Assembly: GCA_905250025.1 (NCBI GenBank)
Contig: CAJNOJ010000082.1
Location: 329,718 to 393,717, forward strand
Direction: 5' to 3'
Source of the DNA: Adineta ricciae
Taxonomy: Eukaryota; Rotifera; Eurotatoria; Adinetida; Adinetidae
Length of the DNA stretch: 64,000 nt
The translations under genes and the position numbers were made by a program. The notes below the pieces were generated by a model. It saw nothing but the letters and a program-made list of their open reading frames with translations. It was not told the DNA's origin and did not search any database. Below are positions 1 to 64,000 of this stretch, in pieces. Numbering within the stretch: the first letter of the stretch is position 1; each line of letters starts with the position of its first letter.

Positions 1-1802
1 CGAACAGTAAAATAAAATAAAAACGCATTTGGCTTTGTTACAGAATGTTTAGAATTTATATAATAAACGGGTTGATCGAAAACAGGCCCAGCAAAATTGA
101 CGTTGTACTGAAATTCCCATAATAACACAATGCAGCGAATATTCCTTTAAAAAAGACAACTTACAAAGAAATCTGTTATATCATTTCGACACGGTTCACC
201 AAAAATCGTATGTAGTTGAATCACAACAATTAGTAATATACATCGACATCGACGATATGATTCAATCATTGCGGATCTTTTGGATTAATCAGATTCATAC
301 AAATAATTCCATTCAAATAAGAAAAAAGGACAATATTATCTTCATATCTGCTTCGTTCATGATTGTTCTTTGAATCACAAGTGTCGGTAGAAGTGACGAC
401 GGAGAAAGAACAAAAAAAAGAAGAGAAGAGAAAAAACGTACAAAGATTAGATGCAAATAAAAATCTGTAACAGACAAGAATGATTGGTTCAATCCTTGAT
501 AAGCATAAATATTCATTTTACAACAATCTGAATCAAGATCATCTGATAAAAGATTAGAAAAGAGTTCTTGGACAGAATTTTGTTTTTTTATCTTCGCTCG
601 CTCTTTTGTATTCTCGTAAGATGCGAATCTTAACATCGCTGAAATCTCCTCCATGAGAACTCTTCTCTTTTTACTTACAGACAATGCATGATGCAATAAA
701 GCCATAAGTTTTTAAGTTCTGAAAAATGATCATGTCAACAAATGATAAGAGAAATGACGCAATAATCATAAATCAAGAATTTGAATTCAATATCCAAACG
801 ATGAACACTATGTACACAAGCAGATTTTCATTTTCCATTATCCACTCCGATATGGTGAATACAATCGATGTACCACCTAACCATTCTTTCATACTCATTT
901 TCAACAAAAAGTGCCACTCCTGTCGTTGTCGACGCCATTCATGTGAATTTGCTAACAAAGAAAAGTGTCGCAAACTTAAATTCTTCTCCTACCTATGAAT
1001 CGTCTAATATGATCATGCTATTCTGTTCATATATGGCAATAATGGGCTAGAATATCTAAGTAAATATCATCTCGGATGTCAAAGAACGAGTAGTATTGCA
1101 TGATCAACATTCATACCAATGAACACGGCAATTTAAGATATTACACATTCAGATATACGAACAATCCGGATTCCACAGCGTGTTGTCAACGCAACAGTAC
1201 AAATCTCCTTTTATATATTTGATAAAAAAACTTACGTCAACATTCCCTAACTATATTCATCGAAGACCTCAATCCACCTGCTCTTCTACAAATACAGACA
1301 ATGGTGTGTGTTAGATACAAAACGACGATTAATATATTCATGGTCCTACAAATAGTATTTGTTTCTTTTTATATGCTAAACTAAAACTAACGACTATCAG
1401 GGCTGCCCGTACAAGGCCCTTTTACCAATGATATACTCCTCATCTGGAGAGGTCATTGAACAAGAAACAGTCCATGACAATATTTGCTCTATGATCTATG
1501 CCGATAGTCTCGTTCCTATATTCAACTTCGTCCAAACATATAGAACGAGAGAGAACACACCACGATAATTGTACAATGTCTTCTAATCTGAACATTATTC
1601 ATTCACCATTTTTAAACAAGGTAACTCAATCTCGTCCCTGAAGCATCACGTTCCAAGCGTATAAATTAACTACGACACTCAGTATATTTATCATTATTTC
1701 CCACGATTATTCCTCATCACACCTTTTCATTTTGTAATCAAATACATTTTACGAGAAAAATGTTTTATTTCAAAATATGCACAATTGCTTTAAAAAGAAA
1801 AA
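1..1802. other. No gene resolved; possible minus-strand exon islands
   Basis: No recognisable protein is encoded here. On the minus strand, 320-720 contains open stretches bounded by splice-like signals: an acceptor ending tttttcag at about 712-719, a donor GTAAGT near 675 and a further acceptor ending atttcag near 640. Open islands also lie around 850-950. I could not join them into one frame without stops, and no domain is visible. They could be exons of a gene that continues left of the window, or a decayed copy. From 1100 to 1802 I see only AT-rich non-coding sequence, probably the 3' flank of the neighbouring minus-strand homeobox gene. Confidence 0.3.
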
Positions 1803-2654
1803 TCAAAAAGAAAGATGTCCAGATAGCGATGCATCTTGTTGTTGTTGGAGAAGAGCAACTTGATTGTTTAACGAATCAATTCGTTGCTTGAGAACCTTTT
1901 GCGCTAGTTTTGGATTCGTATCACCTCGACGAGAACGTGCGTTGTTGAACCATGTGTTCACTTGTGCCACTGAGATGTTGCATTCCATTGCTAGACGATC
2001 TTTTTCCGCTTCAGTTGGACGTTTCTTCACGGCGTAGAAAGCATTCAAATGTTCGATTGCTTCGTCACTGATACGCTTGCGAGCCTACAAAACAGTATCG
2101 TATGCACAGTGGTTTACAGGCATAAAGCAACTTACTAGGCATAGCGATGGAGATGATGTCGTTGGTTGTGCACGGCGACGTTTCGGTTGAACATTCTAAA
2201 ATGAGATCAAAGTAAGCAAATTCGTCTTAGTAACTTGTCACTAAACTTCCATAAAGAAGAACTCACGGATCTTTGCTACTCGTGACAAAGAGACAATATG
2301 ATGAAAGCTTACCTTCGTCGATGGAACAAGACATACATTACTCGGTTGAACAGGTGTACTTGCAGCGAATGGTTCTGAATATTGAGGCAACGAATATGAT
2401 GCTGGACTGTAATAAGATGAATCTAAATTCAGAGGTTATACTTGTCAGAAGAATGAATTTGCTGATAAGATCGACTTACAATGTTGTGATGGCATATAGT
2501 ATGAATCGTTGGAATATGGGCACGATGAAAAATGAAATGGCGACGGTGCCGGTGAAGCATAACCAAAGGATGAGTAAGCTGAATCATAAAATGGTACATT
2601 TGATGTTGGAGATGATGGATACATGTAGGGTGTTGATGATTGCGATGGTTGCAT
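1803..2654 (-). CDS. Homeodomain transcription factor
   Basis: Predicted DNA-binding regulator with four exons: 2480-2654, 2313-2401, 2136-2195 and 1803-2084, giving 201 aa. Residues 1-100 are rich in Ser, Pro and Tyr and look disordered. A basic KRRR patch lies in exon 3, then a homeodomain starts at the last exon boundary (ARKRISDEAIEHLNAF). Helix 3 reads QVNTWFNNARSRR, keeping the invariant W48, F49, N51 and R53. Spacing between the helix-1 Leu and the helix-3 Trp is the standard 33 residues, so there is no TALE three-residue insertion. A short Gln/Leu-rich tail follows. I could not assign it to a named homeobox class. The start is the first in-frame ATG, but the frame stays open upstream to about 2815, so the N-terminus may be longer. 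Confidence 0.8.
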
Positions 2655-2763
2655 GTTTATTGGTGATTGGAGTGGGTGATTGTAGAAGATGTTTAACAAC
2701 TGTGAATGATATTCGTTGGAGACACGTTTGGAATATATATTATTGAAGTAGTAAGATCGATTC

Positions 2764-2860
2764 GCATCAATTAATAATGGATATTGATTGATGCAAGAGA
2801 GAGAAAGGAGGAGAAGAGAGAAGTTGATTTAATTGATGCGATAGGTAATGCATCAATTAA
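2764..2860. promoter_or_regulatory. Cluster of TTGATGC/GCATCAA motifs with a perfect hairpin
   Basis: Four copies of the word TTGATGC or its complement lie within 100 bp upstream of the homeobox gene. Positions 2829-2839 (TTAATTGATGC) and 2850-2860 (GCATCAATTAA) are a perfect 11-bp inverted repeat around a 10-nt spacer. The same GCATCAATTAA occurs again at 2764-2774, and TGATTGATGC is nearby at about 2785-2795. Cores of the TAAT and TGATTGAT type are known homeodomain and Hox/Pbx sites, so these could be promoter or autoregulatory elements. That role is inference. Confidence 0.4.
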
Positions 2861-3020
2861 CTCTCTGATAATCAAACTCTGTCGGTCAGTGAGTAATGGT
2901 AGAGAGAGAGAGAAACAGAGAGAAAGTAAATTATATGTAGATGTCTATATTTGAAAAGTTGGAATAAAAATGGAAATGTACAAAGGCAAGATTAAAAAGA
3001 AAAGAAATAGATAAGATCAG

Positions 3021-5901
3021 TTAGAGATAAACAGCTTGATGATCGCGTAAGAAACTGGGTGATAGAGTATTTCGTTCAAAATATCGATAATCGCTCGTGT
3101 CAGGTTCTTCCATGTGAGTGGGCGATGGTTGTGGATATGGTTTCGACGTTGCAGATGCCGTGCGAGTTGACGGATGGGTCATTTCGTTTGTCTCGAGATG
3201 AATTTTCAAAGAAGTGCGAAAGCGTCCCGGTTCGACTTCGTCGTTGTTCAATGGGAAATGATTTGACTCGTGATAACGGGGAGGCGATGGAGAACGATGA
3301 TGAATCGGCTTCGCTGTACAGCGAATTTTCACTTGCGTTGTTGGACTAGCAGCATGTTGTCGGTCTGATTGTTCACGTGTGTCACATGTAGATAACCATT
3401 CTTGAATGCGTTCAGCTCTCTTTGGTGATGTGGCTGGAAAGAAAATGTGATAGTTTGAAAAAAGATTTCGAGAGATTTACCGGATAGTTGTTCGTCGTTG
3501 GAATGTTTCAGCGTTTGAGTTGGAGTAACATCGTAGACAAAAATATGCCCATCATCATCACATGATGCTGCAAGATTGTATGCTGGAGATGAGACTCTTT
3601 CTGTTAGGCTAATTTGATTAGAAGTTTTGTCCTTATGAGACTGAATTTGAATTGGAATAATAGTCTCTTGGCTGAGTTTTGTCGTTGCATCGTTGACATC
3701 CGCTGAGGATAAGGTAAACATAGGCTGCAAGGAAAAATTTTTATATTGTTTTACGAGTGTATGTATGAGGAAGAGAGTTTTATGATTTCTGTAAAGTATG
3801 TTTCGTCATTTCTTCATAAAAAGCTTGAGATACTTACAGGAGTTTTTGAATGATGCTCATTGTTTTGAGATATATGTGGGGCAGTAGGTGCTCGACGTTT
3901 AATCGAACTTTTACGACTACTGATACTACCGTTACCATCCACATTCATTTCAAAAATTCGACTTGGTATTGTTTTATTCGTATCTATGATATCGATAAAG
4001 AATGAAGAGTTCTTGAACTGATTTTATGCGAGTTTTACCGGGTTTATTCGATGACACCGATGGATAGGAATGATCGATCATTTCTTCTTTGTGCTTTTCA
4101 AATGAATAACGTTTTTGCGTAATATTTTCTGATTTGGAGATCTGCGGATTGGCTGATGTTCGATTAGATTCAATATTCAATTTCTCGTAGATTGTTTCAA
4201 GAAGTGTTAATCGCTCGAAATAGCGGCGAATCGATTCATGATTGTGCTGATTTGTTTCTTTGGATGAATCTGGCGGAGTTACATCTGTTCGAACAGATCG
4301 AGAAATGCCAAAATATCTTTTTCTAGTGAAGCTTACCCGTTTCATCATGAAATGGATTCAAATGCTGTGGATACGAAGGATCAAAATTTGAACTCGATGG
4401 ATTGCTACTAGCATTATTTTCAATTACGCAAGGTTTTGCTTTAGCTGCAACCAAGAGTGACGCTGGAATGGTTTTATGTCCACTCTTCTGTTCGTGTAAT
4501 GCTTCGTAAACGAGGGGCGTTTTTTCGAGAATTGTTGAGCATCGTTGAGCTGTATGATGTGTCAGTGTTGATAATTTTGATCGCCGTTTAATTTGATTCG
4601 GAGCATGAAGAGACTTTGTACCTGAAAGTTTGGAGTCTAGACAATTGATCGGATTGTTGAAGTCTGATGCTGCTGTTGACGTTGACTCGTCAGTTGGCCA
4701 GATTTTGGCGAGAATTTTACGTAAAACGAGTAATTCATCGATATTTAGTGTATCCTGTTCGAGTAGTTTGATAAGATTTTCATAAAATTGAATTTTTCGA
4801 TGTGGAGATTGTTGCTCTTTGAGAGAATCGATCCATGAAATACTAAAATCCCATGGATCATGTGTTTCATCAATTCCATTATTATCATGACCATTCACAA
4901 TGAATGATAAATCACTTGTGATATCGTCATTTTCATCTCTGTCACTATTCATATGGTTAGGATTATCTTCCGAGGGTGATAAGGACATATTTTCTTGATC
5001 ATTGGTCAACGGTGATCCTAGAAGACAAAACGAAGATATTTGATTCAACGATAATGTGTTATTTACGCGATTGTGAAAAACCAAGTGAAGATATTTCACG
5101 AAAATCGAGGATAGCCGATGGATTCATTTCATTGTTCGATTGTCTCTGTGTTGGATAATGCCCGTTGAGGAAGTGCGTCGATGATGATTGCTTTTGAATA
5201 GTTAATGCTGGACTACGTGTTATATTAGGTATTGAAGCAGCCGATTTTCGATGAATACCCATACTATGCATTACGCGATTGGTAATCGTTTCAATACTTC
5301 GATTAGGTGAAGGAGCACGTTGATGTTTTATTTTTGAACCATTCGAATTGGCTAACATATTCTCCTTTGAATTTTTATCAGCTAAATTCTCTACACTACG
5401 TGATCGAGATTGACTAGAACTATTAAGAGAGAATGAGAAAAGATTGATCAGTATATTGAATTGTATTTTGTAAGTGTTAAATACAAACTTTGATATTGTT
5501 CGGACTTTCTGTGCAAAGACTTTCCCTTTCCACCCGTCGAGTGTTTCCATTGATCGAAATAACCATCGTTTGTTAGCATTCAATTGTGATGAATAACGAC
5601 GGTTTTTATAATCTTTCCCGTTCTTCATGGGTAAGCGAATAATCTCGTCATTGTCATGTGCTGAAGCATTGTTTACCAGTGAACTATCACTAGACAGACC
5701 AATTCGATAAGGAATTATATTGATCGCTTTCGTTGATGATTGTTCCGTTTTGGGAATGTGGTACGAGAATGGTCGATTGTATCGATGATGATCATGATTG
5801 TCCGAGGATCTTTCCAGTGGTTTGCGAACGGGTGAAGTCGATTCACGTGTATCGTGGTGATGGTGATGATGATGACGACGAAATATTTTCGTCAGATTCA
5901 T
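3021..5901 (-). CDS. Unrecognised 826-aa disordered protein
   Basis: I do not recognise the family. Seven exons join in frame: 5489-5901, 5082-5419, 4337-5017, 4039-4284, 3838-3983, 3481-3724 and 3021-3433, giving 826 aa. The N-terminus has a run of seven His after MNLTKIFRR, then basic, Ser-rich sequence with repeated SRSxEN and SPxR motifs. The middle contains one predicted helical segment (SPHRKIQFYENLIKLLEQ onward, ending at KIWPTDES), the only stretch that looks folded. Later come KRRAPTAP, resembling the KRRAP motif of Cordon-bleu-type actin regulators, and Pro-rich SPSPP segments. A cytoskeletal scaffold is conceivable but unproven. The ATG at 5899-5901 follows an acceptor-like tttag within 20 bp. 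Confidence 0.65.
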
Positions 5902-5999
5902 TGAAGAAATATATGCTAAAGAACACAATTGATAAAAACAAATCAATAAATGTATCGTCGAGTTTCTTTTTCAATACAATGCCAATGCCCTATCAGTGA

Positions 6000-7388
6000 A
6001 CCGCTTATTAATATGCATATAGAGGGAGAAAAAGAGAGAGAATATTGTCTTCAATTACTCGTCTATACAACTTTCTATATGAATTACATATAGAAATTGT
6101 TCTTCTTCATTTTTCAATAGCTTAGGTGTTAAAACTAGTCCAATTGATTCAGATATCGAATGTATAGTATATGTGTACACATCTATTCTTATTCATCGTT
6201 CGGTACTCACTTATTCAATCGTTATGAGGTTTTTTCTTTGTTTGTAAGAATTAGATACCTACACTACTTTATTTGTCGGCACAACAAGTGAGCGTCGTCC
6301 TCGATTGCGAACAAATAGGCACAGAGAAGAAGGAGAAGAAGAAGAAGAAGGAAAGTTGAAAGGAAATTCGATCCTCACGTACGCGTGTGTGCTCGACCGA
6401 TCTCTTCGTTTTTATTCTTCAACATTTCTTTTTGTTCATGTGCTATGCCCTTGCGCAGCTCAAATCAGCCAGATGATAAAATAGTCTTATATACACATAT
6501 ACATGAACCATTCCCATATCATAAAACTTATCCTATTAGAAAAAAAAAGAAGAGCGTATCTTTCGAGTGGTAATGTCAAACTTAAGTTAAGAACAATTAT
6601 GGTATCTTCGCGGTGCAGACATACATCTCGGTGTGTATGTATTCGTCTATGATTGATTTTTTGAAGACTATTACTAATCACCTTGGCTTTGAGAAACAAT
6701 TGATCTGTCAATTAGTAGGAACTTACTTGCTATACGTCTTGATAAGGATACTTTTGCTTGATTTTCAACATAGGTTTGAACAACAGTCATCGTTTTTCTT
6801 TCTTTTTTTGTTCTTTCACTTGTCTTGACTCTGTTCAAGTGATCATCTATATAAAATTAGTTAGTCGTCGAGCAAGTACACATGGTCTCCCCCTTTTCTC
6901 CTGTACGTATGCAGATTTCCATCTTCGATAAATCTGTAACTAAAATCTGACTACATCGTTTGCGCCAGTATACACACAAGAGATGCATACGAACGATATC
7001 GAGTTGTATTTAGAAAAAAGGCCGTTCGCACATTGACATCGACGTCTGATAACTTCCTTCAGAAACAAGCTGTTCGCGATGTTATCTATTTATAGAATAA
7101 AATGTGGGGATAATTACAGTGTCCATGTATATTAGTTGTCTAAAATGATACGAATCGTCCTTGTTTGTAATGAGTATGAGCAATCAATAGTAGAACAATT
7201 GTTAAATAAACATTAAATGTAAGAATGATCGTACTGTGAAGAAATTTGTTTTTTGCACAAAATAAATATTATTCATCGATTGATTGAATATTTTTCTCTC
7301 TTGTTTGATATGCTTCGATGATTTCTCATCGTATAAACATGATAAAAACAAACGAGCTTGCTCATCATTTCCTGTATTTCTATCTGCC
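6000..7388. other. Intergenic, divergent promoter region
   Basis: This 1.4-kb gap separates the minus-strand 826-aa gene from the plus-strand gene at 7389. I see no conserved protein. A purine-rich microsatellite (GAA repeats with interruptions) lies at about 6323-6350. Two divergently transcribed genes flank the gap, so promoters for both should be here, but no specific element is clear. Confidence 0.5.
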
Positions 7389-8099
7389 ATGCGAGTCTTT
7401 CGACGCCGTAAGAAGTTTGGAAATTTCGGAGGTTCTGTAAGAGATGCTGAACCATTACCCGATATTGTTTACCAAATGGGTGCTGAGCAAGCAGTACGAT
7501 TAGTAGCATTGCAAGCACGAGGACAAAGTCCCGACTTGTCGAGACATGGTCGTTATGCACCATACATAGTTGACGACGATCCTTATGGTGGTGGCGAAGA
7601 TGCGGGCGAACAGCGTTCCTCATCTCCACTTAATTTTATTGCTAATGCATTAGGCATCAATCGATCGAGATCTCGCCGAAGAGTTCCTGATGGACAGGGA
7701 GAAAATTTCGCTCGGCCTGGTTCACCCGCACATTTTGCTCATTCGCTGCCTGGCACTCCCGTACAATATCGTCGTCGAGCCATGTCCCCCGAACTGGTTA
7801 GATCTCGTCCTTCATCTCCATTCCAATTTGCACAGCCGGAACGTGTTTCTTCACCTCTGCATTTCGCCCACCATTCACGCCCAGCTTCACCCGTTATTAC
7901 TCGTCGACTTCAACGTGCACAGTTATCTCAACAACTTCAACAAGCTGAACGTGAACAACGAGAACAAGAAGAAATGATGATGATGATGAACAACAACTAT
8001 TCCGGTCAATTTATGGCTCAGTATCCTCAAATGCAGCAGCCATACTATCCGCTAATAAATTCCATGGCGCATCAACCTCAAATGTACACATTTTATTGA
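7389..8099 (+). CDS. Intronless low-complexity protein with SPxxFAH repeats
   Basis: I do not recognise this 236-aa protein. It is a single exon, unlike most neighbours. The N-terminus is strongly basic (MRVFRRRKKFGNFGG). The centre repeats a short motif: SSPLNFIAN, GSPAHFAHS, SSPFQFAQP and SSPLHFAHH, roughly every 20-35 residues and separated by Arg-rich spacers. A Gln-rich helical stretch and a run of five Met (about residues 194-198) follow, and the C-terminus is rich in Tyr, Pro and Gln. There is no signal peptide or membrane segment. The Ser-Pro pairs look like proline-directed kinase sites. The ATG is the first Met that precedes the conserved-looking basic segment. The frame is open for 35 codons upstream, so a longer product is possible. 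Confidence 0.65.
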   Translation: MRVFRRRKKFGNFGGSVRDAEPLPDIVYQMGAEQAVRLVALQARGQSPDLSRHGRYAPYIVDDDPYGGGEDAGEQRSSSPLNFIANALGINRSRSRRRVPDGQGENFARPGSPAHFAHSLPGTPVQYRRRAMSPELVRSRPSSPFQFAQPERVSSPLHFAHHSRPASPVITRRLQRAQLSQQLQQAEREQREQEEMMMMMNNNYSGQFMAQYPQMQQPYYPLINSMAHQPQMYTFY

Positions 8100-8510
8100 C
8101 CTATTTTCTCGATAACTTATTCTAACCATTACTAATCACATTTCTACTCTTTCAGCCTCGACATATAGAAGATTATGAATCAGAAACAAACATCTCGGTG
8201 CTTTTTCTTTGACTCTAATGTAAACACATTGTATACTCATGAATATTTGGAAACTAAAATAATACGATTATGTACGATCTTTAAATTCAGAATTCCCTCA
8301 GACGACAAGCACATCAATTTAGTGTTTTTATTCTTCATTCAAGGCGTCAGATGATAGTATAAAAAAGTGAGTAGAGTGAAGAAATGTAAAGAATCAACAA
8401 TGAAGCAACTACAAGAGAAAACAAACGCTAAAACAACAGAAAACACCCAAGAATGATAATAATATTTTGTTTATATGTTTATTGTCTTCACTAGCATCCC
8501 TTTTTCATTC

Positions 8511-8920
8511 TTAACCAATAAAATTAACGACAACTAAATGTAAGATAATATGTGCGAAGACGAAATCGGCGAAAGCACGTTCTGGTGAAACATTAAATAC
8601 CGACTGGTTCGCTTTATTTAGTTGAATACGTAAACTTGCTGAAAGTGAATAGCAGACAAATTAAATTTGGGAAGGAGAGGGGAAGAAAAACAAACAATCT
8701 TACCAGCGAGAACAAAGCAACCAACAGTTGATATGAAACCCGAGAGGAACGAATTGAATGGAAATGTTCCAACAAGAAGACAATAAGCGAATTGAACGAT
8801 ACCGGTCAAGAGCACATAAACTAGATAAGCATCAATGAGCTTTAGTTTTTTTGGTGTGCTCGATTGATATTCTTCATTAAGTTTACGTAAAATACCAACA
8901 ACTTGTCCGACTTGACTCAT
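8511..8920 (-). CDS. DAD1: DAD1, oligosaccharyltransferase subunit
   Basis: DAD1 is a small integral subunit of the ER oligosaccharyltransferase that N-glycosylates nascent proteins, and it was first named for its anti-apoptotic phenotype. Two exons (8704-8920 and 8511-8638) give 114 aa, against 113 aa in the vertebrate protein. Diagnostic segments are [38 protein letters not shown] and the C-terminal [19 protein letters not shown] ending in NFIG. Three hydrophobic segments are visible. The intron is 65 bp. The gene is head to head with ICA1, and the two start codons are only 291 bp apart, so they probably share a bidirectional promoter. Confidence 0.97.
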
Positions 8921-9211
8921 GCTTGACTTTTGGTTTGGTCAATTTAACAAAAAAAAAACAAATCTAGAAGATATTCTCTACAAATTCAGATTTGATACGA
9001 TTCGTTTTCTCTTTGCGTTTGAGATGACGTGTGTGTTTCTTTCTACGATTAGAGATGTCGACCAATTACAAAGCGGCCCGCAAGAGGTCGAAAGAGAAAA
9101 GGTGATTGGTTTGATACGAAAAGCAAAATCAAAAAAATCGAATGATTCGATTCAAGGTGTTATTATTCTATTTATTAGAAAAAGAAGAAGAAGATTAATA
9201 TCTAGTGAACG

Positions 9212-10971
9212 ATGAGTTATAGAAATTCATCCAATTTCCGTCATGATAAATACGGAGACAATCAAGATAAGACAAGTTTGAATAAGCTACGCTCGAAGTA
9301 TTGGACGACTAAGCAACTTGTGATTAAGAAACTAGGTCGAGAACAGGATGAATTTGTCATCGCTTCCGATTCTGATGTGGATGCTAAACTTGAATTACTT
9401 GGTACAATTAAACAATCATGTAACGATCTTATTCGTGTATGTTCATTTCCTTGTTACTAAGGATAAAAGCAAACGATGGTCTCTTTTCAATTTAGATTAT
9501 GAATCGTTATCAAACCAACGTTCTTCTTCTTTCTCATGAAGAAACCGACATGGCTCGATTTTTGAAAGATTACGCTCAAGCAGATAAAAATCGAGCAGGA
9601 AAAATCATGGCAAGTGTCTCGAAAGTACTTGCATACACTGCTCAGCAGCGCTTAGCCTTACGACAACCATTATTTCGATTGCATAATGAAATTGAAACAT
9701 TTCGTCTTCGAGCTGTGACGGATACATTAGCAACAGTGAATCGTATGGAAACAGCACGAACGGAATATCGGGGAAGTATTCTATGGTTAAAAGATGCATC
9801 GGTACAACTTGACCCCGAGAAACAATTGGAAAAATTTCGTCGAGTGCAGAGTCAGGTGAAAACATCGAAACAAGAATATGACAAATTGAAATCAGATGTT
9901 ATCCAAAAGATTGATCTATTGACAGCTAGTCGATGGTAAGTTACGAGAAAAGTAAAGATGTTTCTTGGATGCAATGATGGACTGTTTTAGTAATATGTAT
10001 TCACATGTGTTAGCTCCGTATCAGAAGACTTTACTTGCTTTCTGGGCGAAAACATCGAAAGTAATGTCCGCAGTTGCTGAATCTTTCAAAGGTTACGAGT
10101 ATTACGAATTTACTGTGATTAAAGAACTTGCCATACCAAATCATTTGTCGGCAGAAATGGCATCGAGTTCGTTTATGGAGAGGAAATTAGAAGAAACCGA
10201 TAAGGACGAAAAGAATGCAGAAAAAGATGACACACTTATTGACCTTGCTGATTCACGTACAAATGAACAGAAAGCGTTAAGTAATTCAATTCGAAAAGGT
10301 ATAGAAATGTTTCCGAAAAGGATTTAATTGACATAACAAATGTCTATTTAGATGAAAATCATGACATAAGCGAACCCATCAATGCTTTGATTGATATCTC
10401 TGATGCTCAGCTAGATGATCAACTTATCGAATTAGAAAAGCTTACTACTATCGAATCAACAGCAACGAATGGTGCTGCTGCTAATCACACAAAAGCGATT
10501 TCGAACACATCTACTGATAATGATAATCTCGTTGAATTAACGGATTCGTCTGTTGAGCACGACAAGCTTTTCTCCGATCTTCTCTCGCCAAGTTCATCAT
10601 CAGACTCCAATCTTAATGATCTCCTCGGTACTCATGAAACTAATAATTTCGATGCTGATTGGACATCAATGTTCGGTAACAATACATCCAATCAACAAGT
10701 GCCAGCATCTACGAATCCGGCAAATGCTGCTCAAACGAATAGTACATTTCTTCCATCGTCTCTTCTCAGTGAATTATTGACTTCTAATAATAAAACTTCA
10801 ACGTCGAACATTCCGTCTTCAACAAATCCAAAAGCGAAACCAACAATGACAGGCAAGCCTGCTGCTGCTGATAAATCAAACTGGTTTGATTTGTTCGCCG
10901 AATTGGATCCACTTCAAGATCCGGATGCCATCGGAAAATCTGCTGGTGCTGAAGCCAATCGTAATTGTTAA
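9212..10971 (+). CDS. ICA1: ICA1/ICA69, AH-BAR domain vesicle protein
   Basis: ICA69 is an arfaptin-homology (BAR-like) protein of Golgi and immature secretory granules, known to pair with PICK1 and to act in dense-core vesicle and receptor trafficking. Four exons (9212-9436, 9496-9935, 9991-10298, 10352-10971) give 530 aa. Residues about 20-275 match the AH domain: RSKYWTTKQLVIKKLG, ASDSDVDAKLELL, RAGKIMASVSKVL, TVNRMETARTEYRG and FWAKTSKVMSAVAESFKGY. The C-terminus carries acidic and Ser/Thr-rich linkers with Leu-Leu pairs and ends with WFDLFAELDPLQDPDAIGK, the typical ICA69 C-terminal motif. Introns are 53-59 bp. The protein is full length and nothing appears broken. Confidence 0.95.
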
Positions 10972-11423
10972 TTTCTGTTTTAGTTTTCACTCTCTTCGAA
11001 ATTCTATCTGCAATATTTTATCGGTGTTGTTCCTTTTTATTTTTTTTCTCGTCTCAATCTCCTAGTCACAAAGATCAATCAGTTTTGTTGAACATTCCAA
11101 TCGTCATCTGACCAATGTGCTTATTCCAAGATAAACAGACAAACTGTATATTTTCTGTTTGGTTATGAAGGAAAACCTATCGTTTACGTCTTTCTCATCC
11201 GTACTAATCTTTTGTTTTCATTTAACCATTCATTTTGCCTTTTTTTCTAACGCTACAAAATATACATCTCTATTTATGACAAGAATCTTGCGTTGTTTAA
11301 GGCATATATTGTCAAAAACATATACATATATATGCAGAAAAACAATCAAAATATTTTGATCTCAATTAAATACTGTTGAAAAAGATAGACAATGGAACGA
11401 AATTCGTTTAAAAAAGATAAAAA
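10972..11423. other. Convergent 3' flanks
   Basis: AT-rich sequence between the convergent ends of ICA1 and the RING/UBR-box gene. It is likely the two 3' untranslated regions. No coding signal or RNA gene is seen. Confidence 0.5.
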
Positions 11424-13348
11424 TTAATGTCGAGGATAAATCTGACAATTCTTCTTACGACAATCACACTTAGGCCTAAAAGAAAAAAAATAATTGATCA
11501 TCGACCAGGCTCAATTGAATATTACCCGGTAGCATTGTTACCGAATATTAATGCTTTGATGTCGTGTTCTGGAAATTAAAAGAGATCTTTCAGAACTATA
11601 TGATTGCGTAGGATATTCTTACTTTTATGGCAAACAGTTGCACATGATTTACAGATCCCTAAAGAAAAAGATAAAGTTAATCTCTCTCCAAGAAAAAACG
11701 ATTGTCTTACATCTTAATGGTTTCCCATCAGTTAAACAAGTATAACATTGAAAATAATCGACTTGGTGTGGTTGACTCGGATGTTCTTGGAATACTTGTC
11801 TGAAGCATGTCTTCGGAACTTCACTTTCTAATACAACATCACCATGAATGACAACGAGTGTGCCACGTAACTGATGCGGAGAATTCAATTACAGAAGAAA
11901 AATATGAATCATCACTTACTAATTTATGTTCTAATATCGGTCGACAATTGGTTGACACAGTGAGTAAATCATCATCATCATCATCTTCGGTCTCCATTCT
12001 CTGCAGTCGTCGGATTACTGCTTGGTCAGAAAGATCATCAAGAGGACTAGGAACACTCGAAAGTTTGCATTTTTAAATAAATCAATACTCGTTTTTACTT
12101 GATACAGGTAAACATTATCAAATTGCCTAATTTCGCTATAGAATCAGATTTTAATTGAACGAGCTCATGCAGTACAGGTAATAATACTTCCATCCTAGAT
12201 ACGATTACTGAATACAATTTCCTGTATTAATTCCAAATTGCTTACGAATCTTCCGGACGCATTAATTTCACAGCAAATTGTTTATCTTTGTTTTTATATA
12301 AGAAATCTTCTTTCCATAAAGTCACACGAACTTGTGTGGAAACAGCACCAAAGTTAGATATATGTTCATTGAGATGACTAAATTCATTCAAAAAATAATT
12401 TGTATTTTTGTCCCAGTTGAATCAAATGTACTTTTTATATGCTTCAATAAAGAGAATTTGAACATTATGGATTTCTTCGTCAAGTGCATTAATTTCCCGT
12501 TTGAACTGTTCAGTTTTCTGGTCCAACTCTTTCTTGTATTCTACGAAAAGAATATTCAAACAAAAAGAACTCGTTCATGTTCGTCTTACCATCTTTCGGC
12601 AATCTCTTTTCTTGTAATTCAACTACAGCTCGATTGAATGCTTGTTCAATATCCATTTTCTTACGTTTATACCGACTATTCATATCATTTTCACTAGTTA
12701 GATGGTTTGCCAATGATGTTACCAATGTATCTACAAATCACAATTCACAAAAAGCAATACTAGATCATCGTTATTTTACCACGAAAAAGTTCCTCAAGAA
12801 TTGTTCGGATGGAAGTATTACCGATTTGATTAACGACTGAAACGGAAAAAAGAACTGTTTATTCACCTAAGAAACAACAAAGAATTACCTTGAGTAGCAA
12901 ATGATTTCGCCTTCTGTGCCTCAGCTTCTTGAATAGATTTGTCGATGGTTTCTGAAAGACTAAATGATTATTTCGAAAAACAAAATCAAATGAAACATCA
13001 AACCAAGTAGACTGTTTCCAAGAGCATCACGTTGAATATCTTCTTGTTGTAAATTCTTATTACACAATGGACATCGATGAGCAGCATTGACAGATTCTAT
13101 CGATGAAGAACAGAAAACATCGGAAATTTCCTTATTTCATCTTTTCGAAGTTTTACCTTTGATACAATTCTCACAAAAACGATGAAGACAACTCGTTACC
13201 CAAACGTCTTTCATAGTGTTCAGGCATATTGGACAATTGAATTGCTCTAACAATGGCTCAGGCTGAAGAAGAAAAGACTAAGAACCCGGTAGTTTTGTTA
13301 ATTGTCACATACGGATATCAAACAATTTGTGGACATGGCAGTTGCCAT
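11424..13348 (-). CDS. RING finger plus C-terminal UBR-box protein, putative E3 ubiquitin ligase
   Basis: Fourteen exons join in frame to 419 aa: 13313-13348, 13157-13262, 13004-13096, 12889-12951, 12780-12836, 12590-12730, 12432-12540, 12246-12377, 12099-12194, 11920-12055, 11711-11870, 11623-11658, 11526-11568, 11424-11475. A C3HC4 RING begins near residue 21: CPICLNTMKDVW, then CLHRFCENC, then HRCPLC. It should recruit E2-ubiquitin. The middle is helical and charged, probably coiled coil (YKKELDQKTEQFKREINAL), with a run of six Asp. The C-terminal 65 residues form a Cys/His cluster, FQCYTC, ICKSCATVCHKKHD and KCDC, with the spacing of a UBR box like that at the C-terminus of FBXO11. Exons 8-10 are the least certain, because the acceptors there are weak. 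Confidence 0.8.
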
Positions 13349-13999
13349 TCTTTGCTGTTTCTTTATCTTAAACAGAACAAAAATATTCAAAGATTTTTCC
13401 ATGAAAAAAGCAAACATCCTTCATTTTCTTTTCTTCCGATAAAAAGTAACTCGCTCTTATTTGTCGTGCAATAAAATAACATCAACACGTGCGTCTGCGA
13501 CCGACAGTTTTGATTTTATTCAGAGGGCAGTAGTTCACTACCACACATATACACATATTAAAAAAAAGACAAATTTCAATTAAGCAACAACGATTTCGAT
13601 ATTTGTACTTTGACTTGTTATACGATAATAACATAACTTGTGTCGATGGCTGGAATACACAAATGGAATTTCGTATTTAGGTAAAACACATCTCTGACAC
13701 GTGCTTTGACGAAAGCTACAGTTCGATTATCGCTTTCATTTATATTCATGAACATCGGCTTGCCATCGGATCTACATATGATCTCAAGAAGAAGATGTTT
13801 GTATATACATATATATGTATAATGTGTTTAAAATTAACAAATGACGAAGAAGAAAAAAAACCCTATTCGTTAGATGTATGTCATCATCGAAATCAAACGC
13901 ACATCAGCGTCTGTTAAAAGAGAAACAAAACTTTATTTTTTCATCAGGTATTACTATTTCGTACGTTTGAAAGTGAATGTACACACAGAAAGAGAACTT
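13349..13999. other. Intergenic between RING/UBR-box gene and CACUL1
   Basis: AT-rich flank holding the promoter of the RING gene and the 3' end of CACUL1. No open frame with family similarity is visible on either strand. A short poly-A/T and ATAT-rich patch lies at about 13800-13860. Confidence 0.45.
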
Positions 14000-15273
14000 T
14001 CAATTATCTGAACGTGGAGATTTGAGCATGAGACTTGTACGTTTTGCTGAAGGTTGATCTATCGATACAAAATTCATAAGAAATATTGCATGAAGATCAT
14101 TTCGAGAAGTCTTCCAACGAAACTCTTCGTACTTACCCTCTTCGCCTGCCGACTCATCAGCTGATCGTTTCGAAGCATTGCGTCTAGACATGAGCAAACG
14201 AGAAAATTAGATCATATTCATAGAAATACGAACGATGTTGGAGTAGATGTATCATCTCCATTCGATGTCATTTCGTTGAATACATCTTCGTTATTACAGT
14301 ATCGTTTGAGTAAATGACGCTGTTTCACTGCTAGATCTATTTAAAAGTGTAATTCGGATTACGATAGAATTAAAATTCTGGTATTTACCAGGTGCAATAT
14401 CGTGAACGAATTTCAATAATAAACTAATGATTTCTTTCGATGGTCCTTCTGACGATTGAACAAGCTGTTGAAGTGTATCTGAAGAATATATGAGTGAATA
14501 GGGAATGTAATCGTTGATATCCTACTGAAAACTTGATTTATATGACATTCAATGACAATTGCTTTATATGAAGCATAGAATTCTTGTCGAATGGTTGTTC
14601 GTAGTTTGGATTTGATATAGACGACATCCTTAGATATGGAAAACTAGTTTTGGACAAAACAAAAGCAACAAATGGACTAACGAGATAATGCTAAAGGAAA
14701 AAACAAATGAGAAGAGTTCGTTTTGAAAAAATTTCTCTTACGAAAAAAGGAATAATAAGTTCAATTGCTCGATGAAATTGTCGTGCATGATCAATGAATT
14801 GAAGAATATAACAGTTCATCAATCTAGTCGAACGCTCGTCAATCATTTTCTTCATCTAATGAAATTATGCTCGTCTATATGCGATGAAGATAAATCGAAA
14901 CTTTACGCTTTCGTCTAGTTGGACTTTTGCATTTTGACAGTGTTCACTGATCACTTTTTTTATATCTGTAAAAAGCCGTTCTTTGTATCCTTTACACGTA
15001 GTTGTGTAAATATGACTAAATATACAATCGAAAAACTTCTTAGAAATGGTTCGTTGAAAATAATTTACTGATAAATCGTTTCGTATGACGTTGATTCGAA
15101 ATTCTCCATTGTATTCTGAAGACGCTGTCGGAGAAATCCACTAATAGGCGTCCAAGCTTCATTTATATATTCTTCTTCGGTATATTTCCTATGTACTACG
15201 AAAGTATCAGAGTTAAAAAGAAATGAAAGCTCGTTTACATACAAAATCGAAGAAAATTATAACCTTCGGTCAT
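14000..15273 (-). CDS. CACUL1: CACUL1, CDK2-associated cullin-domain protein
   Basis: CACUL1 is a partial-cullin protein reported to bind CDK2 and promote the G1/S transition. Ten small exons give 261 aa: 15264-15273, 15069-15195, 14907-15015, 14742-14855, 14682-14690, 14526-14643, 14389-14478, 14234-14336, 14137-14183, 14000-14058. Family matches include STSYETIYHHIYTTTCKGY near the N-terminus, IELIIPFF followed by VVYIKSKLRTTIRQEF, and a C-terminal KRSADES like the KRAGDE segment of the human protein. It is shorter than human CACUL1 because the long disordered N-terminus is absent. Two oddities: the first coding exon is only 10 nt with a weak donor (GTTATA), and exon 5 is a 9-nt microexon (His-Tyr-Leu) with a 38-bp intron beside it. 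Confidence 0.88.
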
Positions 15274-15556
15274 GGTTTACACGTTCAATAAACTCTTAAA
15301 TGAATTCGAATGATTCGAAGTCAGAATGTTGATTATGATCAAAGTTACTACTGCATTGTCGTAGAAATGACATGAATACAATTCGTTTCAATAGGAAACG
15401 TAACAAGTAGAGGGCGTCAGTTGTCATAGAACTTTCTTTTCATCATGATCCAAACAACAATCATTTTATTTCGTGAATAGAAATTGAAATCAGCAGAGAA
15501 AAACGATCAATCGCAAGTCTATCTTAATGATTAATGAGCATTTCTCAAGTAGTTGA

Positions 15557-16361
15557 TCAGCCAACAATAGGTGTGTGTGTAACAATTCCTTTATTATTAA
15601 CGATCACTCGAACACGACTTGTACTGTAGTCCAGTGTAACTGGTGAACCTTCGAGTATAGTCACAACATTAGTAAGACCTAAGAAATTGATTAATAATGA
15701 ATTTATTCACACATCGATGCAATCTTTACCTGTTTCCTTTTTAATTACTTTCACGGCATGTTCACCCTTCTGACCAACCAATTCCGGCCACTGAGTTTTG
15801 TTCGCTGTTGGTTTATTCTCTAAAATATGTATTCCATTTTTCCTATCGATTCAGCGTTCTGTTTACTTTACTTTTCACACGAATAACTGGTACACTGATG
15901 AATTTAGTCCGTTGAGCGCCCAAAGGTATTATTGGTATATGCACATCATTGATATATAACAGTTCGTTTTGTTTATTTCGAATCGCTACATTGATAGAAT
16001 ATGTATAACCTTTGGTAATTTGAGATGGAAGATATTTAATTGCAAATGCAATTGGAAATCGAGAAGCTTTTTCTGTTCCTTTGGCAATAACTTTAGCGGG
16101 AGCATCAAGTAAAGACACATCTTGTAATTCTACCGTTACTTTAGCACCGCGTTCAATTTGTACTCTCGAATTCTCAGGAAATAACACCCGACCACGAATA
16201 ACAAGTTTTTCTTCCGCTTTAGATGTTGGTGCTGCATCTAAACGAAATCAACACACATGCAATTGAATCGCACAGAAGACAAACAAAATGTTTGACATAC
16301 CGGTCAATGCCAGTACACAAACAATACAAATAAAGAAACCGATTCGACGTAGTGATTTCAT
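15557..16361 (-). CDS. Secreted YbaY-like domain fused to eglin/potato-I type protease inhibitor
   Basis: Four exons (16301-16361, 15872-16237, 15730-15819, 15557-15678) give 212 aa. Residues 1-20 (MKSLRRIGFFICIVCVLALT) are a clear signal peptide without a lipobox Cys. Residues about 27-140 match the bacterial YbaY/YscW-type lipoprotein domain: VIRGRVLFPEN, KVTVELQDVSLLDAPAKVI, PIAFAIKYLP and YSINVAIRN. Residues about 150-212 are a potato inhibitor I domain (WPELVGQKGEHAVKVIKK, then EGSPVTLDYSTSRVRVIV, ending TPIVG). The reactive loop EGSPVTLD is the same as in leech eglin c, so P1 is Leu188 and P1' Asp189. That predicts inhibition of chymotrypsin- or subtilisin-like proteases outside the cell. 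The introns show it is a eukaryotic gene, but the YbaY part suggests a bacterial origin. Confidence 0.85.
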
Positions 16362-17608
16362 GCGTGAAACTAAAAGAGAACAATAGATCTTAATAAAGAT
16401 TCGATGCTAACCAATTCGCGTTTTATACCGTCTCGTGAAATCTAATAGTGTGTTAAGATAAGATTATCTATTGGGGCGAAAAGACACTTATTAAAGAGAA
16501 ACAACAAAGTGATGAGTATATATTTCTCTATTTAGGTTATTATTGAAGCAAAGAAACGTGATAGATCATTTGCCAACGAGTAACTACCGAAATGTCTTAT
16601 ATTTGAGAGTATTAATCGAAAAATACCATTTTTAACTTATCATGTCTCTTAGCCCGACTAAAATCAAAGATTTTGACACAATATCAAATACAATTAGTAA
16701 TATACTATTGATGTGATAGATCAAGTATGTGTTATAATATATATAATTTCTTTTTATTTATATTGACATGCGATTACATTGAACTATTCGATTTCCTGTA
16801 TGATAATCGTTTCTTTCCGTTGTTCTTGGTATAATTCTATGTTTTATATATTTTGAAACATGATCAGATCCTAATCGACTTTAATCGTCTATCAAAAACT
16901 GTCCTATCCGATGTTACAATATCACACGTGACTCCGAGTTCACTATAAGTCACATCTGTTCCACCGTACTTTCTGTAACATTTATGTCGAACTATTTATA
17001 AAGAAGAAAAAAAGAACACTGTCGTTCTTTGAGTAATAAATCAAATTGTTTCGATGTTTTGATTGTGTGATTGATAATCGTTTCTTTTTCATCGCTATAA
17101 ATAATAATCCTTAAGATAGAACCTTCACATCTGCTATGATATATCGTGACAGTTTCAAACAACACTCGGTTAATACTATCCGAGCTCATTAAAGTCACTC
17201 GTTCAAGAAAGAAAGAAAGAAAGAGCCAGCATTTATCATGATCAAAACATGGATGAACCAATTAGAAACAACATGTGGTAGGGATTCGTTGACAAAGATA
17301 GAAAATATAACAAACGTAGTATGTCTTAAGCCATCATTTGACGCCATCTTCTGATCATAGTTCTATTAGGAAAAAAAATTAATCATCGTCTTTTAGAAAT
17401 CGGTTGGTTCCATCTGTCGCACTCTATCATCATCCTGATTGCTACTTTCTGCCTGTTCAAGACCGAACGAGACTTAGCCCAGCTAGACGCCAAACCTTTA
17501 TCATCCGTCTATTTGTTAAGGATGCGTCAATCAAATCGCTAAAAATACAACCTGTATTTGTTGTTCGTCAGCGCTTTCAGTTTTAATATCGACGAAGAAC
17601 ATGTTGAT
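16362..17608. other. Divergent intergenic region
   Basis: Gap of 1.2 kb between the minus-strand inhibitor gene and the plus-strand anoctamin. It is AT-rich with no recognised protein. Positions 17404-17586 hold an open frame preceded by an acceptor-like cttttag, but it shows no domain, ends at a stop and cannot be joined to the anoctamin. I treat it as non-coding or as an untranslated exon. Confidence 0.4.
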
Positions 17609-20600
17609 ATGATGAATATTTTTCGTAAATAAAAGAAAAACACAAATTCATCCTATATGAAGCAATTGAATGATTTTAGGCTCGTATTTATCTGGTGAAA
17701 GTCCAGCAACAGTGTCTGATCTTGAATCAAAAGGTAAAATTAGGTCTTGTGTTCGATAGAGAATGGAGAAAAAAAGATTCTTCTTTTCTCTTCATGTGTT
17801 CTTTCCAGAGTTAAGCAGACAGGATGCTCTTGAACATCGTGATTCATGTGAATCTTTCTATTCCTGCCGTTCTCTCCCGGGTATTTTACTTTTCTTCACC
17901 TATTAAATCATTTCACCACTATTCCTCTACCACCTAATTATGATTTGCTTAATCTTTTCAATTAATTTTCAATACAGAATTAAATCTCATTCTGTTTTTC
18001 TAGAAACTCATCGAGATAATGATTCATTTTTAATGAAAAACAGTATCAGATCCAATGGATACGCTAGTAAGTTCTTAGAAATTAATAATATATGTTTATC
18101 TCTGTGATTTACATATTTATTAAACATTTAAAAGGCAATGTCTTTCGTTCCGTACGTCATTTTTTTCTTATATAATTAGCAGATGATATTTGTAACGGCA
18201 AAGCAAACGTACTCAATATGAAATGTTAAAAGACCGGAAGAAATATGTAAAGAGTCATTCATTCATCACTCAGTCTTTTCGACTGAAATATTTGCGAGAG
18301 AGAGAGAAAAAGAGAAACTAGTCCGATGGAATGATGATTATTTGTTTGTATGCTTTTTCTTTTTCTTATCATATTACTTCTTAGGTTTTTTTTCTATTCA
18401 ACGGTATAGAATGGGGTTTTGTTGATGAATCCATTCTTTATCTTGGTGTTCCTTTATAAAACATTCGAACGAGAGGATCGTGGGGAAATTTAGTTGTATC
18501 TTTTCGACTACAAAATAATGCTGTTTCTCAAGAGACGAACAAGGCGAGCTTTTTCTTTTCTTTTTCAATAAAGAGAGCTAATCAGTCAGAATATATCGTT
18601 CAGTCATTTCCTTGATAGTCGAACATCTGATGCTCGAAGGAAAAAAGAGAAAAACATTGATCAATGTGAGTTTTAGGTGATCGACAAGCAATGAATGCAA
18701 ATCGAAATCAAAAACAGCATGACATAATCGTTGATTCAGTAAGTTGACGAAAATGATTTGCTAATCTGAGCATTGATTTTAGAATTATGTTCATAAGAAA
18801 GTACCGATCGTGCCTGTTGATCGCTCAAAATATATCTACTATTATGGAAAACTTCTTCCTGTCGATTATATTCTTGTTTATACGCGTTACCATTCGAATC
18901 ACTTTCGACGAAGAGCTCATCGATCCAAGCGCCAACATGAAGAGTATCGAGAGTTTTTTCAAGATCGTCTTAGAAAATTAGGTTTCATTGTTGTTGAAGA
19001 GCGACTAACTGACGAAGTTTGTAAAGCCAACTTTGTTTCTCTGTCGAGAAACGCATTTTCAACATTCTATTCTTAGGAAAATGATCTTCTAAATCTGCGA
19101 CAAGCTGAAAACTCCGCTGATATTTCTGATAACAACAATAATACAAATGCAGAAAGTAATCACGTACTTGCTCGTGGCTTTTCAACGTTACAGCGACATG
19201 TGTCAATACGTTTACAAAATATCAGTTCACATTTAAAAAAAGATTCCACCGATAATCGCAATAAGGCTATTGATGAAGAAGAATCTGTTCAATTAGAAGA
19301 TTCCAAAGAGAATATCAATCGAGAGAATGGTTGTCGAGTATGTGATGTTTACACAAATCGATTAGGAATGTCATTGTTGTTTAGAATAAAAGAACATTTT
19401 CGAGCGAACGTGATGATGAATTGAAACAAGATGAAAGATATTTTGTCAAAATCCATGCACCTTTCGAAGCTTTATTAGTATTAGTAAGAAGCGATTGTAA
19501 TCAATCGAATGATGTTTTATCACCTGATTTTGCATTTCTAGGCTGAGAAATTGAAAGTTAAATTACCTTTTAGTGAAAATAAAGCACCATTGAGACCGGG
19601 ATTATTTGATCATGGTCTACCTTGTCAATTTACTCGTCTTAATCCAGCTGAGTTTCCTCCACCACATAATGGAAAAACATACTTTACTGCTTGTTATCAA
19701 AAGAGCCTTCACTACAGGTAGGTTTTAATGTGAATGTACAACGAAGAGAATTTCCGATATCGAAATCTTCTAGATTTTCGGAACATTTCGGTGATGTTAA
19801 TCAAGTATTTCGTCCGGCCGAACGAAGTCGTTTAGTCTATGAAATTCTTCTCCGTTGTCCGTATAGATCGCCTGAGCCATTACTAACTGGTAAGTAGGAA
19901 TGAACTCAGAATCGTTTTTCTTTTATGCTACAACGGCAAACCTTGTTAGCATTCGATGAGAAGAGAACAATACTTGATCTTTTTAGACAGAATGCTTGTT
20001 TTATTATTTAACGATCACGATCGTAAGTAGCTTGCAACTCGAACTTGTAATACTTGCCTGCGACCACTAATCTCATTTGATTGTTTTAACACTGATTTGA
20101 AGAACTAGATTTTTAGATTCATTTGTTCTTCTTTTATAATTGTAGCGATTGATGAAATTGAAAGTGAACCACCGGAAAAGGATTCCACTGCACCAAATCC
20201 AGTTATGAATAGCCGACAATCACAAGCGAGTGAAAAGCAAACATTAAAGATCGAAGAAGCTTTCACATCGAGTACACGAAGATCAGGTAAAACTAGATTT
20301 GGTAAATGAGGAAATATTTATCTTTACATTCGTTTTCTAGGCATGAAAGATACAGGTAAAGAGTAATACAACATGCGATCTTTTATTTCATGGTGTTTTT
20401 CTCATAGGCATCGAAGTTTTACTTGAAGAAGGTGTTTACGAAGCAGCATTTCCATTACATGATCAGCTAATTCAGGAAGAAGATGCTGGCGAACCTGAAA
20501 CATGGAACGATCGAACGGTATATCATGAAACTTGGCACTCATCTATGATTTCTTGTTTTATTGATTAGAAATTATATCATCGTTGGGCAAGGTTCAGTAA

Positions 20601-23245
20601 TATATTTCGCGTTCAGCCTATTCGAGCCATTCGAGACTATTACGGTGAACGTTTAGCATTCTATTTCGCTTGGCTTGGATGGTATAATTCACTATTGACG
20701 GTTCCGTCGATTCTCGGAGTCTTTGTTCTTCTATGGGGCCTCTTGTCAGTTAAATATGACCAACCAACATTAGATATATGTAATCCTACTTCCAGTTATT
20801 TAATGTGTCCAAAAATTGTAATGAAAGACGATATGTTATTCTCGCTCAATTTCATTTATTATTTCAGGATCGGCAAGCATATTGGTTTTTAAATGAGACA
20901 TGTTTTAATGCTAAAGTATGATGAAGAGAAACAATTTTATATTTACTTCATTTCTTTGTTAGATATCCTATATTTTTGATAATTCGGCTTCGGTGGCTTT
21001 TGCTATTATCATCAGTATCTTTGCCGTTAGCGTGAATTTTCTCTGGCAAAGACAAGAGTATCGATTACAATTTGAATGGGATATGGTAAAGAAAATAGAC
21101 GAAACTAGAGTAAACTATTTTTACTTTATTAGACGGATATTACTGAAGATACCGAAACTTTGCGACCGGATTTTGAACGGCGTGTAGAAAAAACAATTAT
21201 CAACAAAGTTACAGATAAATTTGAACCTTATGTACCGTTTTATAAACGTCTTATCAGTTATATGTACGTGGAGAATCATCGTATTGTCAAATTGAATGAA
21301 TAACTTTCTTTAGGTCATCATTCTCAGTTGTATTATTTATGGTATTACTTGTTCTAGCTGTTGTTGCTGGCATTGTTGTCTATCGGTAATGAAAAAATGG
21401 AGTATTTTTGGTAATAGTCAATAATTTCTATTGATTAGATTAAGTGTTTCGGCAGCATTTAATACAATTGATCGAGGAATGTGGATTTATCGTTGGAAGC
21501 CAATCATTGTCCCAATCACTGGAGGTTAGAACGTAAAATCTTTATTAATATTTCATATATCGAGTTCTTCGTGTAGGTCATCGAGACCTAAAAATATGAA
21601 ACTAAGATGCTTTTCCTTATATTTTTCTTCTATTTCCCTTTCAGCTTTAATCAATTTGGTCATTATTTTAATTTTACAATATTTCTATGAAATTCTGGCT
21701 ATATGGTTAACGAATGCAGAATTACATCGCACTGATAAGACTTATGAAGCGAGTCTAACAATAAAGATGTTTCTCTTTCAATTTGTGAACTATTACGCCA
21801 GTATATTCTATATTGCTTTGATAAAACCGTTGATTATCTACAAACCAACGCATCTTGATCATCATTCGAGACCGTTTCGTCTAGAAGAATGTGATGTCAG
21901 CGGTTGCGTATGGGAGTTATCGATCCAATTGATCATTATCATGGTCGGTAAACAACTGATATCGAACATATGGGAATTTTATTTTTCGAGATTATGGAAC
22001 ATGTGTCGAAAACGTATTAAATTTCGTCAAACCGTTCGTCAAATCAACAAACGGAATGCTAAAATGAAGCAAATGCATGACCAATCTTTAAACATGAATT
22101 TGACACGTTCCTACGAAGAAGACTTTCTTTTACAACCATTTGAACTAACAACACTTTTTTATGAATATTTGGAGATTATTTTACAATTCGGTTTTGTCAC
22201 ATTCTTTTGTTTATCATTTCCTCTGGCACCATTATTTGCATTCATTAATAATATTTTCGAAATACGTATCGATGCATTGAAAGTTGTCAAAGAATTCCGT
22301 CGACCTGTTGCACGTCCCGCGGCGGGCATTGGAACATGGAATTCGATTTTAGCCATCATGGCAAAAGTAACTGTTCTATCCAATGCATTTTTGATTGCGA
22401 TCACATCGGAATATATTCCTCGACATGTTTACTATTGGACAATCGGAAATTATTCATTAAATGGTTTCCTTCATCATACATTAGCACCGTTTCATCCAAG
22501 TGATTTTCCTCCCGCAATCAATCGCACATCACTCGAGTGTCGATTTATTGAATTTCGTTTGATTGATTTATCAAAACAATCAACGTTTTTCTTACCATTT
22601 GCACAATCATATCATCTATCACATTTTGATTGCAATTCATCGTTAGCAAATGAAATACGCTCACAGATTGATTTTTCTACCTGTTATTATAAAGATTATC
22701 GACTTGTAAGTCGTATTATCGAACGAGCCAACTATTTTTCTATTTTATTCGTTTTCCGTCATAGGATCATACACATAATTATGCACGGTCGTATATGTTT
22801 TACTACGTTATGGTAGCAAGATTAGCATTTGTCATTATATTCGAGGTAAAATCATAGTTTATTACACGACTGTGTCAGAATAAGTCTTCTCGTCTCGGCG
22901 GCGTTTTTTGCTTTAGCACTTTGTATACAGTATCCTGTTTCTTATTCGAAACTTTATACCACGTGGTCCGCGAAGCATTCGAGCTCAACTGGAACGATGC
23001 CGTTATTTAGTTCAACAAATGTATTGGTATGTCTGACAGATCATCATTTATTGCATAACCGAGAATGTGTATTTCTTAGGGGTGCCGAATTATACGCCCA
23101 GAATCCAAATCTGATAAAAAAGGATGAAAACCGCGTTCGAGTTGACGAAGCTGATCATGATCAACGTCGGCAGAGTATTCTTCCTCCATTGATGACACCT
23201 ACGAATGATTTAACTTTCACTGGAACTGCTGGTTTGGATGTGTAA
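17609..23245 (+). CDS. Anoctamin (TMEM16) channel/scramblase
   Basis: Anoctamins are Ca2+-gated chloride channels or phospholipid scramblases with ten membrane helices. Twenty-three exons from 17609-17624 to 23080-23245 sum to 1181 aa. The cytoplasmic N-terminus (about 400 aa) includes VDYILVYTRYHS and FVKIHAPFEALLVLAEKLK, then YEILLRCPY. The pore region is well kept: CVWELSIQLIIIMVGKQL (TM6), LFYEYLEIILQFGFVTFF (TM7), SFPLAPLFAFINNIFEIR (TM8), then FRRPVA and TSEYIPRHVYYW. The Ca2+-binding acids of TM7 (EYLE) and TM8 (EIRID) are present, and TM6 has an N...E pair (SNIWE). This and the LFYEYLE segment recall the ANO5/ANO6 group, but the subfamily is not settled. Exon 12 (20341-20355) is a 15-nt microexon. 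Intron 4 (18067-18676) is unusually long at 610 bp. Confidence 0.95.
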
Positions 23246-23449
23246 TATCAATTCGATTTCATTCTGCTCAATGGTACATGTTGACAATCATCTGATTAGG
23301 TTTATTTCACTTTCGTGATACAGTTCTGAACTCAGTATGTTGATGTTGTTAATCTAATTTTGTTTCGAAATATACATATCTCTTAGTTGACATAAGAATT
23401 TTATTCGGCATTTTGTGTACAGAAAAAAGATACAGATGAATCATTCGTT

Positions 23450-26400
23450 TTAGACATACGATATGTTTTGTGAAAGGAAATCTGCAAGATATTTTGTTAG
23501 ATCTAACTGTTGGAAATTATGTTGACTGGGAATATCTAAGTTTTTGCGAATAATTTTTCGAGCGATTTCGGACAATTTCAATGGTGTTGATTGCAATTTG
23601 TTGATTCGTGTTTTAAGCAGAACTGTATCGTCATTTGATTGCTCCGCAGTAAATTGTGAAAGAAATTTCTGATTAATTATGGAATAAAATTGCTCAATGT
23701 CATAAAAATAGCGAATCAATTGAATAACATTGAAAAAGTATTCGCACACGGTGATGTATTCTTTGTCTTTTCGGTTGACTAACACAATCGTATCTGGATA
23801 AATGGAAATGGTATTCAATAAATCGATGATGAATTCCGTTTTATCAGTTATTGGTGAACAATTGTATTCAAGTAAAGTTAAGTAAAATAATGGACAATCA
23901 TTGACCAACGTACCCGGAAATATAGGCAATTTCGAGTCGTGCAAACGCGCACCTTTCTCTAATAATTGACGAAGATGTTGAACATCAAGATCATGATGAT
24001 GATATTGTGCACGTTGATAGAGAAGATCGAGTAACGTCGATCCACAATGTAATTCATTGATATCTGGATTTGTTTTCTAAATAAAAGAAGACAAAAATAA
24101 TGATGAAGAGAAGTTTGTCTTATTCAAATGAACTTACCAGCCAGTAATCAATAAAATATCGAGCAGCATGTTGATCGCCATGTCGAACAACTGTGTGCAA
24201 AAAAGTGCCTTTGGGTTCATCAACTTGCTCATAAGTACATCCATTTTGCATTAGAAATTCGATTATATCTAATGATTTTTTACTTTTTACCAAGCAAGCA
24301 TAATGCAAAGCTGTATATCCATGAAGACATCGTGCTAGTATATCAACTCTATAATTTGAAATTAAGTATTTCACCACTTCTAGTTTGCCTTGCATGCATG
24401 CGATTAATAATGGTGATATCTTCGATGGATTACTCTGATCATTCAGTAAATCTTCATGTTCACCTTTATACAAATCGATCAAATCGAATTTATAATCTTC
24501 ATCGATTTTTGATAATAATAAACCAGTATGAATAGGTAAATAATTCTCACTATCGCGCACATCGATTCGAGCATTGCATAGAAGAAGATACTGAACAAGA
24601 TCGTAGTCATTGCTTGTAAATGCGTAAAACAATGGTGTTTGTTGATAAAAATCGAGTACGTCAATGCTCAAACCACCGACTTCAATTAAATAGAACGCAC
24701 ATGTCATAGAGCCGCTTTTACATGCTAAATGCAGTGCTGTCTGTTGTTCATTATTCACACCGTTAATATCAGCACCGTTCTTTAATAAAAGGTAAACAAT
24801 ATCTGCTTGTTGAAAATTCGCTGCTAATAGTAATGGTTTCATTCCATCAGCTGCCGATTCATTGATGATTTCTTTACTTTCTGGTTTCGAAAGAAGACAC
24901 TTCGTTAACTGACAAGCATTTGTAGGATGTTGAACAGCCAAATGCAATGGTGTATCACCGATAACGTCCTGAATATTAATCTTCACGTTATTGTCGATCA
25001 AAAGCTGAACAAGTTTGTCATTTCCGGAACTTAAGGCATAGAAAAGACAATTTCGATTATTGGCATCCAATGCATTGATATCGATTTTTGATGACTTGAG
25101 CAATAAGGAAACTAGTTCATGATTGCCCAATTGACATGCAACATGGAGAGATTGTCGAGAAAAAATATCCTGTTTGCTTAAAATAACATCTTTTTCAATC
25201 AACAAACGACATAGATCGTTGGCTTGATAGACTGTACATAACATAAATGGGTCAATTAGCTGTTCAGTTCGTTTTTCGAAATCGAAAATGCCATTTTTAT
25301 CATTGAGTAACAATTTTAACATATCTGAACGTTTAGTTGTGTTTCTTGACATACAAATATAATGCACAGCGGTATTGCCATTCATATCGCATCCATCTCG
25401 TTCTAAATTTCGATATTGTAACAAATATTCAATACCATCGAGAAAACACTCATCAATGGCAATCATTAACGGTGTTCGTCCGATGATTGTGGCCTTATTT
25501 AATAGATCAGGTTGATGTTCGAGAAGAAGTTGCATCAGACTGAGATTATGACTTAAACACGCATACGTTAATAAAGTGCGACCTTGATGATCCGATTGAG
25601 TTAAATCAATTGAATAGAAATTTTTTTCACAATAATTTAGCAAGTATTTCATCAGGTCATATTGTCCTTGTTGATCATCCTGCGTTATCTCTTCTATATA
25701 GGCTGGCATGCAAAGAAAATGAATCGATGTTCGGCCAAAGTCATCTTGAGCCGTAAGCTGGATACCTTTAGAAAGAAATAGATCAACTAAGGTGCGATTT
25801 CGTGTCCAACAAGCATAATGAATCGGCTGAATGTTGAATTTATCACATGCATTCACACATGCACCATGCTCAATTAAATCTTGTGCTAATTGTGTTGTAT
25901 GCTTTGCTCGGCATGTCCAATGTAGTGGCGTGGATAATTCCGTTGATATCATATTGACTCTCGCACCATGATTTAACAAGAGTCGAAGCGTATGTGCATA
26001 CGAAACGAGTCTTTTGGGAAAATATTTTGACCAAAGACAAACTAATTGAAGGCCTGTGAGGTTACGAATCAATTCTTGTTTGTTTGTTTTAATGTTTTCA
26101 TATACTAATGAAAATGTTTCATTGATATCTTGCTCATTTTGAAGGTATAATAAGCAAACTTGACTAAAACCATAGACACATGCTTCATGAAATCCGCTCA
26201 TTGTTGATGAAACACGTTTGTCTTGCTTGTAATGGTGAACATTTTTTTCTAAAAGATATTTCACCAATTCATACAACTGAATATCATAGAGAAATCGTAA
26301 GAGTGTATCAACTTTATCACTCGATGTTCTATCATTTAATAATGTCATGTAAAAGTCATCTAGTTCAGTAAATAATTCTTGCTCCCATAGTTTGACGAGA

Positions 26401-26616
26401 TAAAGAAGATCCGGAATCCAATCTTGAATGTATTTTGCTAGAAAGAAAACGACAAAAGTAGTTAACATGTCATGTGAAATCATTACACTTACCGTCGATA
26501 ATATCTGATTCAGTTAGCTTACGTGACAGCTCAGTCGCATCTTGTAAATAATTGTCTTCTGTACTTAATTTCCAAAAGTCATAAATTAACGAGATTTTAT
26601 TCGTATTGAGTAACAT
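23450..26616 (-). CDS. Long ankyrin-repeat protein with C-terminal SOCS box (ASB-like)
   Basis: Three exons (26493-26616, 24138-26437, 23450-24076) give 1016 aa. From about residue 90 to 820 there is a run of perhaps 18-20 ankyrin repeats, for example STPLHWTCRAKHTTQLAQDL, GDTPLHLAV, QTALHLACKSGSMTCAFYLI and GYTALHYACL. The C-terminal 40 residues (LKLSEIARKIIRKNLD, ending YLADFLSQ) resemble a SOCS box, with the Leu-Cys/Ala-Arg...Ile-Arg pattern and a Leu-rich tail. ASB proteins use this layout to present substrates to Elongin B/C-Cullin 5 ubiquitin ligases, so the same role is likely here. It is far longer than vertebrate ASB proteins, most of which are 300-600 aa. The large second exon has no introns for 2.3 kb. 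Confidence 0.8.
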
Positions 26617-28814
26617 TATTTTTTATTCGTTTTTTTTTTAATATAACGGTCAAACGACATATTGATTTGATATATTTTGGTAGGGAATATTTATATTCCA
26701 AAACGAAATAAACGACGTCATTTACATTATTTTAGTTAATTGTTAATTGAATGAAGCACGTGAACACATGTTTTTTTTACATACCTTTAGTTAACGAAAC
26801 ATATGACTGGTGAAGACACGCGTTTACATTTGTCGAAATTTTGCGCAATTCGAATACGGGCCTATTCATGACGTGCTTTTCTTTCCGATGTGCATGAAGT
26901 AACAGTCGAACACAAAAATAACGGCAAAATTAGTTGCTCATTCAGTACAACAGAGGAAACGAAACAGGAATTTTTCGCTCGACATTCTTGTTTCTTTCTC
27001 TATTTATCATAGTAATCATGTCATAGACACTGATTTGTCTGGTAAACGTAATTTATGGCAGGGCAATGCGTTTTCTATGTCTTGATCACAATTAAGAGAA
27101 ATTTCTATCGCTAATTGTTTGAAAAAAAAACCAAAGAAAATGTGTGAATATTCTCACACATTCATATAACAATATTTTTAAAGGGCAATACGAGTCCCGA
27201 TCTACATGAAATGCGCTATAAAGAAAGAGAAAGCTGCTTTCAAATCATCAATTTAACAATAACAAGAAAACCAAACAGACAGGTTTTTTAGTATCAGCGT
27301 TCGCTACAACAGACTTCATAGTTGTATGATATGAGCGTTACCAATCAAGTTTTCCTTTCGCTACCCATCAGTAGGCTTTCCATTCCAGTGTAACAAATAA
27401 GTTTTTCAGTTATCGAACCGCTTGCTTTGCTGTTAAAAGTGACCTTTCTCAATGGACTGTACTCTAGTGAAGAGCAAGTTTTACATGACATTTCTCAAAA
27501 TTCAACATGAAAGTAGTGATATTGATTGTCAAGTTGTCTCGATTTTAATTAACCAAGCGAGAAAAAACAAAGAAACGAACGAACAAAAAAAGGAGAAGAC
27601 ACAATAAAAGAATATGGGCGAAACAAGTCAACATTTTTCTTACACAAATATACATAAAAAAGTAGCATGTCCCAATCTAAACAAGTCAATTTGATTTGAC
27701 TCAACAAATATGTAAGGTCAAAATACCCGTAACTGAAAACTGTGACCGAAAACGAAAAATCAAAGTCGAAACTGACAGCAAGGCAGTAGTGTCAAACTTG
27801 AATTCAACTATTCAATTTTCGAGTTATACACGCATGATTATTCTATGACATATCGAAAGAGTGGTTGTCGTCGGTTAATACGAAGGGCTTACTTCGTTAG
27901 CGCACTGCTGGTACATTTTCCATTTCCAGAGGAGTTACCATTCTAGAATGGAAGACAAGATTGTGTAAATTACGATTTTGAAGAAAAATTTTTGTTCTCA
28001 AGAAATCTATTTTTGTGGCCGCTTTCGACAATAGATGTGTATTTGGCTTACGGTTTTTGATTTTACAGAAAAGAAGTGAATGCAATGGGTGAGGCATACT
28101 AGTGTTCACGCTTTTCGTTTGCGTTGACCTTCTGGTCGTTGAACAATGACTGAGATTCTGATTCATCTTTGTTATTCACGTTTCTAAGTATGTTTATTAC
28201 AGTAGTTCAATTCAGAATTTAATTCTATATCGTCGAATAGTGACATTTTCATGGGCGGGATTTATTTAGTACAAAACTTTTTAGCTAAATTTTGTTTCAT
28301 CGTGCTCCTCACAATTGTTACCTTCGACTAGACTAGACCAAACAGAAAACAACAGAATGAGCGTATTAAGAACGCACCTCTAACTTATTGGGAACTTTTC
28401 CAATTGACTGCTCTACTTTGCCGACGAAACAGAATCCTTCAGATTATCTTTCACAAAATTCATACTGCATCGACGATCACGAGGAGCTAATTTCTTACTT
28501 GATTTTCGTCGAAAACACGGCATCTAAAGAATGGATTAATCAGATGAAGGCTTTTATGCAATATATTATCACAACTACGTCGAATATATAATGGTTTTTG
28601 TGTAAATGACCTGACGACTGGGTGACGCGGATGATTATTCAATAGATGTCAGTAATCATCAGTATTCTACAGACCAATCCAATTCGAGATAGCGGTAGAG
28701 GTCCATGAAGTTATTCTTCAATGGTACGAACAGAAGAACTTTTGGTTACCGTTCATTTGTCTACGTTCGTTTCATCTTTAGTAAACCGATACTATCATTT
28801 GAATGTGTTTTTAG
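26617..28814. other. Long divergent intergenic region
   Basis: Gap of 2.2 kb between the minus-strand ankyrin gene and the plus-strand remodeler. Open frames at 27897-28166 (-) and 28388-28591 (+) have no recognisable domain and no coding-like composition. The remodeler's ATG is preceded directly by an acceptor (gtgtttttag then ATG), so part of this region is probably a 5' untranslated exon and intron, or outron, of that gene. Confidence 0.5.
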
Positions 28815-31800
28815 ATGACTTCTGTGGTGGAGTCGTCTACCACAATAGATGATGAATCAATGTCGACTACATTAAAACGACGTCGATCATCAACTACAAT
28901 TCCAAATGAGACAGACACGGACGAAATGCCGTTTAAACGCGTTCGTTCTTCATCTTCTTCGACTAATCAGTTACCATCCGATACAAATACCCTTCCATCC
29001 ATGTTCACATGTCTTAATAACATAGTTCAATGTCATCGGAATTTAGTTCGCGAATATGTAGATTTACAAATGTGTGATCGTCCTGATTTATCATTAGATG
29101 AACAACGTTTTATTCAAGCCGAAGAAGATCTTATTGAGAAAGTTGAAAAGAATCTCCATGATATTAATCACCTACCATCGACGCCACCATCACGAAACGG
29201 TAAACGTCAACGATACCAATCGATGAATTCCACAAGTCAATCTGTTGATCGTGTTAAACATGAAACACTTATATTAAAGCGAATAGATGAATTAAAAGCT
29301 GATGGTAAATGGACGAATCAGCGTTTAGCGAAATGTTTAGAGCCAAACAAACGCAAAACACATTGGGATTACCTACTCGATGAAATGCGTTGGTTAGCTG
29401 AAGATTTCGAACTAGAGAAACGTTGGAAACAAGCAATGGCAAAGAAACTTTCCCTAGCGGTTCTCAAATATTTTCGTGATAAACAAAACCTTGAAGAGCA
29501 ACAACAACACGATGAAATCAAACATTTACGTCAACATGCACAATTTGCATGCCGGGAAGTAATGCATTTCTGGAAAAATATCCATAACATCGCTGAATAT
29601 AAAACAATAACACGTACTCAACAACTAAGAAAATATCAATTAGATTTACCTTTGAATAGCAGTGTCGATCAACCAGAGAAATATTCTGATTGGCTGGTAC
29701 AATCATTGAGAAATTCGTCTGTATCACATTTAAACAATGAAATCGATGTGGATGAAGAAACCGATGACGAAGAAACTATTGAACGTGAGGAACAAAACGA
29801 ACCAGATGAATATGATTTGAATGAATTACAAGAATTAAAAGATGATCAACAAGAATCACTTGACACTCTATTGAAACGTCACTATGGAATTGATCTATTA
29901 GATTTATCAACGGAAAATGCAGAAAACAATTCCGATGATGGTCAATTGTGTGAAGTATTCGCTGATGAACTCGATGAGCAAGATCCTTCGTCAAATCAAG
30001 AACCAATTACAACCGAGAAACAAGTGGAGGATCTTGCGACAGCAGCTGAATCATTTCAACCAACAGGTCTCACGCTCCAGACAACTTCAGTTAACATACC
30101 GGTGCCTTTTCTACTTAAACATTCGTTGAGAGAATATCAACATGTGGGTCTCAATTGGCTAGTTACATTCTATGAACATAAACTCAATTGTATATTAGCT
30201 GATGAAATGGGTTTAGGCAAAACAATTCAAACCATTGCCTTGCTTGCACATTTAGCGTGTAAGAAAGGTGTTTGGGGTCCACATTTAATCGTTGTTCCGA
30301 CGAATATTATGCTTAATTGGGAATTAGAATTGAAGAAATGGTGTCCAGCATTTAAAATTTTCACTTATCATGGTTTCATAGAAGAACGTCAAGAATGGTC
30401 AAATGTGAATGCATTTCATATTTGTATTACATCATATAAACTTCTCCTGCAAGATACAACACTTTTTCAACGCAAGCAATGGAAATATCTCATTCTAGAC
30501 GAAGCGCAAAACATTAAAAATTTCGAATCACCACGATGGCAAACATTGTTAAACATTCATTCCCAACGTCGATTATTATTGACTGGCACACCCTTACCAA
30601 ATTCATCAGTAGAGTTGTGGTCGCTGATGCATTTTCTAATACCAAATTTAATTGCATCACATGAACATTTTCGTGAATGGTTTCCAGATCCTTCAACAGA
30701 AACGAATGATTCAATAATAAAGCGTTCGCACAAGATCTTACGTGCATTTGTTTTACGTCGTTTGACAAATGATGTGGAAGAACAATTGCCGAATAAGCAT
30801 GAACATATTCTAATGTGCCGTTTATCGGAAAGACAAAGAGAATTGTACGAAAATTTCATTCAATGTCAGTCAACACGTGATACTATTCAACAGGGATCTT
30901 ATGTGTCTATGATGAATATACTTATGCAATTAAGGAATGTTTGTAATCATCCAGATCTATTTGAACCAAGACCAATTATTTCACCATTTGTATGTCAAAA
31001 GCATTCGATTACCTGTGATGTACCAACATTAGTTACTGATATTCGATTAAAAAATCCACATCTAGCCTTGAATTCTTCGCGTACTGATGCATTCTTTAGT
31101 TATCGAATCCAGTTTGCTTTACAAGCAACTAGAGAGATGATTATGAACGCGATCAACCACTTGCATACGAATGATATGGATGATGATCATCATCCTCCGC
31201 GGATCCAATTAACAACAGATATTATCGAACGATATAGAGATGAATCAGTATGGTTTCAGACCAATGGCAATCTAAGAAATCTTCGCACTCGTTCTGGGAT
31301 AAAACCAAGACTGTTAATTGAAAGGCAATTTCCATTGGATGAGATTTACGATGAGATTTGTAAACAACGTGAAGAAGAACGTTTAACTCGTTACGAACTC
31401 TTATGTGAAATAAATGCAGAACGATGTCAAAATCGTCCATTATATGGTTCTGATCTTCTTCAACAAATTGAATCAGCCATGCATCCATGCCATTCCTCAA
31501 ATCGAACGATATTCAATGGTTATGCATTATGCCAACAAGTTCATCGAAGCTTAACAACGATGAAAGATTATATGTCAATGACAAATGCACTTCGAGCATT
31601 AATCAAACCGAATCGAGATAGATTAGATGAATTGAAAGATATACTCGATCGATTTATCCTGTGTACAGCACGTGTATTAGCATTTCCCGTTGAGTTGTCT
31701 CGATTGAATGGATTTTATCTAACAACAGAAGCGAGAACTGAAAAACCTTTAATTGAAGTTCTATCTTCGACTGATTTCGATGTTCTCTCATCAATGAGCC

Positions 31801-34702
31801 ATATACAACAAAATATGCTACTACAATTTCCCGAACGACAATTAATTGAGTATGATTGTGGAAAATTACACACACTTCATCAGTTACTTTCTGATTTCAA
31901 ACAAAATGAACATCGTTGTTTGATTTTTACTCAAATGACCAAAATGCTCGATATTCTCGAAAGATTTTTGAACTACCATGCTTATACATACGTACGATTA
32001 GATGGAACAACGCCTGTCCTACAGAGACAATTATTGATAGAACGATTCAATAGTGATGACAAGATCTTCGTTTGCATTCTATCAACACGTGCAGGAGGGA
32101 TTGGCGTGAATTTAACCGGTGCTGATACAGTTATTTTTTATGATTCGGACTGGAATCCGATAATGAACGCTCAAGCACAGAATCGATGTCATCGAATTCG
32201 ACAGGTGAAAGACGTTCATATTTATCGGTAAGGATCTTCGTCTTATATGAAATATCTTGAATATCTAAATTATCTATTCTATAGACTCATCAGTGAAAAC
32301 ACAGTGGAAGAAAACATCTTGAAAAATGCCAATCAGAATCATTTCCATGGTGATTTCGCTGTTGATGATCGTAGTTTCGATATGAGCTATTTTCAAAAGG
32401 TATGAATTAACCGTATTTTACATACATGTGATTTGCTGTTTTTCCTCTTGAATTACTAGAGTCATATTCGTCAATTATTCCATCAATCACTTGACACTAG
32501 TCGATCGCTGAGCACAATTGATGATGATCTAACTGCGACACAGTTTGAAGAGGCTATTGCTTCAGTCGAAGATGACTCAGATCGTCAAGCTGCTGATGAA
32601 TTAATCAATGAAATGATAAACAATATGCATGAATTCAACGAAGAAGAAACAAATGAAGAACAAATAACTAGCAAACAACATCAACGACAAATGGACGAAG
32701 TTGAAGAAGAATTACAAACACTCGATGATCAAGTATGATCTATCGATATTTTGTTCAATCGAACCGAATAAATGCTTTCTTTTTGTCATATTCTAGCTTC
32801 GACCAATTGAACGATATGTGTTACGTTGTGTGGAAACCAATCGTGACGAATATGATTTGCCACAAATGAATTTTAATAGCCATGTAATTCGTGTTATCCA
32901 ATTACTTATTGTAATCTTGAGTTTTATTCATACTTCTAGTTTGACACGGATCAAATTCGAAAAGATTGGTATTCATCACGTTTGAAAGCATTGAAGGAAG
33001 AGGAAGACAAGCAACTTGAACAAGCAGATGATGAAAGGATGTATACATATGCACGAGACAACGAAAGAAAGGTGAAATATAAATATACATATACGTTTGC
33101 AAAGATAGTTCGGCAGAGAAGAAAGAACTACAATTAGACTTCTGGAAGAAACGATAATTAAAACACCAAATGACAAACAACTAATTTGTTTTTCGTTTGT
33201 TTAGATTTGGGTTACGGAAGATGGGCAGATGTTTGAGGTTTGTATAACTACATTTAGAACGAGTGTTTGAATATTCGGATTTTATTAGATATGGTGTGGT
33301 ATTATAATGAAATGTTCAGCAGATGGAGAACAAGAATTCTACAATGATGATGAGCTTGATATTGGTTATGAACCTGAAGCAATGCTCATCGAGTCAGAAG
33401 AATACATTCGATTCCCATTACCAAAAGGTAAAAGCGAATTACCATCAGTTCAGTTTTTTTTAACAATAGTATCTCTTTTAGCACTTGCTGATGCAACGAA
33501 TGTGTCCAAAATGGATACGAATATTCTTGTACCACGTTCGCTGTTCGATCGATCGAATTTACTACTGAATACTCAGTCATCTTCGTTATCAACGAATACA
33601 TTAAACAAATTAAAACAAACGCCAACAAATAATAAAATCTTTCCAGCAAATGTTACCACTCCAACAACACCACAAGCAAATACTAAAGCTCGTCAATTGT
33701 ATGTTAACAATGGTACAACCACAACTCCACTGCCAAATACTTCGAATTCGAACGTGATTGTTTCGGCATCAGCATCAAATACGCCACGACCTGTCAAACT
33801 AGAAGAAATCCTTTCAAAAGATAACCTTCAAGGTTTATTAGAAATCGACAACAGCGATTGGCTTATATCCGAAGATTACAAAGTTTTGGACACCATTCAA
33901 AATATTCAGCAATTACCATTATCATCCATGTCATTCTCGAGTACCACCAATGCTAACAAACCACAATCGATGGCGTCCAACACATCTCTATCGTCATCAC
34001 CATTATTACCATCAACACTGCCATCATCTTCAGCATCTTCATCAATGGTAAACAATACCACAAATGCACTGACGCAGAATTGGGATTTTATTTCTGATAA
34101 CGTGAATCGTTATTCGCGTGTATTACGTACGCCAAAACAGTGTAAACACCGTTTTGAACAAGTTATCGGTCCACGAGAAGAAGGTCGGGTCGTCTACGAT
34201 CTCATCAAAAAGAAGAAACATGTCATAAAAGGAGCTGTCAAAGTAAGATCAATGCTAAGAAAGAAGAATCTATTTTCTACTCCGTAAATTTGAATTTGAA
34301 GATGTCAGATGACAACTGGCAAATGCTACGTACAAATCAACTATTTGTTCATGACAACTGTCAAAAATTAGCCCAAATCTATCATCAAAAGTTCGAAAGT
34401 ATTTCTCAATTTGATCAGCAGCTATCATCATTAGTCTATTTAAATAAATTTAAACAAATTCAAGCTGCTCAAGTTGCACATCATCATATGCGAGGTTTGA
34501 AGCCGAGCTCACTGCTGCAAGAGAACAGTAAGTAAACTTTTTCTTCGGAGAAGATGTTTTGAATTGTGTTGTTCAGATATCAATATTGATCTCCCATTGG
34601 CACCTGGTGACGTTTCATATCAACGGTCAGAACGAGAGAAAGAATTAAAACAACAACAGCAGCAACAGCAACAACAGCAACAACAACAACTGCAGCAACA
34701 GC

Positions 34703-34737
<35 letters not shown>

Positions 34738-37166
34738 CTGCAGCAGCAACAGCAACAACAACAACAACAACAACAACAGCAGCAGCAACATCAGCAGATC
34801 ACTCAACTTATTACTGGCACTGTTCCTGCACAACAACAAATTCCCACTACGCCCACTAGTATTGAAGCGATCAAACAGCAACAGCTTTCATCTGCAAGTG
34901 CCGTACTGACACCCTCAATGAATTCTCGAGTAAGTCGATTTCTTTTTGTTCTTTCTCGCTCAACAACACCCTATTTAGATCCGTCCATCACTATCACAAA
35001 ATACTCCAACATCAGTCAATGCACCGCCTTCAACACCTTTATCGCTCATTCAAACATCCTCTTCATCCAATCCACCTACACTTCAACGAACTGTTTCAAA
35101 TAATATCATTGTTACTAGTAACAACCATCCTAATATCGCTTCAACTCGTTCTCAAAGCACCACTTTACCACCTCGATCGGGTGTACGTACTAGAAACTTA
35201 CTATTTCCATGGGTATAATACGTCTGCTTTTCTAATTTTGTAGCTTCCATCTTCGACGCCTATCAATTCCACGTCTTCATCATCGCAATCATTGATCCCG
35301 ACTACTACTATTGTTGGACAAAGGCCAATGCAAGTTTTACCACCCAATAATTTGCCTACAAATGATACAAATACATCACAACCAAAACAAACTGGAACAG
35401 GTATGAATATATGTGGGTTTTATCATCTTCACGGACTATGTTTTTTCGTAGTTCAAATTTCCGCGAATGACTACCGTAACGTCCGTGGTATTTCACAACA
35501 ACACCAGCAGCAGCAGCAGCAGCAAACAGGCATAAATGCAACACCAACTACGAATCTTCAAGTTCGTGCACAAAATAGTTTTACTCGAAATCAAACTCAA
35601 GTATGTTAAAACTCAACTATTCAAAAAGAAAAGCATCCTGTTTACAATACAATCATTTCCACTTTAGACACCTACGTTAACTACTCTCGAAGGCCGTTCT
35701 CAAACTCCATCGTCTCCAAAATCTCAGCCGACACAACCACAACAGCGGCCATCATCAACCACGCCACGTCCACCATCTATCACACAATCTCAGGTTGACT
35801 ACTCTGTTCAGCAGCAAGTTAAACCTCTCACATCGTCAACTGTAATTCTAATCAGAAAGACTGTTATATCGTACTCTATCTATTCACATTCTAGTCTCAA
35901 TCAACTCTTCCGATTGCTGTCGTTCGTCCGGCGCAACATCCGCCGACATCAAATACTCCACCAGTGTCAAATTCTCCAACATCACCTTCGAACCTTCCTT
36001 CTGTCAATCTCACCCTACCTTCAACAAGTAAGTCCAGTTAGTTATTGACAAATTTCATTGTCTTCATTTGTTTCTACATAGACAAATTAGCTACATCAGT
36101 AAATACAACAGGAGGCGCAACAACTATAACAAATAATTCTCCTCAACAACTACGTACGACAACAACAACGTTTCTGCCTAATCAACAACAACCTACATCT
36201 CAAACCCAATCAATTCCAACACAAATTCGACAGTTAATTACAAATACGGCTAACAACCCTCTGCAAACACAATCGACAACGAATGCGCAGCGATTAACAG
36301 AAGGTCCACAACGTTCACCAACGAATGTAAGTATCGAAAAGCTACCTTCGAATATCTCATCATTGTTGTTCTAGTTTAAACAATTGCTTACATCACGTGC
36401 ACCCACTCTATCCGGCCAAGTCCGTAATGTGCGTATTGTAACATTTACCCCTGGAACTGCTCCAACAACAGGCATTGCTGATACAACATCGACAACAACA
36501 ATAAATCCATCCCCAACAACCTTGCAACCAACAAATATTACTTATAATCGCGCAAATTCAACGTCAACATTAATACCACGTTCAACAATTAATATCGAAC
36601 AAGACATTTCACCTCATATAGCAGCACAAATACAACGTCTTAAATCATTCGAAGTCACAACCACAGATGCTAACGATCCAACCCAAGCACCACGTGCAGT
36701 ACTTGTTCCAGCACGAACAATATCTGGTGCATCAACACCGTCGACAACAACTGTAGGTCCAACGGCCAAGATCAAATCTACATCGTTAATTGATCCAGCA
36801 GCGCTCGGCTTGACAGGCAAAACCTCTCAAGCTAATTTTGTCCTTCAATTACCATCAATAACAACCACACCGGGAGGAGATGATCAAGCAACAACAAATG
36901 CGTCTGGATTACTTCGACAAAGTCTAATGCAACAGTTAAATTTAAGGCCAACAAACATAAATCAACGCGCTCAATCACCAACAACAATTTCTACCGCGAC
37001 AAATTCAATGACTTTGAATCGATTTGTTCCCCAATTTCATATTCGCACCACAGCTGCGCTCAGTTCTTCACTTTCAACGACACAACTGTCAGCTGGACAA
37101 GTTATGAACGAACAAATAGCGTCATCATCCCCTCCACCTACCTCATCTTCATCTTCTACGACTTGA
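28815..37166 (+). CDS. Domino/EP400/SRCAP-type SWI2/SNF2 chromatin remodeler
   Basis: Catalytic subunit of an SWR1/TIP60-type complex that exchanges H2A.Z in nucleosomes. Seventeen exons (first 28815-32227, last 36375-37166) sum to 2461 aa. An HSA helix (WDYLLDEMRWLAEDFELEKR, about residue 182) binds actin-related proteins. The ATPase starts near 430, with Walker A DEMGLGKT (about 463) and DEAQNIKN (about 560). A roughly 300-residue insert splits it from the helicase C lobe (CLIFTQMTKMLDILERFL, about 1035; STRAGGIGVNLTGAD, about 1090), the hallmark of the SWR1/INO80 class. A SANT-like domain (NWDFISDNVNRYSRV, then KQCKHRFEQVIGPREEG) at about 1595-1640 points to Domino/EP400. After it come a Gln tract and a long Thr/Ser/Gln-rich tail. 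The start ATG directly abuts an acceptor. Confidence 0.95.
34648..34797 (+). repeat. Polyglutamine-coding CAA/CAG tract
   Basis: About 50 codons in the remodeler gene encode Gln, interrupted twice by Leu (CTG) and once by His. Codons are a mixture of CAA and CAG, which suggests an old, selected tract rather than a recent pure CAG expansion. A smaller Gln run lies at about 35500-35525. The opposite strand reads as poly-Leu, which is a shadow. Confidence 0.9.
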
Positions 37167-37499
37167 TAATTGCTTTCTTTCTGTCTTTTTTTTCCTATAT
37201 CTTCAATGTACAGTTAGTCAGCTTGACCGTTTATTTTTTTTTCTAGTCGAAACCAGAAACAGAAAACTTATTTTTTATTGTGCACGCTAGAGAACGTGTT
37301 CTTCATCTTTATATACATGTGTACTTATATATATATATATATTATTGCAAAGAAATTCAAGAAGAAAGAAAAAGATCTTCTCAGGGATATATATGTCTAC
37401 GTTCTCATTTGTTCGTTTTTTTTCCCAAGAAGATCGACAAATAAACGAAAACTCCAATAATTCATGTTTTTTTTTCTCTTTGATTATTATTAGATTAAT

Positions 37500-38703
37500 A
37501 TGAAAGAAGACAAATTAATTGAATATTTGTTTCCATCGAAGAAGAAAAGAAAATCAACAAGTGAAAGTTTGGAAGATAAGCAAAAATATGATGCACGTCT
37601 ATTGGCATTTCTATCCTCAAATAAGGTAATGTGTATGCATATAACAAATTCGGGTGAGATAACATAAAAGTATCAGTTTCAAGACCGAATTCCACAAATA
37701 CTTTGAGCCAATACGAAAAAGATCTTCGGGAGAAAAGGTGTCCTACTCCTTTAAAGTACACTCTTATTACTTTTAGTTGGATGCAACGTTGTACCGTCGG
37801 ATTTTATTACAAATGCCTACAAAAATAATCCCACGCATGGCCAATCCATTACTTCTAGCTGATTTCTTGACAAGCTCATATGAGACCCAAAACAATGCAT
37901 CAAAAATTCTTGCACTACATGGTCTTTACGTATTGTTGACCCAATACAATCTGGAATATCCATTCTTCTTTGGTAAACTCTATGCATTATTAACTGTGGA
38001 TTTGTTCAGTGCGAAATATAAAGCGAGATTTTTCTACCTACTCGATATATTTCTTCAATCCTCGTATGTTAATCTTCGTTTTCATAGAAAATGAGTTTAC
38101 TAAATATTCTATTTAGACATTTGCCAGCAAATTTAGTAGCTAGTTTTGCTAAACGTCTTGCTCGATTAGCTTTATTGATTCCACAACATGATCAATGTTT
38201 AATCATAACATTTATTTACAATTTAATTGTGCGACATCCGACCATTCGAGTGATGATCGATCGACAATCGACTTCATCAGTCAAAGATGACACGTATGCA
38301 CCGGAAGAACGAGATCCAAACAAATCAAATGCCATCGATAGTTCATTATGGGAAATCGAAGTAAAATCACGAACCTCTCACCGGACACCTTTGAAAATCG
38401 ATCGAAATTTCTAGTCACTAACTCATCACCATCATCCCGATGTGGCTACTTGTGCTCTGGCATTGATGTCTCTACGAAAAACGAATCATGAACGAGAGAT
38501 TCATCCGTTGTTGGAAATCGATTACGATGAAGTTCGTATTTTGAAGACTTCTTTGTCTTTCCTTTACGTTCTTTTCTGTTTAGATGTTTGAACATGATTG
38601 CAATCGATCCAATCGGTCTCGGAAGAAAAAAAATAAAACAAAAACAACACCCACTACCGATTGTCCAATCAATTATAATACAGCGATTAGCTTATTTGAT
38701 TGA
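37500..38703 (+). CDS. NOC4L: NOC4L-like ribosome biogenesis protein, N-terminally short
   Basis: NOC4L (Noc4) is a nucleolar CBF/Mak21-family protein needed for small-subunit maturation with Nop14. Five exons (37500-37625, 37777-38063, 38116-38360, 38415-38531, 38584-38703) give 297 aa. The conserved C-terminal domain is present: RMANPLLLADFLTSSYE, LHGLYVLLTQYNLEYPFFFG, AKYKARFFYLLDIFLQSS, HLPANLVASFAKRLARLAL and ESSLWE-like SSLWEIE. Vertebrate NOC4L is about 516 aa, so roughly 220 N-terminal residues are missing. Instead there is a 42-residue Lys-rich start (FPSKKKRKS). An acceptor tattattag lies 7 bp before the ATG, and the remodeler's poly(A) signal is 48 bp upstream of it, so the gene may be trans-spliced as the second gene of an operon. 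Confidence 0.85.
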
Positions 38704-38890
38704 TAATAATTTCGTTGTTTTCTTTTTATTGCAAAAAGAATAAAGATAAAAACATTCTCTCAAAACGAAGCACCTTGCATTGCACGGAATGGGATGTTTA
38801 ATAAAAAGAACAAAAAATGAGGTAGCGTATTAGTTCAGATCTGACAGTTAATCAAAGCAAGAAAAAAGCAAGAAGGCAGAAGTTTTAGCT

Positions 38891-40156
38891 TTAAGGTTTC
38901 GGACGTCGATGCACTTGCATAAACTTGGCTTTCTTTGTAACAGGCTTCTGAGGGTTTCCGAACAGTTTATGATATTCCAATAATAATTCTTTCCAGTAAA
39001 GTTCGACATTCTCCATTGTGAGCGCATTCCAGATAAAATCGCGTCCTTGTCGAGCAATCTTTGCAACCAAACGGTCATTGTTTTGTGCGAATAATAGAAT
39101 ATCTTTGACTTCATGTAAATCGGTCGAAATTGGAATGTAATGATACCATGGTTCAAGACGTTCATAGAAGAATTCAATCCAATCAGATCCAACATGTAAA
39201 ACAAGTGAGCCACATAAAAACAAATGACGTAAGCGAAACGATGCAGCTACACCACGAAAATTGAATAAATATTTGAACTGACAGAAATCTTCATGTTTTA
39301 ATTCACTCGCTGGTGGGTAACCCAATGTGTCTTCGTCCGATTTCCACGCTTGGTTCTTTGTATACTGCGCATCGAGTAATTCAGGACTGTTGCGAGATAA
39401 TAAAACAAGTGGATCACGTTCCGGCGACGTTCGCGAACCACGAAAGAAACCACGAGATTCTTTTTTCGACCATGGGTAAGTTTGGCGAGCTTTGTTTAGT
39501 GTTTGTCTCATAACATCCCATCGACCGATACCTGTTGGATAGACACTACCCAATGCTGGTCCGCCATCCCAGAACGCCCAAGCTGGATAGAGAATGTCTG
39601 TATCATGAGAATCTAATGATTTGCTGAATGAAAAGATTGGGATAGTGGGTTGATTTTGTGGCCAATCGTAAGTATTCAATAAAAACTCCATATCAGGTAA
39701 GGAGTCGATGATGTTGAGAAGAAAGTGTTCGATACCATGATTTCGCGCTGGAAAAATCAATTGATCTTCTGTTTGACGGTATAAACGATGATTGATGATC
39801 TGATAGAGCGTAAGACGATGAGCATGTGCAGTAGCTTCGCTTACAGTTAGCTGTTGTCGTATGCCGTCAATCGATTGATTTTTCCAGTAGGAAAAATCTC
39901 GGTCGATTTGCTGATGAAACACTGTCAGATCTGGATCGTCTGTTCGATTCAAATGATCTTTTTCGGCTTGCTCAATCAATTTAATATATTTCTCCCACTG
40001 TGCATCCGTGGGCGATAACAATGGCTGATTTTCATCACGAAAATACTTCGTTTTCTCATGATTAATGTCGCCTGATTCATACTCAGGTGAAGTATCTATT
40101 TTTGCACACAAGAAGAGATAAATGATAATAATAAGATGCACACCGTGAAATGACAT
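38891..40156 (-). CDS. POGLUT1: POGLUT1/Rumi-like protein O-glucosyltransferase
   Basis: CAP10-family glycosyltransferase (GT90) that adds O-glucose to Ser in EGF repeats of Notch and related proteins in the ER. It is a single exon of 421 aa. MSFHGVHLIIIIYLFLCAKI is a signal peptide. Family matches are WEKYIKLIEQAEKD, HGIEHFLLNIIDSLPDMEF, ILYPAWAFWDGGPAL, RGFFRGSRTSPERDPLVLLS, FNFRGVAASFRLRHLFLCGS and SDWIEFFYERLEPWYHYIP. The likely catalytic acid region (LPDMEF) and the donor-binding Arg-rich segment (GFFRGSRTSPERD) are intact. The C-terminus is HRRPKP, without the KTEL-type ER-retrieval signal of the human enzyme. It is intronless although its neighbours are intron-rich. The ATG at 40154-40156 was chosen because it begins the signal peptide. 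Confidence 0.93.
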   Translation of the reverse strand: MSFHGVHLIIIIYLFLCAKIDTSPEYESGDINHEKTKYFRDENQPLLSPTDAQWEKYIKLIEQAEKDHLNRTDDPDLTVFHQQIDRDFSYWKNQSIDGIRQQLTVSEATAHAHRLTLYQIINHRLYRQTEDQLIFPARNHGIEHFLLNIIDSLPDMEFLLNTYDWPQNQPTIPIFSFSKSLDSHDTDILYPAWAFWDGGPALGSVYPTGIGRWDVMRQTLNKARQTYPWSKKESRGFFRGSRTSPERDPLVLLSRNSPELLDAQYTKNQAWKSDEDTLGYPPASELKHEDFCQFKYLFNFRGVAASFRLRHLFLCGSLVLHVGSDWIEFFYERLEPWYHYIPISTDLHEVKDILLFAQNNDRLVAKIARQGRDFIWNALTMENVELYWKELLLEYHKLFGNPQKPVTKKAKFMQVHRRPKP

Positions 40157-40677
40157 TCTTTTATTCACAAGCAAGCTATTCGAAATGAGTATTTTTTATT
40201 CGTTCTTCGGATTGTAACTGCGTTGTATAAATAAGAGATTAATAAATCATTAAAGCGACATCTATCGAAAAACAAATATTGTTGTTGTGTTTTTTTTCTT
40301 TTTCATTACAGTTTATTTTCGCTGACTGAAAAGTAAAATAAGTTTTTTTTTGCTCGAGAAAATTGACTTGATTATCTTTTAAAGAAAATTATTCCCATTT
40401 GAAGACTGATTGTTTTTTTTCTGGATTTTTTATTCCGTCTTTATGTTGTTTTTGTATCCGAATATATTTGTTTATTTGTTTATGAAAAAATTCCAAGATA
40501 AAACGCGTTAGGTCACCATACGATCTATCTCTGCTATCTGCATGGCTTTTACGCAAACAATCTACGACTTTTCTCCTGTTATTTTCTTTCATCATTGTCT
40601 TTCTTCTCGATTTCACACATAATGTATTCATTTCAGATTTGTTTTTTTATTATTTAATTTTGTAAATTGAATTTTCA
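40157..40677. other. Divergent promoter region
   Basis: A 521-bp AT-rich gap between the divergent POGLUT1 and bZIP genes, with several poly-T runs. An acceptor-like catttcag lies at about 40629-40636, upstream of the bZIP ATG. No protein is recognised. Confidence 0.45.
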
Positions 40678-42320
40678 ATGCAAGCAGACGAAGCAGAATT
40701 CGAAGGAGTATCAAATACATTAGATACTCCATCAATAATGACACCAAATATTGTTCTGCCACTCCAGACATACAAACCGTCATTTCTTTCAATGGATTCC
40801 ACACCTACAGCTGACAATAATAACACGAATCATAAACCGTCGAATTTGTCTTCTATGGATACGAAGACAAACGGTGAAATGCCATTAACGTCGGCCGATG
40901 TGAAAGTATCGAGAATCGAAGATGAACTGAAGCAAAGTTTAAGTGAACCACGTAAGCCAACACCGTCGCCATTTCAAAAAATGTCATCAACGCCCGTTTT
41001 CAACTTGGATAAACCAGTTCCTGTCATAGTTACCGATGATGGAATAGCAGTTGAAGTACCATCAACAGCAGATGTATGATACGAGCTTTTAATGAGTCAT
41101 CAATCACTTTGTATTTGTGTATAGGTTGTTAAAGAACTAGAAGCATTGACAAATGTAAATCCGTTAACGCTTCAAGAGAAATCATTAACCAATGAATCAA
41201 CTGAACGTGAAGCAAGTACAATGAATGGTGATAATATTCGTTATGATTCTCCGCCAACAACAAATATGGGCAATATTGTCTCTCCGAAGAAGAAATTCCT
41301 TATTCGAAGTCAATCCCATACCGAGCCGACGTCATCAATACAGAATAATAATAATATTAATTCTCAATCTCAAAAAAGTGATAATAGTATTTCAAATACA
41401 CAAAATGGTTTCGATGACGAAAATTCAATGGATGATTCTATGAATAACACTTTTGCACGTATACCAGATCTACACACAGGAACACATTCAAGTGACACTC
41501 ATGTGAATAATAATCATCAGTTCAAATCTACCATAGATAATTCCAATGATCCAAATATACAACTAAGATTAGATCAAAATAGTTTATCACATTCGCTGAA
41601 TAAACAACAAACTATTATTATGAACAGTATTAACCAGAATAAACGACCGTATCCACAAGCTAATCTTGGTAGAACATAGATTGTTCGAGTTTAACCGTAT
41701 ATATCTGTTTCTCTCTCTCTCTTATTTTAGGTACGGGTAATCCGGCAATGACAAAAACAGGTACAATAATCATTCCACAGTCATCATTAAATGAGGTGTC
41801 ATCAAGTGATTTATCAACGAATGTGAAACGTCAAAGAACAGTTCCAATACCAATGAATGCAACAAGTATGAGTTTTCGTTCACCATTTCTATCCTCATCA
41901 ACATCTGGTAATGCATCGCACGCAATACCATCGACAACAAACAATTCGAATACAAATGTGGGTACAGAGGATCAACGAAAGAAACAAATTCGTGATAGCA
42001 ATCGTGAAGCAGCACGCCGTTGTCGAGAACGTCGCCGGCAGTACATTGAACAGCTCGAAGGAAACTTAGAACAGTATAAATTACAAATAAAACAATTGAG
42101 TGACAAATTAGCACGTGTTGAACGCGAAAATACTCAATTACGAGCAATTCTATCTGAAACGAAAATTCTCCATCCATCCTCACATCTTGCCATCAGTGAC
42201 TCCCATGTTGAATATACAAATGTTATTGCAGCGAATTCGATTGACCACATTTCCGATTCGAACCATCACGCGGAGAGTGGAGTTATTCAAAGGAACTATA
42301 TTAATAGAAATAATCTTTAG
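40678..42320 (+). CDS. bZIP transcription factor, CREB/ATF type
   Basis: Three exons (40678-41073, 41125-41668, 41731-42320) sum to 510 codons, giving 509 aa. The C-terminal third holds a basic region, KKQIRDSNREAARRCRERRR, with the invariant Asn and Arg (N...AARRCR). A leucine zipper follows, starting IEQLEGNLEQYKLQIKQL and continuing with heptad Leu. Cys within AARRCRxRR is typical of the ATF2/7, CREB and Fos/Jun groups. Upstream, SEPRKPTPSPFQKMSSTPVF recalls the Thr-Pro phosphorylation segment of ATF2, but no zinc finger is seen, so orthology to ATF2 is unproven. Most of the protein is disordered and Asn/Ser-rich. It is first in an operon-like run with the two LDLa genes. Confidence 0.88.
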
Positions 42321-42937
42321 TCTTCCAGTAATTTTCTTTTTTTTTTAACCATATATGTCCATCAGTAAGAGGATACTGTTTATTTTATTTTATTTTTTTT
42401 GAAAAAAACAAATCCATATAGAAAAGGGATATCACAGTGTTAAGCCGGTTTATTCTTTCTTTCTTTCTTCATGTACATTCTGTCTCCGCAGAAAAACCTA
42501 TTTTCTTTCTTGCAGTGACTTGTTTTTCTTTTTCTTTGTAGTGCTATATTGTCATTGTATATAAACGTAGTAAAACAACTTTCTATCTACTACTACCACT
42601 AACTTTCCCCCTTCATTTTATGTGTGGAGCAAAATCAAAGTTTCTATATTTTTCTTGTTTCTGTTTGTCCTGATAGATCTTATTGTATCGCTTGAGCATA
42701 GGTGTATATGCGATGATAATTTTTATTTATCTTTTATGCTCTTGGTTATTTGACTGTCATATGTCTTTATATATTTATGTACTCACTTTGCCATCAATAT
42801 CCTTCATGTTATAAGTATGTTTTTATTTTTTTTTCTGCTCTTGTTTAAAAATATATTGTTTTGTGTATGGAAAAAAAACTGAATTTAAAAATAAAAAAAC
42901 AATATTAATTGATTGAAAAGTTTGTTTTATTTTTTAG
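42321..42937. other. bZIP 3' untranslated region and inter-cistron spacer
   Basis: T-rich sequence with long pyrimidine runs and no open frame of note. An AATA-rich poly(A) signal lies at about 42889-42895, followed 42 bp later by the acceptor ttttttag that directly abuts the ATG of the LDLa gene at 42938. Confidence 0.5.
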
Positions 42938-44170
42938 ATGAATATGCGATTTCTCATCTTTATTTGTTTCATAGCAAGCGTTTCTTCATCTGTCGATAGA
43001 TGTAAGTTCGCTTTTTTTATTCTGTTTTGGTTGATTTCATTCGATTATTCTAGTTCTAATCCATTCTATCGATGATTGCTGGGCAATCGAGACAAATAAT
43101 ACCATCACAGATGCACATAGCGCACTGATTAGTTTCTCACCCATACTTGCTGAAAAGATCGATCCTTGTTCAGTGCATATAACTAATCCATGGATATCAG
43201 AAATACAAAATGGTTTTGGAGTCTATCTTCCCCATGGTATGGATTGCTCATCGATTATAACTATCGAATGTCTACCGGGCAGCGCTCTCTTTCAACACGT
43301 ATGTTTTAACATGAGAGAAGCGGAGGAAAGTCACTTGTGAATCTCATTTCAGACAATGCCTTCATCTGTTCAATATACATGTCGAACGAATGCAAGCGGT
43401 ATCGTTATGCCATGCAATTCGATTTCATTGACATCGAAACGGAATGTCTCTTATCAAGGATCTAGACGGGTCGTCGATGTTCAACTTGTTGCGTTAGCAA
43501 AAGGTCCGCTACGAAGATTTGTTTTGCTCAATTTAGTTATCAATGTAATTTGCTATTTAGAACCATGCATGAATAAAGATCTATTCTTTCAATGTCCCAA
43601 AGATTATCCTCGTTCATGTATTGCTCGAAAACTTCGATGTAATGGACGGACCGAATGTTTCAGTGGAGATGATGAATATCACTGTGAACGTAAGGTGAAA
43701 AGATCGAATAGTTTGTCGAAATTTTCTTGCTTTTAATTTAGATTCTTACGGAGAAGGTTACCTTCCACTGGGACTAATCATTCTTCTGATAATAGGATTT
43801 CTCTTTGTCGTTTGTATTGTGTCAACAAGTGAGTTCTTTTTTTCGTATACACTATCCTATCTATTTCTTTTATTTGTTAGTTTTTGCATGTTGTTTCTGT
43901 CGGGCTGCATGCCACGCAATTATTCGTCGTTTTCATCCATCGAAAAAACAGAAACTGTTTCAAAGTACATAAATATTCAACTGTCTCCGACTTTTATTCA
44001 TTGTTTTCAAATATTTAGAAAACGATACGACGATGGTTACGGGTGAAGATGCTGGTCTAATGAGAGGTCTTACCACATCGCATGTCGTCGAGGCTCTACC
44101 TCAACAACATGCTGAACCGGCACCATTAATTATCGATTCAACAAAACCTGTTTATCCTCATCTCTCATGA
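42938..44170 (+). CDS. Single-pass membrane protein with LDLa module (copy 1)
   Basis: I recognise the architecture but no named family. Exons 42938-43001, 43054-43298, 43353-43689, 43742-43828 and 44019-44170 give 294 aa. A signal peptide (MNMRFLIFICFIASVSSS) is followed by about 170 residues with paired Cys and N-glycosylation sites. Then comes one LDL-receptor class A module (CIARKLRCNGRTECFSGDDE, with the acidic Ca2+-binding cluster), a membrane helix (LGLIILLIIGFLFVVCIV) and a short cytoplasmic tail. Within exon 3, positions 43504-43560 (57 nt) look like an intron ending tttag that is in frame and stop-free. It could be spliced out or retained, adding 19 hydrophobic residues. The next gene has the same layout, so the pair probably arose by tandem duplication. 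Confidence 0.8.
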
Positions 44171-44485
44171 TGTCAAACATCTCAACATACATATGTACGA
44201 ATACATCTAATTAATCAATTTAATGTGGATCTTCTCTTGTCGGATACATATTCATAATCTCGCTGATACTTTTTTTTCTTCTTTTTCCTTTCTCTTTCTT
44301 CCAAGTCAGATAATGTTCGACTACTTTTGTGAATATCATTTCTTGATATGTTTTGGCTGAGGGCATTTTTTTTGCTTCCTATTGAATGAATCTTTCACTG
44401 AAATGAAATGTAAATGTTTGTCATATCATGAATAAAATCTCTCTCATCTGTCATATAAATAACATATTCTCATGATCTATTTCAG

Positions 44486-45627
44486 ATGTTAGTTTATAGT
44501 TTTCTTATCCCTTTTCTATTATTATCACCATTATCGGCTAAAGTCACATATTGTAAGAAGAAAAATTTCTAATCAAGACCAGCGTACATCTTACACTTTC
44601 ATTTAGTTAATCTCGAGAATATTTATGGACCTTATTGCAACGCACAGAATACATTCACACTTGATGCCGGTGTTGTTCGATATGCTGGGTATGTTATCCA
44701 AGAAAGGATTCTCTTGATATGAATATCTGCGGGATTTAGAACACCATGGCTTGGTAAATGTGAACTAAACCTACAAAGTTGCTGTTTACCAATGTTGAAC
44801 AGTTCATCTCTTGCTGCTAATTTATCAGTCTCAACGAGATTTTATATTCACTTGTTGAAACCACCTACGTGTCGAACAGAATTTGTAATTATTGAAGCTG
44901 AAACCGGTGAAATGGTAATAAATCTACTATGATTGAGGAAGAAGCATAAACATTGACTATCTTTACAGATTTCTATTGATTGTAATACGACAGAAGGTGC
45001 TGAATACTATTTGGACACGGAACGACTAAAAATAATCTATCATCGATTAGAAAAATTTCCAATCTCGAAGTTTTCAATGGTTGTCACACCATTGAAATTC
45101 AAAACACGTAAATATCTTCGAAGAAAGAATAAGACGAGCATTGACTTGCAAATTTCCATTTTTAGGAATGTTTACACCGTGCGGTTTCGATTGTTTTACA
45201 GATACGTTTTGTATCGATCGTAGTCTCGTATGTGATCGATATCAAAACTGTCCGAATCGCGTTGATGAATCCCATTGTGAATACAGTACGTTTTACTTTA
45301 TGACTTCCAACTTTATTGTATCATTTGCATATCTAGGTCATAATCGGCCATCGTTATCGTTTCATGGGAAAGTGGCTCTTTTTGCCGTTCTCTTGATTAT
45401 CATATCAGTCGATGTTTCATCGATATTGATTTGTTATTTCTGTTGTGGAATCTCCAATCGAAATCGTTCGGGTTCAAAAGATCGAAAGGCCGGTACGTAG
45501 AGTCAAACGGCGTTCGTCTTTTATGACATCTTTCTTTTTTTTTCTTCTAGCTCCAACAACTATAGAAGAAGGTGCTGCTCCTGGAACCCCTCTTTTGCAA
45601 TCAACCACACCTGACGATAATAATTAA
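44486..45627 (+). CDS. Single-pass membrane protein with LDLa module (copy 2)
   Basis: Seven exons (44486-44552, 44607-44688, 44740-44914, 44969-45107, 45166-45285, 45337-45492, 45551-45627) give 271 aa. The layout is as in the preceding gene: signal peptide MLVYSFLIPFLLLSPLSA, a Cys-containing ectodomain with N-glycosylation sites, one LDLa module (CFTDTFCIDRSLVCDRYQNC, then DESHCE), a membrane helix (VALFAVLLIIISVDVSSILI) followed by a Cys-rich juxtamembrane patch (CYFCCG), and a short Pro/Thr-rich tail. Sequence identity with copy 1 is low outside the LDLa module, so the duplication is old or the layouts converged. The ATG directly follows an acceptor (atttcag), and copy 1's AATAAA (44431-44436) is about 50 bp upstream. 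Confidence 0.8.
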
Positions 45628-45869
45628 TCTCATTTTTTAAAAATACTTGGTGCTTATTTTTACCATATCTTTTTCTACCTTTATATTTTCTATCCGACAT
45701 CTACGCTTTGTCGTCTTTGACCGTGCAGATAAAATAGATTTTGTTCTTTCTCTTTTTTTTTCTACAAATCAGTCAGCCTAGTTTTTATTCATTTCAATTC
45801 TGCTTGTTTTCGATGATTCATTTATGACTTGAATGCATTGAATAGACATAAATGACTCGAAAAGCGAAT

Positions 45870-45920
45870 CTCATCCGACTTATTCATCCAGAACTGGTTT
45901 CTGAACAAGTCATCATCGGA
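45870..45920 (-). promoter_or_regulatory. Candidate SECIS element in the GPx 3' untranslated region
   Basis: Read on the minus strand, about 45 nt after the GPx stop codon, the sequence has the SECIS core pattern: ATGA within ATGATGACTTGTTCAG (45901-45916), an unpaired AAA in the apical loop (45898-45900), then CTGG and a GGATG/GAT segment at about 45872-45876. ACTTGTTCAG can pair with CTGGAT...AAGT, leaving a small bulge. The fold was done by eye only. The position and the in-frame TGA in the gene support the call. Confidence 0.6.
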
Positions 45921-45963
45921 CAGAACGAAATGAATAAAAACAAATGCGCCTCTATTTTTCTGT

Positions 45964-46776
45964 TTACTTTTCGAAATATTTTTTCATCTGGAGAAGTTTT
46001 TCAATAAATTGTCGAATGAATAGTGGTTCAGCATCACTATCGAATCTCATTATTGGATGTCCATTGAAATCAATAAGAAACTTCTCGAAATTCCATCGAA
46101 TATCATCGGAATGATGTGGTTCGTAGAATATCGCCGTATGATCTTCGAAATCCTTTCTCGGCGATGGTATACATGACTTGAGATATTCGTACAAAGGGTG
46201 TTGTTTCTTTCCGTTGACATCCACAAGCCAAAAGAGAGGAAATTTCGGAGTAAAATCATTTCCGGGTCGTACATATTTTAGACCATTTAACAGTTCAAGT
46301 TTGCTTTCAGCTGGTTCTTGATAACCGAATTGATTACATGGAATAGCGAGAATGGTAAATAGATTCGTCGAAGCGAACTCTTCTTGTAATGCATTCAATT
46401 GAAGATATTGAAATGTAACACGTCAGAATGTCGCGACATTCACAATTAAACATAATTGATTTCTATATTTTGATAGAGATTGTTTGCTCAAATCAAGATC
46501 TTCTAGCTCAAAATCGTAGATCGTTCGAGTATGTAGACATGTACGACAACGTGCGAATGGTATACGATTATTTTTGTCTTGAACTAAGGAGAAGAAAATA
46601 CGATTGTTTTCCTTCGATTAGAAAAACCATTTACAGTATTTCATATCAAGCGTAACGGTTGAGTAGTGTTTAAGAAGATCTGTGATCATATCTCGTTGTA
46701 GATACTGGGTTTTTTTCCGTTCGTTGTCGTCAGTTGAATCTTTGCCCTTGACCGCAGTGATAGGTAACATCGACAT
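45964..46776 (-). CDS. Selenocysteine glutathione peroxidase
   Basis: Reduces hydroperoxides with glutathione or another thiol. Two exons (46635-46776 and 45964-46583, intron 51 bp) give 253 aa if the in-frame TGA at 46423-46425 is read as selenocysteine (Sec101). Its context is VNVATF-U-RVTFQYLQLNALQEEF, where family members have U-GLT. The rest of the catalytic tetrad is present: Gln in PCNQFGYQEP, and Trp and Asn in DIRWNFEKFL. GLKYVRPGNDFTPKFPLF and NFEKFLIDFNGHPIMRF resemble the vertebrate GPx3/GPx6 type. The N-terminal 50 residues are charged and lack a clear signal peptide. An ordinary ORF caller would start at the Met after the Sec codon and lose the active site. A candidate SECIS follows the stop. 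Confidence 0.88.
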
Positions 46777-46903
46777 TTTTTTTTCTCGTCTTTCTCCTTG
46801 CGTTTTAATATGTAAGGAAGAAAGAGAACAAAAAGGGAATTTGTATAAAAATGAAAGAGGCTCGTAGCAACGTAATGATTATTTATTTGTTTTTCAGATC
46901 ACA

Positions 46904-48532
46904 ATGTCTTATCCGCCATTTGAATTAGGAAAAAGTAGATATGACCTCGTAAGACTGGAATTTGTCGATGTTTTTAATGAATTTCTTTATGATTGGTTTA
47001 TTATTAGAATACTTATTGGGGACGGTTTACACATTTTATGAATATTATCGATCCTCGAACATTGTTTGTTAGCGATGTAAATTCTATTCGGAATATTCTG
47101 TAAACGATTGAATTATCATAAATTATTTTCTATTTAGGCTAAATTAAACGAATGTCGTCAATTGCTGGAGCAGTTTCAATCGAAAACTTTACCAGCAGGT
47201 GTCACTGATAAAGATTTATGGGAAGCACAGAAAACCGTTCAAGTAACTCTTCATATTCGAAAGATTTGATTACTTGATCAGTTTCGTCATAGGCAATTGT
47301 TCATCCTGATACGGGAAAGAAAATTTTCATGCCATTTCGAATGGCAGGTAAGATTGATGTTTATCGCATTTCTCTATGATATTCAGCAGAAAAAATCGAA
47401 ATATTCCCTTCCAACGCATATCTTCAATAACATTAATGTTATTCTATATGTAATAAACAAATAACAGTTGATTGTTTTCTCGAGAGAATTGATTGACTTT
47501 ATTAGATTTTCTTGTTTATCAAAGGTTACGTTCCATTTGGTACACCGATTGTCGTTGGTCTTCTCATGCCGAATCCAACGTTAAAACAAATAATCTTCTG
47601 GCAATGGTTGAATCAAAGGTATCGATACAGCTGAAGTTTCATTAGAAATGCAATATCCTCTATTATTATTCGTAGTCATAATGCTGGTGTTAATTATGCA
47701 AATCGCAATGCAACTCAACATACACCAACATCAAAGTTTGCTATTGGTTATTTGAGCGCTGTGACTGTTTCAGTCTCGATCGCTGTAAATCCACTATTGT
47801 TCTCATTGGGTCGTTATATGAAAGGATTACTCGTAGGTTGGTTTAACAATGATTATTCGTCGCGCAAAGGCTCTTCCACCAAGGTGGAAGACCATCGTTG
47901 AGAGATTTGTTCCATTACCTGCTGTTGGTATGGTGAGACTACTTTCATCTAGTTAGTTACTATTCATATTTAATTTAGCGTGTGCAAGTACCTGCAATGT
48001 TCTGTTCATGCGTTTTCATGAATTATCTGAGGGCATTCAAGTCATCGACGAACAAAACAAACCTATAGGTGTGTCTCAAATAGCAGCGAAAAAGGTTAGC
48101 TTCATAAAAAATATCAATTTTATGTCTTGCTTTTCGTACTTAGGCCTTGACCGAGATGGCAATGACACGTGCCTTTCTACCCGTGCCCATACTCTCTATA
48201 CCGCCTATTATTATGCTAGCATTTGAAAAGTAGGATCGAAGAATTGCTATGTAATTCAATTGAAGTCATTGTTTTTTTGTGCAGAAATATACTTCGTCGT
48301 TTTCCACGTTTAAACATACCGTTGAATACGGTTGCATGTACTTTTTCATTTGGCTTAGCATTACCAATGTCAATAGCTTTATTCCCACAGAAATCCAAAG
48401 TAAATATTGTAAATTTCTGCTCAATGTACATCCTTAGATATTTTATTTTAACAGGTGGCGACTAGTGAACTCGAAAAAGAGATCCAAGCCAAAACGGCTC
48501 AACCTTATGTTTATTACAACAAAGGACTTTAA
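46904..48532 (+). CDS. Sideroflexin, mitochondrial amino-acid carrier
   Basis: Sideroflexins are inner mitochondrial membrane proteins; SFXN1 imports serine for one-carbon metabolism. Eleven exons (46904-46948, 47008-47076, 47138-47242, 47293-47347, 47525-47618, 47676-47784, 47837-47927, 47979-48094, 48144-48229, 48285-48399, 48455-48532) sum to 320 aa, the usual family length. Family segments are [82 protein letters not shown] and the C-terminal ALFPQKSK. The asparagine-rich [15 protein letters not shown] signature is intact. It is closest to the SFXN1/3 type by general look, not proven. An acceptor (tttttcag) lies 8 bp before the ATG. The gene is head to head with GPx, with starts 128 bp apart. 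Confidence 0.93.
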
Positions 48533-48798
48533 TTAAAAGATTTTTACATCTAAAATTGTCTTTCAATTTCTTCCCGACGATGGAAGAGGTAGTTGCTAAA
48601 AAGCTTTTGCTTTCATTTTAGATAGAAATTTTTCTTTCCATTCATACGATTACATTTTTACGAATCATTATAAACGTATTTTTCTCTCCTCGAAGTGTCT
48701 CCCATATAATTGACATCCAGAAAAATGATCTCATTCATAACAAATAAAATGAGAAGAATAAGGCATATGACAGACTTTTGTCTATTCTAGATTAAATC

Positions 48799-49406
48799 AT
48801 GTCATTTTTCAACTTGACGTTGATGGGCTATGACGATCGGTTCAAATCTCTGAAACATTTGGAGCCAAGAAGTACTGATGCTGGTTCATCCGAATTACGA
48901 AAAGTGCCAACAGGAGGCCAGACAAAAAGCGCACTTGAAAAACAACTAGCACGTGAAATGACTGGAGACTTACAATCACGAGAATGGACAACACCGGCCG
49001 TATCGAACTTGTGAGCGTCCTGAAATAATCACTAGAGATAATTACTTGTTTTCTATATCAGAAATTACCATACTCTTCGTACGATGCATGTACGTGGCGA
49101 TCAAACTCCATACCAAGCATCACGACGTCCGATGACTGCTGCTCAGGATAGTAAGAAAAGCTGATTTGTTTCATCAAACATCAACATGTATGTGTTCGAT
49201 TACTAGTTGGATGGTGGAATAAAGATGCGCCATTGAAAACAAGAGAACCATGGACTCATGTAAAGCGTCACGTTCATGCTCAATCCGAAATGACAAAGTA
49301 AAATCGTCATCTGTGTTGTTGTCACTCTAATTGGTTATTTTGATGTGAATATTTTAGATTTGTCGATGATATGGTCCTCACAGATCGCTACTTTCGTCTT
49401 TTCTGA
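48799..49406 (+). CDS. Small protein, possibly TEX49/SPMIP-like axonemal protein
   Basis: Four exons (48799-49010, 49062-49150, 49207-49297, 49358-49406) give 146 aa. It opens MSFFNLTLMGYDDRF and ends TKFVDDMVLTDRYFRLF, with a Trp-rich middle (IGWWNKDAPLKTREPWTH). This style of short, Arg/Trp/Pro-punctuated protein without domains fits microtubule-inner proteins of cilia and sperm tails, and the two ends resemble what I recall of TEX49 (SPMIP11). That identification is tentative. It sits between sideroflexin and the NmrA-like gene on the same strand. An acceptor (tattctag) lies 8 bp before the ATG, and sideroflexin's AATAAA (48744-48749) is 40 bp upstream of it. Confidence 0.7.
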
Positions 49407-49569
49407 ACACTTTTTTTTATTTACTGCTTTTCACTTTTGCTATGCTTCACTCCGTCCATAATCGATCACAAATAATGTAGTTTGTTTTTCTGAATAAATC
49501 AATACATTTTGAAATATAATTTAACAAAATAATTCTGTAATCTCCTTTGCTTTCTTTCTAGCTGTCATT

Positions 49570-50250
49570 ATGAAAGTAATCATATTCGGTGCCACCGGTG
49601 GAATCGGTTCCGAATGTGTTCGACAAGCCATCGAAGACAAAGCCATTGAACTTATCACAGTTGTTACACGTCGGCCATTTGACAATAGTATTACTTCAGA
49701 CAAACTTCAAGTCGTACTTCATACAGATTTTCTTGATTACACTCCACTACTAAATTTATTTGAAACTCATCAGATATGTATTTGGGCATTAGGCATATCA
49801 CAAAATGCTGTGAGTGAACGCGAATACATAGAAATTACTCATGATTACACTATTGCGGCAGTGAAAGCTATCGCAAGTGTTAATCAGGCCATGAGATTTG
49901 TATTTATCAGCGGAATGGGCGCCGATTCAACTGAACAAAGTCGATTTTTATTCGGCCGTATCAAAGGTAAAACTGAAAATGATCTAGTCAACGAAGGTGG
50001 TCTCAGCGAAGTTTACACTGTTCGTCCAGCCAGCATTTTATTTTCTCAACCACTCTCAAACAAAGCTTGGTACGAACGAGCTGTTCAACCTCTCGCTCAT
50101 ATAATCACACTGGTGAAACCATCATGGACTATAACATCGACTGCATTAGCACGTGCAATTTTATACATTGGGAAAAATGGGCATCATGCAACATTGTTTG
50201 AAAATGAAGATCTGAAACATGTTGTTAGTCAGAACAATCTGGTAGAATGA
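49570..50250 (+). CDS. NmrA/TIP30-like atypical SDR, NAD(P)-binding
   Basis: A single exon of 226 aa. The Rossmann dinucleotide motif is at the N-terminus (MKVIIFGATGGIGSECV, GxxGxxG), then VVTRRPF, a strand ending FVFISGMGAD, and FGRIKGKTENDLV with YTVRPASIL. These are features of atypical short-chain dehydrogenases of the NmrA/HTATIP2 group. The lack of a classical YxxxK makes a regulatory or uncertain redox role possible, and no substrate can be named. The SGxGxDSTEQSR...KGKTEN pattern resembles bacterial and fungal members. Being intronless among intron-rich neighbours, it is a possible horizontal acquisition. An acceptor (ctttctag) 8 bp before the ATG lies about 65 bp after the upstream gene's AATAAA. 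Confidence 0.85.
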   Translation: MKVIIFGATGGIGSECVRQAIEDKAIELITVVTRRPFDNSITSDKLQVVLHTDFLDYTPLLNLFETHQICIWALGISQNAVSEREYIEITHDYTIAAVKAIASVNQAMRFVFISGMGADSTEQSRFLFGRIKGKTENDLVNEGGLSEVYTVRPASILFSQPLSNKAWYERAVQPLAHIITLVKPSWTITSTALARAILYIGKNGHHATLFENEDLKHVVSQNNLVE

Positions 50251-51019
50251 AATACTTTATTTATTTAGTCAGCATATCTTTTTTCTTATTTACTGAATAA
50301 AATACAGGGTACTATTGATTTATTTAATAATCGAATGTTTTCCGTATATAATAGATACTAATCAGAATAGTGTATGCTTGGGAACATTGAATAGAAGATA
50401 TTCTCAACAATAATGATCACTAAAATGAGTTAGAGATGCTGGTCTACCGAATGTGTGTGATAATCTGGACAGAATTGATAAATTCGTTATTTAAATGACA
50501 CGATTGGTTTATTATATTTATAAATATGTATATATTTATTTCATTTCTCTGTTGACAATAAGAAAACAGAGTATTATTAATTCTAGTTAACAATCGAGCA
50601 TTGTAAAACATATTTGTTGCATTGAATTAGTAACATAAATGTAGTATTTTTTATGTAAGAAGAGAAAACAGAACAAAGTAGTAATTTCAGATAGAGTCAA
50701 AGAAAACCCAACAAACAAAACAGAATTCAACTGTTCAATGAACAAAAAAAAAATAGTTAGGGAATGTGTGCACAGAGAAAGAGAAGATTGGACGAAATAT
50801 AGAGGAATCAAGAAGAAGAAAAATGCAGATTGATGGTATTTAACTGAACAACTAAATCGTTTTCTATGAATTGTACAATGATTAATTTTGTCTGTTAATA
50901 ATTATAAATAAAGAATAAATAAGTCAATAAAGCTTCTCGCTGAAAATAAATACACAAGCTCTACACAACATACAGATTTAATAGACACACACATACACTT
51001 AAGATTTCTTTCGATGGAT
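50251..51019. other. Convergent 3' flanks
   Basis: AT-rich sequence between the convergent NmrA-like and CLINT1 genes. Several A/T-rich AATAAA-type signals are present (for example about 50297 on the plus strand). No coding or RNA gene is seen. Confidence 0.5.
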
Positions 51020-54000
51020 TTATTTCAATATTGGACGGTTACCTACACCGTGTGTTGGAAGTGCTGAAATGGAAAAAGAACATGACAGTGATATTGTGAA
51101 GATTGAATGGAAATAATTCATACTTGAGTTTGGAAACATGGAATGAGTATTGTTATTATTATTATTCATCATCATTTGCGATGGAAATCCACTATTTGTT
51201 GGACTAGTTGGACTGGTGAGTTGATTGAGTGGTAATGAAGATTTTTGTGCATCGCCACGAGTATGTGGAATCAAATTATTCAACGATATGTCAATTTTAC
51301 CGTGTGCCGATGTCCAAGTATTCTGAAAGCGATAGAAGAAGATGATTTGTTTTCAAGAAAACACGTGAATAGGGCAAACAATGGAAAAGAATGAAATCCC
51401 ATGAAAAATTAGTTGATTTTGATGAAAAGCGGTAAAATGTTAGAGCAGCGATGATACCTGTTTCTCCGAAGCAGAAAGATTTTGTTGTTGATCTACTGCA
51501 GGGGATGAGGCTGGAAAGACTGCCTATATAAAGAATTAGTATTTTGCAGTACTTCGTTACGATTTCTTCGTCTTTCGGCCTCTTTGAGATAGCATATTTA
51601 TTCGAAATACTTACATTAAATGAATTATTGTTTGGTCTATTGAATTGTTGTTGTGTAGATGGAAACATCATCGGTTGTTGTGGTGGGAACATTTGTGGAC
51701 GTACAAATGATTGTTGTTGAGGGGCGAAAAATGTATTGGTTTGCTGAGTTGTTTGAGGTGCCGTCATAAAAAAATCTAAATCATTTGACGATGAGTTGTT
51801 AGTAGTTGGGAATGCTGGTTTTGTTGTTGTTGTTGTTGTAGACATTGGTTGTAAAAGATCTGTTGAAGTTGTTGTTTGTTGAAATAAATCAAATGGATCG
51901 AATTTCATCGAAGATGGAGGAACTGATGGGGTGGAATTTGTGTTAGTTGTCCAAAACGAAGCTTCTGTTCTAGAAAAAAAAACTTTCATTTTATGGTGGA
52001 TCTAGAAGACCAAAAGCGAGTTTACGTTGCAGTTGGTGGTATCACTTGTTTGGTTGGAATATCTGTTGCTTCTTGAAATTGGCCAAAATCATCATCACGT
52101 GATGATTGGCTAGTCGGCGCTTGAACATATGGAGCAAAACCGTCATCGTCATCGCCGCCTAGCAGATCAACAACAGGTACTTGAGGTGCTGCAACCGGCG
52201 CAGTTATTTGTGGTTTTTTAGTCGTGTTTGTCGAGGACTATAGACAATAATCACAAAGTTATTTCTTTGATACATAATTTATGATAATATTATTCATAAA
52301 CACCCCGGTAATAAATTTATTACCGATTTCAATGTTTTGGTATAGGTTAAAGATTACTTCACAGAAATCATTCTACTTGACTGAATTATTTTTATGCTCC
52401 TGGCGATCAATAAAGCTTCAGTGCGTGCATTCATATTCTCGATTAGTAGACAATGCTAATTTGCTCATGGAAAGAAGCAAGAATAGCATTCACAAAATTT
52501 TCCTTTCATTATTCCGGAAATTTCAATTCTGCTTAATAGTCTCGATGGCGATCGTCTATTTTTAAAATAGATTCTCACTGTTGTTCTGTTCCGATTGCCT
52601 TGATATGTTCTTTCTCTTCTTATCTATCCCGTATTCTTTATCTTTCATTCAGAATTTACAATCGCTTTCGAGATAATAACGTAACATACCCGAGTTGACG
52701 AGGTTGTTTGAGTTTTATTTGCTGTTGTTGATGTTTTTGTAACTTCAAAATCACTCTCCTATAATTAAATGGAAATGAATGCAAAATTATCGAGACAGAA
52801 AAGTAGAAACAAAAAACGACAAACAGAGCAATTTGTTTACAATGAGAAACAATGCTTCATTTTCATCCTCATACGAAAATTTCTATAGTTAAAAGTTAGT
52901 CTTTCGTTCAGTTTCTTCTCTTGTCGTTTACCTTGGTTTTACTACGATACTCTGGTTTGGTATCATTCCATGTAGAATCGTGATATTCATTACTCTTTTT
53001 CGAGTATCGATTTTCATCATCACTAAAGACAAAACAGAAGAACGTCAAGATCCGGTGATTAACAATGAAGTTTGCTCAGTATGTTATGAATGGATAGAAT
53101 AATGCATTCATCAATCTTTCTCAGATGACGCGCATGATAATTATCATCCTTGCAAATTCAGAATAATCACCTAATGTCCGGTGAATAATCGTGTGATGGT
53201 CGTCGTTGATCAAGAACCATTTCTTTCATTTTATTAGCTAAATCTTCCGCTTTATTAAAACCTTCTTCAAATATCGAGGGATTTGTCGATCGCCATCGAC
53301 CATCTAGTTCAACGAAATCTTTCTTTCGTGTTGAATTGCTTCCACTACTGGACTCTTCGTAGTCATTCCAGCGATCACCTAGAAGGGAATTTGTCAAATG
53401 AAATCTAGAGAATAAAATCGAAAACTGACCATAACGGCTAGACGATGTATCGCTTCCAACACCAACGTATTTATCACGATTGACTTTCGCTTTCTTTCGT
53501 TCATCGCGAAGCCGATCATCATCTTGAATGAATTCAACTATTTCTTTCACTTTATGACGTACTAGAGAACACAAACCATTGTTAATGTTAAATAATTCCG
53601 TACATGTAAATGTCGTCTTACCATTAATGCCTTGATCTTTTCCTTGTTCATCATGGTAGGAAAAGCTTTCCAAACTTTTCAGATCATAGAGATGCTCTCG
53701 TGCTGACGTCACTACTTTATCACTTCCATTTCTGATTAAGTAGGTTAAAACGAGCAGAGACTAAAAAAGAACAAAATACATGCGTTGAGTCAGTCGATTC
53801 TCCAACTGAATTTATCATTTCAATGAAGTGAAAATAAAAATCTGTTCTATCTTCAATTACAACGTAAACAAGAAAAGATAAAACTCAATCGCAAATCGAT
53901 AACATATCCATTTCATTTCACTTCTTCGACGATCGTTATCTATCTGATAGGTTATGTACGATAGAGTCAAACGTACTTTATATGTTCGTCGCCATAATTT

Positions 54001-54309
54001 TTTATCTTGTCCAAAACAACGTTTCCACAGCATTCCCATTAACTATAATAACAATCAAAGACAAAATCAATACGGTTTCAAATAGGATCATCATACTTCA
54101 GTATAATGCTCATAGGAATAGGATAACTGAGAAAGTTCTTGTAGTAATTTGCCAGATGGACCCCACGATTCATCATTAGTCGCTTCAACAACTTTGGCTT
54201 CTGTTTCCGTGTAGTTCATCACAATATTGGTTGCTTTATCGAATAATTCACGAACTTTATAAGGCATGGCTGGCATATAACTACTTAAGTTAATTTTACT
54301 GAGATCCAT
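51020..54309 (-). CDS. CLINT1: CLINT1/epsinR, ENTH-domain clathrin adaptor
   Basis: EpsinR binds PI4P, clathrin, AP-1 and SNAREs at the trans-Golgi and endosomes. Twelve exons from 54097-54309 to 51020-51063 sum to 597 aa (human about 625). The ENTH domain fills residues about 15-155: YKVRELFDKATNIVMNYTE, EATNDESWGPSGKLLQEL, KLWRRTYKSLLVLTYLIRN, VVTSAREHLYDLKSLESF and QDDDRLRDERKKAK. The rest is disordered, with adaptor motifs: DLLGG, DDDFGQFQEA, FDPFDLF and DFF, then NTWTSAHGKIDISLNNL, a signature near the C-terminus of CLINT1, followed by an Asn/Met-rich stretch. The ATG follows a tttttcag acceptor by about 16 bp. The gene is divergent from KIAA2013. Confidence 0.95.
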
Positions 54310-54792
54310 CGTTAAATTCAACTTCTGAAAAACAAAGATTTGGAGAAGAGCATCGTAAATAACAAAGTTTTGCGTCAAAGAAAAACTAGTTGCGATACAA
54401 AACAGAAAGAAGAAGAAGAAAAAAAAAGAACATCAACGAGTGATGAATAAAATGAATATCGAAGTGGATCAGACAAAGCGAGTAAAAGAACCGAAGGTAA
54501 TGATGATGATGATGACGCGGTGACGAGAGCGGCGACCATTTGAGTGGTTGCACTTAACTTACTACTGAACTTCATTGGTATCACCGTTAGTTTCTCATAA
54601 CTATTCAAAATTTTTAATAGAAAAATTCCTTGGATTTGTTATTCAAAAAAATAAATTGTGTAGGAAAATTTGTTCTCTATGGTGATGTCGCTAAGAACTG
54701 AGAAATATATCGAGAATTGATTAACCAATAGGAACTGTTGATGATATGGACCGTCATTTAATTTTAATGTTGCGGGTTATGAGAAAGATATT
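54310..54792. other. Divergent promoter region
   Basis: A 483-bp gap between CLINT1 and the KIAA2013 homolog. It contains a purine-rich AAG stretch at about 54408-54428 and a short TGA-repeat microsatellite at about 54500-54515. The minus-strand open frame here has no domain and is probably 5' untranslated sequence. Confidence 0.45.
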
Positions 54793-57411
54793 ATGACTGT
54801 AAATCTCAGAGTAAGATCGTATATTTTCATCAATTAAACGATAAAAATTAACATGATTGATATAGAGTCTCTTCAAGGATATTGATCGTCGTTATGGTAT
54901 TACTTATACATATCGTCGTTTAAAGCGAAGGTAGGTAAGTTGAGAATTAGCTGAGATTTGGTATATAAACATCGATTTCGTTGCCGAAATTTCTCTTCGT
55001 TTAGGTTCTAAAACAGATTTTTCTATCTTTATGATAAATATGCGTTTCGGCATAACGATTAAAGGCAGATTTTATATCATTCGACAGTAGGCGCTTGTTA
55101 TTTCAATTTTGCTAAATCTGAATAACTAACTAGTCCAGCATTTCTTTTCCTTTTCGAACAAGTTTCTTATCTGATTTAGAACTCGTCGATCGTTTCTTTG
55201 TCTCATCATTATCACTATCATTATTTTCTATCTATTCGTCAAATGGACACCTCACGAGGTCACATACAAGAATAGTATGTTCTCGAAAAAAAATTTCTGA
55301 AACAAGCCTATCTATCTGTTTATTAGTTAATTACGATCGATGTTTGCAAAACCGACTGGAACAATTTTCACGGGATCAAGAGGAAATGAACACAATTTTC
55401 AATCATGACCCGATTCAGTATGGAGAAATCGTTAGTTTGCCATTCACAGGTTAGAAATCATACCAAAAATGAACACTCAAAACATGATTATCTGTACCTC
55501 TTGTATATTCAGGTAACGGTTATCTTGGTCTTTCTTTATCCAGTCAATCTCACATACAACTTTTAACTGATATTCGTTCCCAATTCATATCTACTGGTTA
55601 CTCTCCAATTGTTCATATTTCGTCTGATACATGGGAGGCTTCAAGTGTAACACTATTACAAATGAAACAAGGTCTCGTCAAACGTATTCAATGTTATAAA
55701 CTTAGTCAAGAACGTTCTGCACATGTTACTCAATCCTTATATGTACATCGACAGCGACCATCGTTGATTGTTCAAGATATCGAAATCACTAATCCCAGTG
55801 AACATGCCCTTGACCTTGGATTACTACAAAAGAGAGAAATATCGAAAACGGATGTCCAACAGCTCGATGAACAAGATGTTCGATTTGACTCGCCAACGAA
55901 TATTTATCAAATGACAACGAATCAAATATCAACACGGCAAAATAATCCTATTATATATGTTATTATTACGAATAAAGTACTGTCGAATACCAATGTTAAA
56001 CCCGGTAGGTATGTTCGAATGAAGCCAGTTCCGAATTGTTTATTACGTTCGCTAAAATTTTTCTCTTTCTCTACCTTTTTTAGCCTAGAAAAACAAACAA
56101 TTCTAACTGTAGTAAAGTTTTCTTCTCCACTTTCGAAAGCTTCCATTGCAAATGAAACCTATCTCAACGAATGGAAAGTTAAATTACAAAAACAAGCCAA
56201 AGATGACATGGCAAACGCTCTTTCAACATCATCTGTTAGATTATTAAAAGAGCATGTTAATACATGGTCATCAATATGGCAAAGCGGTTTTCGTATGAGT
56301 CGTTCATTGGCACCCTCAGCCATGAATGGAGATGTTATCAATCGAACGCTTTACTATGTTCTTTGTTCAACCCCATCGCCGATTTATGAATTTAATATTG
56401 ATGAAAGTAAAAGAAATGAGTTGAATCAGAGCCTCTTTCAAATGGAGCAATGCTATGAAAGTCATTCAACATTGTAAGTTCTGCTGAAACCTTTAATATC
56501 TATTCCTATGACTGCTTTCGATGTAGAATTGGAGAAAAACTATGGATATCGCCTGGTGATGATCTAGCTGTATCACAATTAGCTAACCTATGGCGTTCGA
56601 CGTTATCTCGAAAGGGTTGTTTTACATTAATGCGAAGTGGTATGTTCTCGCATTCAGTTCTACTGATTAGGAAAATCTTTGTCGTACATGGTTTTGTTTT
56701 TACAGGTGCTGATGGTGTTCTTCAATCTATGTTGCTTTCCATCGGTGGTATACGTTTTCGTACACATCATTTAGAGATGTATCTCGATCCGAAGGAGCTT
56801 CATCGTGATATGTTTTTTCGTTCGATTAATTTTGGTAAACAATATCATGTAAATATAAGTATTACCGTTGGTCACGATAATCGTGCTGTTATCGATGTAT
56901 CGATTGATAATGAAAACGCTCAGGCTTATGCATGCGATGCTGGTTGTTTAGATCCGCCAACAAAATTAAGGTTGTTCATACTTGTTTTTCTTCTGTGCGA
57001 AGAAACGTTTATTTATTTTTCTTTCTAGTCATCAACCGGTACGTTTCCCGGTAAAAATGACAAGTCCACCAACAGCAATTCTCTACATTGCCGAAGATTT
57101 CGAGTATATGACACAATTAAAAGACACATTACATGTAAAAGAAGTCGAGATCGGTATGAATGCATCCTTGCCTCTTTTACTAGAAACCTACTTGACGTTT
57201 AATTTTTGTTTATTTAGCTCCTCCTCATGCACATGATGTTCTCGCACTTCACCGACACGGTCATAAACTTGGCGGCTTGCCTATAGTCTTCTGGATTGCA
57301 TTAGCATTTTTAATCGTTATATTCCATTTATTTTTATTAAAAATCATTCTGAATGAAATGGGATTCTTCAAACATACATTACCAAACTACACAAGGCCTC
57401 GTGTTCTATAA
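54793..57411 (+). CDS. KIAA2013 homolog, membrane protein of unknown function
   Basis: Ten exons (54793-54810, 54866-54930, 55180-55274, 55327-55449, 55513-56004, 56089-56473, 56527-56639, 56706-56970, 57029-57153, 57218-57411) sum to 624 aa, against about 634 in human. A short basic cytoplasmic start leads into a signal anchor ([19 protein letters not shown]). The large luminal or extracellular part matches human KIAA2013 at [61 protein letters not shown] and [23 protein letters not shown]-terminal membrane helix is [20 protein letters not shown]. The function is unknown in all animals. The exon 5/6 junction uses the second of two nearby AGs (56087-56088). The first coding exon has only six codons. 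Confidence 0.93.
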
Positions 57412-58150
57412 CTCTAAACTTGTTGTTTTCGAATTCATTCGCATTTGTAAAGATGAATATCTGTTTTTTTATGTTTGTTTTCAACTCGCTGTTTATCTTC
57501 GTTATTTTCTATTTCAAACGAGAAGACTTGGGAAGGAAAAACAAAATCGAATAAATAGTCCGAGAACATGGTTGCTGGTCGATTAACTTTCAGTCGTTAA
57601 TAATACACAAAATCAGATTTGCATGGTGACGACTCGTCATAGAAAGTTGTTTGACATTTTCTTCTTCTCTTCTAATGACTGTCGATCATAATTTATGATT
57701 TTGAAAAGGAAGAATAAAAGAAAAGTCTCAGAGAACGATAGTTGGCGAAGGAGAGAAAGCAATCACTTTGTTCCTTTGTACAACGAGATCTGCTGAAATT
57801 TTTTGTTCTTTATCGTTAAACTGTCAATGTTGCACACATTTGATTTCGATTAGATGAGATTTTCTTCTTCTCTCACTCATCCCGCTAAAAGAGTTTCAGT
57901 GTCGTTTACGATAACAACAACATCGATACCAAACAAAATCTTGTAATTGTGTTGTTGTTGTTGCCGCTGAAGAGAAGGAGAAAAGTAAAGAAGAGAGAAA
58001 AAAGGTAAAAAATATCTTGTGATGAAACTCACGTCTCAAGGATCGATTTAAAACAAAAATAACTTTGTAATTCTTTTTTGTTCTTTGCTTTTTCATTGTT
58101 TGCATCGTTTATTTTTAAGGATAATCATATCCGAAAGAAAATCTAGCTCA
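57412..58150. other. 3' flank of KIAA2013 and upstream region of next gene
   Basis: About 740 bp without recognised genes. It has an AATAAA at about 57713 and CAA/TTG microsatellite-like patches near 57915 and 57950. Unlike the operon-like gaps elsewhere in the window, there is no close AATAAA-to-acceptor-to-ATG arrangement. Confidence 0.45.
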
Positions 58151-60557
58151 ATGCAACCACCAAAACCTTGGACTAAAACAACCGAGCCGTCATCTTACGA
58201 CCAAATCTACAAATTTCTCGAACATTCGCTAAATGAATGTTTGTCTTTCATCGACGAAATTGAAAATGAATATTATCAAGATACATCGACTTCAGTGAAT
58301 ATTAAACCTAAACTTCAAACAGCCAGAAGACCGCAATCTGTTAATACACTTATTGCATGGTCGGGACCATTGAATGAATTACGAAATGCACGTCTTCTTA
58401 GTGATATTCGAAATGGTAAAACAGCACGGGATCTTCTAACTGAAGCCAGAACGGGAAATTTCGGTGATTCGATATCGGATGAGTGTGTCAACCTGTTGAA
58501 GAGTATTTTGGATAAAACAAACGATCAATTACACTCAAAAATGCCACTATTAGCTAATAAAATCGCGGAATGTATGAATTTAATGGAACAATACTTTCTT
58601 TCGTTTTATGACATTGATAATATTCAAGAAGTTGTTCAAAAACGAAGAAATGATCGACCACCGGTAAGTATCTCTACTTGCAACAGTGATGTATTTATCG
58701 AGCAGATGATTTAGTCATAGTTGGATAGTTGAGAATCACTTCGAGATGATCGAGTCATTCTTTTTAGAATATTCTACAAGTGTATTGCAAGAAAAACTAA
58801 GGTATACTTTGCATGTGCATGATAATTCTATTGTTTGTTTTTTTCTGATACTTTTGCATGAAACGAAGGAGATCTTTCTACTTCAGTTTGATTTCATCTC
58901 TCGTGTTACTTAGGATGAATACGTTGAAACAGCGTATACTTATGAAAAAGCTCGATGGACGCATATATTTCAAGTGAATAAGTCAATAAAAATCTTATCG
59001 GAAATGCAACAACGTGCTGAAGACACTCGAGGCATTGTCATGTCATCTTTATCGAAAGAATGTCAAGAATTGGCTGTTCGTTGTGATTGTACATCGCTTT
59101 CATACATATTCGCGTTGCCCGAATGTTACATTGAAGCTCGACGAGCAATTCAAGCTCTTCGAACTTGGTTAAGCGAAGATTCGAAATACACATCATTTAT
59201 TCAAACGTAATTTTTCAGTTACACGAATGGTTGAATAAAATAGAGTTCGATGTTTAGGTCATTGAAAGTGTTGGATGAAAAATTCGCTGACGAGAAGAAG
59301 AACTTTGAATTTGCCAAAGCACATCTTAGTCATGTTGAACATCGAGTAATTATAGAATTTGATTATTTTACTGATTATAAATATCAATCGATTTCCCTAG
59401 GCGGATTCCTTTCATATTCAATTGAAGAAAGCTGAACAGGAAAATGAACTCAATGCGAAAAAGCTTGAAGAACTCGAAGAACGACTAGATACGAAAGAAC
59501 GAGATTATCTATCAAAGCGTTTGACATCAGAAGTGTATGAGGATCAATTGAAAAAAATGCTTCAAGCAGCCGAAGAATCCGATACTGTTGATAATCATTT
59601 ATCCATCGAACGATTTCAGCAAGAGATTAAACAATTTGCTAGAGAGTTGCCAAAATTAAAAGCTCAAATGGAAACAATTAAAGGACGTATTGCGTTTTTT
59701 AAACAGCGCAAAGAAGAATTAGCAGCGATGCGTACAGAACACAAACGCTTGGCGCAAGAAGCACAGGTGGCATTAGAAGAGAGAATTTTAAGAGAAAATG
59801 AATTCAATCGCGTAGCGAGTTGTCGAGATGTAATACGAAATATTTACAGATGTCGTTCAACGAATGATTTGCCACAAAAAATCTTCTATTCTCTACCAAT
59901 TCGATCGAGAAGATCAGGTGAAGCTGATAATGGTAAGGCACACTTGACTTTGTTTATAACATGAAAAAGAAGAGTACAAACTGTTTGATTCTATTCCAGA
60001 TGATCTGTCCAAAGCTATTCGTCTCGTAGCAAAAAATATCGGCCGAGACTGGACTCGACTCTATTGGCAGTTACCTTTTCATCCAGCACGTGGTCAAGAA
60101 GAAATATCGAAAGATATTGAATACATCGACGATAAATACCATCGCGGTGACGTTCATCAAGTTCGTATAGATTTGAATTGGTCAACAATTGTTATTGACA
60201 TGTACTATTGATTATTTTGTCTAGGCACAAGCAACAGATTCATTGAATAAATGGCGACGTTTCCATACACGTGCCGTACTTGACGATCTAATTCGAGCAC
60301 TTCGTAAAGTACGTCGCCCAGACATAGTACAAACTATTGAACGACGTATTCTCAAGCCCAAAATATCTATCAATGATATCCATGAAGATGTCGACCCCCG
60401 AAAGAAAGAAATTGAAGATTTAAATCGAAAACTGAATCATTTATTTGATAAAATTAAAACAGGTGCTATTACCACGCACGACACATATTCCTATTCAACT
60501 ATTGGTATCGCCCCGCTACGCCCGGTTAGAAAACACCGCACTCTGGCCACACATTGA
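58151..60557 (+). CDS. Coiled-coil protein with C-terminal death-fold domain
   Basis: Not a named family to me. Six exons (58151-58663, 58914-59206, 59258-59345, 59401-59932, 60000-60160, 60225-60557) give 639 aa. Residues about 1-260 are helical (FLEHSLNECLSFIDEIENEY, ARLLSDIRNGKTARDLLTEA). Residues about 270-460 are a strong coiled coil (LKKAEQENELNAKKLEELEE, then ELPKLKAQMETIKGRIAF). Residues about 480-570 look like a death domain: SKAIRLVAKNIGRDWTRLYW, then IEYIDDKYHRGD, LNKWRRFHTRAVLDDLIRAL and RPDIVQTIERRI, with the core Trp and helical spacing expected. A self-assembling adaptor in cell death or innate signalling is likely by analogy. The partner is unknown. Confidence 0.78.
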
Positions 60558-61109
60558 ATTGCACTTTTGTTCACACTAACTTTTCTTTTTGAATACATCA
60601 CTATTTTTCAAAACCTGCACCTTCCAATGCACTTTACCATTTCATTGAACACACGCACTTTTGTATATCTGCACAAATATTCCTTTTAATCTTGTTTTTC
60701 GTATGAGATCAGATGATATGACTGATTATTCAAGCTTTCTCAAGAATTAGATCGGCTAAAGTTTTCTTTATTTACAGATGAATGACCGTAGAATGACAAA
60801 AAGTACGGATTTTGCTTCGTAAAACCCATCGTATCACCTTCCGAATGAACAAATTCAACAAAGTTGACGCAGAAACTCATCCATACACAATGGACGGTGC
60901 TTTATCTAGAAACACACATGTTTTATATTCGCTTTCATATTTTATTGTTTGATGTCCTAAATAAATTATGGAAAATCAATGGGTTTCTGTTATCCGATTT
61001 TGCCAAAAAGACATTTTTCATGTACGGCAACGAGATCGAATATCTGGTTAGAGTAGGGTGAAGTAGTATCGTCTCCATAAATTTCCTTGTTTATATAAAA
61101 AGTCAAAAA
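60558..61109. other. 3' flank of death-domain gene and 5S downstream region
   Basis: No gene is recognised. The sequence is AT-rich with short open frames only. Positions 61105-61109 form TTTTT on the minus strand, directly after the 5S rRNA, a normal RNA polymerase III terminator. Confidence 0.5.
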
Positions 61110-61227
61110 GCTTACGACACTCGGTATTCCCAGGCGGTCACCCATCCAAGTACTAACCGAGCCCGACGTTGCTTAACTTCAGTGATCGGACGAGAACTGG
61201 TGTATTCAACGTGGTATGGCCGTAAGC
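61110..61227 (-). rRNA. 5S ribosomal RNA
   Basis: On the minus strand the sequence begins GCTTACGGCCATACCACG and ends with GTCGTAAGC, which pair to form helix I of a eukaryotic 5S rRNA. Internal promoter boxes are intact: the A-box region around AGTTAAGCAACGTCGGGC and the C-box TTGGATGGGTGACCGCC. Length is about 118 nt, near the usual 120. It is followed by a T-run terminator. A single unit is seen, dispersed among protein-coding genes rather than in a tandem array, and it looks functional. Confidence 0.95.
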
Positions 61228-61423
61228 GTATGTAACTATCTTAGATTTCATCGTCCGTCTAACGTTAAACCAAATCTTTTATTCCCTTTTCTGAAAGAAA
61301 GGGTTATAGCGACATAAATACAGTCGTGAAACTGAATAAAGTTTGTTTGTTTGCATAATCCAATCAGATTGCAGCATATTACAAATCAATGAAATTTATC
61401 TATAATCATCAAAGATTGACCAC

Positions 61424-61610
61424 TGATGAGATAACCGAGGTCCAGGATTACGAATCTGAGGTTACTTTTTCGAAATTCCAATTACCTAATTAGCTAATTA
61501 CTAATTAAAGAATGAAAATCTTTTTAGTTGTCGAGTAAGGGTTGACCGAAGGGTAATCGGGGTCGAAGATATCGAATCTTGTGTTATTTTTTCCGTAGAA
61601 AAATTCTGTT
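61424..61610. repeat. Diverged direct duplication
   Basis: Two segments about 117 bp apart look related. One starts GATAACCGAGGTCCAGGA and continues TTACGAATCTGAGGTTA. The other starts GGTAATCGGGGTCGAAGA and continues TATCGAATCTTGTGTTA. Both are followed by a T-run and an AAATTC-like stretch. They fit two decayed copies of one repeat unit. Alignment by eye only. Confidence 0.4.
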
Positions 61611-63602
61611 CTGTTTTTTCAGAAAAAGTACGATTTTTTGCAAGGAAGATTTTTTGTGGGCGATAGTGTTTGAAGCAGCAATATGTAGAACAAAACGGAA
61701 TAGCTGATTAACGTCCGCCTGCTGGATACTCATACTCATCAGCATATTGATAACATTACTGAAGGGAGTTTAAGCTAGATGAAAGAATGAAAGTTGGACA
61801 TGTAACGGCTAGCCGCGAGTGGCCGATCGAAGGTAGACCGACGAGCGACCAGGAGTTTGTTTGGGTGGCCTAGAAGAGATAAAATAAGTGTAAGTAAATT
61901 GATTTTTGATCGTAAATAGTGAGAAGAGAGTCGATTCGTAAATCTTTAGAAACAGTGTTCCTTTTGCCCATGTCTTTGGACAAATGAATTGAAAGCAGTT
62001 TGGCATGAATAAAGTAGAAAAGGATTAAAAGAAAAGAATGTGCATAAAAGTGGCTTTAGTTCGAAGCGCGTTAGAGTGAGATATACGTTAGAGTTTTTAT
62101 CTGAGTCTTGTAATTCTTTCAGAACAGGGTCAGCGAATCCAACAGATGAGCGCTACTTGTTGGTAGTAGCAAACGAAACAATTAAGTTTATTTTTGACTC
62201 AGATTGGCAAATACATTCAATGAGAACTAATTTACAATAAAGGAAAATATGCATTATAATCTTTCAAGCCAACAGATATAAGTAATATCAGTTGTTCCAA
62301 TCTCAAGCGAGGTAAGATGATGCTATTGAACAATTTCATTCGACTGAATTACTACCAGATGATTTCTCCATATTATTCGACTGCGGATTAGTATTCCAAA
62401 TACAAAAGGTTTTTTACCAATGGAAAAGCTTTAGCTATTCTAAGAAAAAAAAGAACATATTCAAATGACGTCCAGTCAGCTACATATAGCTCAATAACGT
62501 AATTGAACACGGTATTTGTAAGTATATTGTCAATAAAGCAAAGCTTTCCAAAGTCAAAGGGTAACGTATATACACGATATGTGATTGAGAAAGTACGGAT
62601 AATAACACCTGATATTTCGTGATATCCAAGATTCATGAAATTTCATGTATAAGATGTATTGGATTCATCCCATGTTGTATGTTTTTAACCCCTGAGAACG
62701 GACGACGTATGTATTCGTCTGGGTTGAAATAACTCATATTTTATTTGCGTATACTATTCACGATATTTTAATAATCTATGTCGCTATATATATCGTTAAT
62801 GCATTATACTATCATTCGTATAGTAACCTCTTTCATCTACTTTCTTTTTGTAGTTATATTTATCACTTCTAATTTTTCGCTATGTCATAGTCCACCGCTA
62901 TCATTTATCGTCTATTTTTATTTATCTTCCCACACATTGTCTCTTGCATCCACCAGAGTGTGTAAAGTCTTGTTTGCTCTATTAAAAATAATCCTGTTCC
63001 CAAGGGGTTCATGCTACTAGTGAAATCGAATCGTCGAAAATAATTTTAGTAAGAGGGACTATGAATGCGCATCAATTAAGGAATAGAATAGATTTTCAGG
63101 CAAATCACATAGGCAATCTGTGTTTCAGCAAAGGAAAACCGATTCTTAAGTACTAGAACAATGTAGTTCCATTCGTTTCATAATTTATTGCAGAAAGCAT
63201 AGAGTAAAATATTATGAAACCGATATAACATAGCACGCTTTACATAAAATACTATCTTCCACAGCCAAATAATACATCAAGTACTATTTTTGCCCTTCGT
63301 TGTAACTGCTCGCATTTGTATATCACAGTTATTATATTGTAAAAAACTAATCGGAAGTCAGTTGATAGCAGGACTATGGATGTTTTAAAGTAAGATACTA
63401 CAGCGTTCTTGTAGATTTCATAATTATCGTTAAAACCACCTGTTTAGGGATATTGAAAAGCGTTTTAACTTTTCCAATAAGCTAAACGTCTTGTTTTTTA
63501 AGAGAATCGATAAAATTTGGTGTTTCGAAGGTTTCCCACGTTTTCTTATTTATTAAAATACCATGGGGTAATTACAGAGATGGGCAAGTCAGAGGTTTTT
63601 CC

Positions 63603-63647
63603 AAGTCAAGTCAAGTCAAGTCAAGTCAAGTCAAGTCAAGTCAAGTC
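63603..63647. repeat. (AAGTC)9 pentanucleotide tandem repeat
   Basis: Nine exact copies of AAGTC in direct tandem, with two further copies about 12 bp downstream at 63660-63669. This is a simple satellite. It does not match the TGTGGG-type telomere repeat known for bdelloids. Confidence 0.95.
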
Positions 63648-64000
63648 ATTGATGCTTTCAAGTCAAGTCACCTTGATTCAAAGTTCGCTTAAAACCATCG
63701 TTTCTGCAGCATGTGTTTTATGGAACTTTCAACAAGTCAATACTTCTATTATTCAAAAAAATTCATACAAAATGGGAATCGTCTTCCGAGTTAGAGTTCG
63801 TCGGCTTGTGACGGTGAACTTCGGATCAACTTTGTTCATGAAATTAATGAATGCCGACCGATCTACAATTTATAAAGGCAAACCCAGAGATATGATTAGA
63901 TCGTTCACGATAGCCGCAGATAATTCCACTTGTCGAGAATGATTCGAACCGTAAGATTGCCCAATGGGAGAATGTTTCGGCTTTTGAAAATGTGTTGTAA

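Follow-up and report, generated by a model that had tools for sequence, protein, structure and literature searches.

The potato inhibitor I family (PF00280), to which eglin c and CI-2 belong and which we take to be MEROPS family I13, is represented among the solved structures that we met by short single-domain chains. The YbaY/YscW proteins (PF09619; PDB 5wec) are lipoproteins of bacteria. Where extracellular proteins of animals have arisen by exon shuffling, the exons involved are of the symmetric 1-1 class, and to our knowledge the known shuffling modules of this class are all eukaryotic in origin. Horizontal transfer into bdelloid rotifers is well known. One worked case is that of N4CMT, in which, according to the accessible part of its description, a bacterial domain captured by bdelloids was fused to a eukaryotic chromodomain (PMC8885841).

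In this study, we report a gene of Adineta ricciae that has features of all these systems. It lies in a stretch of 64,000 nucleotides (hereafter the window), which is part of contig C82; the genome searched comprises 130 Mb in 1033 contigs. The gene and its relatives probably encode secreted canonical serine-protease inhibitors which, judging from their sequences, appear to have been made by shuffling a horizontally acquired YbaY exon. Its C-terminal half resembles the potato inhibitor I family in a full-length Pfam match, a Trp-Pro-Glu motif, the reactive loop of eglin c, P1 Leu and P1' Asp. Unlike the solved members, however, it forms the tail of a putatively secreted two-domain protein and is split by a phase-1 intron. 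The N-terminal half shares with the YbaY/YscW lipoproteins the profile match, the predicted fold and a DVSLxDAPA motif, but it has no lipid-anchor cysteine, is preceded by an animal-type signal exon and carries an inhibitor tail. With the class 1-1 modules it has in common that it occupies one exon with phase-1 bounds, follows a signal exon and is paired with Kunitz and other secreted domains, whereas its affinity is bacterial. As to N4CMT, the union of a captured bacterial domain with a eukaryotic one is shared, and a gene of that kind is present in the same genome; as far as the accessible description goes, N4CMT is an enzyme of the nucleus known in a single type of fusion, while the YbaY genes are of secreted type and have three or four kinds of tail.

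Neither YbaY-inhibitor fusions nor rotifer potato inhibitors were found in the open-access literature (titles, abstract openings and the matches listed), and the accessible part of PMC3542185 mentions neither YbaY nor YscW. As far as open-access titles and abstract openings tell, and with this genome as the eukaryote compared, the reuse of one symmetric exon, coding for a domain of bacterial type, with several kinds of inhibitor is new.

Gene structure and predicted product

The initial annotation described one gene of 212 amino acids at positions 15557-16361, and this was confirmed at the level of the gene model: the minus strand carries one predicted gene of four exons, with a coding sequence of 639 nt (212 aa plus stop) that is interrupted by three introns (63, 52 and 51 nt, each GT-AG). 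The splice sites of this gene and of its relatives are predicted ones, placed by eye and pattern. The features are as follows, in window positions:

16301..16361, minus strand: exon 1, signal peptide (MKSLRRIGFFICIVCVLALT), ending in phase 1; hydropathy maximum at residues 9-19
16238..16300, minus strand: intron 1, 63 nt, GT-AG, phase 1, at the divide between signal peptide and YbaY; of equal length in the allele on C120
15872..16237, minus strand: exon 2, the entire YbaY/YscW module, symmetric phase 1-1 (Pfam; predicted fold matches 5wec)
15906..16169, minus strand: PF09619 YscW match, residues 44-131 (Pfam E 3.4e-15)
15820..15871, minus strand: intron 2 (52 nt, phase 1), where the two domains meet; each of the other five YbaY-inhibitor-I genes likewise has a phase-1 intron here
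15730..15819, minus strand: exon 3, a linker followed by the first half of the inhibitor-I domain, in an open frame without ATG (gene model)
15679..15729, minus strand: intron 3, 51 nt, phase 1, within the inhibitor-I domain; common to the stand-alone inhibitor-I genes
15557..15678, minus strand: exon 4, second half of the inhibitor-I domain including the stop codon (gene model)
15560..15799, minus strand: PF00280 potato inhibitor I match, residues 150-212, spanning intron 3 (Pfam E 1.7e-19)
15629..15652, minus strand: reactive loop EGSPVTLD, residues 182-189, with P1 Leu188 (15632-15634) and P1' Asp189; equal to eglin c over eight residues

The signal peptide proposed initially is borne out by a hydrophobic core, FFICIVCVLAL, in exon 1, and both domain assignments were upheld by profile HMMs. 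The PF09619 profile scored 56.7 bits against a cut-off of 22.6, over positions 14-102 of 107, and its match falls inside residues 27-140, where the YbaY domain had been placed. PF00280 scored 70.6 bits against a cut-off of 24.5 and was matched from position 1 to 64 of 64. The likeness of the loop to eglin c with P1 Leu188 had also been recognised correctly, the sequence EGSPVTLD being identical in the eglin c chains 1mee, 1cse and 1acb of the PDB. The hydrophobic P1 residue and the P1' Asp are those of a canonical loop, and Arg is found at P6' and P8' (Arg194 and Arg196), presumably where eglin c has its loop-holding residues. Inhibitor I78 (PF11720) was rejected: the window protein scores 22.5 bits (cut-off 23.6), and although the copy C81:256k just passes with 23.7 bits, PF00280 is the much better match in both (75.5 bits in C81:256k).

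With respect to the introns, it had been claimed that both parts of the gene contain them. This stands for the inhibitor half, which has one within the domain, but not for the YbaY half, which has introns only at its edges (signal/YbaY and YbaY/inhibitor) and none inside. The position of the intron at 15820-15871 on the domain boundary was correctly read, and a phase-1 boundary intron is found in all six YbaY-inhibitor-I genes.

The YbaY family in the genome

The profile searches gave at least 21 YscW matches and at least 29 inhibitor-I matches in the genome, both counts being lower bounds; the latter correspond to 26 loci, three matches being second halves of listed genes. Six loci have YbaY and inhibitor-I in the same order and on the same strand: the window gene on C82 and its relatives on C120 (95% identity to the window protein), C81:256k (53%), C81:261k (35%), C27 (37%) and C1 (38%). 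Given that only about 0.001 pairs with YscW just upstream of inhibitor-I on the same strand are expected randomly in 130 Mb, a chance juxtaposition of the two domains was rejected.

The window gene had been presented as a single chimera, which must be revised, as it is one of these six genes and YbaY has Kunitz, antistasin-like/Kunitz and MsrB tails elsewhere. Three loci of secreted type join YbaY to a Kunitz domain: C82:254k (Kunitz E 7.5e-18), C81:184k (1.6e-18) and C120:27k. The last is the allele of C82:254k (94% over 4.9 kb); its Kunitz exon has an open frame and an identity of 92% to that of C82:254k (tblastn; unspliced). At C10:886k, YbaY occurs with a sub-threshold antistasin match (E 0.0076; 17.2 vs 21.2 bits) and a Kunitz domain (E 2.4e-20). 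An unnamed cysteine-bearing exon lies between these two matches (C10:885-887k, L048). At C133:74k, a weak YbaY match (E 2.9e-5; 24.8 vs 22.6 bits) is combined with SelR/MsrB (E 1.8e-46), the exons having been joined by eye; the first MsrB exon is without an ATG of its own (C133:73.0-74.7k; L052 680-1700, plus strand). Since there are six genes and other tail types, the interest lies in a YbaY exon that can be reused and not in a lone chimera.

Other YscW loci have a different aspect. An open frame of 919 aa at C21:216.7-219.9k (L037) has a clear YscW match at 499-563; similar domains appear by eye to be repeated in this frame (C21:218k), which gave no further Pfam match at E 0.01. Eight loci (C143, C140, C305 twice, C4:138k, C110, C84 and C80), judged by eye from their ORFs only, are seemingly single-domain and have no signal peptide. 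It was also observed that C81, C82 and C120 each have a YbaY-Kunitz gene 70-97 kb from a YbaY-inhibitor-I gene, as would be the case if a single linkage group were present in allelic and anciently duplicated copies.

By raw count, all 10 modelled fusions have a phase-1 intron between YbaY and the tail. The intron between the signal peptide and YbaY is in phase 1 in nine of the 10; the YbaY-MsrB gene has no such intron and is in phase 1 on one side only. In the model of C81:184k, the first donor was set by eye, as the motif used by the script had forced a non-GT site. Owing to the phase-1 introns on both sides, the YbaY exon is symmetric 1-1 in nine of the 10 modelled tailed genes, and these predicted models have three or four partner types. 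The intron within the inhibitor domain is in phase 1 and at the same place in five of the six fusions (it is absent in C81:256k), and the genome's 20 stand-alone inhibitor-I genes share this intron, in 19 of them by a script that took the best GT-AG pair by likeness to known inhibitors and in the one on C18 by eye. As this phase-1 intron is common to the 20 stand-alone genes, the inhibitor half is placed on the host side, as a predicted member of an intron-bearing family resident in the genome. The suggestion that the gene arose by exon joining thus gains from both halves, the YbaY exon being symmetric and the inhibitor intron being that of the genome's own inhibitor family.

The P1 residue is Leu in the copies on C82 and C120, whereas C81:256k, C27 and C1 have Met and C81:261k has Lys; therefore, different target proteases are predicted among the copies. 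Four stand-alone inhibitor-I genes form a tandem array at C235:113-118k (L010-L014), all with P1 Met in the models.

Phylogeny and the number of fusion events

The YbaY tree included 31 of 80 bacterial rows, left by a 72% identity filter and originally picked as matches to the window query, and 15 rotifer rows standing for the 21 matches; in the inhibitor tree, 13 stand-alone rows represent the 20 genes. Trees with bacterial and rotifer homologs had been recommended at the outset. In the YbaY tree, a single clade (95/83) unites the six inhibitor-I rows with the antistasin-like/Kunitz one. The 15 rotifer rows are separated from the bacteria with a support of 56/73, a level compatible with one capture of YbaY or several and too weak to single out a donor. 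It must be noted that several rotifer YbaY rows lie on long branches flagged as unsure.

The chances appear to be about even that YbaY is a true animal exon-shuffling module in this bdelloid, that is, a secreted phase 1-1 exon which has received unrelated tails on three or more occasions (inhibitor-I, Kunitz with or without the antistasin-like domain, and MsrB), giving a lineage-specific class of secreted inhibitors with later diversification at P1. The MsrB fusion suggests that YbaY is a general secreted module which is not tied to inhibition. A rather unlikely alternative is that a single old fusion was spread by duplication of genes and of the genome and its tail was afterwards lost or altered, the phases being a record of that history or of separate YbaY acquisitions rather than of a general shuffling module. 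The AU test is compatible with it, as it did not reject a common clade either for the six inhibitor-I rows (p 0.435 for YbaY and 0.124 for the inhibitor domain) or for all nine inhibitor-tailed YbaY rows (p 0.334), and separate tail swaps are thus unproven by the trees. In the best tree the Kunitz-tailed rows are placed away from the inhibitor-I rows, on a long branch flagged by the tool, which also speaks for this alternative. Nevertheless, the antistasin-like/Kunitz row is nested within the inhibitor-I clade, beside C27/C1 (inner fork 93/58), and needs a change of tail even under a single fusion. Moreover, the MsrB and Kunitz tails are joined in the same phase and at the same junction, and at C4:510k there is, by eye, a YbaY gene of secreted type that has no tail and whose first intron is in phase 1.

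Fold and possible role of the YbaY half

For the YbaY exon, AlphaFold gave a model with a pLDDT of 87.6 from an alignment of 31 rows. This model matched PDB 5wec, an alternative type II secretion pilotin of Vibrio cholerae, with a TM-score of 0.82 (E 6e-11, 32% identity), and 2yjl, a type III secretion pilotin of P. aeruginosa, with a TM-score of 0.61. The YbaY half is accordingly modelled as a pilotin-like beta-sandwich. Residues 25-212 of the window protein contain no cysteine and the bacterial lipid anchor is therefore absent; the anchor cysteine is present, by eye, in the bacterial relative L054.

Our guess is that the YbaY half most probably acts as an arm that stabilises the protein or binds a partner, a mere spacer also being conceivable. 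Animals are not expected to possess a secretin system. An improbable reading is that the arm targets the inhibitor, binding the bacterial envelope so that inhibitors are delivered to gut or pathogen proteases. The match of the predicted fold to a solved Vibrio type II pilotin and the different P1 residues of the copies speak for it, as does the binding of secretins by pilotins reported in the accessible part of PMC6532946, where the pilotin is of a different fold. Against this, the YbaY half is strongly divergent between copies, the lipid anchor has been lost and the fusion with MsrB does not suggest targeting.

Bacterial relatives and the origin of the two-domain gene

A prokaryote-only collection yielded 161 relatives of the YbaY half, and the 80 kept reach 43% identity; the best E among these 80 of the 161 was that of a 41% match in Saezia. 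By their titles the 80 are mostly from proteobacteria, with one Chloroflexi and one Rhodothermales record among them. Together with the structural match to 5wec, these lipoprotein relatives agree with the bacterial affinity proposed for this half in the initial annotation.

Bacterial YbaY proteins may themselves have extra domains. The three multidomain relatives examined with Pfam (L108, L109 and L126) carry META, META plus NlpE_C, and MliC (a lysozyme inhibitor), not inhibitor-I, and further relatives are META-like by eye; inhibitor-like tails therefore occur in bacteria. This lends some plausibility to the complete two-domain gene having come from bacteria as a ready fusion that gained its introns later. 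Such an origin is nonetheless very improbable. The inhibitor-I profile had no match in the six frames of the 80 kept bacterial YbaY loci, while five of five control loci were found. In two profile searches of 398 Pseudomonadota genomes each, the identifiers of which suggest the same sample, PF00280 was found in three genomes (ORFs of 126-130 aa) and YscW in 86, and no genome was in both lists. In addition, the inhibitor half has the phase-1 intron of the 20 stand-alone host genes. Overall, no bacterial YbaY-inhibitor-I fusion was found in the prokaryotic sets searched. The plasmid tblastn matches (Haematobacter and Thalassospira) which touched both halves were rejected, being by eye YbaY proteins with other C-termini. 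A first contig scan with an alignment of the chimera found no relative, and its sole pattern fell in the inhibitor domain.

That the YbaY and inhibitor parts are two adjacent genes merged by prediction is hardly credible: retention of intron 2 would leave a YbaY-only ORF with a stop soon after, but the six copies agree in order, junction and phase, exon 3 is an open frame without ATG, and dN/dS is about 0.2 over the spliced coding sequence. The individual values were 0.20 for both C82/C120 and C27/C1, and 0.17 for C82/C81:256k, where dS is saturated (2.4). The sequences thus show purifying selection between alleles.

Proposed mechanism and significance

In the proposed explanation, the YbaY/YscW beta-sandwich would have been taken by a rotifer ancestor from bacteria, probably proteobacteria, a donor and a direction of transfer that we infer from the affinities above. 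An older eukaryotic YbaY as the source is possible, because the eukaryotes compared are represented by the present genome alone. In the captured domain the cysteine of the lipid anchor would then have disappeared, a eukaryotic signal exon would have been added in front, and phase-1 introns would have come to lie on both edges. As a symmetric exon it could have been shuffled onto host exons coding for inhibitor-I, Kunitz, antistasin-like plus Kunitz and also MsrB. The tail of the eglin/CI-2 type would present a substrate-like loop, with P1 Leu188, to chymotrypsin- or subtilisin-like proteases, which, as we infer, would be blocked by the standard (Laskowski) mechanism. The copies with P1 Leu, Met and Lys would span chymotrypsin-, subtilisin- and trypsin-like enzymes.

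If this is true, the combination of a captured bacterial domain, phase-1 introns and animal inhibitor exons would show foreign DNA feeding exon shuffling, and the order of events (transfer, intron gain and joining) would become testable across bdelloid genomes. A set of putatively secreted inhibitors with differing P1 residues has been named, and these are directly assayable.

Genomic surroundings

The window gene is flanked by ICA69/arfaptin and anoctamin genes, about 5 kb on each side, followed by ankyrin repeats; its nearest recognised neighbours are thus of animal type. The allele of the locus on C120 extends over 10 kb at 92% identity. In view of the predicted introns, the allele and the animal-type neighbours, contamination was rejected as a source of the gene.

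As regards the gene of the N4CMT kind, the N4/N6 methyltransferase gene is present in two copies, on C2 and C5. The chromodomain is present in the C2 copy, the sole one tested, as in the N4CMT of sequenced bdelloids (PMC8885841), and this agrees with a bdelloid genome. In the second N4CMT-like copy, at C5:990k (L145), there is an in-frame TGA inside the methyltransferase match, while the C2 copy is open.
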